Assembly: GCF_014195445.1 (NCBI RefSeq)
Contig: NZ_JACIBT010000001.1
Span: 310,001-374,000, forward strand
Direction of reading: 5' to 3'
Length of the DNA: 64,000 bases
DNA from: Garicola koreensis
Lineage (GTDB): Bacteria; Actinomycetota; Actinomycetes; Actinomycetales; Micrococcaceae
The notes under the pieces were generated by a model. It was not told the origin of the DNA and ran no database searches. It was given only the letters and a program-made list of their open reading frames with translations. The translations under genes were made by a program, and so were the position numbers. This document shows, piece by piece, positions 1 to 64,000 of the stretch. How positions within the stretch are numbered: position 1 is the first letter of the stretch; each line of letters opens with the position of its first letter.

Positions 1-348
1 CAGGCGTTGGAACCCACCGGTGCTCAGCGCCCAGGCAGCCACTGTGGCGGCGGCCCGCGAGGTGATGCCCTGCCCGCGGAAGTCCGGGTGCATCCAGTAG
101 AAGAACCAACCCAACTTGTGCGCGTCAGCGCCGTTGATGCCGACAACGCCTGCGCACCGGGCGCCGACCTGCACCCCGAACCCGGCGTTGCCCTGCTCAG
201 CCGAGGTGAGGAACTCGATGTACGCGGTGGCCGAGTCACGGTCTCTGACATCACCCTGGTGCTGCATCTGTGGGTCCGCCAGGAAACCGGCGAGCACCTC
301 ATCGGCGTCCTGGGTGCTCAGGGGCCTCAGGGTCACAGCACGCTGCAT
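1..348 (-). CDS. GNAT family N-acetyltransferase, C-terminus cut by window edge
   Basis: This is the first 116 codons of an acetyltransferase; the remainder lies beyond position 1. The start at 348 reads MQRAVTLRPLSTQDADEVL, the usual opening beta strand and helix of the RimJ/RimL branch, which transfers acetyl from acetyl-CoA to an amino group. Near the window edge, WFFYWMHPDFRGQGITSRA carries the acetyl-CoA pyrophosphate-binding R/Q-x-x-G-x-G/A loop (RGQGITSRA). It is divergent from the oxidoreductase gene at 402, with only about 50 bp between them. The substrate cannot be told; the family assignment is firm. Confidence 0.8.
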   Translation of the reverse strand, partial: MQRAVTLRPLSTQDADEVLAGFLADPQMQHQGDVRDRDSATAYIEFLTSAEQGNAGFGVQVGARCAGVVGINGADAHKLGWFFYWMHPDFRGQGITSRAAATVAAWALSTGGFQRL

Positions 349-401
349 GCTCTCAGCGTATCGGGTGGAATGTGCGCCGGGGGCTGCGTGTTGTGGCCGG
401 T

Positions 402-1322
402 ATGCGTGCAATGGCTTACCGCGAATACGGACAACCGCAGGACCTGGAGCTGATGGACCTGCCGACACCGAAGGTCGCACCCGGCACGGTGCTGATCAGG
501 GTCGAGCATGCCTCGGTGAACCCAGTCGATTGGAAGGTCCTCTCCGGAGGGTTGGATGAGATGCTCGACGTCGTCTTCCCGGTGGTCCCCGGGTGGGACG
601 TTGCTGGAACGGTCGAAGCCGTGGGCCCCGACGCCCCCGAGTTCGCCGTCGGCGACCGGGTGGCCGCCTATGCCCGCAAAGATTTCGTCCACGGGGGCAC
701 CTACGCAGAGTTCGTCTCAGCACCGGCCACCTCTGTGGCGCACATCCCCGACGACGTGGAGACCAGCACCGCTGCCGGGCTGCCGCTGGTGGGACTGACT
801 GCCCTGCGCACTTTAGAAGCGCTGAACGTCACCGCCGATGACACGCTGCTCATCCATGCCGCCTCCGGGGGAGTGGGGCACATTGCGGCGCAGCTGGCCG
901 CCGAACTCGGCGCCACGGTGATCGGCACCGCCGCTGAGTCCAACCACGCAAAGCTCAGCGAGCTCGGGGTGACCCCGGTTTCCTATGGCGAGGGTCTCAC
1001 GGAGCGTCTTGGGCACCTGGCCCCGGACGGGGTGACCGCCGTGGCGGATTTCGTCGGAGGGGTGCTGGACCAGAGTGTCGCGGTCCTCAAGGAGCCCGGG
1101 CGCATCGCGTCGGTGGCTGATCCCGGGGTCCTGGAGCACGGCGGCCGGTTCATCTGGGTCCGTCCCGACGGCCCACGCCTGCAGACTCTGCTCCACAAGA
1201 TCAGCGAAGGGCGGCTGAGAGTCAGCATCGACTCCGTCTACCCGCTGGAGCAGGCGGCCGAGGCGATGGAGCACAGTCAGCGTGGGGCCAGCGGCAAAAT
1301 CCTCATCGACGTCGCCGGCTGA
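402..1322 (+). CDS. MDR-family NADP-dependent alcohol dehydrogenase/quinone oxidoreductase
   Basis: A 306-residue zinc-independent medium-chain dehydrogenase/reductase of the quinone-oxidoreductase type. The start MRAMAYREYGQPQD at 402 (or 411) is preferred to an upstream in-frame ATG at 270 because the conserved GroES-like domain begins here. Features in order: N-terminal GroES-like fold with HASVNPVDWKV and PGWDVAGTVEAVG, then a Rossmann domain with the nucleotide loop HAASGGVGHIAAQLA. No structural-zinc cysteine cluster is visible. It probably reduces quinones or enones with NADPH in the cytoplasm. Its stop at 1322 abuts the stop of the convergent serine dehydratase gene at 1323, leaving no room for a separate terminator. 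Confidence 0.8.
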   Translation: MRAMAYREYGQPQDLELMDLPTPKVAPGTVLIRVEHASVNPVDWKVLSGGLDEMLDVVFPVVPGWDVAGTVEAVGPDAPEFAVGDRVAAYARKDFVHGGTYAEFVSAPATSVAHIPDDVETSTAAGLPLVGLTALRTLEALNVTADDTLLIHAASGGVGHIAAQLAAELGATVIGTAAESNHAKLSELGVTPVSYGEGLTERLGHLAPDGVTAVADFVGGVLDQSVAVLKEPGRIASVADPGVLEHGGRFIWVRPDGPRLQTLLHKISEGRLRVSIDSVYPLEQAAEAMEHSQRGASGKILIDVAG

Positions 1323-2540
1323 TCAGCATTCGACCACGTTGACGGCCAGACCGCCCAGGGCGGTCTCCTTGTACTTATGCGACATGTCTTTGCCGGTCTC
1401 GGCCATGGTGGTGATGACCTCATCGAGGCTCACCCGGTGCTCGCCGTCGCCCATCAGTGACATGCGCGCGGCGTTGACAGCTTTGGTGGCGGCGATCGCG
1501 TCGCGCTCGATGCAGGGGACCTGCACCAGTCCGCTGATGGGGTCGCAGGTCAGGCCCAGGTTGTGTTCCATGGCGATCTCTGCGGCGTTCTCCACCTGGG
1601 CCGGTGTCCCGCCCAGCACCTCGCACAGTCCGGCGGCAGCCATGGAGGAGGCCGAGCCGACCTCACCCTGACAGCCGACTTCGGCCCCGGAGATGGAGGC
1701 CTGCTCCTTGTACAGCACGCCGATGGCGGCGGCGGTGAGCAGATAGGTGGTCACGATGTGGCGCAGATTCGCCTGATCCGCAAAGCTGGCGCCGGCTCCG
1801 TAGTGGGTGGCATAGAAGCCCACCGCCGGTATAATCCCTGCCGCGCCGTTGGTGGGGGCGGTGACCACCCGGCCGCCGGAGGCGTTCTCCTCGTTGACAG
1901 CCAGTGCCACCAGGTTCACCCACTCCTGCCAGTAGGCGTGCGAGCGATCCGGGTCCTGCTGCCAGAGTTTGGCGTGCCAGCCTGGTGCGCGGTGCTTCAC
2001 ATTCAGCCCGCCGGGCAGCGTGCCCTCGCGCTCCAGGGCCGAGTTCTTGCACGCCTCCATCACCTCCCAGAGGTGCCAGATCCCGTCCAGGACCTGTTGC
2101 TCGCTGCGGCGGACGCACTCATTGGCCAGCATGATCTGCGAGACGGCCAGTCCGGTGCGCTCGCAGTGGTTGAACAGTTCCTCCGAGGCGCGGAAGGGGT
2201 AGGGGATCGTGGTGGTCTCAGCGCTGAGTTCGCTTGTCGGATCATCAGATTCGGCGACCACGAACCCGCCGCCGACCGAGTAGTAGGTCTCCTGAGCGAT
2301 CAGCTCATCGGCGGCCCAGCCCTCAAGGCCCAGCAGAATGGCGGTGAACGACCCGTGCCCGGCACCAGTGGCTGACAGAGACCCGAAGAGCTCCACCTGA
2401 ATGCCGCTGAGCCGATCCAGCTCGCCGTCGTCGATCAGCTTCTGCGAGACAAACCGCTGTGCAGCCCGCATCGACCCCACAGTGTGGGAGGAGGAGGGCC
2501 CCACCCCCACACTGAACAGATCAAAGAGACTGATCGCCAT
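1323..2540 (-). CDS. sdaA: L-serine ammonia-lyase (iron-sulfur), shortened N-terminal domain
   Basis: A 405-residue single-chain iron-sulfur L-serine dehydratase, converting serine to pyruvate and ammonia. The start [20 protein letters not shown] matches the family's N-terminus. The catalytic half is complete: [42 protein letters not shown] and VQVPCIER supply the three cluster cysteines. The very last residue is Cys, as in enzymes whose C-terminal tail reaches into the active site. Compared with the approximately 454-residue E. coli enzyme, about 50 residues are missing between [12 protein letters not shown] and [10 protein letters not shown]. The loss is in frame and inside the beta (allosteric-type) domain; catalysis should survive. 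Confidence 0.9.
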
Positions 2541-2608
2541 GGATCCAGACTACGCGCGAACAGAAGGCATAGGAACAGCACAGACGGCGCACGGAGCCGT
2601 GCCGGGGA

Positions 2609-2743
2609 TTACCAGGCACCCTCGCGCTCATGGCCAGGGCACCAGTTCGACGCGGGGACAGTTCGTCTGACCTCCTCGACATGGTGGCCGCATCCCTCCC
2701 ACGTCGTCCTGCCGCAGACGCTGCAGGTGATCGCTTGGCACAT
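2609..2743 (-). CDS. 44-residue Cys/His-rich small protein
   Basis: A short reading frame preceded by a strong Shine-Dalgarno (GGAGGGAG on the minus strand, ending about 8 bases before the ATG). It begins MCQAITCSVCGRTTWEGCG and ends with WCPGHEREGAW. Cysteines fall at residues 2, 7, 10, 18 and 35 and histidines at 20, 21 and 38, so a CxxC-based metal site, most simply zinc, is likely. Proteins with this CxxCGxxTWxGCGxH signature recur as uncharacterised small proteins in actinobacteria, from memory. It is transcribed away from the copper operator at 2877-2900. Function is unknown. Confidence 0.75.
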   Translation of the reverse strand: MCQAITCSVCGRTTWEGCGHHVEEVRRTVPASNWCPGHEREGAW

Positions 2744-2876
2744 GGTGGGGTCTCCCTCCAAGAGGTCTCGATGGTGACTGAATCACGGGTGGACGGATTC
2801 TATCTCACGCCGTTTCTGCCACAGCTGGGAGGCAGGTGCAGGCACCGGTACGGGAAGCGGATTTCACCCTTGTCAT

Positions 2877-2900
2877 ATACCCTATGGGGGTATAGGGTAT
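2877..2900 (+). promoter_or_regulatory. CsoR-type copper-responsive operator
   Basis: A perfect 9-bp inverted repeat, ATACCCTAT (2877-2885) and ATAGGGTAT (2892-2900), around a G-rich 6-base centre (GGGGGT). This closely matches the operator bound by the copper sensor CsoR ahead of copZ/copA genes in Gram-positive bacteria, which releases DNA on binding Cu(I). It lies 55 bp before copZ, overlapping the expected core promoter. No csoR gene is present in the window, so the repressor must be encoded elsewhere. Confidence 0.85.
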
Positions 2901-2954
2901 TTAGGAGTTGGGTCGGCTACCGCGACCCTGCAATCGGCGAGGAAAGGATCTCTC

Positions 2955-3164
2955 ATGGCAGCTGCGACGAAGAACTACACGGTTGAGGGTATGACCTGCG
3001 GTCACTGCAAGGCCTCCGTGGAAGAGGAAGTGGGCGAGATTGCTGGTGTGACCTCGGTCGAAGCCACCGTTGATGACGGCCGGGTCGCTGTCAGCGGCGA
3101 CAATTTCACCGATGAGGACATTATGGCCGCCGTCAAGGAAGCTGGCTACACCGTCAATCTCTGA
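2955..3164 (+). CDS. copZ: Copper chaperone CopZ (HMA domain)
   Basis: A 69-residue stand-alone heavy-metal-associated domain. The Cu(I)-binding motif GMTCGHC sits near residue 12, followed by the beta-alpha-beta-beta-alpha-beta fold ending in VKEAGYTVNL. It carries cytoplasmic copper to the ATPase encoded 29 bp downstream. A good ribosome-binding site (AGGAAAGG) precedes the ATG. Copper induction is inferred from the CsoR-type palindrome just upstream. Confidence 0.95.
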   Translation: MAAATKNYTVEGMTCGHCKASVEEEVGEIAGVTSVEATVDDGRVAVSGDNFTDEDIMAAVKEAGYTVNL

Positions 3165-3193
3165 TCGCTGACTGATAGAAGGACTGATGGCTG

Positions 3194-5542
3194 ATGGCCC
3201 AGACCCAACCGCTGGTTGACTTCACCGAGGTGGATCTTGGGGTGACCGGGATGACGTGCACCTCGTGCTCCTCACGGGTGGAGCGCAAGCTCAACAAACT
3301 TGACGGCGTGGAGGCCTCGGTAAACTTCTCCACCGAGACGGCCTCGGTGAAGTACGAGGCCGGCAAGGCAGATCCGGCCCAGCTCATCGACGTGGTGCGT
3401 GCGGCCGGGTACGACGCGTTCGCCATGGCGGAGGAGAACACTGCCGATGGTGGAGATTCCGCCGCCCATCCCGCAGCTGCGGCCGCCCCGCAGGACCAGA
3501 TCCGGGCCGCCCGGGAACGTGAGGCCACAGACCTGAAGCAGCGACTGATCGGCTCAGCGCTCCTGACCGTTCCGATCACCCTGCTGAGCATGGTCCCCGC
3601 GTGGCAGTTCACCAACTGGCAGTGGGCAGTGCTGGCGATGACCACCCTGGTCTACTTCTGGAGCGGAGCCCCGTTCCATCAGGCCACCATCACCAATATT
3701 CGGCACGGGGCGGTCACCATGGACACCCTGATCACGCTGGGAACGACTGCCGCCTACCTGTGGTCGGTGTGGGCCCTGTTCTTCGGCAGTGCCGGCGAAC
3801 CCGGCATGACCATGCAGATGCATCTGCTGCCCAGCGACTCCACGATGGATGAGATCTACCTGGAGACCGCAGCAGTGGTCATCACGTTCCTGCTGCTGGG
3901 CCGGTGGTTCGAGACCAAGGCCAAAGGAAGCTCCTCGGCAGCGCTGCGCACTCTGCTGGATATGGGCGCCAAAGACGCCGTGGTGCTGCGTGACGGCGCC
4001 GAAGTCCGCGTGCCGGTCAGTCAGCTGACGGTCGGCGAGGTGTTCGTCGTCCGACCGGGGGAGAAGATCGCAACGGACGGCCGTGTGCTGCAGGGTTCAT
4101 CCGCAGTCGATGAGTCCATGCTCACCGGTGAGTCAGTGCCGGTGGAGGCGACCGCAGGGACCCGGGTCACCGGTGCGACCCTCAACACGTCCGGGCGCCT
4201 GATGGTGGAGGTCACGCGCATCGGCTCCGACACCACGCTGTCCCAAATGGCGAAGCTGGTGACCGACGCCCAGGCCAAGAAGGCTCCGGTGGAGCGCCTG
4301 GTCGACCGGATCTCCCAAGTCTTCGTGCCCACCGTCATCCTCATCTCGCTGCTCACGCTGGCTGCCCACATCATGGTGGGCAACGGGGTGGCCACCGCCT
4401 TCGCCGCAGCCGTGGCAGTGCTGATCATCGCCTGCCCATGTGCGCTGGGACTGGCGACTCCGACAGCCATCCTCGTCGGCACCGGCCGCGGCGCCCAGAT
4501 GGGGCTTCTGATCAAGGGGCCAGAGATCCTGGAATCGACCAAGAAGGTCGACACCATCGTGCTGGACAAGACTGGCACCGTCACCTCCGGGGTCATGTCT
4601 GTTGGCGGCATCACCGCCGCCGCGGACTTCGACGCCGAGGAGGTGCTCGCCCGGGCTGCCGCTGTGGAAGCTGCCTCCGAACACCCCATCGCCGAGGCCA
4701 TCGTCGCCGAGGCCCAGCGTGTGGGGCCGGTCCCGGCGGTCACTGATTTCACCAACACCGCAGGCCAAGCTGTCACCGGCACTGTTCAGGGGTCCACGGT
4801 GCGAGTCGGCCGTCCTGCCGGGGCGCTGTCAGCAGAGCTGCAGGACGCGTTCGGTGACGCCCAGAACTTAGGCGGCACACCGGTGGTGATACAGATTGAT
4901 GGCTCCGATGCCGGGGTGATCACCGTGCGCGACACCGTCAAGCCCACCTCTGCCGAGGCGGTCCAGGGCCTGAAGGACCTGGGGCTGACTCCGTGGCTGC
5001 TGACCGGCGACAACGCCGGGGCGGCTCGGGCGGCGGCGCAGGAGGTCGGCATCGACTCGACCCATGTCATCGCTGAGGTGATGCCCGAGCACAAGGTGGC
5101 CCACGTCGAAGAGCTGCAGGCACAGGGGCGAAACGTGGCGATGGTCGGTGACGGGGTCAACGACGCCGCTGCTCTGGCCAGTGCTGATCTGGGCCTGGCC
5201 ATGGGCGCAGGAACCGATGTGGCCATTGAGGCCAGCGACATCACCCTGATGAACAACGACCTGCGTTCCACCGTTGATGCGATCCGACTCTCGCGCAGGA
5301 CTCTTGGCACGATCAGGGGAAACCTGTTCTGGGCCTTCGCCTATAACGTGGCACTGATCCCGGTCGCCGCACTCGCCCTGCTGAATCCGATGCTGGCAGG
5401 TGTGGCGATGGCGTTCTCCAGTGTCTTCGTCGTCGGCAACAGTCTTCGACTGCGCAGCTTCCGCACCTGGTCAACCACCGCTGCCAGCGCCGATCTCGAC
5501 GAAGACCAGCAGCCGGCGGAACGGCTCAGAACCGGCGGGTGA
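3194..5542 (+). CDS. copA: Copper-exporting P1B-type ATPase CopA
   Basis: A 782-residue heavy-metal P-type ATPase exporting Cu(I) across the membrane. Domains in order: one N-terminal HMA domain with GMTCTSC (C22, C25); two leading membrane segments; the actuator loop with LTGESVPV; the metal-site helix with CPC at 414-416 ([13 protein letters not shown]); the phosphorylation motif DKTGT starting at D458; the SEHPIAEA nucleotide-binding motif; the hinge [11 protein letters not shown]; and a final membrane pair. The start at 3194 follows AGAAGGA by 10 bases. It forms a unit with copZ and overlaps the convergent phospholipase gene by 17 bp at its 3' end. Confidence 0.96.
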
Positions 5543-7172
5543 GGCGGCGGCGCACCGGGCGCCCGTCGGGATCAAACATGGTGCGGTAGAGCGGAGATGC
5601 CAGGGCCAGCTGCCAGGCGGAGCCCTGCTGGAGATCATGGCGACGCAACCGACCCGGCGGGCGGGATCCGACCTGTCCGCCCTCGTGCCAGAGGTCCAGA
5701 GCCTCGGCACTGTCCCGGATCACCTGCGCCGCCTGGGTGGGGTCGATCAGGTCGGCGTCGTCACCCTCGTGCCGGTGCAGATGCTCGCGCATCAGCTGCA
5801 GCCGCAGCTGCCTGGCAAATCGACGGGGCCGCTCTGCGGTGTCGCCGGGCCCTGCAGCGGTGGCTGATTCGATGGGATGCCGCGAGTCTGTGTCGCCGTC
5901 GAGCACCGCGACGCTGAGCTCGGAGTCATGGGTCCAGGAGCGGCGGTTGAGGTTGGCACTTCCGACGCTGGCCCACACATCATCGATGATGACGACTTTG
6001 GCATGGACATAGATCGGGGCGCCGTCGGCCTTTTCGATGTCCAGCACGGTGAGGCGATCGCGCACGCTGGGGCGCAGCGCTCGTATCGGCAGGCCGCGAC
6101 CCAACAGGGAGGGCGGCAGTTTGAGCAGGCCTTCCTGATCCGGGTGACGGGGTCTGACGGCGATGATGTGCAGTGCCGGATTTCGGTGCAGCGCTTCGTC
6201 CAGCACCTCGCCGACTTCGCTGGACCATAAGTACTGGTCTTCGATGTAGACCAGGTGCCGGGCGTGCTGCAGCGCCTTGACGAACCCGCGGGCCACGCTG
6301 AATTCGCCCTGCGGCGCGAACGGGTAGGCACGTGTGCGGCGGCGGTGCGGGTAGGTGCGCAGCAGCTGAACGGTGGCACCGCCGCCGTCGACCGGCGGCG
6401 GTGGGGGAGTCGGGGCGGGCAGTGCGGAGGGGCGCTGCGGCAGTCCGGAGAGCTGGTCTGCGTGGCGGTGCCACGGCAGCAGCGTCATCGGCTGAGGGTC
6501 GGACCAGCGTTCCCGAAAGACCTGTTCGACCTGGCCGACTGCCGGGCCGCGGATCTGCAGGTGCACATCATGCCAGGCCGGTGTGCTGCCGTAGGCGTCA
6601 GTGAAGTCCCGCGGCAGCGGATCGCCGCCATGGTCCCAATCATCGGCACGTGAGCGGGCCAAGTCCAGCCCGCCCACGAAGGCCACGTCCCGTCCGGGGT
6701 CCGCCGGTCGGCGGATCACAATGAACTTCTGGTGCTGGCTGCCGAACCGGCGGACCCGATGGTCCAGCAGGATCGCACCGCCGGCGCGATTTACCATCTG
6801 GGCGAGTTCCTTGTTCTTCTCCCACGAGCCCACCAGCCACGAGGGGTGGGAGCGCCACAGCAGCCCGCGCACGCTCGCGCCCGACTCGGCAGCGCGGACC
6901 AGGGCGTCTGCGACGCTGAGATCGGCGTCGATCAGCTGTTCTGCGTCCATCCGCCACCCAGCCAGCAGCACCAGGTCGCCCTCGCCGACGTCGTGCAGCT
7001 GGCGAACCAGGCGGGGAAAATACTCTGAGCCGTGGATGAGCGTGCGCACTGCGTTGGACTCGGTCCAGGGCTGCAGATCCGTGGCGTCATTGCCCCGTTC
7101 AGCATGGGAGAGCAGCCAATCCGAGTTCCACTGCGGCCACCGGTGGCGCAGCAGCTTCCGGAGGATCCCCAT
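5526..7172 (-). CDS. Phospholipase D/cardiolipin synthase family protein
   Basis: A 548-residue member of the PLD superfamily. Both catalytic HxK motifs are present: H147-x-K149 (HQKFIVIRR) followed by GGLD, and H390-x-K392 with D397 (HAKVVIIDD), followed by [16 protein letters not shown]. The two-motif layout and the SANLNRRS stretch resemble PLD and cardiolipin-synthase-like transphosphatidylases. A proline-rich insert (about 250-262) separates the halves. No signal peptide or clear membrane helix is seen at the N-terminus ([15 protein letters not shown]), unlike typical cardiolipin synthases, so a soluble or peripheral phospholipase-type enzyme is as likely. The substrate is not determinable. 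Confidence 0.85.
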
Positions 7173-7418
7173 GAGTTTATCTTCACATGTGTCCTCACCA
7201 GACGAATAGCCGGTGAACCTGAATTCGTGGTGTGCATGGCGATCTGAAGCCCGACTCTGCTGCGGCTAGGCGCCCACGCGGTGTATCCAGGTGGCGTGCA
7301 TACGCTGTCTCCGGAGTGTCCAGGATACCCTTGTACATTTTCCCAGCTGTCTGATTTCGAGCACCACCGGCGCAGCGGACCAACTGGATGGACCGACCCA
7401 GGATAGGGGAAAGCGAGA

Positions 7419-8507
7419 ATGGGATTAGCCCAGACAGAGAAGTATCTGAAGCGGCACAACATCAAAGCGGGCCTGACCAGCACGCTGATTGCTGACCGCG
7501 CGCTGGCCCGGGGGATTGAGGTCTTTCCCGATGCGCAGCGGCGCCTCACTATGAAGGTCGGCGGCAGATACGTCTGGTTCGACGGATCCCTCTCAAATAT
7601 CAACAGCGTGCTGGCCAGACGCTGCGTGCGCTACAAAGACGTCACCAGCCGGCTGCTGCAGAACTACGACATCAACGCTGCGACCAACGTTGCCTTCTCC
7701 CGGGATCAGCTGCACCAGGCGTGGGCCTGGGCGGAGGCGGAGATGCCGGTGGTGGTCAAACCACCCAATGACGGTATGGGAGACGAGGTCCATGTGGGGA
7801 TTTCGGACTTCGCTGAGTTCCAGCGGGCCTTCGCTGCGGTGGGCGCACTGTCGGAATCGGTGCTGGTGGAGCGGTTCATCCCCGGGGTCGAACATCGTGT
7901 GCTGCTCATCCACGGCAAGGTCGCCGCTGCTGCCAGGCGCATCCCGGCCCACGTCGTCGGTGATGGGGTCTCCACGATCGCAGAGCTGGTGGAGCAGAAG
8001 AACAGACTGCGCACAGAGTCGGCCAATCCCGTGCATTTCCAAATCCCCGTCGACGACGTCGTCGTGCGCGAGCTGGCCAAGCAGAGCTTCGCCCTGGGCT
8101 CGGTGCCCGCCGAGAATGAACGCGCCTGGCTGCGGCCCAACTCCAACGTCCACAGCGGCGGCGACGGGGTGGACGCCACCGATGAGCTCCGGCCCGAGGA
8201 GGTCGAGATGGCGGAGCAGACCGCCAAGGCGATCCCTGGACTGCGCATAGCGGGGTTGGACCTGCTGCTCCCACGAGACGGGCAGGGATCTGCCCCGCAT
8301 GTGTTGGAGATCAACGGAACGCCTATGATCACCGGGCACCACTACCCCTGGTACGGGCAGAGCCGCGACGTGGCCGCAATGCTGGTCGAGTCCATGTTCG
8401 GCAAAGAGTCGGACCGACGACCCAGGCCTCCGGAAAAGCCCCGCTCACGAGCGTCCCGGCAGCTGCGGCAACGACTGCGTCCGCTGCGGCCGCTGTTCCG
8501 CCGCTGA
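7419..8507 (+). CDS. ATP-grasp domain protein, cyanophycin-synthetase/GshAB-like
   Basis: A 362-residue protein built almost only of an ATP-grasp ligase fold. Visible elements: the lysine strand PVVVKPPNDGMGDEVHVG; the second ATP-contact strand VLVERFIPGVEHRVLLI; VVGDGVSTIAELVEQKN, typical of cyanophycin synthetase and glutamate-cysteine ligase/GshAB-type ATP-grasps; and the metal-binding end LEINGTPMITGHHYPWYGQ. The basic C-terminal tail (RPRPPEKPRSRASRQLRQR onward) may bind nucleic acid or membrane. A ribosome-binding site (AGGGGA) lies 8 bases before the ATG. It is orphan: no Mur-ligase-like half or partner gene is adjacent. It should form an acyl-phosphate-activated peptide or amide bond; substrates are unknown. 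Confidence 0.75.
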   Translation: MGLAQTEKYLKRHNIKAGLTSTLIADRALARGIEVFPDAQRRLTMKVGGRYVWFDGSLSNINSVLARRCVRYKDVTSRLLQNYDINAATNVAFSRDQLHQAWAWAEAEMPVVVKPPNDGMGDEVHVGISDFAEFQRAFAAVGALSESVLVERFIPGVEHRVLLIHGKVAAAARRIPAHVVGDGVSTIAELVEQKNRLRTESANPVHFQIPVDDVVVRELAKQSFALGSVPAENERAWLRPNSNVHSGGDGVDATDELRPEEVEMAEQTAKAIPGLRIAGLDLLLPRDGQGSAPHVLEINGTPMITGHHYPWYGQSRDVAAMLVESMFGKESDRRPRPPEKPRSRASRQLRQRLRPLRPLFRR

Positions 8508-8571
8508 AACGTATGGTGGCGGCGACCCTCGATGCGCGTCATCTCAATGATCTGGTGGCTTGAAACGGGAA

Positions 8572-8611
8572 GACGCGCGCAGAAGCAGTGAGGAGGGCTT
8601 CTGCGCGCGTC
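8572..8611. terminator. Perfect 15-bp stem hairpin, probable bidirectional terminator
   Basis: The arms GACGCGCGCAGAAGC (8572-8586) and GCTTCTGCGCGCGTC (8597-8611) are perfectly complementary around a 10-base loop. It sits between the ends of the ATP-grasp gene and the convergent permease operon. There is no long T run on either side, so termination is inferred from stem strength and position. The rest of the gap to 8779 is AT-richer and shows no gene. Confidence 0.6.
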
Positions 8612-8779
8612 ACGCTTCCCATCGCGCACCTTCTATTAGAACACGTCTTCTATGGTTCATCAACCATCAGTTTCACCAAATAGAATATGTGTTCGATGTG
8701 ACTTTCCTGTCAGAAACCTATGAGAACGGACATTCGATCCCAGCCGTGCAACGAGGTGGCTGACACCGTCATGAGTCCC

Positions 8780-10585
8780 TTACTCAGTGTCCGGTACCTT
8801 CACCGCCTTGGAGTCGCCGCGACGAACGGCCAGATAGCCGGCGGCCGCCAGACCGATCAGCAGGATCAGCAGGGTCGCCGTGCCGAAGTTCAGGCCGAAG
8901 CCATTGATGGCCAGGAACGCGACCGACCCGGCAGCGATGCAGTAGTAGAGAGCGACCCACACTGTTTTGCGGATGATGTCGCCTTCGCGGTTGAGCAGGC
9001 CGACTGTTGCCGAAGCAGCCACAATGTTGTGGATGGTGATCGTGTTGCCGCCGGCTCCGCCCGCCGCCTGGGCGGCTGTGACGGTCTCCGGTGAGACGCC
9101 GATGGTGTTGGCCGTGGACCACTGGAACTGCGAGAACGTCAGATTGGACACAGTGTTGGACCCGGCGATGAATGCTCCCAGGGCGCCGACGAAGGGGGCG
9201 AAGAACGGCCACGTCTCTCCCGCCACAGACGAGGCGGCCTGAGCCAGGAGCACGGGCATGGATTCCATTCCCGACTCATTGATGCCGGATTGGATCAGCA
9301 CACGCACCATGGGCACGGCGAACAGCAGAGCCACGGCGGTGCCGAAGATCTGACGGCCAGCGATCTTCCACGTCTGTGCCATCTGCTTAGCTGACATGCG
9401 ATAGATCAGGTAGCCCATCGCTGAGGTGAGGATCAGGATGAAGCCGGGGGAGAAGAACACATCAATCGAGGTGCTGATCCCCTCGACCCCCAGAATGTCG
9501 GAAATCTGCACCTGTGTGAGGCCCGGAGTGGTGAGGAACTCATTGAGCCCCTCCCACACGCGGGTCAGCACCAGCAGAGCGGCCATGATCACATAGGGTG
9601 TCCAGGCGCGCACCAGGGTGATCTTGTGCGGCTCGTTGGGGTCGCGCGGCTCGCCGGGGGCGATGCGACCCATCCAGCGCTGCTCCCAGGCTGCCCGGGG
9701 GCCGAAGTCGAAGGTCTCCTTGGGCATCAGGAAGCCCTTGGAGGAGGTGAACATGACCAGGGTCAGACCCACCAGGCCGCCGATCAGTGAGGGGAACTCC
9801 GGGCCCAGCAGCCAGGCCACCAGGACCGAGGGCACCGTCATCGACAGCGCGGCGTAGATCGCGAAGGGCCAGACCTTCAGCCCCAGAGCGAAGTTGCGCT
9901 TCTGACCGAAGAAGCCGGTGAGGAAGCAGGCCAACAGCAGTGGAATGAGGATGCCGACTGCCAAGTGGAACAGAGCGGTCTGCAGGCCGATGTTGGCAAT
10001 ATACTCCGAATAGGTCATGCCCAGTTCACTGAGTCGGTCCTGCATCGCTGGGGAGTTCTGGTTCAAACCGTCGCCGACGCCGACGAGGATGGGCGTTCCG
10101 ACCGCGCCGTAGCTCACCGGTGAGGACTGGATGATCAGGCCCACCACCACCGCGGCCATGGCGGGGAAGCCCATCGCCAGCAGCAGCGGTGCGACGACGG
10201 CCGCTGGGGTGCCGAAGCCCGAAGCACCCTCGATGAAGCTTCCAAACAGCCAGCCGATGATGATGGCCTGAATGCGGCGGTCGGGGGAAATATAGTTGAA
10301 ACCGGCCTGAATGCGTTCCATCGCGCCAGAGACGGTCACTGTCGACAGCAGCAGAAGGGCGCCGAAGACGATGTAGAGCAGAGTGCCCGCGACAATCAGC
10401 CCCTCCAAGGAGGCTGCCGCCAGCGCAACGGGCTGCATCTGCCAGGTTGCCCAGGCAATGATGATGGCAGTCAAATAGCTCAGCGGCATGGCGTATTTTG
10501 CCGGCCATCGGAAGCCGGCAAGCAGAATACCGGCGACCAGGATCGGCGCTAGGGCCAACATACTTAGGACAAACTGGTTATCCAC
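8780..10585 (-). CDS. lctP: L-lactate/glycolate permease (LctP family)
   Basis: A 601-residue integral membrane protein of the lactate permease family, importing lactate and often glycolate by proton symport. It is hydrophobic nearly throughout, with about 12-14 predicted helices. Family segments are clear: FGSFIEGASGFGTPAAVVAP, PVSYGAVGTPILVGV, and near the end IAGSNTVSNLTFSQFQ and AAQAAGGAGGNTITIHNIVA. The start is GTG at 10585, after GGAAGGAC. It is the last gene of the minus-strand operon of oxidase, GlcG-like protein, EtfBA and cytochrome b, which points to uptake of the oxidase's substrate. Confidence 0.92.
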   Translation of the reverse strand: MDNQFVLSMLALAPILVAGILLAGFRWPAKYAMPLSYLTAIIIAWATWQMQPVALAAASLEGLIVAGTLLYIVFGALLLLSTVTVSGAMERIQAGFNYISPDRRIQAIIIGWLFGSFIEGASGFGTPAAVVAPLLLAMGFPAMAAVVVGLIIQSSPVSYGAVGTPILVGVGDGLNQNSPAMQDRLSELGMTYSEYIANIGLQTALFHLAVGILIPLLLACFLTGFFGQKRNFALGLKVWPFAIYAALSMTVPSVLVAWLLGPEFPSLIGGLVGLTLVMFTSSKGFLMPKETFDFGPRAAWEQRWMGRIAPGEPRDPNEPHKITLVRAWTPYVIMAALLVLTRVWEGLNEFLTTPGLTQVQISDILGVEGISTSIDVFFSPGFILILTSAMGYLIYRMSAKQMAQTWKIAGRQIFGTAVALLFAVPMVRVLIQSGINESGMESMPVLLAQAASSVAGETWPFFAPFVGALGAFIAGSNTVSNLTFSQFQWSTANTIGVSPETVTAAQAAGGAGGNTITIHNIVAASATVGLLNREGDIIRKTVWVALYYCIAAGSVAFLAINGFGLNFGTATLLILLIGLAAAGYLAVRRGDSKAVKVPDTE

Positions 10586-10664
10586 GTCGATAACGTCCTT
10601 CCGGTTGGTGCCCGGCAGGGGCCTTCGGTGCGGTGATCTTATCTTCAGCTGTCACTTCATTCAC
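10578..10664 (-). CDS. Possible 28-residue coupling ORF between cytochrome b and permease genes
   Basis: This frame starts with a GTG whose last two bases overlap the stop codon of the cytochrome b gene (GTGA) and ends 8 bases inside the permease gene, crossing the permease's Shine-Dalgarno. The product would begin [18 protein letters not shown]. It fills the whole 75-bp spacer, so it may couple translation of the permease to the cytochrome. No family is recognised and it may be chance. Confidence 0.35.
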   Translation of the reverse strand: MNEVTAEDKITAPKAPAGHQPEGRYRRG

Positions 10665-12067
10665 CGTCCAACGCGTCCGAAGAGGGAGGCGATGGGTGCT
10701 ACGAAGAGTGCTCGTGCGAGGAACGCGCCGGCGACGATGACTGCCAGGGAGAGGGCGAAGAGCCAGAACCCTGTCCAGTTCTGTGTCTCGTCGCCGGTGT
10801 AGATCTGGTTGAGGTTGGCCAAAGCGTCTGTGGCGAAGACGAGGATCAGGTGGACCAGGATGAAGACGGTGAAGTAGATCATCACTGGGAAGTGGACGGC
10901 GCGTGCCAGTTCTACGGGGAAGAGCTTGTTGAGGGCCTGGTTGTTCGCTGGCCAGAGCCCGGACATGCGCAGCCCGGTGAGGATCGCCAGCGGTGCGGCG
11001 ATGAAGATGGTGGTGAAGTAGGCCAGTTCCTGCAGGCTGTTGTAGTGGGCCCACTCCCCGACAGTGGGCCAGTCCAGGGAGACGTACTGCAGTCCGGCGG
11101 AGAGGGCGTTGGGGAAGATCTCCCAGCTGGTGGGCACCACCCGCTGCCAGTAGCCGGTGGCGAGCAGCAGGACCACAAAGATGACGCCGTTGAGCACCCA
11201 GAGCAGGTCCAGCGCGTTGTGCAGCCAGATGGTCAGGCTGATCTTGCGCTTCTTGTTCCACTTCGGGGTCCAGTAGGCGGCCGGGCGAGCCTCGGTGCGG
11301 ATCTGGATGCCGGTCTTGATGACCAGCACCATCAGAAACGCGTTGAAGAAGTGCGCCCAGTTCAACCACCAGGGATAACCGCCCGGGGCCTCCGGCTGGG
11401 AGTACTGGCCCGGGTAGCGCTCCACGAAACCTGCGACAGTCTCAGTGTCGAGCAGCCACCGGGTGAGCAGCACTGCCACAGCGGCCACCACAATGATGGC
11501 AACCACGCCGATGCCGCCCTGGACCGCCCATTGTCTGCCGGTGCGATTGAGGAAGGTCTTCTGCGCAGGCTGGGTCTTCGGCGGTTTGGGTGTGGTGTGC
11601 TCGGCCGCACCGGTCTTGGCCTCAGCCGGGGTCGGGGAGGAGCTGTCCTGCACTGGGGCCGACCTGGGATCCTGACTTCGGAGCCCAGATCCGCTTCCTA
11701 ACCCCGACCTGCGCGGAGCGGGCTCCGAGGTTTGACCCGTGGGGGGGCGGCCGGCAGGCTGCTGCGGCTGCTGGGCCGGCTGTTCACCCATACCCATGCG
11801 ACGTCGAGCTGGTTGCTGCGGCGCTGATTGGACTGGGTCTAGTTGCTCTGGTTGCTGGGCCTGTTGAGCCATGCCGGTGCGACGGGCCCGGTTGTTCATG
11901 CCCGTGCGGCGAGCCGGCGGGTTTGCGGCGGTCTCCTCGGGCGTGTCTGCGGCAGTGTCCGCAGGGTTCGGGGCAGGCTCATCGTGGGTCTGCTGCTCTG
12001 GGGGCTGCTGTTCCTCGGGGGTGCGGGGCAGGCCTCTGCGGCGTCGTGGTGGTCGTTCAGGAGCCAC
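10661..12067 (-). CDS. Di-heme-type cytochrome b membrane subunit with proline-rich N-terminus
   Basis: A 468-residue protein in two parts. Residues 1-175 are Pro/Gln/Arg-rich, disordered, and carry recurring ARRTGM-like motifs at about 52, 61, 88 and 119. Residues 183-460 form six hydrophobic helices resembling the formate dehydrogenase gamma/cytochrome b561 superfamily. Candidate heme-ligand histidines sit in or beside helices at H239, H283, H341, H392 and H406. The ATG overlaps the end of etfA by 11 bp, so translation is coupled. I infer that it takes electrons from the Etf and passes them to menaquinone; that function is not established for this family. Confidence 0.7.
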
Positions 12068-13043
12068 CGCCGGCGCGCTCCTTCAGCCGTGTGATCAGCT
12101 GGGGGACCACATCGAAGGCATCACCGACGATGCCGAAGTCGGCGATGTCGAAGATGGGCGCCTCGGGGTCCTTATTGATGGCCACGATCGTCTTAGCCGA
12201 CTGCATGCCCGCTTGGTGCTGCACTGCCCCGGAGATGCCCAGGGCGATGTAGAGATCGGCAGAGACGGTGACCCCGGTCTGGCCCACCTGGTAGGAATTC
12301 GGCGCGTAGCCGGCATCCACTGCGGCCCGGGAGGCGCCCAGGCCGCCCCCCAGCTCATCGGCGAGCTGCTCTGCCAAGGCGAAGCCCTCGGCAGAGCCCA
12401 GTCCCCGTCCGCCGGAGACCACTGTGGCCGCGCTGCGCAGATCCGGGCGCGTCGACGCCTGCAGGTTCTCGCTGAACCCGGTGATCTCAGCCGCCGCGGA
12501 CCCGGCCTCAGGGACCTCCAGCGTCTCCACTGTCGGCTCAGCCGCTTGGGCGCGCTCATCGACCGCACCCTCGCGCAGGGTCACGATCAGGGTGCCGTGG
12601 GTCGGGGCAGACTCGGTGGTGTAGGCGCTGCCATAGACCGAGTGGTGGACCACGTTGCCCTCAGCATCACGAGCAATGCCCACCGCATCAGCAGCCACGG
12701 CCGCCGGAAGCCGCACCGCCAACCGGCCGGCAATGTCACGGCCATCAACATCGTTGGGTACCAGCACCGCCTCAGCGCCGGTGGCACCCACCGCAGCGGC
12801 CACAGCCTCCAACGCCGGGGCGGTCAGCACTGACTGCGTCTGGGGCGTCTCAGCGAGGTAAACCCGCTGGGCCCCAAACGTGCCGGCAGCCGCAGCCGCG
12901 GCCTGACCCTGGCCCGGTGCGGCCACAATGACCGCCACCGGCGAACCGAGGCGCCCAGCAGCGCCCAGCAGCCCGGCAGCGCTGCCCACCAGTTCACCAT
13001 TGGGCAGAACCGGCAGAAACGTCACCACATTGTTCTCAGCCAT
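12057..13043 (-). CDS. etfA: Electron transfer flavoprotein alpha subunit
   Basis: A 328-residue EtfA. The N-terminal half is the pseudo-AMP-binding-type fold shared with EtfB. The C-terminal FAD domain is intact: [20 protein letters not shown], then [18 protein letters not shown] and [19 protein letters not shown]. There is no N-terminal ferredoxin domain, so it differs from the EtfA of the electron-confurcating lactate dehydrogenase of Acetobacterium. It lies 2 bp after etfB and overlaps the cytochrome b start. It would pass electrons from the oxidase encoded at 14248-15660. Confidence 0.95.
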
Positions 13044-13045
13044 TC

Positions 13046-13819
13046 TCAGACCAGCCTCTTCTCCGCCAAATAATCAGCCAGCTGGGTGCCAGCCTCACCT
13101 TCATCAGTGACCTTCGTACCAGCAGTGCGTGCCGGGGCCTGGGTGACCGAAAGCATAATCGAGCGCGGCACATCAGCCTGGGCATCAACGCCCAGATCCG
13201 CCGCGGTCAGGGTCTCCAGGGGCTTCTTCTTCGCCGACATGATCCCCTTGAACCCGGGGAACCGAGGATCCGGCATCCGTTCGGTGACCGAGACCACCGC
13301 CGGCAGATCAGCCCGCAGACTCACCGTGCCGCCATAGGTGCCACGCTCACCGCTGACCTCAGTCTCACTGATCTGGGCCGAGTCCAAACTCGTCAAGTGC
13401 GCCACACCCAGCCGCTGCGCCAGCATGGTCGGCAGCAGCCCACCGGTGCCATCGGAGGACACATCACCGGCGATCACCAGATCAAACCCGATACGCCTCA
13501 GCGCTGCGGCCAACACCTCAGCGCTCAGCCCCAAATCAGCACCAGTAAGCGCCTCATCACTGATGTGGCAGGCACTATCAGCACCCATCGCCAGAGTCTT
13601 ACGCAACATAGACTCCGCAGACTCCGGACCCATAGTCACCAACACCACCTCGGCGTCCTGCGCAGAATCGGCATAGGAGACCGCAGCCTCCACCGCACGA
13701 GCCGTGATCTCATCAATCACCCGATCACTGGCCCCACGATCAGCCAACCCGGTCGTCGTATCAAGCTTGCGCTCCCCATAACTGTCGGGAACCTCTTTCA
13801 CCAACACAGCAATCTTCAT
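13046..13819 (-). CDS. etfB: Electron transfer flavoprotein beta subunit
   Basis: A 257-residue EtfB with the family's opening [15 protein letters not shown] and the conserved region [20 protein letters not shown] that in EtfB contacts AMP or a second FAD. The C-terminal [20 protein letters not shown] stretch is typical of the family. The ATG overlaps the stop of the GlcG/HbpS-like gene by one base (TGATG). With EtfA it forms the soluble heterodimer of this operon. Whether the second cofactor is AMP (non-bifurcating) or FAD cannot be settled by eye. Confidence 0.95.
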
Positions 13820-14238
13820 CAGAGGGCCTTTCCTCCCAAGGCTTCAAGCACAGCAGCAGCAACTTCGGCGTCCTGAGCAGGCGGGCCCCCGGCCACACCG
13901 AGTCCGCCGACCACTACGCCGTCGAAGACCAGGGGTACGCCCCCGGGAATCCGTGTCAGCAGTGTACCGGTGCCGTTCTCCATGGCCGGTGCCAGTTCTC
14001 CTGGCATGTCTGCGCTGGGCTTTCGGGTTGAGGCCGCAGTGTTGGCCTTGCGCTTGGAGGTCTCCACGCTGTGGGCCGTCATGCCGTCGGCGCGGCCGAA
14101 GGCCACCAGGTTCAGCCCGGGGTCCACCACGGTGGCGCAGAGATTGAGGCCGCGCTCTGCGCCGATGCTGAGGGTCAGTCGCACTGCCTCGGCAGCAGTT
14201 TCGTAGGCGATTGTCGCCACGTTGATGTATGCAGTCAT
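13819..14238 (-). CDS. GlcG/HbpS-family protein
   Basis: A 139-residue protein of the GlcG/HbpS (DUF336) family: NVATIAYETAAEAVRLTLSI, NLCATVVDPGLNLVAFGRADG, TRIPGGVPLVFDGVVVGGLG and the closing VAGGPPAQDAEVAAAVLEAL. Family members bind heme or corrinoid-like ligands or are uncharacterised partners in glycolate (glc) operons. The gene sits 9 bp after the FAD oxidase gene with AAGGAGA ahead of its ATG, and overlaps etfB by one base. The context supports an accessory role in 2-hydroxyacid oxidation. The exact role is unknown. Confidence 0.85.
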   Translation of the reverse strand: MTAYINVATIAYETAAEAVRLTLSIGAERGLNLCATVVDPGLNLVAFGRADGMTAHSVETSKRKANTAASTRKPSADMPGELAPAMENGTGTLLTRIPGGVPLVFDGVVVGGLGVAGGPPAQDAEVAAAVLEALGGKAL

Positions 14239-14247
14239 CAGGTCTCC

Positions 14248-15660
14248 TTAGCCGGTAGCGTTCAGCGCGGCCGGATCCAGCACAGCGCCTGGGTTGAAGA
14301 TATTGTGCGGGTCCAACGCCATCTTAATCCGATGGTTGAGGTCCAGGGCGTCCTCACCGATGTAGTCGCTGAGCCAGGGGCGCTTGAGCCGGCCCACACC
14401 ATGTTCGCCGGTGATCGTGCCGCCCAGGGCGATCGCTAAGTCCATCACCTCACCGTAGGCGGTGTGCGCGCGTTGCTTCTGATCCTCATCGGCGGGGTCG
14501 AACACCAGCAGCGGGTGGGTGTTGCCGTCACCGGCATGGGCGAGCACCGCAATGACGACGTCGTGGTTCTGTGAGATCTCTGCCATTCCGCGCACCAGGT
14601 CACCCAGGCGGGGCAGCGGCACCCCGACGTCCTCCAGCAGGATGGAGCCCTTCTGCTCCACGGCCGGGATGGCCATCCGGCGGGCGACGACGAACGCTTC
14701 CCCCTCTTCGGCGTCAGTGGTGTAGAAGACCTCGGTGGCGTTGTTCTCATTGCACAGCGCCTCGATCTCTTCGATCTCTTTGGCGGCGTACTCCGCCGGC
14801 TCGTCGGACTGGATCACCAGCATCGCCGCCGCCTCGCGGTCCAGGCCCATCTTGGTGGTGTCCTCCACGGCGTTGATGGTGGGCTTGTCCATAAACTCCA
14901 GCATCGAGGGGCGCCACTGGGAGGAGATCGCCAGAATCGCCTCGGTCGAATCCTCCAGTGTGGCGAAGGTGGCCACCAGTGTGGTCGGCGGCCGCTGGGA
15001 GGGGACCAGGCGCAGCGTGATCTCGGTGATCACCCCCAGTGTCCCCTCACTGCCGACGAACAGCTTGGTCAGATCCAGTCCGGCCACATCCTTCAGTCGC
15101 GGCCCACCCAGCTCCACTGCCCGGCCGTCGGCCAGCACCACGGTCATGCCCAGCACGTAGTCGGTAGTCACCCCGTACTTCACGCAGCACAGGCCCCCGG
15201 CGTTGGTGGCGATGTTGCCGCCGATGGAGCAGAACTCGAACGACGACGGGTCCGGCGGGTACCACAGGTCGTGCTCTGCGGCGGCGGCCTTGACCTCAGC
15301 GTTGAACGCGCCGGGCTGGACCACTGCGGTGCGGGTCAGCGGTTCGACCTGGATATCGCGCATCTTCTCCATGGAGAGCACGATCCCACCCTCGACGGCC
15401 GTGCTGCCGCCGGAGAGCCCGGAACCGGCCCCGCGCGGGACCACCGGCAGCCCACGGGCGGCCGCGAAGCGTACCGCAGCCTGGACATCTTCGGTGCTGG
15501 TGGCACGCACCACCGCAGCAGGGGTGCCGGCATCCGGGTCGTTGGCACGGTCCCAGCGGTAGTTCTCGATGGTGGCCGGATCAGTGACGACGCTGCCCGC
15601 GCCCAGGGCATCGATCAGCTCCTGGAGCTGGGGCGCATCGGTAGTGGGGGTCTGCGTCAA
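14248..15660 (-). CDS. FAD-linked 2-hydroxyacid dehydrogenase (GlcD/D-lactate dehydrogenase type)
   Basis: A 470-residue flavoprotein of the vanillyl-alcohol-oxidase fold. The FAD-binding PCMH part has VVPRGAGSGLSGGSTAVEGG and SIGGNIATNAGGLCCVKYGVTT; the C-terminal part has VLAHAGDGNTHPLL and ITGEHGVGRLKRPWL. I place the start at TTG 15660, after GAGAGG, since this gives the family's usual length; the frame stays open to 15912 but that extension is low-complexity and crosses the divergent pheS promoter region. The likely substrate is D-lactate or glycolate. It is the first gene of the operon ending in the permease. No GlcE or GlcF is encoded nearby, so the neighbouring Etf is the likely acceptor. 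Confidence 0.88.
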   Translation of the reverse strand: MTQTPTTDAPQLQELIDALGAGSVVTDPATIENYRWDRANDPDAGTPAAVVRATSTEDVQAAVRFAAARGLPVVPRGAGSGLSGGSTAVEGGIVLSMEKMRDIQVEPLTRTAVVQPGAFNAEVKAAAAEHDLWYPPDPSSFEFCSIGGNIATNAGGLCCVKYGVTTDYVLGMTVVLADGRAVELGGPRLKDVAGLDLTKLFVGSEGTLGVITEITLRLVPSQRPPTTLVATFATLEDSTEAILAISSQWRPSMLEFMDKPTINAVEDTTKMGLDREAAAMLVIQSDEPAEYAAKEIEEIEALCNENNATEVFYTTDAEEGEAFVVARRMAIPAVEQKGSILLEDVGVPLPRLGDLVRGMAEISQNHDVVIAVLAHAGDGNTHPLLVFDPADEDQKQRAHTAYGEVMDLAIALGGTITGEHGVGRLKRPWLSDYIGEDALDLNHRIKMALDPHNIFNPGAVLDPAALNATG

Positions 15661-16979
<1,319 letters not shown>

Positions 16980-16983
16980 CCAG

Positions 16984-19521
16984 ATGCGCATTCCCCTGTC
17001 ATGGATCCGTGAGCACACGCAGTTCCCGGCCTCGGGCACCCCAGAGGACCTGATGGCCGAGCTGGTCCGTGTCGGGCTGGAGGAAGAGGACGTCCACCTC
17101 CCAGAGATCTCCGGACCCGTCGTGGTGGGCAAAGTCCTGCAGAAGTCCCCAGAGCCGCAGTCCAACGGCAAGACGATCAACTGGTGCCACGTCCAGGTGG
17201 TCCCCGACGGTCAGACCCAGATGCTCCAGGGGGAGGGCATCTCGGACGACGGCGTCCAGGGCGTGGTCTGCGGGGCCGACAACTTCGAGGTCGGCGACAA
17301 GGTGGTCGTCACCCTGCCCGGCTCCGTGCTGCCCGGCGACTTCCGCATCTCAGCACGCAAGACCTACGGGCATCTCTCAGCCGGGATGATCGCCTCGGTC
17401 AAGGAACTAGGCATCGGTGAGGACCACGAGGGCATCCTGGTGCTGAGCTCCCTGGGCCTGGACCCCGAAATCGGTGACGACGCCCTGGACCTGCTGGGCC
17501 TGAGCGACGCCGCCGCTGAGATCAACGTGACACCGGACCGCGGCTACGCGTTGAGCATCCGCGGGGTGGCACGGGAGTACTCCCACGCCACCGGCACTGC
17601 TTTCACCGACCCGGCCTCACTGGTGGGCGTGCCGGAGTCCGGAAGCGCCGGCCACGAGGTGATCCTCGATGACGCCGCCCCGATCTACGGCACACCCGGC
17701 TGCGATAAGTTTGTGGCTCGCCGGGTCACCGGAGTCAACCCGAACGCGCCCACACCGCCGTGGATGGCCGCCCGCCTGCGCTTGGCCGGAATGCGGCCGA
17801 TCAGCCTGGTGGTCGACATCTCCAACTACGTGATGTGGGAGTTGGGCCAGCCGCTGCACTTCTACGACGCCGAGAAGCTCACCGGTGCCATCCAGGTGCG
17901 TCGGGCTGCAGCGGGGGAGAAGCTCACTACCCTGGACGAGAAGCAGCGCGAGCTGGACGCCGAGGACCTGGTCATCGCCGATGACTCCGGGTCAATCGGC
18001 CTGGCCGGGGTGATGGGCGGTGCCGCCACGGAAGTCTCTGCGGAAACTTCGACAGTGCTGATCGAATCAGCTCATTTCGACCCCATCACCGTCAGTCGCA
18101 CCAAACGCCGCCACCGGCTGCCCTCAGAGGCGTCTAAGCGCAATGAGCGCGGGGTGGACCCGTTGATTGCCGCAGTCGCCGCTCAGCGTGCGGTGCAGCT
18201 GCTGGTCGACTTGGCCGGCGGCACAGATTCCGGTGAGGTCACCGAGGTCGGCGAGCCGGTGCTGCCGGACGCGATTGCTATGGACCTGCAGCTGCCACAG
18301 CAGCTGATCGGTGTGGACTACAGCACCGAGCAGATCACCCAGACGCTGACCGATGTGGGATGCCGCGTCGAGACGGGGCAGGGCGATTCACTGCAGGTGA
18401 CACCACCGAGCTGGCGCCCGGACATCGACATCCCGGAGGCGCTGGTCGAAGAGATCGCCCGGCTGGTGGGCTTCGATAAGATCCCCTCCCGGCTGCCGGC
18501 TGCTCCGGCTGGCCGCGGGCTCACGCTCGCCCAGGGGCGTCGTCGTACGGTCTTCAACGGGCTGGCTGCCGATGGTTACACCGAAGTGCTGAACTACCCG
18601 TTCTGCTCTGAGGCGGCCAACGAGCTCTTCGGCGCCTCTGACGAGGGGGCTGCGGTGGCCCAGGTGCGGCTGGCCAATCCGATCAGCAGCCAGTACCCGG
18701 TGCTGCGCCGGTCTCTGCTGCCCGGCCTGTTGGACGCGGTGCGGCGCAACGTCTCCCGCGGCTTCGGTGACACGGCACTGTTCGAGGCAGGGCTGGTGTT
18801 TCTGCCCGGTGAGCAGATCGGCAGTCCGGAACTTCCCGCCCTGGGGATCCATCCCGGTGATGCGGTGATCAACGATTTGAAGGACGGCACCCCGCACCAG
18901 CCCCAGCATGTGGCTGTGGCGCTGACCGGCCACTCTGCCCCCGAGGGCCTGGGAGATGCCGGCCGCGGTCGTGATTGGGCCGATGCCGTCGAGGCCGCGC
19001 GCACCGTCGCGGAGCTGGTTGGTGTGCAGATCGAGGTGGTCCAGGGCTCTCACCAGGCCTTCCACCCCGGGCGTACCGCAGAGCTGCGCTGTGCCGGATC
19101 ATTGGTGGGCTACGCCGGGGAGCTGCACCCGCAGGTGGTTGAGGCCGAGAATCTTCCCGCGCGCACCAGCGTGATGGAGTTGGACTTCTCCGCAGTGCTG
19201 GAGGCTGCGCCCTCGATCATCACTGCCGAACCGATCTCCGGGTACCCGCAGACGACCCAGGATGTGGCGCTGATCGTCGACGACGCCGTCACCGCCGCAG
19301 CGCTGCAGGCCACACTGACCGAGGGTGCGGGAGATCTGTTGGAGAGCATCGAGCTGTTCGACGTCTACTCCGGAGAAGGAATCGAGGCGGGCAAGAAGTC
19401 GCTCGCCTTCGCCCTGCGCTTCAGGGCCGAGGACCGTACGCTGACCTCCGAGGAGGCCTCCGCCGCGCGGGCCGGCGCTGTGGCGCTGGCCGCCGAGCGC
19501 CACAGCGCCGTTCAGCGGTAA
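16984..19521 (+). CDS. pheT: Phenylalanine-tRNA ligase beta subunit
   Basis: An 845-residue PheRS beta chain with the full bacterial domain set: N-terminal MRIPLSWIREHTQFP, the OB-fold tRNA-binding domain (about 40-155), the B3/B4 editing domain (WMAARLRLAGMRPISLVVDI and following), B5, the catalytic-like module, and the C-terminal ferredoxin-fold anticodon-binding domain ending in FALRFRAEDRTLTSEEA. It is co-transcribed with pheS. Length is normal for high-GC actinobacteria. Confidence 0.97.
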   Translation: MRIPLSWIREHTQFPASGTPEDLMAELVRVGLEEEDVHLPEISGPVVVGKVLQKSPEPQSNGKTINWCHVQVVPDGQTQMLQGEGISDDGVQGVVCGADNFEVGDKVVVTLPGSVLPGDFRISARKTYGHLSAGMIASVKELGIGEDHEGILVLSSLGLDPEIGDDALDLLGLSDAAAEINVTPDRGYALSIRGVAREYSHATGTAFTDPASLVGVPESGSAGHEVILDDAAPIYGTPGCDKFVARRVTGVNPNAPTPPWMAARLRLAGMRPISLVVDISNYVMWELGQPLHFYDAEKLTGAIQVRRAAAGEKLTTLDEKQRELDAEDLVIADDSGSIGLAGVMGGAATEVSAETSTVLIESAHFDPITVSRTKRRHRLPSEASKRNERGVDPLIAAVAAQRAVQLLVDLAGGTDSGEVTEVGEPVLPDAIAMDLQLPQQLIGVDYSTEQITQTLTDVGCRVETGQGDSLQVTPPSWRPDIDIPEALVEEIARLVGFDKIPSRLPAAPAGRGLTLAQGRRRTVFNGLAADGYTEVLNYPFCSEAANELFGASDEGAAVAQVRLANPISSQYPVLRRSLLPGLLDAVRRNVSRGFGDTALFEAGLVFLPGEQIGSPELPALGIHPGDAVINDLKDGTPHQPQHVAVALTGHSAPEGLGDAGRGRDWADAVEAARTVAELVGVQIEVVQGSHQAFHPGRTAELRCAGSLVGYAGELHPQVVEAENLPARTSVMELDFSAVLEAAPSIITAEPISGYPQTTQDVALIVDDAVTAAALQATLTEGAGDLLESIELFDVYSGEGIEAGKKSLAFALRFRAEDRTLTSEEASAARAGAVALAAERHSAVQR

Positions 19522-19579
19522 CCGCTGGTACACCCGATATTCGACGGTGACGACCACGTGGGAGGAAGGGGCCACCTGG

Positions 19580-20119
19580 CTACTCAGTGACCTCGCCAAA
19601 AGCCGCCTCATAAGTTTCTGACTGGGATGGCGTGATCTCGCCAGCGACCCGCAGCAGGATGCTTCCCGACTGGAAGTGATACTCCGACCCAAGAAACGGG
19701 GCATCAGCGAGGGTGTCTTGAATGTAGTCGCTGCGTTCTGTGGCCGCGTCCTCATCAGCCCAAAATTCAACCGTAGCGCCGCAATCGACGCCTAGGCTCT
19801 GACAATCTGCTTCGCTGTCGTAGATGACGAGGGCTTCGGTATAGCCGTTTGGGCGCCCGATGAGGTCGTTGGGGTCGTTATCCTCGGTGATGAGTGTGTA
19901 GTCAGTGATTGTATCGATATCAGACTGAAGCGCCTCGGCGATTGATTCCGCGTCGAGTTCACTCTCTTCGGGTTCTTCTTCTGGTGTGGGCGCGGCGGAG
20001 ACGGTGTCTTGGGTGTCGGAACCGTTGTCCTCCGGATCCTCAGACGTCCCCTCCTCTCCACATGCAGAAAGGGCGAAGATGGCAAGTGGGAACAACACGG
20101 TCATTGCGGAGCGATTCAT
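19580..20119 (-). CDS. Putative lipoprotein
   Basis: A 179-residue secreted lipoprotein. The start at 20119 (MNRSAMTVLFPLAIFALSAC) gives a short positive N-terminus, a hydrophobic core and a lipobox ending at Cys20; the frame extends upstream but that part lacks signal-peptide character. A disordered acidic linker follows (EDPEDNGSDTQD and EEEPEESELD). The globular C-terminal part has two cysteines (CQSLGVDC) that could form a disulfide. No known family is recognised. It is lower in GC than its neighbours, which fits an accessory gene. Confidence 0.65.
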   Translation of the reverse strand: MNRSAMTVLFPLAIFALSACGEEGTSEDPEDNGSDTQDTVSAAPTPEEEPEESELDAESIAEALQSDIDTITDYTLITEDNDPNDLIGRPNGYTEALVIYDSEADCQSLGVDCGATVEFWADEDAATERSDYIQDTLADAPFLGSEYHFQSGSILLRVAGEITPSQSETYEAAFGEVTE

Positions 20120-20276
20120 GGAGTCGATGCTACCTGGAGCCCTCGACGTCGATACGCGCCAGCTTGCGGATGACAGAGGAGCCGGCTGCTGGATAGCTTG
20201 GGGAGACACCGGCGCAGAGAGAGCGCGCCGCTAATGGCGGGGCAGATTGTCCGGCCTCGTCACTAGGATCTTGGGG

Positions 20277-20378
20277 ATGAATCACTCAAAGTCGATCACC
20301 ATCACACTGGTCTCCTTGGTGCTGCTTTCCGGATGCGCAGTCGGGGACTCTGGGCCAACACCCCATTGGAGGCATTGA
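20277..20378 (+). pseudogene. Truncated lipoprotein remnant
   Basis: A 33-codon frame starting MNHSKSITITLVSLVLLSGC is a textbook lipoprotein signal peptide with its lipobox cysteine, but it stops after only 13 further residues (AVGDSGPTPHWRH). A stable secreted product is unlikely, so I read it as the 5' end of a lipoprotein gene whose body was deleted. The break lies next to the inverted repeat at 20398-20432. Confidence 0.5.
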
Positions 20379-20397
20379 AAGTGTCACCGTACTGCTG

Positions 20398-20453
20398 CCT
20401 TACTTACACTTTGCTGCTAAGTGTAAGTAAGGAGGGGTCACTACTTACACTTA
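20398..20453. repeat. 14-bp perfect inverted repeat plus third motif copy
   Basis: The arms CCTTACTTACACTT (20398-20411) and AAGTGTAAGTAAGG (20419-20432) are perfectly complementary with a 7-base loop. A third copy, TACTTACACTTA (20442-20453), overlaps the stop codon of the oxidoreductase gene that ends at 20451. The hairpin could be its terminator, but the three-fold use of one AT-rich motif is more than a terminator needs. Confidence 0.7.
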
Positions 20454-21458
20454 GGGGACCAGCAGCAGCTTGCCGGTGGTGCGGCGGTTCTCCAGGTCGT
20501 CCTGGGCGCGGGCCGCTTCGGCCAGCGGGTAGCTGCCGCCGATGTCCAGCCTCAGTTCCCCCTTGGTCAGGGCCGCGAACAGCTCGGTGAACCGCCAGTT
20601 GCGCTCCTCAATGTTGCGCAGGTACCAGTTCACAGCGGGGCGGGTGACATACAGACCGCCGCGCCTATTCAGATCCTGCAGATCAAGCGGCGGCACCTGG
20701 CCGGAGGCGCCGCCGAAGAGCACCATGGTGCCGCGCACCGCTAGGGAGTCCAGCGAACCGGTGAAGGTGTCTTTGCCCACTCCGTCATAGACCACCGGTA
20801 CGCCCTCACCCTTGGTGATCTCGTGGACCTTCTCAGCGAAGCCCTGGTACTCCAGCACGTAGTCGGCGCCGGCGGCCTGGGCGATCTTCGCCTTCTCAGG
20901 ACTCGAGGTGGTGGTGATGACGCGGGCACCCTTGGCCTTGAGCAGCTGGGTGAGCACCTGGCCCACGCCACCGGCACCAGCATGGGTCAGCACAGTTTGG
21001 CCGGGGGAGACCTTATAGGTGGAGTTGATCAGGTAGTGGGCGGTCACGCCCTGCAGCGGCAGCGCGGCGGCCTGCTCATCGCTGACCGCATCCGGCACCA
21101 GCACAGCTTTGGCGGCGTCGACGAGGAAGTGTGTGGAATAGGTGCCGGTGGCAGCTTCCGAGGTGGTGATGCGCTGCCCGAGGCTGAAGTTCTCGACGTT
21201 TTCGCCGACGGCGACGATCTCTCCGGCGCCCTCGACGCCGGGGGTGAACGGGTACTGCACGGGGTAGACCCCGCTGCGCTGGTAGGTCTCGATGAAGTTC
21301 ACGCCCGCCGCAGCGGTCTTGACCAGCAGCTGGTTCGACTCCGGGACCGGGGCGCTGACCTCAACAGACTCAAAGACCTCGACGCCGCCAGCCTGGCGGG
21401 CACGGGTCACGCGGGCAGTTTGCGGAAGGTCCTCTTCAAACACAGTCGGCTCACTCAT
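20451..21458 (-). CDS. qor: NADPH:quinone oxidoreductase
   Basis: A 335-residue zinc-free MDR enzyme of the QOR type. The start MSEPTVFEEDLPQTARVTRA at 21458 is chosen because the preceding open frame has no family similarity. Key segments: AAGVNFIETYQRSGVYPVQ, PFTPGVEGAGEIVAVG, the NADPH loop LTHAGAGGVGQVLTQLL, then VVYDGVGKDTF. It reduces quinones by one electron from NADPH in the cytoplasm. It is divergent from argC, with about 100 bp between them that include ArgR-like boxes. Confidence 0.92.
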   Translation of the reverse strand: MSEPTVFEEDLPQTARVTRARQAGGVEVFESVEVSAPVPESNQLLVKTAAAGVNFIETYQRSGVYPVQYPFTPGVEGAGEIVAVGENVENFSLGQRITTSEAATGTYSTHFLVDAAKAVLVPDAVSDEQAAALPLQGVTAHYLINSTYKVSPGQTVLTHAGAGGVGQVLTQLLKAKGARVITTTSSPEKAKIAQAAGADYVLEYQGFAEKVHEITKGEGVPVVYDGVGKDTFTGSLDSLAVRGTMVLFGGASGQVPPLDLQDLNRRGGLYVTRPAVNWYLRNIEERNWRFTELFAALTKGELRLDIGGSYPLAEAARAQDDLENRRTTGKLLLVP

Positions 21459-21513
21459 AGCACTGAGGCTACCTGAGCAGGCGCGGCACACAGAAGCCGG
21501 CCCCTCCACCAGA

Positions 21514-21546
21514 AATGCATAAATATTGATACCTCTGCATAAAATC
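21514..21546 (+). promoter_or_regulatory. ArgR-like boxes before argC
   Basis: Two similar AT-rich words, ATGCATAAATATTGAT (21515-21530) and CTGCATAAAATCGCG (21535-21549), lie 20-50 bp before argC. They resemble the TNTGCATNNNNATGCANA-type half sites bound by arginine repressors, and the same TGCATAA core recurs before argG. ArgR itself is encoded in the operon. Confidence 0.65.
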
Positions 21547-21553
21547 GCGTAGT

Positions 21554-22594
21554 GTGGTCCCCATGGTTTACACCGCTGCTGTCTCCGGGGCCTCCGGCTA
21601 CGCCGGGGGAGAAGTCCTGCGCCTACTGGCCAACCACCCACACGTGGAGGTCGGTGCCATCACCGGCCACTCCAATGTCGGCCAGCGCCTCGGCGAGCTC
21701 CAACCCCACCTGCACCCGCTGGCGGACAAAGTGCTCACCGAGACCACCGCCGAAGCGCTCGCCGGTCACGACGTGGTGTTCCTGGCCCTGCCGCACGGGG
21801 CCTCCGGTGAGCTGGCCGCCCAGCTGGGGGAGGAGGTGGTGGTCATCGACGCCGCAGCCGACCACCGGCTGGAATCCGCCCAGGCCTGGGAGAAGTTCTA
21901 CAGCTCGAAGCACCAGGGAACCTGGCCCTACGGGCTGCCCGAACTGCCTGGCCAGCGCCACAAGCTCACCGGTGCCACCCGGATCGCGGTGCCCGGCTGC
22001 TACCCGACCACCATCATGCTGGGGCTGGCCCCGGCGCTGGCGGCAGGACTGGTCCAACCTGAGGACGTCGTCGTCGTCGCCGCCACCGGCACCTCCGGAG
22101 CCGGCAAGTCGCTGAAGCCCCATCTGCTGGGCAGCGAGGTGATGGGCGGGATGAGCCCCTACGGCGTCGGCGGTGTGCACCGGCACACCCCAGAGATCGA
22201 GCAGGGCCTCAGCTGGGCGGCCGGCACTGAGGTGCAGGTCTCCTTCACCCCCACGCTGGCGCCGATGCCCCGCGGCATCCTGGCCACCAGCACCGCAAAA
22301 CTGGTCCCCGGCACCACCGAGGCGCAGCTGCGCGAAGCCTTCGCCGCCCACTACGACGCCGAACCGTTCGTCCACCTGCTGCCTGAAGGGCAGTGGCCGG
22401 CCACCAAACAGGTGATCGGCTCCAATCACGTCACCATCCAGCTGGCCGTGGACGCCCACGCCGGCCGGGCGATCATCGTCTCCGCCTCCGACAACCTGAC
22501 CAAGGGCACCGCCGGCGGAGCCGTCCAGTCGATGAACCTCGCCCTGGGGCTGGAAGAGACCACGGGGCTGAACCTGTTGGGAGTCTCACCATGA
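21554..22594 (+). CDS. argC: N-acetyl-gamma-glutamyl-phosphate reductase
   Basis: A 346-residue ArgC (third step of arginine synthesis, NADPH-dependent). The N-terminal SGASGYAGGEVLRLL is the NADP loop, and the catalytic cysteine is C149 in AVPGCYPT. The start may be GTG 21554 or ATG 21563; neither has a Shine-Dalgarno, and a TAAAAT element just upstream suggests a leaderless transcript. It heads the argCJBDFR operon. Its stop overlaps the argJ start (ATGA). Confidence 0.96.
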   Translation: MVPMVYTAAVSGASGYAGGEVLRLLANHPHVEVGAITGHSNVGQRLGELQPHLHPLADKVLTETTAEALAGHDVVFLALPHGASGELAAQLGEEVVVIDAAADHRLESAQAWEKFYSSKHQGTWPYGLPELPGQRHKLTGATRIAVPGCYPTTIMLGLAPALAAGLVQPEDVVVVAATGTSGAGKSLKPHLLGSEVMGGMSPYGVGGVHRHTPEIEQGLSWAAGTEVQVSFTPTLAPMPRGILATSTAKLVPGTTEAQLREAFAAHYDAEPFVHLLPEGQWPATKQVIGSNHVTIQLAVDAHAGRAIIVSASDNLTKGTAGGAVQSMNLALGLEETTGLNLLGVSP

Positions 22595-23757
22595 GCATCA
22601 CCGCCGCAGCCGGATTCCAGGCCGCCGGAGTCACCGCCGGGCTGAAGTCTGCGGGTAAGGATGTCGCGCTGGTGCGCAACACCGGTCCGGACAAGCACGC
22701 CGCCGCGGTGTTCACCACCAACCGGATCGCCGCCGCACCGGTGCAGTGGTCCCGCCAAGCGATCAGCGACGGCCGCGCCGATGCCGTGGCGCTCAACTCC
22801 GGTGGAGCCAACGCCTGCACCGGAGCCCCGGGCTTCGCCGACACCCACACCACCGCCGAACACCTGGCTGAATCACTGGGCCTCTCCGACGCCGACGTAC
22901 TGGTCTGCTCCACCGGACTGATCGGCGAGCGGCTCAACATGCCGGTGCTGCTGGACGGGATCACCAGCGCGGCAGAGACGCTGAGCAACGACGACGCCGC
23001 AGCCACCGCCGCGGCCGAGGCGATCCTCACCACCGATACGGTGACCAAAACCGGGGTGGTGGGCGGCCGCGGGTTCACCATCGGCGGCATGGCCAAAGGG
23101 GCCGGAATGCTCGCCCCCGGCATGGCCACGATGCTCTCGGTGATCACCACCGACGCGTCCATCAGTGCCGCCGATCTCGACGCCGCCCTGCGCGAGGCAG
23201 TACGCGTCAGCTTCAACCGCGCCGACTCCGACGGCTGCATGTCCACCAATGACACGGTGATCGCCCTGGCCTCCGGCGCCCACCCCGAGACCGACCCGGC
23301 AGGTGTGGACTACGCCGAGTTCCGCGACGCGCTCACCCAACTGTGCCAGGACATGGCCCAGCAGCTGATCGCCGACGCCGAGGGAGCGGCCCACCAGATC
23401 GCCATCCGCACCGTCAACGCCGCCACCGAGGAGCAGGCCGAGACCTCCGGGCGCGCTGTGGCACGCTCCAACCTGTTCAAGACCGCCATCTTCGGCCGCG
23501 ACCCCAACTGGGGCCGCATCCTCTCGGCGGTGGGCACCACCGACGTCGAGTTCGACCCCACCACCATCGACGTCGCCGTCAACGGGATCTGGATCTGCCA
23601 GGCCGGAGGTATCGGGGCCGACCGCGGGCTGGTGGACCTCTCCGGGCGCGAGGTCGACGTCGTCATAGATCTGCACGCCGGTGGCGCCGAAGCCACCATC
23701 CTCACCAACGACCTGACCCACGACTACGTCCACGAGAACAGCGCCTACTCCAGCTGA
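22591..23757 (+). CDS. argJ: Glutamate N-acetyltransferase/ornithine acetyltransferase
   Basis: A 388-residue ArgJ, the enzyme of the cyclic acetyl-recycling route: it moves acetyl from N-acetylornithine to glutamate. It self-cleaves ahead of the nucleophile Thr180, within [14 protein letters not shown]. An ATG in ATGA overlap with the argC stop is used; the longer frame upstream is antisense-like filler inside argC. The C-terminal half has [19 protein letters not shown]. Confidence 0.96.
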
Positions 23758-24731
23758 TGATGCCTACCTCACCCGATATGCCTACCCTGACCCCCCGCGA
23801 CGAATCCACGCTGGCCTCCGCCGCCGATAAGGCCGCAGTGCTGGTGGAGGCGCTGCCGTGGATGAAGCAGTTCGCCGGCAAGACCATCGTCATCAAATAC
23901 GGCGGCAACGCCATGGTCAACGACGAGCTGCGCCGCGCCTTCGCAGAAGACGTGGTGTTCCTGCGCCACGTCGGCGTCAACCCGGTGGTCGTCCACGGCG
24001 GCGGCCCGCAGATCAACCAGCTGCTGGAGCGGCTGGGCATCCGATCAGAGTTCCGCGGCGGGCTGCGGGTGACCAACCACGAAACTCTGGAGGCGGTGCG
24101 CATGGTGCTCAACGGTCAGGTGGGCCGGGAGTTGATCGGGCTGATCAACTCCCACGGGCCCTACGCCGTCGGACTCTCCGGCGAAGATGCCGCCCTGCTG
24201 CGAGCCCGGCGCAAGGGCGCGGTGGTCGACGGCGAGGAGGTGGACCTGGGCCTGGTCGGTGAGGTCAGCGGCGTCAACCCCGCTGCGCTGGAAGATCTGG
24301 TGGCCGCCGGCCGGATCCCGGTGATCTCCACCATCTCCCCGGAGTTCGACGAGCACGGCGAACCCACCGGGGAGGTGCTCAATATCAACGCCGACCTGGC
24401 AGCCGGGGCAGTGGCCGCCGCCCTGGACGCGGCCAAGCTGGTCATGCTCACCGACGTGGAGGGCCTCTACTCCAGCTGGCCGGATAAATCCTCCCTGATC
24501 TCCTCACTCTCCGCCTCAGACCTGCGGGCCATGTTGCCCACCCTGGAATCGGGCATGATCCCGAAGATGAACGCCGCGCTCGCCGCCGTTGACGCAGGTG
24601 TGCCGCGGGCCCACATTGTCGACGGCCGCCAGCCCCACTCGATGCTGCTGGAGATCGTCACCAGCGCCGGGGTGGGCACCCAAGTCGTCCCCGATCAGCC
24701 AAATCGTTCCGAGCAGGAGGCAGCACAGTGA
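23757..24731 (+). CDS. argB: Acetylglutamate kinase
   Basis: A 324-residue NAG kinase phosphorylating N-acetylglutamate, often feedback-inhibited by arginine. Motifs: [29 protein letters not shown], and the ATP site [19 protein letters not shown]. The ATG at 23757 overlaps the argJ stop (ATGATG); in-frame ATGs at 23760 and 23778 are alternatives, since the first 20 residues are not conserved. It ends in GTGA overlap with argD. Confidence 0.95.
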
Positions 24732-25990
24732 CCGATATCGACGCCGTCCGCCTGGATAAGCTGGACAAGCTGGACGAGCGGAGCTGGCAGCAGCGCTATC
24801 AGCGCTCGCTGATGGGCGTCTTCGGCGACCCCCAAGAGCTGCTGGTCACCGGCCGCGGCGCCTGGGTCAGCGACTCCCAGGGCCGGCAGCTGCTGGATAT
24901 GCTCGGCGGCATCGCGGTCAACGCGCTGGGCCACGCCCACCCCCGGATCGTGGAGGCCCTCACGCAGCAGGCCCAGACGTTGGGCCATGTCTCCAACCTG
25001 TTCACCTCAGTGCCGCAGATGCGGCTGGCCGAGATGCTGCTCAACGCCGCCGAGGCGCCGGAGGGATCCACCGTGTTCTTCGCCAACTCCGGCTCCGAGG
25101 CCAATGAGGCCGCACTGAAGGCTGTGCTGCGCCACCGCGAAGCCACCGGCAAGTCCCGCATCCTCGCCCTGGAGAACGGGTTTCACGGCCGGACCCTCGG
25201 CGCACTCTCGCTGACCCATAAGCCGGCCTTCCGGGACCCCTTCGGCGACCTGATCGGCGGCATCGAATTCTTAGCGCCCAACGACACCGCCGCCCTGGAG
25301 GCCGCCTTCGAGGACGACGACGTCGCCGGGCTCTTCTGCGAGCCCATCCAGGGCGAGGCCGGCGTGCAGCCGCTGGATGACGCCTACCTGGCCCGCGCCC
25401 GAGAACTGACGCGCAGCCATGACGCCCTGCTGGTCTTCGACGAGGTCCAGACCGGCATCGGGCGCACCGGCCAGTGGTTCCGATTCCAAGGGGTCGACGC
25501 GGACGTGACCCCGGATCTGATGACCCTGGCCAAGGGGCTGGGCTCCGGAGTTCCTATCGGCGCGCTGCTGGCGTTCGGACAGACTGCCAGCACGCTGCTG
25601 GGTGCTGGGCAGCACGGCACCACCTTCGGCGGCAACCCGCTGGCCGCCCTCGCCGGCCAAACCACCCTGGAGACCATCCAGTCCGAGGGGCTGCTGGAGA
25701 ACGCCCGCCGGGTCGGAGCCCATATCGCCTCAGCGCTCGCCGGAGTCGAGGCCGTGGCAGAGGTGCGTCAGTACGGGCTGCACATCGGCATCGACCTGGA
25801 CCCGTCGTCGTCCTCGGCCGCGTCGCCGGCTAAGAGCCTGGTGACCATCGCCCGGGAGAACCACCACATGATCATCAACGCCACCGGCGACCACACCCTG
25901 CGCCTGGCGCCGCCGCTGAACCTCACCACAGACGAGGCGGACATTTTCCTCGCCCGCTTCACCGCTGCCCTGAAGGACCTTCCCCGATGA
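24728..25990 (+). CDS. argD: Acetylornithine aminotransferase
   Basis: A 420-residue class III PLP-dependent transaminase making N-acetylornithine from the semialdehyde and glutamate. Landmarks: [44 protein letters not shown], and the PLP lysine in [17 protein letters not shown] start overlaps the argB stop, and the stop overlaps the argF start. Confidence 0.95.
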
Positions 25991-26979
25991 CCGTCCGGCA
26001 TATGCTGACCGACCTCGACCTGGCCCCCGACGAGCTGCACCGGGTGCTGAACCTTGCCGCACATCTGAAGGCCCACCCCTACCGCATCAGAGCACTCCAG
26101 GGGCCGCAGACCGCTGCGGTGATCTTCGACAAAACCTCCACCCGCACACGGGTCTCCTTCGCCGCGGGCATCGCCGCACTCGGCGGCAGCCCGCTGATCA
26201 TCAACCCCGGTGAGGCCCAACTGGGGCACAAAGAGTCCATCGCCGATACCGCCCGGGTGATGGATCGGCAGGTTGGCCTGATCATCTGGCGCACCTACCA
26301 GCAGCACCGGCTGCAGGAGATGGCTGAGCACAGCCGCGTCCCGGTCATCAACGCGCTCTCCGACGACTATCACCCCTGCCAGCTGCTGGCCGATCTGCTG
26401 ACCGTGCGCGAGCACCTGAGCGCCACCGGCAGGGGCGGGCTTCCCGGCACCTCGCTCGCCTACCTGGGAGATGCGGCCAACAACATGGCCAACTCATACC
26501 TGTTGGCCGGGGCCAATGCGGGAATGGACGTGCGCATCGCAGGCCCCGACGGGCACCTTCCCCAGCAGCGGATCATCACCGAGGCCGAGCAGCGGGCGGC
26601 AGCCACCGGGGGGCGGATCACCATCACCACCGACCCCGCCGCCGCCCTGCAGGGAGCCGATGTGGTGGCCACCGACACGTGGGTCTCCATGGGGCAGGAG
26701 GAGCAGAAGGATGAGCGCATGCGCCTCTTCGGTGACTACCAGGTCAACGCCGAGGCCATGGACCACGCCGCCGCCGACGCCGCAGTGCTGCACTGCCTGC
26801 CCGCCTACCGGGGTGCGGAGGTCACCGCCGAGGTCATCGACGGCCCGCAGTCACTGGTATGGGACGAGGCGGAGAACCGGCTGCACGTCCAGAAGGCGCT
26901 GATGGCCTGGCTGCTGGTGGAGTCCGACCTCGCCGATGAGCAGACCGTGCAGCTGGTCCGCGACGGTGAACGCCGATGA
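25987..26979 (+). CDS. argF: Ornithine carbamoyltransferase
   Basis: A 330-residue carbamoyltransferase joining ornithine and carbamoyl phosphate to citrulline. The carbamoyl phosphate motif is FDKTSTRTRVSF, the ornithine side has HPCQLLADLLT, and the catalytic HCLP loop is LHCLPAYRG. It is translationally coupled to argD (ATGA) and argR (ATGA). Confidence 0.96.
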   Translation: MTVRHMLTDLDLAPDELHRVLNLAAHLKAHPYRIRALQGPQTAAVIFDKTSTRTRVSFAAGIAALGGSPLIINPGEAQLGHKESIADTARVMDRQVGLIIWRTYQQHRLQEMAEHSRVPVINALSDDYHPCQLLADLLTVREHLSATGRGGLPGTSLAYLGDAANNMANSYLLAGANAGMDVRIAGPDGHLPQQRIITEAEQRAAATGGRITITTDPAAALQGADVVATDTWVSMGQEEQKDERMRLFGDYQVNAEAMDHAAADAAVLHCLPAYRGAEVTAEVIDGPQSLVWDEAENRLHVQKALMAWLLVESDLADEQTVQLVRDGERR

Positions 26980-27500
26980 CCCAGCAGACCTCAGCAGGCC
27001 CAGGGCTGTCGACCAAAACAGCCCGACATGCCAAGATCCGTGAGCTGGTCTCCCGCTCCTCCATCCGTTCCCAGGCGGAGCTGGCCCGCCGGCTGGCCGA
27101 AGAAGGGGTGACGGTCACCCAGGGCACGCTCTCCCGGGACCTGGTGGAGATCGGAGCCGCTCGAGTCCGCGGCGCCGAGGGCGCTCTGGTCTATGCGGTG
27201 CCTTCGGATGGGCCGGATCGGGCACTGCAGGCCGAACAGGCAGAGGCGACGACGACGGCGCGGCTGGCCTCGCTGTGCCGGGACCTGCTGGTCTCGGCTG
27301 AGGCCAGCGCCAACCTGGTGGTGCTGCGCACCCCTCCCGGTGCGGCCCAATTTCTGGCCAGCGCGGTGGACCACGCCTCCTTGAGAGACATCCTGGGCAC
27401 CATCGCCGGCGACGACACGATCATGGTGATCTCCACAGACCCCGCCGGTGGTCAGCAGATCGCCGACTACTTCTCCACCCTGGCCGAAGGTCGGGCCTGA
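26976..27500 (+). CDS. argR: Arginine repressor ArgR
   Basis: A 174-residue hexameric arginine-sensing repressor. The N-terminal winged helix (SIRSQAELARRLAEEGV and VTQGTLSRDLVEIG) reads DNA. The C-terminal domain has NLVVLRTPPGAAQFLASAVD and the arginine-binding GTIAGDDTIMVIS. It is the last gene of argCJBDFR and should act on the boxes before argC and argG, including its own operon. Confidence 0.96.
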   Translation: MTQQTSAGPGLSTKTARHAKIRELVSRSSIRSQAELARRLAEEGVTVTQGTLSRDLVEIGAARVRGAEGALVYAVPSDGPDRALQAEQAEATTTARLASLCRDLLVSAEASANLVVLRTPPGAAQFLASAVDHASLRDILGTIAGDDTIMVISTDPAGGQQIADYFSTLAEGRA

Positions 27501-27508
27501 CCCGGCCC

Positions 27509-27580
27509 GCTCGTACCCCGCTCTTTTGCTGCTTCCCCGCACAATTTCGTGCGGTACAGGCAACAGGGCGGGGTGCGAGC
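27509..27580 (+). terminator. Nested hairpin after argR
   Basis: The outer arms (27509-27521 and 27568-27580) pair over 13 bp with one G-U pair. Inside is a second hairpin, CCGCAC (27537-27542) with GTGCGG (27549-27554). Position directly after argR and before a convergent gene suggests the terminator of the arginine operon. Confidence 0.6.
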
Positions 27581-27596
27581 CCCGGGGTGGGTGCGC

Positions 27597-27806
27597 TCAG
27601 TCGGCCGATGCGCCCCGGCTGCTCATTTCCCGGCCCAAGACGATGCCGCCGAGGACCAGCAGGATCAGAGCAAGCCCGATCCAGATGAACGTGGTCCAAT
27701 GGCCAGCGCCTGGGCTCAGCACCGTGGGGCCGAGGGTGGCCGCGAACGTCGCGGCCACGAAGTACCAGACCGCTGTGCCGGCGTCGTTCTTCTTCGGGGT
27801 GCTCAT
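27597..27806 (-). CDS. Small membrane protein, two helices
   Basis: A 69-residue protein with two hydrophobic segments, TAVWYFVAATFAATLGPTVL and TTFIWIGLALILLVLGGIVL, joined by a short loop with SPGAGHW. The C-terminus (GREMSSRGASAD) is polar. No family is recognised. It is convergent to argR and lies 13 bp after the ankyrin gene on the same strand, so the two are probably co-transcribed. Confidence 0.6.
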   Translation of the reverse strand: MSTPKKNDAGTAVWYFVAATFAATLGPTVLSPGAGHWTTFIWIGLALILLVLGGIVLGREMSSRGASAD

Positions 27807-27819
27807 AGTTTCAGGGTAA

Positions 27820-28251
27820 CTATTTCTGGGCGTGCCGATCCACCACAGTGCGCATGTTCTCCAGGCCGAACATCTCGATCACCGCATACGGGTTCTGCGG
27901 ACCCAGATGCGCATCAGCGCCCGCCTGCAGCAGCGCAGCGGTGATGTCCTCGTTCTGCCGGAAGACCGCGCAGCTCAGCGCCGTCTGGCCCCGATCGTTC
28001 ATCCGGTCCGTCTCGGCCCCGCGCTCCAGCAGCCCGCCCACCAGCTCCGCATGGTCGTTATAGGCAGCCAAAATCAGCAGCGTGTCGGATTTGTGGTTGC
28101 TCAGATTCACCGGGATGCCCTGGTCGATCAGGCTCAGCAGACTCTGCGTCTTACCCTCCCTGGCCAGGTCAAACATGGAGTTGAGAAACTCCAGCTGCTC
28201 ATCACTCAGCTCCGGGGCCTCATCGGGGGCGCGATCCTCTGCCTCACTCAT
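27820..28251 (-). CDS. Ankyrin-repeat protein
   Basis: A 143-residue protein of short ankyrin repeats: VNLSNHKSDTLLILAAYNDH, then MNDRGQTALSCAVFRQN with GADAHLGPQNP. I use ATG 28251 (MSEAEDRAPDEAPELS); a start at 28278 is possible but adds no conserved sequence. It is a bacterial protein-interaction module without a catalytic domain. Its gene is divergent from argG, and its promoter region includes the ArgR-like element. Confidence 0.8.
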   Translation of the reverse strand: MSEAEDRAPDEAPELSDEQLEFLNSMFDLAREGKTQSLLSLIDQGIPVNLSNHKSDTLLILAAYNDHAELVGGLLERGAETDRMNDRGQTALSCAVFRQNEDITAALLQAGADAHLGPQNPYAVIEMFGLENMRTVVDRHAQK

Positions 28252-28285
28252 GCAGAACAGCTTACCGGGACCGTCCAACGATAAC

Positions 28286-28311
28286 TATGCATAACACCGA
28301 ATAATTATGTA
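28286..28311 (+). promoter_or_regulatory. ArgR-like operator before argG
   Basis: TATGCATAAC (28286-28295) and ATAATTATGTA (28301-28311) form an imperfect palindrome of two ARG-box-like half sites, about 80 bp before argG. The TGCATAA core is shared with the argC site. It lies between argG and the divergent ankyrin gene. Confidence 0.65.
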
Positions 28312-28392
28312 GACTGCGTGATGAACACCCGGCACAAGGTGCAGCGGCCCGCGGCCGCCCCACGTGCCCACCGACGCTTTAGAGGAGCACCC

Positions 28393-31972
<3,580 letters not shown>

Positions 31973-31976
<4 letters not shown>

Positions 31977-32752
31977 CGCTTCCGGCGGCGGAGGCCGCGG
32001 CGGACCATGAATCGTCTGGGACGATGATTTCTCTGGGACCATGGATCACTGTGAACCCTCAAGAACTGACAGAACTGTTCGACGCCCACGCGCTCGAGGT
32101 TGCCCCGCATCTGCTGGGCTGCCGGCTCACGGTCACCACAGCGCGCGGCTCGGTCACCGTGCGCATCACCGAGGTGGAGGCCTACGGCGACCAGGGGGAA
32201 GATCCCGGTGCGCACAGCTACAACGGCAGAACCGCGCGCAACGCCTCGCTGTTCGGACCGCCGCGGCATGCCTACATCTATCAGTCCTACGGGATCCACT
32301 TCTGCCTGAACCTCACCGCCCATGCCGCCGGTGCCGGGGGAGTGCTGCTGCGCGCCGGTGAGGTGCTCGCCGGCCGCGAGCTTGCGGTGGAACGTCGGGG
32401 CGGCAAGGACACCGGCGCCAAGCTGCTCTCCGGGCCCGGGCGGCTGGGCCAGGGGCTCGGGGTGGGACTGCCGATGGACGGCACGGCCCTGCAGATCCGC
32501 GAGCAGGCCGCTGAGCATGAGACCAACCAGCACGCGCCCAACCAGGAGGTCAGCTTCGTGCTCCGCCCGGCGTCGTCGTCGCAGGCTGTGCGAACTGGTC
32601 CCCGCGTCGGAGTCTCGGGCATCGGAGGCAGCCACCAGTTCCCGTGGCGATTCTGGGTCGATCAGGACCGCAGCGTATCGGCGTACCGGCCCGGCAAGGG
32701 GGTTCCGACGCTCGAGGAGGGGGCCCTTCCGCCGGATCTGAGCGGAGGCTAG
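31973..32752 (+). CDS. DNA-3-methyladenine glycosylase (AAG/MPG family)
   Basis: A 259-residue alkylbase DNA glycosylase that removes alkylated purines. Motifs: PHLLGCRLTV, ITEVEAYGDQGEDPGAHSYN with the catalytic Glu region, AYIYQSYGIHFCLNLTA, and LLSGPGRLGQGLGV. The start could be ATG 31973 (overlapping the preceding stop), ATG 32024 or GTG 32051; only sequence from about 32051 is conserved. It occupies the place that Mycobacterium mpg has ahead of tyrS. Confidence 0.9.
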
Positions 32753-32762
32753 GCTGAGCCAC

Positions 32763-33458
32763 ATGAGTGCATCAGAGAGTGCGTCGAACAACGACCAGAC
32801 AGATGTCTGGGCCGCAGTGGACCAGTACTTCATCGATCAGCTGATCGGGGAGGACCAGGTGCTGACCGCAGCGCGGGAGAGCTCCTCAGACACGCTCTTT
32901 CCGGGGATCGACGTGACCCCCAACATGGGAGCGCTGCTCTCCCTGCTGGTCCAGATCAGCGGCGCGAAGCGCATCCTGGAGATCGGCACCCTGGCCGGGT
33001 ATTCAGCCATCTGGCTGGCCCGGGCCGCCGGTCCGGCGGGGCAGGTGGTGACCTGTGAGCTGGAGGAGACCAACGCCGAGGTGGCCCAGCGGAACCTGGT
33101 GCAGGCCGGTCTGGCTGAGCGGGTGGAGATCGTCCTGGGGAAGGCGGCGGACTCCCTGCGCGCCATGATCGACCAGGGCACAGAACCGTTTGATCTGGTC
33201 TTCATCGACGCCGATAAGGAATCCAACCCGCTGTACCTGGAGGCGGCGGTCACGCTCAGCCGCCCGGGAACGGTGATCCTCATCGACAACACGGTCCGCG
33301 GCGGAGACGTCATCCAGCAGGACTCCGACGATGAGGCCACCCTGGGCACCCGAAAGCTGATCGAGGCGATCGGAGCCGATGACCGGCTCACCGCCACCTC
33401 AATGCAGACTGTGGGCCTGAAAGGGTGGGACGGCTTCACCCTGGTCCGGGTGCACTGA
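32763..33458 (+). CDS. SAM-dependent O-methyltransferase (class I, catechol/caffeoyl-CoA type)
   Basis: A 231-residue methyltransferase of family 3. The SAM loop is ILEIGTLAGYSAIWLARAA, the metal-binding acidic motif is DLVFIDADKESNPLYLE, and ILIDNTVRGGDV gives the second metal contact. It methylates hydroxyl groups of small aromatic molecules in most characterised relatives; the substrate here is unknown. It begins 10 bp after the glycosylase gene. Confidence 0.9.
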   Translation: MSASESASNNDQTDVWAAVDQYFIDQLIGEDQVLTAARESSSDTLFPGIDVTPNMGALLSLLVQISGAKRILEIGTLAGYSAIWLARAAGPAGQVVTCELEETNAEVAQRNLVQAGLAERVEIVLGKAADSLRAMIDQGTEPFDLVFIDADKESNPLYLEAAVTLSRPGTVILIDNTVRGGDVIQQDSDDEATLGTRKLIEAIGADDRLTATSMQTVGLKGWDGFTLVRVH

Positions 33459-33523
33459 CCCCAGTGCAGGCTCTGATCGAGCGCAGACTCTGATGCGCCC
33501 CACAGGCCAGCGGGCCGCGATCC

Positions 33524-33889
33524 TCAGGATGCTGCCCACCGCAGAGCCTCATCCTCCTCACCGGTGCTGAACACTTTGGTCTCCAGCCCGGAGAGGAGCC
33601 TGTCACTGGTCTCCACCATGGTCTCGATCCACCCCGCCTCAGTGACGACGGCGGCCCTGTGGAACTGGTCCAGGCTGCCCAAGCTCTTCAGCGCCGTCAT
33701 CAGGTCCTCAGCGACTGCCCCAGCACTGATCGACTCGCGATCAAGAAGGTTCACATACACCGAGACACGTTCGTGACGCTCCAGGGCTTCACGCAGCGCC
33801 GAGGTGACGGCCTCCCAGTCCTTCTTCTCCACACTGCCGCTGGCACGGACAGCGACGAGGTCCTCCGACGACTCCAGAAATTCAATCAT
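33524..33889 (-). CDS. SpoIIAA/STAS-like protein
   Basis: A 121-residue protein resembling the SpoIIAA-like family: a start LESSEDLVAVRASGSVEKKD, VSVYVNLLDRESISAGAVAED, then FHRAAVVTEAGWIETMVETS. The ATG at 33889 follows AGGAG by 8 bases; the frame upstream to 34024 is not conserved. Relatives are small, soluble proteins of unclear role, sometimes membrane-associated. It is divergent from the helicase gene. Confidence 0.75.
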   Translation of the reverse strand: MIEFLESSEDLVAVRASGSVEKKDWEAVTSALREALERHERVSVYVNLLDRESISAGAVAEDLMTALKSLGSLDQFHRAAVVTEAGWIETMVETSDRLLSGLETKVFSTGEEDEALRWAAS

Positions 33890-34076
33890 CTCTGCACTCC
33901 TGTCAGGGTGGGCGCGTACGCACTGCGCGTGTGCGTCACGGTAGTCACCGCCGCAGGCGGCAGACAAGACCTCGAGAACTGGGGTGTGCTTACTGCTCTG
34001 CCTGAGGAGCAGCACACGTCTCACTGCCCTGTATTGGGTACGTCACCTTCCGTTTACCGGGGTAGGAGTAGTATTG

Positions 34077-34086
34077 ATTGATCAAT
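34077..34086. promoter_or_regulatory. ATTGATCAAT palindrome upstream of the helicase gene
   Basis: A 10-bp perfect palindrome lies three bases after a TAGTAT (34069-34074) that could serve as a -10 element, 31 bp before the helicase start. It is AT-rich in a GC-rich genome and placed where a repressor site would be. Confidence 0.3.
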
Positions 34087-34117
34087 TTTCGCCAGATCGA
34101 GAGTTCACCCACCATCA

Positions 34118-36448
34118 ATGACTGACACGAACGCACCGGCCAGCGGGGCCGCGCTGAACGAGAACGGGCACGGCGAGCACGACGACGCCGCAGCTGAGGT
34201 GGTCATGCCGCCGCTGAATGCGGGCATCGACGAGGAGCGCGCCTATGTGGGAGCCCTCTATCGCCGTCTGGACCAACTGCGCGAGGAGGCCCGGACTCAG
34301 CTTGCCAAGGTCCGCAGCTCCGGCGCAGTGGGCACTATGCAGAACATGTCCGAGCGCGACGCCTTCGCCACCATGTATGAGGATCGGCTGGCTCAGCTCA
34401 ATGCCGTCGATGACCGGCTGGTCTTCGGCCGGCTGGACCTGGAGACTGATGAGTCCCGCTACATCGGCCGCATCGCCCTGAGCACTGAGTCCCGGCAGCG
34501 GCTCATGCTGGACTGGCGGGCACCTGAGGCGGGAGTCTTCTACCAAGCCACGGCATTCGACCGTCAGGGCGTGCGGCGTCGTCGTCATCTGCTGCTCAAA
34601 CGCCGTTCGGTGCAGGGTATCGAGGACGAGGTGCTGGACCCTGCGATGCTCGAGGAAGGCACCGAGAACCACGGCGACGGCGCGCTGCTGGCCGCAGTCA
34701 CTGCCCGGCGGACCGGACAGATGGGCGACATCGTCGCCACCATCCAAGCCGAGCAGGACCGCATCATCCGAGCTGACCGGTCGGGGATCCTGGTGGTCCA
34801 AGGCGGGCCCGGCACCGGCAAGACCGCCGTTGCGCTGCACCGAGCGGCCTACCTGCTCTACACCCACCGAGAGCGGCTGAAGTCCGCCGGGGTGCTCATC
34901 GTGGGCCCCAGCTCCACCTTCATGTCCTACATCGAACGGGTGCTGCCCTCGCTGGGGGAGACCGGGGTGGTGATGTCCTCCTTGGCAGATCTCTACCCGG
35001 GAGTGCGCGGGGTGGAGGAGAGCGACCAGGCTCTCGCCGAGATCAAGGGACGGCTCGACTGGGTGCAGATCATCGCAGACGCCGTCGCTCACCGGCGGCG
35101 CACCATCGCCGAAGCGCGGCACATCGTCGTCGACGGGGTCAAGGTCAAGGTCACCCCGAAAATGATCAACCGCGGCATCGAACGAGCCAAGGCCACCGGC
35201 AAGCCCTACAACGAGGCCCGGGCCACCTTTGTGAAGGTGATGGTCAAAGAGATCGCAGACACGTTGGAAGACATCCTGGCCAATCGCTCCCAGGGCAACG
35301 AGGCGGACCGGAGCTACCTGGTCGAGGACGTGCGCAACGCTGCGCAGGTGCGCGTTCTGCTGAACCTGTGCTGGCTGCCGCGCACTCCGCAGGCGCTGCT
35401 TGAGGACCTCTACGCCAAGCCCGAGTACCTTGCCGCCGTCGCACCTCAGCTCGAGGACTCCGAACGTCAGCTGCTGCGCCGAGAGCCGGGCGCCGCCTTC
35501 ACCACGGCCGATGTGCCGCTGCTGGATGAGGCAGCAGAGCTTCTGGGCGAACTCGACGAAACTGCCGGCCGCGAAGAGGCGCGGCAGCAGGCCGCGCGGC
35601 AGAAGGATCTGGAGAACGCGCAGAAGGCGGTGGAGAACGCCGGCCCGCAGCTGGAAGAGATGGGGATCGAAGGCTTCCTCGATGCCGAAGCCGTCGCCGC
35701 GCTCAACGCAGAGACCGGGCATACGATGACCGCCGCCGAGCGCGCCGGCGTCGACCGGACCTGGACGTATGGACACGTCGTCGTCGACGAGGCCCAGGAG
35801 CTGACACCGATGCAGTGGCACATCCTGATGCGCCGGTGCCCGCTGAAGTCCTTCACCGCGGTGGGGGACACCGCCCAGGGGTCATCCCCCTCGGCGACCA
35901 CCAGCTGGAAGCAGGCCTTCGCCCCCTTCATCGACGATCGGCTGCGAGTGGAGGAGCTCACCGTCAACTACCGGACTCCACGAAATATCGTGGAGCTGGC
36001 CGAGCGCGTCGCCGAAGCCAACGGCCTGCAGACCACCCAGCTGCGCACAGTCCGTGAGGGTGACTATGAGCCGATCATCGAAACCCACCACCAGGCTGAG
36101 CATCTTGTTGCCGCCGCGACCGCCGCAGTCGCCGCTGAGCGGCAGCGGCTGGCAGAGGGGCTGATCGCCGTCATCGCCCCGGAACCGCTGGTCGGGTCCA
36201 TCCGCGAGAGCTTGGTGGAGGTCTACGGCCGACGAGTCGGTCAGGGCGCAGGGTCCATGACCCAGGACGTCGTCGCGCTGAGTGCGGCCGAAGCTAAGGG
36301 ACTGGAGTTCGACGGCGTGGTGCTCATCGAACCCGCGGAGCTTCTGGATGAGGCGGCGGGCAAAGTCGGCAGCCTCTATGTCGCCCTGACCCGCTCGACG
36401 CAGTCCCTGCGGGTGCTCGCCGCGCGAGACCTGCCGGCAGGATTCTGA
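34118..36448 (+). CDS. HelD/HelR-type UvrD-like helicase (RNA polymerase recycling)
   Basis: A 776-residue superfamily 1 ATPase of the HelD class, which pries stalled RNA polymerase from DNA; some actinobacterial members (HelR) protect against rifamycins. Order: an N-terminal antiparallel coiled-coil arm (about 38-100); 1A domain with Walker A GGPGTGKT (229-236); a long alpha-rich insert with DNA-clamp region; Walker B VVVDEAQELTPMQWHILMRR; FTAVGDTAQGS; VNYRTPRNIVELAE; and the C-terminal LYVALTRSTQSLRVL. It is soluble. It is transcribed toward tyrS, 32 bp away. Confidence 0.9.
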   Translation: MTDTNAPASGAALNENGHGEHDDAAAEVVMPPLNAGIDEERAYVGALYRRLDQLREEARTQLAKVRSSGAVGTMQNMSERDAFATMYEDRLAQLNAVDDRLVFGRLDLETDESRYIGRIALSTESRQRLMLDWRAPEAGVFYQATAFDRQGVRRRRHLLLKRRSVQGIEDEVLDPAMLEEGTENHGDGALLAAVTARRTGQMGDIVATIQAEQDRIIRADRSGILVVQGGPGTGKTAVALHRAAYLLYTHRERLKSAGVLIVGPSSTFMSYIERVLPSLGETGVVMSSLADLYPGVRGVEESDQALAEIKGRLDWVQIIADAVAHRRRTIAEARHIVVDGVKVKVTPKMINRGIERAKATGKPYNEARATFVKVMVKEIADTLEDILANRSQGNEADRSYLVEDVRNAAQVRVLLNLCWLPRTPQALLEDLYAKPEYLAAVAPQLEDSERQLLRREPGAAFTTADVPLLDEAAELLGELDETAGREEARQQAARQKDLENAQKAVENAGPQLEEMGIEGFLDAEAVAALNAETGHTMTAAERAGVDRTWTYGHVVVDEAQELTPMQWHILMRRCPLKSFTAVGDTAQGSSPSATTSWKQAFAPFIDDRLRVEELTVNYRTPRNIVELAERVAEANGLQTTQLRTVREGDYEPIIETHHQAEHLVAAATAAVAAERQRLAEGLIAVIAPEPLVGSIRESLVEVYGRRVGQGAGSMTQDVVALSAAEAKGLEFDGVVLIEPAELLDEAAGKVGSLYVALTRSTQSLRVLAARDLPAGF

Positions 36449-36480
36449 GACCTTCGATGATTCTGCGGTAACGTGTTTTC

Positions 36481-37797
36481 GTGACCGACAACAGCCCGAA
36501 CCCCGCTCTGGCCCAGCAGCGCAACGACTCCAGCTTCGACAACATCCTCCAAGAGTTGAAGTGGCGCGAACTGGTGCATGTATCCACTGATGAGGACGCC
36601 CTGGAAGAGGCGCTGGCCGGGGAACCGGTCACCTACTACTGCGGGTTCGACCCCACGGCAGCCTCGCTGCACCTGGGGCACCTGGTGCAGCTGCTGACGA
36701 TGCGCCGCATTCAGTTGGCTGGGCACAAACCGCTGGGGCTGGTCGGTGGGGCCACTGGGCTCATCGGCGATCCCCGACAGTCGGGTGAACGGGTGCTCAA
36801 CACCCCTGAGACTGTCTCCGGGTGGGTCAGGCAGTTACAGGATCAGGTCCGGCACTACATCTCGTTCGACGGTCCCCACGCCGCCCAGATGGTCAACAAT
36901 TTGGACTGGTGGCAGGGTGTGGGCGCCTTGGAGATGCTGCGCGACATCGGCAAGCACTTCCGGGTGGGCACCATGGTCAAAAAGGACATTATCGCCAAGC
37001 GGCTGAACTCTGATGAGGGCATCTCCTACACCGAACTGAGCTACCAGGTCCTGCAGGGCTATGACTTTCTTCAGCTCTACCGCGACTACCACTGCACCAT
37101 GCAGTTCGGCGGCTCCGACCAGTGGGGCAACCTCACCGCCGGCACCGAACTGGTCAGACGCGCCGAAGGCGCGCACGTCCACGCTCTGGGCACCCCGCTG
37201 ATCACCAACTCCGATGGGACGAAGTTCGGCAAATCAGAGGGCAACGCGATCTGGCTCGACGCCGAGCTCTGCTCGCCCTACGCCTTCTACCAGTTCTGGC
37301 TCAACACGGCCGATGCTGATGTGGTGGATCGGCTGAAGGTCTTCACCTTCCGCACCCGCGATGAGATTGAGCAGCTGGGCCGGGCTGTTGAGGACGCGCC
37401 GTTCAAGCGCGAGGCGCAGCGTGCCCTGGCATGGGACGTCACCGCTCTGGTGCACGGAGAGGCCGCCACCGAGAAGGTGATAGCTGCCTCGCAGGCGATC
37501 TTCGGCGGAGGCGATCTTGCTCAGATCGACGAACCCACTCTGCAGGCGATCGCTGAGGAGCTTCCCACCGCGGAGCTGAGGATCCAGGATGCCACCCCGG
37601 TGGCGCTGCTGACCCAGACGGAGCTGGTGGCCAGCAAGTCGGAGGCGCGCAGGACCATCAAGGACGGCGGCCTCTACGTCAACAACCACACGGTCGCCGA
37701 CAGCGAGAGTCCCGTTGAAGAGTCCCACTGGCTGCACGGCAAGTATCTGCTGGTGCGCCGGGGCAAGAAGAGCCTGGCTCTGATCAGCAGGGCCTAA
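36481..37797 (+). CDS. tyrS: Tyrosine-tRNA ligase
   Basis: A 438-residue class I synthetase. It has YYCGFDPTAASLHLGHLVQL (HIGH-like HLGH), the tyrosine pocket around YDFLQLYRDYHCTMQFGGSDQWGN (split over two stretches), the KMSKS-like KFGKSEG, and a C-terminal S4 domain (ASKSEARRTIKDGGLYVNN). The start is GTG 36481 without an evident Shine-Dalgarno. The rRNA operon follows directly. Confidence 0.97.
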   Translation: MTDNSPNPALAQQRNDSSFDNILQELKWRELVHVSTDEDALEEALAGEPVTYYCGFDPTAASLHLGHLVQLLTMRRIQLAGHKPLGLVGGATGLIGDPRQSGERVLNTPETVSGWVRQLQDQVRHYISFDGPHAAQMVNNLDWWQGVGALEMLRDIGKHFRVGTMVKKDIIAKRLNSDEGISYTELSYQVLQGYDFLQLYRDYHCTMQFGGSDQWGNLTAGTELVRRAEGAHVHALGTPLITNSDGTKFGKSEGNAIWLDAELCSPYAFYQFWLNTADADVVDRLKVFTFRTRDEIEQLGRAVEDAPFKREAQRALAWDVTALVHGEAATEKVIAASQAIFGGGDLAQIDEPTLQAIAEELPTAELRIQDATPVALLTQTELVASKSEARRTIKDGGLYVNNHTVADSESPVEESHWLHGKYLLVRRGKKSLALISRA

Positions 37798-37800
37798 GTC

Positions 37801-37847
37801 ACACTGTCGCCCCAGATCAGCGCGATCTGGGAGGCAAAGAACAGTGT
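37801..37847 (+). terminator. Nested hairpin after tyrS
   Basis: The outer arms ACACTGT (37801-37807) and ACAGTGT (37841-37847) enclose CCCAGATC (37811-37818) and GATCTGGG (37824-37831). It starts 4 bases after the tyrS stop and ends before the rRNA promoter, which fits a terminator insulating the rRNA operon. Confidence 0.65.
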
Positions 37848-37870
37848 GGTGAGCATCACCCGAAAGTGGT

Positions 37871-37900
37871 TTGCGTGGGCACTTCAGGTGTGTGTAAAGT
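37871..37900 (+). promoter_or_regulatory. rRNA operon promoter
   Basis: TTGCGT (37871-37876) and TAAAGT (37895-37900) are separated by 18 bases, a good match to a vegetative sigma promoter. It is about 400 bp ahead of the 16S gene, as is usual for actinobacterial rrn operons with long leaders. Confidence 0.65.
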
Positions 37901-38302
37901 AGCTGACTGTGCCCAGGGCAGAGCCCGGGACACAATCAGGGGTGATTCACCCCGCAACCACTTTTCGAGGTCTGATCCTTGATGGGTGTGCCCAGTTCGG
38001 CAAAATGCCGAATTGACAGGGTGCAGCCGGAAGGGTAACTTAGAGAAGTTGCTCCGGAGCGATTCAGAGGGTTTCTTCTGATGGTGCCGGCAGCGCCCGC
38101 AGCTTGAGAACTCAATAGCGTACCAAGTTTATTGATACCAAATTTTAATTGGTAGACGTAACGCCTACACCCCCGTGTAGTGCGTTACGACATTGCCAAG
38201 GATTGATCAATAACGAGTCTTTCTTTTGGTTCCGTGAGGCCTTGTTTTTCCGGCAGGGTGGGACTGAAGAAAACTGGTTATTGTTTCTCTTTTGATAATC
38301 AT
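37901..38302 (+). other. rRNA leader with structured elements
   Basis: No gene is seen. The leader holds several potential hairpins: TTCGGC/GCCGAA near 38000; TACCAA/TTGGTA around 38136-38154; and a strong stem at 38157-38189 (CGTAACGC with GCGTTACG, continuing as CTACAC with GTGTAG, one bulged T, a CCCC loop). The stretch TTGAGAACTCAATAG (38104-38118) is typical of actinobacterial rrn leaders. These are likely processing and antitermination structures. Confidence 0.6.
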
Positions 38303-43256
<4,954 letters not shown>

Positions 43257-43527
43257 ACCATCCAAGCCCACCAGGGTTATGAGACAAGAATTGGTGAGTA
43301 TGCTCGCGTCCACTAGGCGGTCCCCAGACCACAAACCCCACACACGTTTACACGTACAGGGAACACGTATAAACACCAGGTTTAAACACCAGGTATAAAC
43401 ACATAGTGCAACACCACTGATAAAACATGACAATTAAGACATGACAGTGATGGACACGTAATAGATTTCCAACCCCCTGCCGGGCAGCAGTCACTGACTG
43501 GCTCACACAGGTGCGGGTTGGGTCAGA
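43257..43527 (+). other. 23S-5S spacer with processing arm and tandem repeat
   Basis: A 271-base spacer with no gene. Bases 43300-43314 pair with the 16S-23S spacer to enclose the 23S. Three 13-base tandem units, TATAAACACCAGG, TTTAAACACCAGG and TATAAACACATAG, fill 43368-43406. The stretch is AT-richer than the surrounding sequence. Confidence 0.7.
43368..43406 (+). repeat. Three 13-bp tandem repeats in the 23S-5S spacer
   Basis: Units at 43368-43380, 43381-43393 and 43394-43406 share the consensus TWTAAACACCAGG; the third diverges in its last four bases. The count is likely variable between rRNA copies. Confidence 0.75.
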
Positions 43528-43646
43528 GTTACGGTGGTCATAGCGTGGGGGAAACGCCCGGTCCCATCCCGAACCCGGAAGCTAAGACCCACAGCGCCGA
43601 TGGTACTGCACCCGAGAGAGTGTGGGAGAGTAGGACACCGCCGGAC
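43528..43646 (+). rRNA. rrf: 5S ribosomal RNA
   Basis: About 119 bases beginning GTTACGGTGGTCATAGCG and containing CGGTCCCATCCCGAACCCGG and the 3' region GAGAGTAGGACACCGCCGGAC. It is third in the operon, with a terminator 14 bases later. Confidence 0.95.
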
Positions 43647-43659
43647 ACACATTAAAGAG

Positions 43660-43700
43660 GACCCCTGGTCTCTGCAACGGCGCAGCGACCAGGGGTCTTT
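43660..43700 (+). terminator. rRNA operon terminator
   Basis: The arms GACCCCTGGTC (43660-43670) and GACCAGGGGTC (43687-43697) form an 11-bp GC-rich stem followed by TTTC. It lies just after the 5S gene. Confidence 0.85.
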
Positions 43701-43769
43701 CGCTGTCTGGACCGCCACCGACTGCCCGCCGCCTGCCGCGGCGTCACTGGTGACAGGTATTCTGATGAC

Positions 43770-44636
43770 GTGACGAAAAGAGATCCATCGATGAACCCAG
43801 AAGCTCGTCGGGAGCCGCCGCCCCGCAACCCCAGCGACCTCAGACGCTCCAACAGCGAGGACCGCGGCCGGTCCCCGGAGATCGACGACGACGTCACTGG
43901 TAAGGAACTTGATCGAGAGTCCGCACGTCAGCTGGGCACGCTGAATGACTCCAACCGCACCTGGGTCGCCAAACACCTGGTGATGGCAGGCCGCCTCATG
44001 GACCTGGACCCACAGCTGGCCCTGGAGCACGCACTGGCCGCATCCCGCAGGGGCGGTCGACTGGCACTGGTGCGGGAGGCAGTGGGCCTGGTCGCCTACG
44101 AGGCCGGGGACTATGCTGAAGCGCTGCGCGAGCTTCGCACCTATCGCCGCATCAGCGGCGACCAGACGCACCTGGCCGTCATGGCAGACTGCCTGCGCGG
44201 ACTCGGCAAACCCGATAAGGCGATGGAACTTGCCCAGGAGCCCGAAGCGCAGCAGCTGACGGGATCTGCACGTGCCGAACTCGCCATGGTGGTCGCCGGC
44301 GTCCACCAAGACCGCGGTGACTATGCTGCTGCCGTGCGGGCACTGGAGGTCCCGGAGCTGGACATCAACCGGGCCTACAGCTTCAGCCCGCGACTCTTCG
44401 GCCTCTACGCGGACTGCCTTGAGCAGGTGGGCCGCAGCGAGGAGGCGCAGAAGTGGCACCGACGAGTCGGTGTGGCGGAGCAGGCTCTGGGAATGGGCGC
44501 GTTCGAGCAGCCGGAGATCTTAGACTTCGGCGAGGAGGACGAAGCCTCCGCACTGCCGCAGGCCAAAGACGTCGTCGCCGATTCGCCTGCACACAGTGCC
44601 CGCGGAGGTCACCCAGCAGACCGCAGGGGGAACTAG
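43770..44636 (+). CDS. TPR-like conserved actinobacterial protein
   Basis: A 288-residue protein. The first 45 residues are polar and disordered; residues 60-240 form helical TPR-like repeats (VREAVGLVAYEAGDYAEALREL, VAGVHQDRGDYAAAVRALE, LYADCLEQVGRSEEAQKWHR). It corresponds by position to the TPR protein between tyrS and the HAD gene in Mycobacterium. A TATTCT element 7 bases before the GTG suggests a leaderless transcript; ATG 43791 is an alternative. Its role is unknown. Confidence 0.8.
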   Translation: MTKRDPSMNPEARREPPPRNPSDLRRSNSEDRGRSPEIDDDVTGKELDRESARQLGTLNDSNRTWVAKHLVMAGRLMDLDPQLALEHALAASRRGGRLALVREAVGLVAYEAGDYAEALRELRTYRRISGDQTHLAVMADCLRGLGKPDKAMELAQEPEAQQLTGSARAELAMVVAGVHQDRGDYAAAVRALEVPELDINRAYSFSPRLFGLYADCLEQVGRSEEAQKWHRRVGVAEQALGMGAFEQPEILDFGEEDEASALPQAKDVVADSPAHSARGGHPADRRGN

Positions 44637-44640
44637 AGAC

Positions 44641-45447
44641 GTGGCGCTGATTGACCATCACGACGCTGTGCTGTTCGACCTTGACGGCGTCCTCTATGCC
44701 GGACAGCACGCGGTGCCCGCAGCCCCGGCAGCAGTGGCGCAGCTGAGAAGCCGGGGGGTCGGCTGCGCGTTCGTCACCAATAACGCCTCGCGATCGGCAG
44801 AACAGATCGCCGCGCACCTGCAAGAGCTGAGCGTGCCCGCGCAGCCGCAGGAAGTCTTCGGCTCAGCACCAGCAGCAGTGGCGATGCTGCTCCAGGACGT
44901 CCCACCCCCAGCACGGGTACTGGTCACCGGAAGCGACTCGCTGCGCCGGCTGGTCGAGGAGGCTGGCTACAGCCTCGCAGATTCCGCACACGGCCACCCT
45001 GACGCCGTCATCCAGGGGTTCGACCCAGGTGTGGGCTGGACCGACCTGGCAGAGGCCTCCTACGCCATCAACCAGGGTGCAGTATGGATCGCAACCAACC
45101 TGGATCGCAGCGTGCCCCGGGAACGCGGACTGGCACCAGCAAATGGCGCGCTGGTCGAAGCAGTCGGCTTCGCCACCGGCATTCGCCCCAAGGCGGCCGG
45201 AAAGCCCGAACCAGTGATGTTCCTGCAGGCGGCTGAAGCCCTCGGGGCCCGGCGGCCGTTGGTGGTCGGAGACCGCCTGGACACCGACGTGCTGGGCGGG
45301 AACCGCGCCGGCTTCACCACGGCCCTGGTGCTCACCGGAGCCACCACAGCCGCTGAAGCCGCAGCCTCCACCGCAGAGCAGCGGCCCGACGTCGTCCTGG
45401 AGACCCTCCAGGACCTCTTCACCGACCAGCACCGGGAACTGCCATGA
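44641..45447 (+). CDS. HAD-IIA family phosphatase
   Basis: A 268-residue HAD hydrolase of the NagD/phosphoglycolate-phosphatase subgroup. Motif I is DAVLFDLDGVLYAG, motif II FVTNNASRSAEQIAAHL, motif III KPEPVMFL, and motif IV VGDRLDTDVLGGNRAG. The start is taken as GTG 44641, after a GGGGGA element; an ATG at 44596 would extend into the preceding gene. It is in the conserved block before tlyA. Confidence 0.9.
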   Translation: MALIDHHDAVLFDLDGVLYAGQHAVPAAPAAVAQLRSRGVGCAFVTNNASRSAEQIAAHLQELSVPAQPQEVFGSAPAAVAMLLQDVPPPARVLVTGSDSLRRLVEEAGYSLADSAHGHPDAVIQGFDPGVGWTDLAEASYAINQGAVWIATNLDRSVPRERGLAPANGALVEAVGFATGIRPKAAGKPEPVMFLQAAEALGARRPLVVGDRLDTDVLGGNRAGFTTALVLTGATTAAEAAASTAEQRPDVVLETLQDLFTDQHRELP

Positions 45448-45644
45448 GCCGCACACCGGAGGAACCCGGAGAGCCAGCGACCGAAACAGCCGAGCAGCCA
45501 GCGTCTTCGCAGCAGCAGCCGGGGCAGCAGTCGCCGGAGCTGGAGCAGGAACTCACCCTGGAGCAGCTTGATGCGCACATCACAGAGGCAGAAGGGCTGC
45601 ATAAGGACCTCAGCGCGCGTCTAGACTCCATTCCACGGGACTGA
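45444..45644 (+). CDS. Small conserved Gln/Glu-rich protein
   Basis: A 66-residue protein starting in ATGA overlap with the HAD gene and ending one base before tlyA. The first half is low-complexity (Gln/Pro/Glu), and the second half (ELTLEQLDAHITEAEGLHKD) is a probable short helix or coiled coil. A similarly placed small protein occurs between the HAD gene and tlyA in Mycobacterium. Function is unknown. Confidence 0.75.
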   Translation: MSRTPEEPGEPATETAEQPASSQQQPGQQSPELEQELTLEQLDAHITEAEGLHKDLSARLDSIPRD

Positions 45645-45645
45645 C

Positions 45646-46485
45646 ATGAGCCCGCGTCTGGACAAGGAGATGGTCTCCCGCGGGCTCGCCACCAGCCGCA
45701 CCCGGGCCGCCCAGCAGATCAGCGCCGGAGAGGTCCAGGTCGATGGACGCAGCGGCGTCAAAGCCTCAACCGCAGTCACCGCCGCCGCGCACATCACCGT
45801 CTCAGCACAGGACCAGTGGGTCAGCCGTGCAGCCCATAAGCTGCTCGGCGCCCTGGAGCTGTTTCCGAGCGTCGACCCCGCAGGGATGCGCTGTCTGGAT
45901 GCCGGAGCCTCCACAGGCGGGTTCACCCAGGTGCTGCTCGCACAGGGGGCGAAGCATGTGACCGCTGCTGATGTGGGCCATGACCAGCTGGCACCACAGC
46001 TGCGCGAACACCCACGAGTGAGCAGCTGTGAAGGAACCAATCTGCGCTACGTGAAGCCCGGAGACCTCGGTGAGCCCTTCGGCCTGATCGTCGCCGACCT
46101 CTCCTTCATCTCGCTGCGACTGGTGCTGAGCCCCCTAGCGGGCCTGGCGGCCGAGGGCGCAGCCCTGCTGATCATGGTCAAACCGCAGTTCGAGGTCGGT
46201 CGTGTGCTGCTTCCGCGCACCGGGGTGGTCACCGATCCGGCCCAACGCAGAGCAGCCGTGGAATCGGTCATCGGCGCAGCAGCAGACGCAGGACTGACCA
46301 CTGTGGGCATCGCCCGGTCCCCACTTGCCGGACAGGACGGAAACGCCGAATTCTTTCTGTGCCTGTGGAAGAAAACGGCAGGTGTGTCCGCTGCGGACGA
46401 TAGGCTGTTCGGAGCCGAGCTCGACTCAGCTGACCTGGACACCGTCGACTTCAGCGACCGACAGTCACCGAAGGAGGTGCGATGA
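45646..46485 (+). CDS. tlyA: TlyA family rRNA 2'-O-methyltransferase
   Basis: A 279-residue protein with an N-terminal S4 RNA-binding domain (LDKEMVSRGLATSRTRAAQQ) and an FtsJ-like methyltransferase domain with SAM loop CLDAGASTGGFTQVLLAQGA and VADLSFISLRLVL. In Mycobacterium TlyA methylates 16S C1409 and 23S C1920 and sets capreomycin sensitivity. It is co-transcribed with nadK (ATGA overlap). Confidence 0.93.
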   Translation: MSPRLDKEMVSRGLATSRTRAAQQISAGEVQVDGRSGVKASTAVTAAAHITVSAQDQWVSRAAHKLLGALELFPSVDPAGMRCLDAGASTGGFTQVLLAQGAKHVTAADVGHDQLAPQLREHPRVSSCEGTNLRYVKPGDLGEPFGLIVADLSFISLRLVLSPLAGLAAEGAALLIMVKPQFEVGRVLLPRTGVVTDPAQRRAAVESVIGAAADAGLTTVGIARSPLAGQDGNAEFFLCLWKKTAGVSAADDRLFGAELDSADLDTVDFSDRQSPKEVR

Positions 46486-47441
46486 CCCGCGAAGTGCTCA
46501 TCGTGGCGCACACCGGACGTCTCGAGGCCGTCAACGCCGCAGTCACCGTGGCATCGAGCCTCCGGCGCGCCGGACTGTGCCCGGTGATGTTCCCCCACGA
46601 CATCGAAGCCATCTCCGCGGTGGCCGCCGACCGGCTGGCCGAAGCCGACGTGGCCGTGGCGGAGCGTGACGTGCCGGTCAGCCGGTGTGAGGTCGGCATG
46701 GTGCTCGGCGGCGACGGCACCATCCTGCGGGCAGCGGACCTCTCCCGCGACTCCCAGGTGCCCCTGATGGGAGTCAACCTGGGCCACGTCGGTTTCTTGG
46801 CAGAGTCTGAACGCGCCCAACTGGATGAATCCGTCCAATGGGTCGTCGATCAGAACTACAGCGTGGAGGAGCGCATGACCCTCGACGTCCAAGTGTGGCA
46901 TGCCGATCACCACATCAGCAGCAGCTGGGCGCTGAACGAGGCCAGCATCGAAAAATCCTCGCGCCAACGCATGGTCGAGCTCGTCATCGAAATCGACGGC
47001 GCCCCGGTCTCCGCGTTCGGCTGCGACGGCGTCGTCATGTCCACCCCGACCGGCTCGACCGCCTACGCCTTCTCCGCCGGCGGACCCGTGGTGTGGCCCG
47101 AGGTGGAGGCTCTGGTTCTGGTCCCGATCTCAGCCCACGCCCTGTTCGCCCGGCCCCTGGTGGTCGACCCCAGCTCGATCATGGCTGTGGAACTGCTCCA
47201 GCGCGCCGATGAGGACGGCATCCTCTGGTGCGACGGCGCCCGATCCATCGAGCTGCCCGCCGGATCACGGGTGGAGGTCACCCGCTCCGACCGGCCCGTG
47301 CTGCTGGCCCGAGTGCACCACACATCCTTCTCCCAACGGTTGGTGGACAAGTTCAACCTCCCCACCACAGGCTGGCGCGGACCGGTGGAAGCAGCAAACA
47401 TCCTGCCCCATCCCAACCCAGGGCAGGGGGCCGCCGAGTGA
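46482..47441 (+). CDS. nadK: NAD kinase
   Basis: A 319-residue kinase making NADP from NAD. It contains VLGGDGTILRAAD, NLGHVGFLAESE, and the TPTGSTAYAFSAGGPVVWP loop. The C-terminal 20 residues are variable. It is coupled on both sides, overlapping tlyA (ATGA) and recN (GTGA). Confidence 0.96.
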   Translation: MTREVLIVAHTGRLEAVNAAVTVASSLRRAGLCPVMFPHDIEAISAVAADRLAEADVAVAERDVPVSRCEVGMVLGGDGTILRAADLSRDSQVPLMGVNLGHVGFLAESERAQLDESVQWVVDQNYSVEERMTLDVQVWHADHHISSSWALNEASIEKSSRQRMVELVIEIDGAPVSAFGCDGVVMSTPTGSTAYAFSAGGPVVWPEVEALVLVPISAHALFARPLVVDPSSIMAVELLQRADEDGILWCDGARSIELPAGSRVEVTRSDRPVLLARVHHTSFSQRLVDKFNLPTTGWRGPVEAANILPHPNPGQGAAE

Positions 47442-49165
47442 TCGAACACGTCACAATCAGCGGACTGGGGGTCATCGACCGTGCCGCGCTGGAGCTGCAC
47501 CCCGGGTTCACCGTGGTCACCGGCGAGACCGGGGCGGGAAAAACGATGGTCGTCACCGCACTGGGGCTTCTGCTGGGCGCGCGGGCCGAAGCATCTGCGG
47601 TGCGATCCGGGGCGCAGAAGGCCACAGTTGACGCTGAGATTGACGTGGCAGCCACCCACCCTGCGCGCCGCCGAGCCGCGGAAGCCGGGGCCACCATGGA
47701 CGAGGACGCCGGGGAGGAGCCGCTGCTGATCGGCCGTGCGCTCAGCGCCAAGGGCCGCAGCCGAGCCACTGTCGCCGGCAGGCCGGTGCCGATTTCAGTG
47801 CTCGGCGACGTGGGGGCAGAACTGGTCACCGTACACGGACAGAGCGACCAGCTGCGGCTGAAGGCTCCGGCCGCTCAGCGTTCGGCACTGGACACCTACG
47901 CAGGCCGCGACTTCGCCCGGCTGCTGGACGACTACCAGCAGTCCTTCGACACCTACCGTCGGCAGAAGGCAGAACTGGAGGAGATCACTGCCCACGAAGT
48001 GGAGCGCCGACGTGAGGCCGAACAGCTGCAGCAGGCGCTGGAGTCCATCGACGCCGTCGAGCCGCAGCCGGATGAGGACGCGGCGCTGAAGGCCGAATCG
48101 CTGAAACTGGAGAACATCGAGGGGCTGCGCGAAGCCGCCCGCACCGCCCAGACCCTGCTCTCCGGGGCCGATGCGGCTGAGGCGGTGGACCCTGGGTCCA
48201 ACGCGGTCGAGCTGGTCGAAAACAGTCTCAACGGACTGACCTCCGTCACCGATCAGGACTCTGAACTGGCGCAGATATCCCAGCAGATCGGCGAAGTCTC
48301 CACCCTGCTCAGCGACGCCGCCTCCCAACTGGGGGTATATGCCGCCGGGCTCGACGAGTCCGGGCCCGAACGGCTCGCCGAGGTGCACCAGCGCCGCGCG
48401 GAGATTGACCAGCTGCAGCGGCTCTACGGCCCGGAGGTCGAGGACGTGCTGCGTTGGGCCGAGCAATCGCGACAGCGGCTGGCGACCCTGGTCACCGACG
48501 CCGACCGCATCGAGGAGCTCACCGAGACGGTGGAGACGCTGCACGCCCAGCTGCGCGAAGCAGCCGAGCAGCTCACCCAGCATCGGGTCACAGCCGGCGA
48601 CAAGCTGGCAGCTGCCGTGGATGAGGAACTGGCCGCCCTCGCCATGCCGCATGCACACCTCAGTGTTGAGGTCACTGCTGCTGATGAGCTCACCCGCTTC
48701 GGCGCCGACGCTGTTCAGCTGCTGCTGCGCCCCCACGCGGGGGCTCACCCGCTGCCGTTGGGAAAGGGCGCTTCCGGCGGTGAGCTCTCCCGGGTGATGC
48801 TCGCCCTGGAAGTCGTTCTGGCCGAACAGGCTCCGGCGTCCACATTCATCTTCGACGAGGTGGACGCCGGCGTCGGGGGAAAGGCCGCCGTACAAATCGG
48901 ACGCAGACTGGCCAAACTGGCTCGGCACTCCCAAGTCATTGTGGTCACCCACCTGCCGCAGGTCGCCGCCTATGCCGATCAGCACATCCGGGTCCTGAAG
49001 ACCTCCGACTCCTCTGCAGGGGTGACAGCCGCCGACGTCGGCCCGCTGCCGCCCCAAGAGCGGGTCGAGGAGCTGGCCCGGATGCTCGCCGGCCAAGAAG
49101 ACTCAGCCTCCGCCCGTGCTCATGCCGGTGAGCTGTTGGACGGCGCGGCAGCAGAGAAGGTATGA
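47438..49165 (+). CDS. recN: DNA repair protein RecN
   Basis: A 575-residue SMC-like ATPase for double-strand-break repair. The start is GTG 47438 (MIEHVTISGLGVIDRAALEL), overlapping the nadK stop. Walker A is TGETGAGKTMVV. A long coiled coil runs through about 170-370, and the C-terminal lobe has KGASGGELSRVMLALEVVL (signature) and FIFDEVDAGVGGKAAVQIG (Walker B). The usual SteA/SteB genes after recN in Mycobacterium are absent. Confidence 0.95.
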   Translation: MIEHVTISGLGVIDRAALELHPGFTVVTGETGAGKTMVVTALGLLLGARAEASAVRSGAQKATVDAEIDVAATHPARRRAAEAGATMDEDAGEEPLLIGRALSAKGRSRATVAGRPVPISVLGDVGAELVTVHGQSDQLRLKAPAAQRSALDTYAGRDFARLLDDYQQSFDTYRRQKAELEEITAHEVERRREAEQLQQALESIDAVEPQPDEDAALKAESLKLENIEGLREAARTAQTLLSGADAAEAVDPGSNAVELVENSLNGLTSVTDQDSELAQISQQIGEVSTLLSDAASQLGVYAAGLDESGPERLAEVHQRRAEIDQLQRLYGPEVEDVLRWAEQSRQRLATLVTDADRIEELTETVETLHAQLREAAEQLTQHRVTAGDKLAAAVDEELAALAMPHAHLSVEVTAADELTRFGADAVQLLLRPHAGAHPLPLGKGASGGELSRVMLALEVVLAEQAPASTFIFDEVDAGVGGKAAVQIGRRLAKLARHSQVIVVTHLPQVAAYADQHIRVLKTSDSSAGVTAADVGPLPPQERVEELARMLAGQEDSASARAHAGELLDGAAAEKV

Positions 49166-50875
<1,710 letters not shown>

Positions 50876-50898
50876 GCCCGCCACCGGTCCCGCCTACC

Positions 50899-51927
50899 AT
50901 GAGCGACCCTGCGCAGAGCACCCAGCCGCCGCGCCCCAAGTTCCGGCAGAGGGCTGCGGCGTCACCGCTGTGGGCCGAGGTGGCCGACTACCTGGGGCAC
51001 CTGCGCATCGAACGGGACTCCTCGGCGAATACGTTGGCCTCCTACGAACGGGACCTAGCGCGCTATGTCGTCCACTTGGCGGACACCGGGATCACCACTG
51101 CCGCCGGGGTGTCGGCCACCGGCATCGCGGACTTTCTGCGCCGGGTCACCGCCGGCGACGACGGCGGCACCGCACTGTCCGAAAGCTCCACAGCCCGCAT
51201 GCTTGCCTCAGTGCGGGGGGTGCACAAGTACTGGGCCCAGGAGGGCCGCACCACCCACGATCCGGCCCAGGAGGTCGCCGCCCCCAAGCTGACCCAATCG
51301 CTGCCCAAGGCCCTAGGCGTCGAGGAGGTCACCCGGCTCATAGAGGCGCCCAACCCTGCTACCAGCCTGGGGCTGCGGGACCGGGCCCTGCTGGAGTTTC
51401 TCTATGCCACCGGGGCTCGAATCAGCGAAGCGGCGGCACTGGACGTCGACGACGTGCACTCCTTCCACCAGGCAGGCGACCAGGGTCTGGTGCTGGTGCG
51501 TGTGACGGGTAAGGGTCAGAAGCAGCGGATGGTCCCGCTGGGACGCATGGCGCAGAAGGCATTGGGAGACTATCTCAGCGCCGGACGCCCCGCCCTGGCA
51601 GAGACGGTCACCAAAGCCTCCTCGGCCAGAACCCGCCGTGCCGCCTCACCCGCACTGTTCCTCAACAGGCTGGGCACCCGGCTCTCCCGGCAGTCCGCCT
51701 GGACGGTGCTGCAGAAGACCGCCGATGCCGCAGGGCTCAGCAGCGACATCTCACCACACACCCTGCGGCACAGCTGCGCCACCCATCTGCTCGACGGCGG
51801 AGCTGATATCCGCACCGTGCAGGAGCTGCTGGGCCACGCCTCGGTGACCACCACCCAGATCTACACCAAGGTCACCGCGGAGTCGCTGCGCAGCCAATAC
51901 GTCACTGCCCATCCGCGTGCCCTCTGA
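50899..51927 (+). CDS. xerD: Tyrosine recombinase XerD
   Basis: A 342-residue tyrosine recombinase resolving chromosome dimers at dif. The N-terminal SAM-like domain begins [20 protein letters not shown]. Catalytic residues are R in [14 protein letters not shown] and R in [15 protein letters not shown] in [15 protein letters not shown], and Y in that last stretch. It precedes the propionate module and normally lies close to parA-scpAB. Confidence 0.93.
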
Positions 51928-51932
51928 GGGGC

Positions 51933-53087
51933 TCAGTCGGTCGCCTGCCCCGGCAGCTGCCGCTCCTCAGGGCCGTTGTAGGCACTCAGCGGCCTGATCA
52001 GCGCGTTGTTCGCCCGCTGCTCCATCACGTGGGCACTCCACCCGGTGATCCGGGAAGCGATGAACAGCGGTGTGAACATCTCGGTATCGAATCCCATCAG
52101 GTGATAGGTCGGCCCTGCCGGATAGTCCAGGTTGGGCAGGATGCCCTTCGCCTCGTCCATCGCCGCCTGCAGCCCGTCGTAGATCCCCATGATCTCGCCG
52201 CGTCCGTAGTGGGCGACCATCGCGTCCAGGGCCCGCTGCATGGTGGGCACTCGGGAGTCGCCGTTCTTGTACACCCGGTGGCCGAAGCCCATGACCTTGC
52301 GCTTCTCCGCCAGTGCCTGCTCCATCCAGGCCTTCGACCGGTCCGCCGCCTGCTCGCGGGACTCGCTCTTGTCGATGCCGATCTCCTCGAAGGTGTGCAT
52401 CACCGCCTCGTTGGCGCCGCCGTGCAGCGAACCCTTCAGCGCACCGATGCCCGCAGTGATCGCCGAATGCAGATCCGCCTGGGTGGAGGTCACCACCCGT
52501 GCGGTGAAGGTCGAGGCGTTGAACGAGTGCTCGGCGTAGAGCACCATCGAGACCCGGAAAGCGTCCACCACTTCCTCGGCGGCCTCCTCGCCGAAGGTCA
52601 TCCACAGAAAGTTCTGCGAGTAGTCCAGGTCATCACGCGGCTCCACCGGCTGCAGTCCACGACGACGCCGCTGGTCATAGGCGACGACGGCGGGGAAGGC
52701 GGCGAAGACCTCCTGCGCCTTGGCCAGTTCGGCCTCCGGCGACGCGTCCTCGGACTGCGGGTGGGCGGCACCCATCACCGAGATGGCGGTACGCCCCACA
52801 TCCATCGGGTGACAGTCGGTGGGCAGCAGGTCGATGGCTTGCTTGACAGCAGGGTCCAGCGCCCGGTGGGAACGTTCGAAGGAGATGAACTGCTGCAGCT
52901 CATCGGCGCTGGGAAGCTCCGCATTCCACAGCAGCAGTGCGACCTCCTCAAAGCTGAGCTGGGCGGCAAGCTGCTGCACCGGGTAGCCGCGGTAGAGCAG
53001 CGAGTTGGTCTCCGGGTTGACCTTGGAGACAGCGGTGTAGTCAGCCACCACCCCGGCCAGTCCCTTGTATACGTTGTCTTCGGTCAT
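51933..53087 (-). CDS. prpC: 2-methylcitrate synthase
   Basis: A 384-residue citrate-synthase-fold enzyme joining propionyl-CoA with oxaloacetate. The start MTEDNVYKGLAGVVADYT at 53087 follows AAGGAGG. Catalytic regions: GSLHGGANEAVMHTFEE, VMGFGHRVYKNGDSRVPTM and, near the end, FIASRITGWSAHVMEQ. PrpC rather than citrate synthase is assigned because it follows prpB and prpD. It ends 5 bp from the xerD stop. Confidence 0.94.
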   Translation of the reverse strand: MTEDNVYKGLAGVVADYTAVSKVNPETNSLLYRGYPVQQLAAQLSFEEVALLLWNAELPSADELQQFISFERSHRALDPAVKQAIDLLPTDCHPMDVGRTAISVMGAAHPQSEDASPEAELAKAQEVFAAFPAVVAYDQRRRRGLQPVEPRDDLDYSQNFLWMTFGEEAAEEVVDAFRVSMVLYAEHSFNASTFTARVVTSTQADLHSAITAGIGALKGSLHGGANEAVMHTFEEIGIDKSESREQAADRSKAWMEQALAEKRKVMGFGHRVYKNGDSRVPTMQRALDAMVAHYGRGEIMGIYDGLQAAMDEAKGILPNLDYPAGPTYHLMGFDTEMFTPLFIASRITGWSAHVMEQRANNALIRPLSAYNGPEERQLPGQATD

Positions 53088-53130
53088 CAGTGACCTCCTT
53101 GGGTGAGAATGCAGTGGAAGTGGGCGATGC

Positions 53131-54039
53131 TCAGTCAGACTGCTGCGGCACTTCGAAGTTGAAGATACCAGTGTCGAAGGCATTGTAGGACTCGTAGTCG
53201 ACCAGTTCGTAGAGCCGGGCGCGGGTCATCATGTCTTCGACCGCCGGCTGCTGGGTGCCGTGCTCGGCCATCACATCCAGGGTGCGTTCAATGGCGCCGA
53301 ACGCTGAGCGCAGCGACGTCACCGGGTAGATGATCAGCGCCACCCCGGCTGCTGCCAGCTGATCCCGGGTGAACAGGTCAGACTTGCCGAACTCGGTCAT
53401 ATTGGCCAGCACCGGAACGTCGACGGCGCTGCATACAGCCTCAAACTCCGACAGATCCGCCATGGCCTCGGGGAAGATCGCATCTGCCCCTGCGTCAACC
53501 AGCGCTTTGGCGCGATCGACCGCTGCGGAGAGCCCGTCCACGGCACGGATGTCGGTGCGCGCCATGATCAGAAAGTTCTCGTCGCGGCGCGCGTCTGCGG
53601 CGGCGCGGATCCGTTTGCTGGCAGTGTCCAGATCCACCACGGCCTTGCCGTCCAAGTGCCCGCAGCGCTTGGGGTTGAACTGATCTTCGATGTGGCACCC
53701 GGCCACACCGGCGTTCTCCAGCTCTTGGACCGTGCGGGCGGCGTTCATCGGCTCGCCGAATCCGGTGTCGGCGTCCACCAGCGTGGGAAGGTCCGAGACC
53801 CGGGCGATCTGCCCAGCGCGCTGAGTCACTTCAGTCAGCGTGGTCATCCCGATATCGGGCAGCCCCAGCTCGTTGGCCAGCACCGCACCGGAGACGTAGA
53901 GACCGTCGAAGCCCTTCTGCTGAATCAGCGGTGCACTCAGCGGCGTGAAGGTGCCGGGGAACTGCCGGGCCGCGCCGGGAGTGAGCATCTCGCGCAGGTT
54001 CGTGCGCTTCTGCTCCGGGGTGGTCTTTGCGTACAACAT
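53131..54039 (-). CDS. prpB: 2-methylisocitrate lyase
   Basis: A 302-residue isocitrate-lyase-superfamily enzyme cleaving 2-methylisocitrate to succinate and pyruvate. It has DGLYVSGAVLANELGLPDIG, the metal motif VDADTGFGEP and the active-site loop FNPKRCGHLDGK. Its ATG overlaps the prpD stop by one base. Confidence 0.95.
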   Translation of the reverse strand: MLYAKTTPEQKRTNLREMLTPGAARQFPGTFTPLSAPLIQQKGFDGLYVSGAVLANELGLPDIGMTTLTEVTQRAGQIARVSDLPTLVDADTGFGEPMNAARTVQELENAGVAGCHIEDQFNPKRCGHLDGKAVVDLDTASKRIRAAADARRDENFLIMARTDIRAVDGLSAAVDRAKALVDAGADAIFPEAMADLSEFEAVCSAVDVPVLANMTEFGKSDLFTRDQLAAAGVALIIYPVTSLRSAFGAIERTLDVMAEHGTQQPAVEDMMTRARLYELVDYESYNAFDTGIFNFEVPQQSD

Positions 54040-55556
54040 CAGAACAGTCCTTTCGGTGAGCTGGCCAGGTCGATGGCACCGGCAGGGGCGAGCACGTTGA
54101 GCTGCTCCAGCTGCCCGGGCTGCAGCGTCTCAGCGCTCTGGGCGACGTCGAGGAACCGTTCGATCTCGCTCGCATCGAGCAGCCCTTCAGCCAGGCTGCG
54201 GAACTTGCCGATGTACTGCTCCCGGGCGAAGGGCCGGGCTCCCAGCGGGTGGGCGTCGGCGACGGCGATGTCATCAGAGATGACCCGGCCGTCCTTCATC
54301 CGGATCTCCACGGAGCCGCCGAACGCCTTCTCCGAAATGTCCAGCGAGTGGTAGCGGCGGGTCCACTCCGGGTCCTCCTCGGTGACCACCTTGTGCCACA
54401 GCTCCACAGTGTCCGGGCGCCCGGCACGTTCGGGGGCGTAGGAGTCGGCATGGTGCCACGTGCCGTCCTGCAGCGCCACCGCGAAGATGTAGGGGATCGA
54501 GTGGTCCAGGGTCTCGCGGGAAGCGGTGGGCTCGTACTTCTGCGGGTCATTGGCGCCGGAGCCGATCACATAGTGGGTGTGATGGCTGGTGCGGATCACT
54601 ATCGACTCCACGTTCTGCGGGTCCGCAGCCTCGGGGTGCTCACCGTGGAGCTTGCGGGCCAGATCGATCCACGCCTGAGCCTGGTACTCCGCCGAGTGCT
54701 CCTTGGTGTAGGTGTCCAGGATGGCCCGCTTGGCCTCCCCCAGCTGCGGCAGCGGGACCTCGTAACGCGCGTCGGGGCCATCCAGCATCCAGGCGATGAC
54801 TCCGTCCTCGCCCTCATAGATCGGTACCGGTGACGTTTGGCCGCGCATGGCCCGGTCCACAGCTTCCACTGCCATCTTCGCTGCGAAGGCCGGCGCGTGA
54901 GCCTTCCACGTCGAGATCTCGCCCTTGCGCGACTGGCGAGTGGCAGTGGTGGTGTGCAGCGCCTGTCCCACCGCTTGGAAGATCGTCTCAGTGTTCAGTC
55001 CCAGCAGGGTGCCGATGCCAGCTGCGGCTGAGGGGCCCAGGTGCGCCACATGGTCGATTTTGTGCTTGTGCAGGCAGATGGCCTTGACCAGGTTCACCTG
55101 GATCTCATAGCCGGTGGCCAGGCCGCGAATCAGCTCTGCGCCGGATCGTCCGGTGTGCTGAGCGGCGGCGAGGACTGCCGGAATGTTGTCGCCGGGGTGG
55201 GAGTATTCTGCGGCGAGGAAGGTGTCGTGGAAGTCCAGTTCACGCACGGCCACCCCGTTGGCCCACGCGGCCCACTCCGGTGAGGTCCGCTGAGAGACTC
55301 CGAAGACTGAGGCGCCCTTCCCGCCGGCCGGAGCCGTGTGGTCCAGCGCCTGGGCGCGGGCGGCCACGATCGGCGCGCGGTGCAGGGAGGCCACCGCCAC
55401 GGAGGCATTGTCGATGATCCGGTTGATGATCATCTCGGTGACGTCCTGCTCGACCTCGACCGGGTCAGCAGCAACCTGGGCGATCTTATGGGCCAGCTGA
55501 TCCTGGTGGGGGAGGTTCTCTTCGCTGCGGTAGACCCGCACGGTGTGGTTGATCAT
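54039..55556 (-). CDS. prpD: 2-methylcitrate dehydratase
   Basis: A 505-residue MmgE/PrpD-family dehydratase. Typical stretches: [54 protein letters not shown] and GKISTW-like [17 protein letters not shown]. It converts 2-methylcitrate to the aconitate intermediate. It is the first enzyme gene after the regulator, 52 bp downstream of it. Confidence 0.95.
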
Positions 55557-55608
55557 CCTCTTGGTCCGTTTCCTCTCGTGGTGGATGTGGTGAAGTGTGG
55601 TGCTGCTC

Positions 55609-56247
55609 TTAGGCGGCGGAAGATTCCGGGGCGCCCTGAGCGGTGATGTAGGTCAAGCTGCGGCGCAGGTGCAGCATTGCGGCGGCTTGGGCGGCCTGTG
55701 GGTCACCGGCGGCGATGGCGCGGCACACCTCCCGATGTTCCGCCGCGGACTCAGCCAGCCGCTCCGGCTGGTCTCTGGCCAGTCGGCGGATGCGCACCAG
55801 GTGCACCCGCAGGGTCGCGAGCATCGTGCTCAGATAGTGGTTGCCCACCGCCGCGTCGACCGCTGCGTCCATGCGGGCCGCAAGCGCATAGTGCACGCTG
55901 GGGTCCGGCTCCGAGCCGGCCTCACCGAACTCCTCGGCCAGGCGGCTGAAGACCTCGGGGGAGCCGCGGCGTGCCGCCAGCGAGGCGCCCTGGGTCTCCA
56001 GCGGGATGCGCACTTCGAAGAGGCGGTCGACGTCGTCCAAAGAGATTTCGGAGACCACCGACCCGCGGCCCGGAGTCTGCACAGCCAGCCCGTCCGCCAC
56101 CAGCCGGGAGAACGCTTCGCGCACCGGGGTGCGGGAGACGCCCAGGCGTCGGGACTGTTCGATCTCGGCCAGGGCAGCCCCGGGGGCCAGCCGACCCTCG
56201 ATGATGTCCTCACGAAGTGACGTGTAGGCCGAATCACTTGCACGCAT
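55609..56247 (-). CDS. GntR/FCD-family transcriptional regulator
   Basis: A 212-residue regulator. The N-terminal winged helix ([20 protein letters not shown] and [15 protein letters not shown]) is followed by an alpha-helical FCD ligand domain whose metal-ligand pattern is plausible ([20 protein letters not shown]). It lies directly ahead of prpDBC on the same strand. It probably senses a propionate-pathway metabolite and acts on the palindromes at 56255 and 56317. Confidence 0.92.
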
Positions 56248-56254
56248 ACTGGCA

Positions 56255-56264
56255 GTGTATACAC
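56255..56264. promoter_or_regulatory. GTGTATACAC palindrome, candidate GntR operator
   Basis: A 10-bp perfect palindrome 8 bp upstream of the regulator's start codon. It shares the TGTATACA core with the site at 56317-56328, and that core is typical of FCD-type GntR operators. It suggests autoregulation of the regulator-prpDBC unit. Confidence 0.6.
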
Positions 56265-56316
56265 AACACCCCGGAAAGGACTAGGTCTCCCATAAATTTC
56301 GACAAACTTCTCATTT

Positions 56317-56328
56317 CCTGTATACAGG
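56317..56328. promoter_or_regulatory. CCTGTATACAGG palindrome, candidate GntR operator
   Basis: A 12-bp perfect palindrome, 53 bp from the site at 56255 (about five helical turns), and 106 bp before the pyruvate carboxylase gene. The pairing would let one regulator act on both divergent units. Confidence 0.6.
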
Positions 56329-56433
56329 TCAGCAAGGGTGTGCCAGAATCACCGGTGTCCGTAACTCTTCGGGCGTGGCACCTCGGGCCGCCGCGATGGG
56401 GCCCACACCGACCACTGAGGGAGAACTCCTGCA

Positions 56434-59400
56434 ATGTTCCGCAAGATTCTTGTCGCCAATCGTGGTGAGATTGCTATTCGTGCCCTGCGGGCTGCTGTTG
56501 AGCTTGGTGCTCGTACGGTAGCGGTCTATCCGCATGAGGATCGTAATTCTTTGCACCGGCAGAAGGCTGATGAGGCGTACCGGATCGGTGTGGAGGGTCA
56601 CCCGGTGCGGGCCTATCTGGACGTGGAGGAGATCGTCCGGGTCGCTCGTGAGTCTGGTGCTGATGCGATCTATCCCGGTTATGGGTTCTTGTCGGAGAAT
56701 CCGGATTTGGCGCGTGCGGCTGAAGAGGCTGGGATTGCTTTCATCGGTCCGGAGGCTGATGTGCTGGAGTCCACCGGCGATAAGGTGCGTGCTTTGCGTG
56801 CGGCCAAAGCGGCTGGGGTGCCGGTGCTGGATTCTTCTGAGCCTTCTTCTGATTCTGAGGAGCTGTTGGCGCAGGCGGATCGGATCGGGTTTCCGATCTT
56901 TGTGAAGGCTGTGGCTGGTGGTGGTGGTCGCGGTATGCGCCGGGTGGAGACCGCTGAGGCGCTGCCGTCTGCGCTGAGTGAGGCGATGAATGAGGCCGAG
57001 ACCGCCTTCGGCAATCCGACGGTCTTTTTGGAGCAGGCCGTGGTGCGGCCGCGCCATATTGAGGTGCAGGTGCTCGCTGATGGTGCCGGGGATGTGGTCC
57101 ATCTCTTTGAGCGGGACTGCTCGCTGCAGCGTCGTCACCAGAAGGTGGTGGAGATTGCTCCGGCGCCGAATCTTGATGATCAGGTGCGGCAGTCGCTGTA
57201 TCGGGATGCGGTCTCCTTCGCCGCCACGATGGGCTACCGCAACGCCGGCACGGTGGAGTTTCTGCTGGAGACCGCCGGGGAGCGTGCTGGTCAGCACGTG
57301 TTCATTGAGATGAACCCGCGGATCCAGGTGGAGCATACGGTCACCGAGGAGATCACTGATGTGGACCTGGTGGGCGCGCAGATGCGCATTGCCGCCGGTC
57401 AGACGCTGGCGAATCTGGGTCTGGTCCAGGATGAGCTGCGGATTCGTGGTTCGGCGATGCAGTGCCGGATCACCACTGAGGATCCGGCCAATGGGTTCCG
57501 GCCCGATGTGGGTACGGTCACCGCTTATCGTTCGGCCGGGGGTTCGGGGATCCGGCTGGATGGCGGCACGGTCTACACCGGTGCGGAGATCAGTCCGCAC
57601 TTCGACTCGATGCTGGTCAAGCTCACCTGCCGCGGCCATGACTACATGACCGCGGTCCAGCGCACCCGGCGTGCCCTGGCAGAGTTCCGCATCCGTGGTG
57701 TGGCCACCAATATTCCGTTTCTGATGAATGTGCTGGACTCTGAGGAGTTTCTCACCGGGGATGTGGCCACCGACTTCATTGATGCCCACCCGGAGCTCAC
57801 CCAGGTCAACCGGTCCCAGGACCGTGGTTCCAAGGCCCTGCAGTACCTGGCTGATGTGACGGTGAATCAGCCCTATGGGCCGCGGGTGGAGGGCATCGAC
57901 CCCCGCGATAAGCTTCCCGCCTTCCCCGGGGATAAGAATGATGAGCCTGACCGCAGCCCCTTCGACGGCCCCTCGGCGCAGCCGAAGCCGGCTGGCTGGC
58001 GTGACCTGCTGCTGGAGCAGGGCCCCGAGGCGTTCGCTGCGGCTCTGCGGGACCGCACCGCCCTGGCGGTCACTGACACCACCTTCCGTGATGCTCACCA
58101 GTCGCTGCTGGCCACCCGGGTGCGCACCCGTGACCTGCTGGCGGCGGCCCCGGCGGTGGCCCACACGATGCCGGGCCTGTTCTCCGCAGAGGTCTGGGGC
58201 GGGGCCACCTACGACGTCGCCCTGCGGTTTCTGCAGGAGGACCCCTGGCAGCGGTTGGCGCTGCTGCGTGAGGAGATGCCCAACATTCCGCTGCAGATGC
58301 TGCTGCGCGGGCGCAACACCGTCGGCTACACCCCCTACCCGCTGAAGGTCACCGACTCCTTCGTCGCGGAGGCGGCAGCCACCGGGGTGGACATCTTCAG
58401 GATCTTCGACGCCCTCAACGACGTCGACCAGATCATCCCGGCCATCAAGGCGGTCCGCGCGACGTCTACGGCGGTGGCCGAGGCCGCCCTGTGCTACACC
58501 GGCAACCTCACCGACCCGGCAGAGGACATCTACACCCTGGACTACTACCTGGGGCTGGCCGAGCGGATGGTCGATGCCGGGGCCCACATTCTGGCGATCA
58601 AGGACATGGCCGGTCTGCTGCGCCCAGCAGCGGCCAGGACCCTGGTGACCGCGCTGCGCGAGCGTTTTGATGTGCCGGTGCACCTGCACACCCACGACAC
58701 CGCCGGCGGGCAGCTGGCCACCCTGCTGGCCGCCTCCGAGGCCGGGGTGGACGCGGTGGATGTGGCGACCTCATCGATGGCGGCCACCACCTCGCAGCCA
58801 CCGGCTTCCGCGCTGGTGGCGGCGTTGGAGGGCACCGAGCGCGACACCGGTCTGGGCCTGGCCGAAGTCTCGGCCATGGAGCCCTACTGGGAAACGGTGC
58901 GCGGCATCTACAGTCCCTTCGAATCCGGGCTTCCCTCACCGACCGGACGGGTCTATCACCACGAGATCCCCGGCGGGCAGCTCTCCAACCTGCGTCAGCA
59001 GGCCATCGCGCTGGGGCTGGGGGAGCGGTTCGAACAGATCGAGGAGATGTACAGTGCCGCAGACAAGATGCTGGGCCGGCTGATCAAAGTCACCCCCTCC
59101 TCCAAAGTCGTCGGCGACCTGGCCCTGCAGCTGGTCGGCCTGGGCGCCTCACCGGAAGAGTTTGCCCAGAACCCGCAGGATTACGACCTGCCCGACTCGG
59201 TCATCGGGTTCCTCGCCGGACAGTTGGGCGACCCGCCGGCCGGCTGGCCCGAGCCCTTCCGATCCAGAGCCCTGGAGGGCCGCAGCGTCAAGCCGGTCAC
59301 TGAGGACCTCTCGGCTGAGGACACTGAGGCTCTGGACGCCGACTCCGCCACCCGCAGGGCCGCGCTGAACAGGCTGCTGTTCCCCGGTCCCACCGGCGAC

Positions 59401-59883
59401 TACGAGGCCGCTAAGCAGGCCTACGGGGACCTGCAGGTGCTGCACACCCGCGACTTCCTCTACGGGATGACCACCAACCACGAGCACGTCATCTCCCTGG
59501 GCAAAGGGGTGCGGCTGCTGGTGACCCTGCAGACCGTCTCCGAACCCGATGAGAAGGGCATGCGGATGGTGATGTGCACCCTCAACGGCCAACTGCGCCA
59601 AGTCATGGTCCGCGATAACAGCGTCGAGGTCACCGCACACGAAGCCGAACGTGCTGATCCCAACGACCCCAACCACGTCGCCGCCCCCTTCGCCGGAGCA
59701 GTCAGCCTCACCGTCGCCGAGGGCGACACCGTCGAGGCCGGCCAAAACATCGCCACCATCGAAGCGATGAAGATGGAGGCCGGCATCACCACCTCCGTAG
59801 CCGGAACCGTGAAACGCACCCTGCTCACCGAGGTCCACCAGGTCCAAGGCGGAGACCTGCTGCTGGTCATCGACCCCGCCTAG
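56434..59883 (+). CDS. pyc: Pyruvate carboxylase
   Basis: A 1149-residue single-chain biotin enzyme making oxaloacetate from pyruvate. Biotin carboxylase (about 1-450): ILVANRGEIAIRALRAA, KAVAGGGGRGMRRV, FIEMNPRIQVEHTVTEEITD. Carboxyltransferase (about 545-1000): VTDTTFRDAHQSLLATRVRT. Biotin carrier: IEAMKMEAGITT near the end. A change in codon usage runs through the gene: the 5' half favours T-ending codons (CGT, GGT, GCT, GAT), the 3' half C-ending ones. It faces the prp operon across a candidate operator pair. Confidence 0.96.
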   Translation: MFRKILVANRGEIAIRALRAAVELGARTVAVYPHEDRNSLHRQKADEAYRIGVEGHPVRAYLDVEEIVRVARESGADAIYPGYGFLSENPDLARAAEEAGIAFIGPEADVLESTGDKVRALRAAKAAGVPVLDSSEPSSDSEELLAQADRIGFPIFVKAVAGGGGRGMRRVETAEALPSALSEAMNEAETAFGNPTVFLEQAVVRPRHIEVQVLADGAGDVVHLFERDCSLQRRHQKVVEIAPAPNLDDQVRQSLYRDAVSFAATMGYRNAGTVEFLLETAGERAGQHVFIEMNPRIQVEHTVTEEITDVDLVGAQMRIAAGQTLANLGLVQDELRIRGSAMQCRITTEDPANGFRPDVGTVTAYRSAGGSGIRLDGGTVYTGAEISPHFDSMLVKLTCRGHDYMTAVQRTRRALAEFRIRGVATNIPFLMNVLDSEEFLTGDVATDFIDAHPELTQVNRSQDRGSKALQYLADVTVNQPYGPRVEGIDPRDKLPAFPGDKNDEPDRSPFDGPSAQPKPAGWRDLLLEQGPEAFAAALRDRTALAVTDTTFRDAHQSLLATRVRTRDLLAAAPAVAHTMPGLFSAEVWGGATYDVALRFLQEDPWQRLALLREEMPNIPLQMLLRGRNTVGYTPYPLKVTDSFVAEAAATGVDIFRIFDALNDVDQIIPAIKAVRATSTAVAEAALCYTGNLTDPAEDIYTLDYYLGLAERMVDAGAHILAIKDMAGLLRPAAARTLVTALRERFDVPVHLHTHDTAGGQLATLLAASEAGVDAVDVATSSMAATTSQPPASALVAALEGTERDTGLGLAEVSAMEPYWETVRGIYSPFESGLPSPTGRVYHHEIPGGQLSNLRQQAIALGLGERFEQIEEMYSAADKMLGRLIKVTPSSKVVGDLALQLVGLGASPEEFAQNPQDYDLPDSVIGFLAGQLGDPPAGWPEPFRSRALEGRSVKPVTEDLSAEDTEALDADSATRRAALNRLLFPGPTGDYEAAKQAYGDLQVLHTRDFLYGMTTNHEHVISLGKGVRLLVTLQTVSEPDEKGMRMVMCTLNGQLRQVMVRDNSVEVTAHEAERADPNDPNHVAAPFAGAVSLTVAEGDTVEAGQNIATIEAMKMEAGITTSVAGTVKRTLLTEVHQVQGGDLLLVIDPA

Positions 59884-59932
59884 CGGCTGGGCGGGCAACA
59901 CAACACCGCAGAACAGCAGAGCACGGCCCGTT

Positions 59933-59938
59933 TAGAAT
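59933..59938 (+). promoter_or_regulatory. Probable -10 element of prpE
   Basis: TAGAAT lies in TTTAGAATGTGAG, 36 bp before the prpE ATG, which has AGAGGAG 6 bases upstream. It suggests that prpE has its own promoter rather than reading through from pyc. Confidence 0.4.
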
Positions 59939-59974
59939 GTGAGACGAATCACCTGACAGACAGAGGAGCTCACC

Positions 59975-61894
59975 ATGTCGCAGTCACCGATCACAGACCC
60001 CACTGATTACCGGAGCGTCCACGCGCAGTCGCTGCAGGACCCTGAGTCCTTCTGGCTCGACGCTGCCCAAGACTTGGAGTGGAGCCGCTTTCCCACTCGT
60101 GCCCTGGACAGCGCCGAGGCGCCGCTGTACAGCTGGTTCCCCGACGGCGAGCTCAACGTCAGCCACAACGCCTTGGACCGGCACGTGGAGGCCGGCCGCG
60201 GTGACCATACCGCGCTCATCTACGACTCGGCCGTCACTGCGGACTCAGGCAGCTACACCTACCGTGAGCTGCGTGATGAGGTCGCCGCCACCGCGGGGAT
60301 GCTGGCCCAGCTCGGAGTCGGACACGGAGACCGGGTGCTCATCTACCTGCCGATGATCCCGCAGGCCCCGATCGCCATGCTCGCCTGCGCCCGCCTCGGC
60401 GCAGTGCACTCCGTAGTCTTCGGCGGCTTCGCGGCCAAAGGCATCGCCGCCCGGATCGACGACGCGGAGCCGACCGTGCTGCTGACCGCGACCGGAGGTG
60501 TGGAGCCCAGCCGCACCATCGACTACCTGCCCAAGGTTGCAGAAGCCGTCGAGCTGGCCCAGCACCGAGTCGGTGAGGTCGTCGTCTGGCACCGGGCGGG
60601 CTTCACCGCCGAGGCGCAGCAGACCCCCGAACAGTCCCCGGCACGCTGGCACGACTGGCAGGATCTGCTGGAGACGGCCGCGCCGGTGGAGCCGGTGCCG
60701 GTCGCCTCGACCGACCCGCTCTACGTTCTGCACACCTCCGGCACCACCGGCCGGCCCAAGGGAGTGGTGCGAGACCAGGGCAGCACGGCCGCAGCGCTGC
60801 GCTGGTCGATCTCGGCGATCTTCGACGTCGGCGAAGACGACACGATCCTCACCGCCTCCGACGTCGGCTGGGTCGTGGGACACTCCTACATCGTCTACGC
60901 GCCGCTGCTGGCCGGGGCCACCACGGTGCTCTACGAGGGCAAACCCGTGGGCACCCCAGACGCCGGAGCGCTCTGGAGAGTGGTGGACCAGCACCGGGTG
61001 ACCAGCCTGTTCACCGCGCCCACCGCCCTGCGCGCCATCCGCAAGGCCGACCCCGAACTTGAGCTGCTGCAGCGCTACGACATCTCCTCGCTGCGCTGGC
61101 TGTTCGTCGCCGGCGAACGCCTGGACCCCAAGACACAGCGCTGGATCGGTGAGGGGCTGGGCGTGCCCGTCGTCGACAACTGGTGGCAGACCGAGACCGG
61201 CTGGCCCATCGCAGCCAACCCGGTGGGCATCGAGCAGCTGCCGGTCAAAGAAGGCTCGGCAACCCTGCCGATGGCCGGCTTCGACGTCGAGGTGCTCGAT
61301 CCCTCGGGAGACCCGCTGCCAGCCGGGCAGCAGGGCAACATCGTGATCCGCCTGCCGCTGCCGCCGGGCAACCTCTCCACCCTGTGGGGCGATGACCAGC
61401 GCTACATCGACACCTACCTGTCGGCCTTCGAGGGGTATTACACCACCGGAGACTCCGGCTACATCGATGAGGACGGTTACATCTTCGTCATGGGCCGCAG
61501 CGACGACGTCATCAACGTCTCCGGTCACCGGCTCTCCACAGGAGAGATCGAGGCGGCGGTGGCCGAACACCAGGCGGTGGCCGAATGCGCCGTCATCGGC
61601 CTGCGTGACGAGCTGAAGGGGCAGCGGCCCGCCGGGTTCGTGGTCCTGAAGGCCGGTTCGGACATCGGCGAGGAGCAGCTGCGCACCGAACTGGTCGCCC
61701 AGGTGCGCAGCACCATCGGTCCGGTCGCAGATTTCAAAGACGTCGTCGTCGTCGACGCGCTGCCGAAGACCCGCTCGGGCAAAGTGCTGCGCAAGACGAT
61801 GCGCCAGATCGCCGACGGCGAGGAGTACACGGTGCCCTCGACCATCGAGGACGCTCAGGTCATCGATGACCTGGTGCCGGTGCTGCGCCGCTGA
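59975..61894 (+). CDS. prpE: Propionyl-CoA synthetase (propionate-CoA ligase)
   Basis: A 639-residue AMP-forming acyl-CoA synthetase. Motifs: YVLHTSGTTGRPKGVVRDQG (P-loop), VVDNWWQTETGWPI, YYTTGDSGYIDEDGYIFVMG, and GHRLSTGEIE, with the acylation lysine in TRSGKVLRKTMRQIADG. The VRDQGSTAAAL stretch after the P-loop fits the propionate branch better than acetyl-CoA synthetase. Context with prpDBC supports propionate as substrate. Confidence 0.9.
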   Translation: MSQSPITDPTDYRSVHAQSLQDPESFWLDAAQDLEWSRFPTRALDSAEAPLYSWFPDGELNVSHNALDRHVEAGRGDHTALIYDSAVTADSGSYTYRELRDEVAATAGMLAQLGVGHGDRVLIYLPMIPQAPIAMLACARLGAVHSVVFGGFAAKGIAARIDDAEPTVLLTATGGVEPSRTIDYLPKVAEAVELAQHRVGEVVVWHRAGFTAEAQQTPEQSPARWHDWQDLLETAAPVEPVPVASTDPLYVLHTSGTTGRPKGVVRDQGSTAAALRWSISAIFDVGEDDTILTASDVGWVVGHSYIVYAPLLAGATTVLYEGKPVGTPDAGALWRVVDQHRVTSLFTAPTALRAIRKADPELELLQRYDISSLRWLFVAGERLDPKTQRWIGEGLGVPVVDNWWQTETGWPIAANPVGIEQLPVKEGSATLPMAGFDVEVLDPSGDPLPAGQQGNIVIRLPLPPGNLSTLWGDDQRYIDTYLSAFEGYYTTGDSGYIDEDGYIFVMGRSDDVINVSGHRLSTGEIEAAVAEHQAVAECAVIGLRDELKGQRPAGFVVLKAGSDIGEEQLRTELVAQVRSTIGPVADFKDVVVVDALPKTRSGKVLRKTMRQIADGEEYTVPSTIEDAQVIDDLVPVLRR

Positions 61895-61997
61895 CCCAGC
61901 TGCTTGCCCGAGACATCTCACCGGGTAATCTGGTCTGGACACGTCAGAGGAGCCCGTACGCGCGGGCCGCAGAGGACCATCGTTAGGGGAATCCACG

Positions 61998-62882
61998 TTG
62001 ACCGACGAGCCGACACCGCTGTTCACCATCCACGGTGATGCGATCATCGGCCCCACCGGCCGCCCCAAGCGCGAGTTCCCCGAACCCTCGGTGCTGACCT
62101 CCCACGGCCCGGCGAGAGTGATCGCCATGGTCAACCAGAAGGGCGGAGTGGGCAAGACCACCTCCTCCATCAACCTGGCCGCCGCGCTCTCGGAGTACGG
62201 CCGCCGGGTGCTCATGGTCGACTTCGACCCCCAGGGGGCGCTCTCGGCCGGACTGGGCGCCAACCCGCACGAGTTGGAGACCACGATCTACAACGTGATG
62301 CTGGAGAAGGACGTCACGGTGGCCGACGCCCTGATCTCCACCCACATTCCCGAGGTGGACCTGCTGCCGGCCAATATCGACCTCTCCGCAGCAGAGGTCC
62401 AGCTGGTCACCGAGGTCGGCCGCGAACAGGTGCTCGCCCGGGCGCTGCGCACGGTGCGTGACGACTACGACGTGATCATCGTTGACTGCCAGCCCAGCCT
62501 GGGACTGCTGACCGTCAACGCGCTCACCGCCGCCCACGGGGTGATCATCCCGCTGGTCGCCGAGTTCTTCGCACTGCGCGCCGTCGCCATGCTGAAGGAC
62601 ACCATCGAGAAGGTCCAGGACCGGATCAACCCTGACTTGGAAATCGACGGGGTGCTGGTCACCATGGTCGATCTGCGCACCACCCACTCCAAGGAGGTCA
62701 TCCAACGCATCGTGGAGGCCTTCGGCGAGCGCGTCTTCGAGACCGTGGTCAAACGCTCGGTGAAGTTCCCCGACGCCTCGGTGGCCGCAGAGCCGATCAC
62801 CAGCTATGCCGTCAAGCACGACGGCGCCAAAGCCTACCGGCAGCTGGCCCGAGAGCTGATCCACCGGGGCGGCTCCCCATGA
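61998..62882 (+). CDS. ParA-family chromosome-partitioning ATPase
   Basis: A 294-residue deviant Walker ATPase: MVNQKGGVGKTTSSINLAAA, LMVDFDPQGALSAGLG, and IIVDCQPSLGLLTVNAL. The start is TTG 61998 after AGGGGA. It is the ScpAB-linked ParA of actinobacteria rather than the oriC one. A TAATCT element (61926-61931) may be its -10. It overlaps scpA (ATGA). Confidence 0.92.
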   Translation: MTDEPTPLFTIHGDAIIGPTGRPKREFPEPSVLTSHGPARVIAMVNQKGGVGKTTSSINLAAALSEYGRRVLMVDFDPQGALSAGLGANPHELETTIYNVMLEKDVTVADALISTHIPEVDLLPANIDLSAAEVQLVTEVGREQVLARALRTVRDDYDVIIVDCQPSLGLLTVNALTAAHGVIIPLVAEFFALRAVAMLKDTIEKVQDRINPDLEIDGVLVTMVDLRTTHSKEVIQRIVEAFGERVFETVVKRSVKFPDASVAAEPITSYAVKHDGAKAYRQLARELIHRGGSP

Positions 62883-63709
62883 CACTGGCCGCTCAGGAGG
62901 ACAGTGAGGTCACATCCGGCTTCACCGTCAGCCTGGACGGGTTCGACGGGCCCTTCGACCTGTTGCTGGGGCTCATCGCCAAGCGCGAAATGGATGTGAC
63001 CACGGTGGCGTTGGCCGAGGTCACCGATGAGTTCATCGGCTACGTCCGCACCCTGGAGGCCGACCGTGCGCTGGAGGAGTCCTCCAACTTCGTCTTCGTC
63101 GCCGCCACACTGCTGGATATGAAGCTGATCCAGCTGCTTCCCGGTGCCCAGGCCGAATCCGAGGAGGACATCGCCGCCCTGGAAGCCCGGGATCTGATCT
63201 TCGCCCGACTGCTGCAGTACAAGGCGTTCAAACAGATCGCCGAACACATGGGCAGCGCCGTCGCTCAGAACGCCGGGCGCTTCCCACGCACCCCCGGTCA
63301 GCACCCCGACATGGGCCACCTGCTGCCGGAGCTGGTCTGGAACACCACCGCTGAGGACCTCAAAGCCCTGGCGGAGAAGGCCTTGGCCCGTCAGCAGCTG
63401 GAGCCCGATCACGTTCAGATGCAGCACCTGCACGCCCACACCGTCAACGTCGGCGATCAGATCGCGGCCATGACCGAACAGCTGCGTGAGGCGGGCCAGT
63501 GCCGATTCGCGGAGCTGGTCGCCTCGGCGGAGAACCGGCTGGTCGTCGTCGTGCGCTTTTTGGGCCTGTTGGAGCTGTTCCGCGACCGGCAGGTCGAGTT
63601 CATCCAGGACGCCCCGCTGGCGGAGCTGACCGTGACCTGGGCCGGGGCGGATGAGCCCTCGGCCGCGCTGGCCGCCGAATCCTCGGCTGCGGCGGAATGG
63701 GACGGCTGA
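62879..63709 (+). CDS. scpA: Segregation and condensation protein A
   Basis: A 276-residue kleisin subunit bridging SMC heads. It has FTVSLDGFDGPFDLLLGLIA, VTTVALAEVTDEFIGYV, FVAATLLDMKLIQLLPG in the N-terminal helical part, and a winged-helix C-terminus (FLGLLELFRDRQVEFIQDAP). It overlaps the ParA gene (ATGA) and scpB (TGATG). Confidence 0.95.
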   Translation: MTLAAQEDSEVTSGFTVSLDGFDGPFDLLLGLIAKREMDVTTVALAEVTDEFIGYVRTLEADRALEESSNFVFVAATLLDMKLIQLLPGAQAESEEDIAALEARDLIFARLLQYKAFKQIAEHMGSAVAQNAGRFPRTPGQHPDMGHLLPELVWNTTAEDLKALAEKALARQQLEPDHVQMQHLHAHTVNVGDQIAAMTEQLREAGQCRFAELVASAENRLVVVVRFLGLLELFRDRQVEFIQDAPLAELTVTWAGADEPSAALAAESSAAAEWDG

Positions 63710-64000
63710 TGAGCGGCACCACCGGCATGAACCCGGCCCTGGAGGCGGCCTCCAGCGATCACCTGGTCACCCACAACGACTATCTGGCCGCCGTGGAAGC
63801 CGTGCTGCTGGTGGCCGAGGAACCGGTGACCCCGGCCGAGCTGGCCGCCGCGGTCAACCTGGCCGAACACCAGGTCCTCGCCCTGCTGGATGAGCTGCGC
63901 GCAGAGGCCGACGGCGCCGACGGCGGCAGGGAGCGCGGCTTCGAGCTGCGCGAGGTGGCCGGCGGCTGGCGCTACTACTCGCGGGTGCGCTACGCCGAGG
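63709..64000 (+). CDS. scpB: Segregation and condensation protein B, cut by window edge
   Basis: The first 97 codons of ScpB, the winged-helix partner of ScpA. After an unconserved MSGTTGMNPALEAASSDH, the sequence enters YLAAVEAVLLVAEEPVTPAE and RGFELREVAGGWRYYSRVRY, both diagnostic. The ATG overlaps the scpA stop by one base; ATG 63727 is an alternative. Confidence 0.92.
   Translation, partial: MSGTTGMNPALEAASSDHLVTHNDYLAAVEAVLLVAEEPVTPAELAAAVNLAEHQVLALLDELRAEADGADGGRERGFELREVAGGWRYYSRVRYAE

Follow-up and report, generated by a model that had tools for sequence, protein, structure and literature searches.

Here we report that the unit conserved around a candidate lactate-oxidation cluster in the window (the whole analyzed stretch of 64,000 nucleotides from Garicola koreensis) is EtfB-EtfA-cytochrome b, and not a lactate operon. 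The three proteins quite likely constitute a module that carries electrons from FAD dehydrogenases to the menaquinone pool in place of EtfD, serving here behind a GlcD-type dehydrogenase and a permease. The best reading of the cytochrome is as a third kind of ETF:menaquinone oxidoreductase, which in this instance would be fed by the GlcD-type enzyme; it probably delivers the electrons of a lactate-type acid or a fatty acid to the respiratory chain along a hitherto undescribed route.

In the portions of the literature available to us, the membrane proteins described as linking ETF to quinone are of two unrelated kinds, ETF-QO and the EtfD/EMO group. Neither a stand-alone cytochrome b linked to EtfBA nor its arm is described among the titles and abstract openings listed from the open-access literature, which is not proof that they are unpublished, and the available parts of two papers treating lactate dehydrogenase/EtfAB as bifurcating systems in other bacteria contain no EtfBA-linked cytochrome b (PMC9751042, PMC6085437). 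The module would explain acyl-CoA or 2-hydroxyacid oxidation on menaquinone in Microbacterium, Agromyces and Nesterenkonia, makes the role of the EtfD repeat tail testable by comparison with an unrelated cytochrome arm, and provides an annotation rule, namely an RRGLPR arm on a cytochrome b encoded behind etfBA.

The gene cluster and its conserved unit

All six genes of the cluster lie on the minus strand, from 15660 down to 8780 (Table 1), and each product has a Pfam match over the cut-off. From GlcD to LctP, the junctions are a gap of 9 nt, an overlap of 1, a gap of 2, an overlap of 11 (cytochrome start and EtfA stop) and a gap of 75; coordinates and Pfam matches thus bear out the same-strand run with overlaps or short gaps put forward by the sequence-only reading. 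The GlcD start (TTG, 15660) is an assumption; the open frame extends to 15912, and a relative (locus L055) starts similarly. Scanning positions 8400-16000 for sigma-70 promoters and terminators gave matches not above those in shuffled sequence.

Table 1. Features of the cluster, in window coordinates
Feature	Position	Strand	Remarks
GlcD/D-2-hydroxyacid dehydrogenase-like FAD protein, 470 aa	14248..15660	-	PF01565 + PF02913; TTG start assumed
GlcG/HbpS-like protein, 139 aa	13819..14238	-	PF03928, 2.1e-26
EtfB, 257 aa, non-bifurcating type	13046..13819	-	PF01012
EtfA, 328 aa, without ferredoxin domain	12057..13043	-	PF01012 + PF00766
Cytochrome b with N-terminal arm, 468 aa, proposed ETF:menaquinone oxidoreductase	10661..12067	-	PF01292
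LctP-family lactate/glycolate permease, 601 aa	8780..10585	-	PF02652, 5.4e-108; TIGR00795 over cut-off
Low-complexity Pro/Gln/Ala/Arg-rich arm, ~175 residues, proposed ETF tether	11543..12067	-	
Arm motif 1, RRRRGLPR	12023..12046	-	
Arm motif 2, RRTGM	11897..11911	-	
Arm motif 3, RRTGM	11870..11884	-	
Arm motif 4, RRRMGM	11789..11806	-	
Arm motif 5, RRSGL	11699..11713	-	
Cytochrome b core, six predicted transmembrane helices	10664..11542	-	four invariant His, no conserved Cys

Of the 80 closest named loci, 73 have EtfB, EtfA and cytochrome b in the same order and on the same strand; close kin are over-represented in this set because it comprises only the nearest members of a group of at least 588 relatives. 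The remaining seven comprise four loci cut less than 400 bp from the core, one cut inside EtfA and two with no EtfBA within 10 kb. GlcD lies upstream of the module in only 8 of the 73 linked loci (Nesterenkonia and Cryobacterium), always with GlcG between GlcD and EtfB as in the window, and is missing from the other 65; the module is likewise kept without GlcD in 2 of 8 evaluable Nesterenkonia genomes. The expectation that the six genes are kept together therefore held for EtfB-EtfA-cytochrome and failed for GlcD, and the description of the cluster as a self-contained lactate chain was abandoned, the module being found mostly without GlcD.

The best PDB matches of the GlcD-type protein are 9qgz, 'Glycolate oxidase' (1.3e-119), and, second, LctD (7qh2, 7e-71), and its substrate-site residues R327, E343, D344, H375, H382, E419 and H420 agree with LctD. 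A canonical GlcDEF glycolate oxidase was rejected: the match to the glycolate oxidase equivalog TIGR00387 reaches 414.7 bits, below the cut-off of 567.9; the cluster contains no GlcE or GlcF gene, as had been noted from the sequence; and the CCG domain (PF02754), which we take to be the domain of GlcF, has no match in the window's own genome, which is 80% complete. Yeast Dld2 is presumably a relative of GlcD by family. In the available part of its description, this 2-hydroxyacid dehydrogenase passes electrons to a plain ETF (PMC6771786), so that the step from a GlcD-type enzyme to plain ETF is already known and does not constitute the novelty here.

The prevalence of the module without GlcD bears on an alternative in which it serves as an ETF:quinone route for acyl-CoA oxidation, with GlcD, GlcG and LctP as passengers of the same transcript, their electrons passing directly to quinone or oxygen. 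A gene for acyl-CoA dehydrogenase or enoyl-CoA hydratase, families verified on one representative each, accompanies the module in 49 of the 65 GlcD-less linked loci, acyl-CoA dehydrogenase in 37. This alternative also draws on the two Nesterenkonia genomes lacking GlcD and on the window's genome having yielded no other ETF, a weak point because that genome is 80% complete. We nevertheless consider it unlikely, since the order GlcD-GlcG-EtfB-EtfA-cytochrome is identical in Nesterenkonia and Cryobacterium, which belong to two families, the junctions of the window up to the cytochrome are no wider than 9 nt, none of the eight GlcD-bearing loci contains an acyl-CoA dehydrogenase cluster, and Dld2 provides a precedent for donation to ETF (PMC6771786, in the part available).

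The cytochrome, its arm and its distribution

PF01292 matches the window's cytochrome with a modest score (36.8 bits against a cut-off of 30.1) and, at E 0.01, 27 of 28 core relatives. The invariant His are core residues 64, 108, 217 and 231, and any Cys column is common to at most 2 of the 28 rows. An AlphaFold2 model of the 293-residue core (pLDDT 88, pTM 0.81) has six helices of at least 19 residues, in agreement with the six-helix cytochrome b first proposed, and a basic loop joins helices 2 and 3. The only confident fold match of the core is FdnI (1kqf_C; probability 1.00, TM 0.55 by target length, but E 0.14), and a profile of the 28 cores gave no match among PDB sequences. PF05187, the Fe-S domain of ETF-QO, is absent from the window's cytochrome, as are the CCG and ferredoxin [4Fe-4S] domains of EtfD/EMO.

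The N-terminal arm of the cytochrome had been overlooked in the earlier reading of the sequence. In the window it carries five R-R-(x)-G-(L/M) motifs, and across the arms the repeat takes the form R-R-G-L-P-R. GLPR is present in 71 of 74 EtfBA-linked arms (at least two copies in 67, at least three in 52) versus none of eight unlinked ones. Its density amounts to 198 occurrences in 18,324 arm residues versus 23 in 428,923 residues of the other ORFs of the loci, a background that may include a few unclustered arms and is if anything too high; shuffled arms contain a mean of 0.79. A linked cytochrome from another family of the class (L137) carries the arm motif twice, and linked cytochromes without GLPR also exist: L129 and L141 are short, L060 looks frame-shifted and L054 reads RRRGLPA/Q. 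Mycobacterial EtfD, itself an ETF:menaquinone oxidoreductase, has a disordered, repeat-bearing tail, and AlphaFold3 predicts that ETF binds to EtfD by way of this tail (PMC13083937, in the part available). The motif of that tail bears only a loose resemblance to that of the cytochrome arm.

Among 394 genomes of the class, EtfD occurs in none of the 26 with a strong cytochrome (E 1e-60, a cut chosen after the list was seen) versus 340 of the 368 others, an exclusion confounded by ancestry because 24 of the 26 strong bearers fall in two families. Within the order, 31 sampled EtfA-bearing genomes divide into 10 with EtfD, 18 with the strong cytochrome, none with both and 3 with neither; 21 are without ETF-QO and EtfD, and 18 of these 21 have the strong cytochrome. 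The ETF-QO domain PF05187 matched 0 of the 394 sampled genomes, with a control of 3 matches in 14 named genomes. The sequence-only reading had the module bypassing the usual Etf-quinone oxidoreductase; ETF-QO is not usual here, and the enzyme bypassed would be EtfD.

In Nesterenkonia, EtfD is missing from all 30 genomes at E 1e-10, with a query that matched 340 of the 394 class genomes, and a higher-scoring EtfA type coincides exactly with the strong cytochrome, the two sharing contigs in the 9 genomes that have them. Of the 30, 28 contain a second ETF but no EtfD, and 20 of these 28 are without the strong cytochrome too, so ETF in this genus can live with some other partner. EtfD and the strong cytochrome are both absent from 17 of 373 EtfA-bearing genomes (6 of the 17 less than 90% complete); these and the second Nesterenkonia ETF break the rule that every ETF has EtfD or the cytochrome, which was dropped. 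EtfA proteins beside the cytochrome form their own clade (42 rows, support 100/97), with the window's EtfA inside it.

Seven of the 26 strong bearers are without EtfA, so some of the cytochrome family, apparently the short-armed members, also serve other purposes. The occurrence of short-armed members in EtfA-less genomes and away from EtfBA, together with that of distant homologues (frames of ~500-740 aa) in EtfD-bearing genomes, is consistent with the cytochrome being part of another respiratory complex and its arm binding a partner other than ETF. Given that the arm motif tracks EtfBA and that the EtfA clade tracks the cytochrome, we find this explanation quite improbable. The linkage of EtfBA to the cytochrome, the EtfA clade and the lack of EtfD in strong-cytochrome genomes support instead the transfer from Etf to a dedicated cytochrome b that had been proposed.

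The ETF and the proposed electron route

Bifurcating EtfB is characterized by the b-FAD motif DGDTAQVGP (PMC9232219, in the part available). In the window, EtfB reads SDGTGGLLP where this motif would stand, and the motif is found in none of nine aligned EtfB; EtfA contains the ETF and ETF_alpha domains only. With canonical EtfAB domains and the bifurcation motif absent, the pair is of the non-bifurcating type. P183 and F187 of EtfB, in the recognition-loop region as positioned by comparison with the available part of PMC9232219, are near-invariant among cytochrome-linked EtfB. A confurcating lactate dehydrogenase that drives NAD reduction, as in Acetobacterium LctBCD, would have the same partners, a GlcD-type enzyme (with LctD as second-best PDB relative) and EtfBA, but the missing EtfB motif and EtfA ferredoxin domain leave it scarcely credible. 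On these two features confurcation appears unlikely and an LctBCD-type complex was rejected; the sequence-only reading had already remarked on the lack of the ferredoxin domain and the poor fit of confurcation, and its proposal of a non-confurcating Etf serving a dedicated cytochrome b is supported by the same absences.

In the reading we prefer, the EtfBA-cytochrome module acts behind GlcD. LctP, judging by its family, would import lactate, glycolate or a related 2-hydroxyacid, which GlcD, with its conserved active-site residues, would oxidise with reduction of its own FAD; the EtfAB, non-bifurcating by motif, would accept these electrons. The positive-inside rule places the arm on the cytoplasmic side, where its conserved R-R-x-G-(L/M) motifs may hold EtfAB. 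The ETF FAD would then reduce the inner heme (H108/H217) directly, and electrons would cross to the outer heme (H64/H231) and reduce menaquinone, the quinone of actinobacteria. With two hemes across the membrane and no Fe-S relay, the membrane potential could push uphill transfer from an acyl-CoA donor, an argument already made for the diheme/Fe-S EMO in Syntrophus (PMC8805022, in the part available).

More broadly, we lean slightly towards an ETF:menaquinone oxidoreductase of a third class, unrelated to the other two and free of Fe-S centres, that is present in Micrococcales and in one or more genomes from another order. Here a bare diheme cytochrome b would capture its own ETF by means of a disordered, multivalent arm, and hemes spanning the membrane would allow the proton motive force to power the oxidation of acyl-CoA or 2-hydroxyacids with menaquinone. 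The arm would have evolved separately from, and in parallel to, the EtfD repeat tail, and because of this separate origin multivalent ETF tethering may be a general actinobacterial solution.

Comparison with known systems

The window's cytochrome belongs to the same family (PF01292) as the FdnI/HydC cytochrome b subunits, probably has their fold and, like FdnI under the residue numbering we presume for it, has a pair of His spaced 14 residues apart on a single helix; it differs in its extra N-terminal helix and arm, and its donor would be a cytoplasmic flavoprotein, whereas that of FdnI/HydC is a periplasmic Fe-S subunit. LctBCD of Acetobacterium woodii similarly combines a GlcD-type dehydrogenase with its own EtfBA, but the window's cluster differs in its non-bifurcating EtfB, in an EtfA devoid of a ferredoxin domain and in its additional membrane cytochrome. 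Yeast Dld2 also feeds a plain ETF from a 2-hydroxyacid dehydrogenase, although the next step expected there is Cir2p, a quinone-dependent dehydrogenase (PMC6771786, in the part available). ETF-QO has the same proposed job as the cytochrome, which is without the PF05187 domain that is likewise absent from the 394 class genomes. Mycobacterial EtfD, Syntrophus EMO, FadF and DgcB resemble the cytochrome in the proposed transfer from ETF to menaquinone and in their membrane heme b; according to the available part of PMC13083937, genes of the Hdr-like EtfD/EMO group are linked to ETF in some genomes, and mycobacterial EtfD has a long disordered extension with repeats. EtfD and the cytochrome were not found together in the 26 strong-cytochrome genomes, and the cytochrome of the window differs from the EtfD group in having no CCG or ferredoxin domain or conserved Cys, and in bearing its arm at the N-terminus, whereas the extension of EtfD is C-terminal.

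A conserved EtfBA-cytochrome b module

The six genes lie on the minus strand where the sequence-only reading had placed them, and every name it gave them is backed by Pfam; the match of the cytochrome b to PF01292 is modest (36.8 bits, cut-off 30.1) and the GlcD protein falls below the GlcD equivalog cut-off (414.7 vs 567.9 bits). Junctions in the window are short as far as the cytochrome b, and a 75-nt gap follows ahead of the LctP permease. The surrounding genome comprises 2.25 Mb and is 80% complete. The GC dip at 38-44 kb of the window is due to the complete rRNA operon located there.

Features located in the window
Feature	Position	Strand
GlcD-GlcG-EtfB-EtfA-cytochrome b-LctP cluster	8780-15660	-
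16S-23S-5S rRNA operon, complete	38303-43646	+

A profile built from 28 cytochrome cores (the six-helix part, 293 residues in the window) matched no fewer than 588 relatives among named genomes, and the analysis went on with the 80 nearest. In 73 of these loci the core follows EtfB and then EtfA, all on one strand, at a distance of 101-1428 bases from the EtfA match. Four of the other seven start less than 400 bp from the core, one retains part of EtfA at a contig end, and two (L112 and L121) have no EtfBA within 10 kb of the core. GlcD and GlcG stand ahead of the module in eight of the 80 loci (five Nesterenkonia, three Cryobacterium), six of them with an LctP gene downstream on the same strand. 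GlcD is missing from 65 linked loci. Of these, 49 contain an acyl-CoA dehydrogenase or enoyl-CoA hydratase cluster gene, cluster identity having been checked on one or two members each; 37 contain an acyl-CoA dehydrogenase, and in 30 one ends at most 4 kb upstream of EtfB.

The sequence-only reading had proposed a self-contained aerobic chain for 2-hydroxyacid electrons with a cytochrome b dedicated to its Etf, and had called for a search for the cluster across actinobacteria. Its observation stands and its interpretation is half right: EtfBA and the cytochrome are indeed kept together, but the full six-gene set is not general, and the cytochrome travels with EtfBA rather than with GlcD. The likely discovery is a portable EtfBA-cytochrome b module, not a lactate operon. 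It probably gives ETF a third way of passing electrons to menaquinone, with a putative tether of its own, and is plugged here into a 2-hydroxyacid dehydrogenase.

Distribution relative to known ETF oxidoreductases

The ETF-QO domain PF05187 was not found in 394 genomes of the class Actinomycetes, and a search of the same genomes with an EtfD query protein from one genome found EtfD in 340; EtfA is present in 373. Strong cytochromes were defined by an E 1e-60 cut, set after the hit list was seen. EtfD occurs in 0 of the 26 strong-cytochrome genomes vs 340 of the 368 others, counts that are not independent of ancestry because 24 of the 26 bearers belong to two families; one bearer, G422, belongs to f22, the family supplying the 25 best EtfD matches. 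The 373 EtfA-bearing genomes divide into 337 with EtfD, 19 with a strong cytochrome, none with both and 17 with neither, and the 31 within the order Actinomycetales into 10, 18, 0 and 3. The cytochrome b probably stands in for EtfD as membrane partner of ETF. No EtfA is present in seven strong-cytochrome genomes; part of the family must therefore have another role.

An EtfA tree with 76 rows sampled every other named linked locus along with chosen others. In it, 42 of the 43 cytochrome-linked rows form one clade (support 100/97); the remaining row, L141, covers just 28% of the columns and its placement is uncertain. The nearest rows to the window EtfA are from Nesterenkonia. Longer, distant cytochrome homologues with frames of about 590-740 aa (L130-L136 and others) occur in EtfD-bearing genomes, and were not beside EtfBA in the seven stretches examined.

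Among 30 Nesterenkonia genomes, a higher-scoring EtfA (114-122 bits, PF00766) is found in exactly the nine with a strong cytochrome, on the same contig. One of these contexts is broken by a contig end; of the eight readable ones, six hold all six genes (the window, L303, L305, L306, L307 and L054) and two (L302 and L304, from G001 and G009) keep EtfBA and the cytochrome with GlcD missing. A second EtfA type (type B; L272-L292, L293-L296, L299) is present in 28 of the 30 genomes. EtfD was found in none of the 30, the strong cytochrome is missing too in 20 of the 28, and inspection by eye of sequence starts among neighbours in the examined loci revealed no evident membrane partner for this second ETF. 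The absence of EtfD alone is therefore no proof that the cytochrome partners an ETF.

The N-terminal arm

In linked cytochromes a low-complexity arm fills the stretch from the EtfA stop to the core (median 256.5 residues, 175 in the window); a script took as its start whichever start codon lay closest to where EtfA ends. The most frequent repeat reads RRGLPRxxGGEPWPPA. GLPR appears in 71 of 74 linked arms, the window included, with at least two copies in 67 and at least three in 52; the window arm has RRRRGLPR once and four more RR-(x)-G-(L/M) copies. Arms contain 198 GLPR copies in 18,324 residues vs 23 in the 428,923 residues that make up the remaining ORFs of these loci, a background that is if anything too high because six cytochrome loci lay outside the cluster left out of it; shuffling leaves 0.79 copies on average. 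GLPR is absent from all eight unlinked cytochromes whose upstream sequence could be read (L112, L121 and L142-L147, the last six picked from 20 stretches); near one of these, L145, an EtfBA pair lies at a distance of about 7 kb. Exceptions comprise L054 (RRRGLPA/Q), L060 (an apparent frame-shift) and L129 and L141, linked yet short-armed. Other linked arms bear SRMG (L139) or QRMAGYTPLRG (L140) repeats, or, in another family of the class, two copies of a 17-residue motif (L137).

The arm of the L112 cytochrome (Corynebacterium hylobatis) is 329 residues long, consists of near-perfect VPAPGGAVPG repeats and lacks the RRGLPR motif. L121 (Microbacterium lacus) keeps the core but has neither the arm motif nor EtfBA in 10 kb, and so may offer a natural experiment on the proposed tether. 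Helices 2 and 3 are joined by a basic loop, from which the positive-inside rule predicts that the arm faces the cytoplasm, where ETF is.

Sections of a study of EtfD (PMC13083937) describe a disordered C-terminal region of ~30 kDa with conserved interspersed repeats, through which ETF is bound in an AlphaFold3 model. Ten of the 16 EtfD tails inspected show KGLxxxGAKxPG-type repeats (GGLKKPG in L228), two from another family (L224, L225) have GGSLFD repeats, not of the KGLG type, and four are repeat-free and shorter than 50 residues. Repeat-bearing tethers thus seem to have evolved repeatedly, on ETF partners that are unrelated to each other. The letters of the tail and arm motifs are only loosely alike, a likeness that is no more than suggestive.

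Proposed electron path and known counterparts

The AlphaFold2 core model has six long helices (pLDDT 88, pTM 0.81). Foldseek matches it confidently to one structure only, the FdnI subunit of formate dehydrogenase N from E. coli (1kqf_C; probability 1.00 but E 0.14). H64, H108, H217 and H231 are invariant across 28 rows. Topology suggests that one heme, on the cytoplasmic side, would be bound by H108/H217 and another, towards the outside, by H64/H231; heme number, quinone site and direction of transfer are likewise proposals. No conserved cysteine was found in the aligned cytochrome rows, so electrons would go straight from the ETF flavin to heme. With two hemes spanning the membrane, membrane potential could drive an uphill electron step, as parts of one study argue for the diheme/Fe-S EMO (PMC8805022).

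The closest solved structure to the window GlcD is 9qgz ('Glycolate oxidase'), followed by LctD of Acetobacterium. The polar substrate-site residues listed for LctD in sections of PMC9232219 (R328, E344, D346, H377, H384, E422, H423) have counterparts in R327, E343, D344, H375, H382, E419 and H420, whereas Tyr386 and Leu332 of LctD are Leu and Ile. The bifurcating EtfB motif noted in that source, DGDTAQVGP, aligns with SDGTGGLLP in the window EtfB, and Pfam detects no ferredoxin domain in the window EtfA; confurcation by GlcD-EtfBA is therefore very unlikely. For the step from a 2-hydroxyacid dehydrogenase to a plain ETF, yeast Dld2, which can serve such an ETF according to portions of PMC6771786, offers a precedent.
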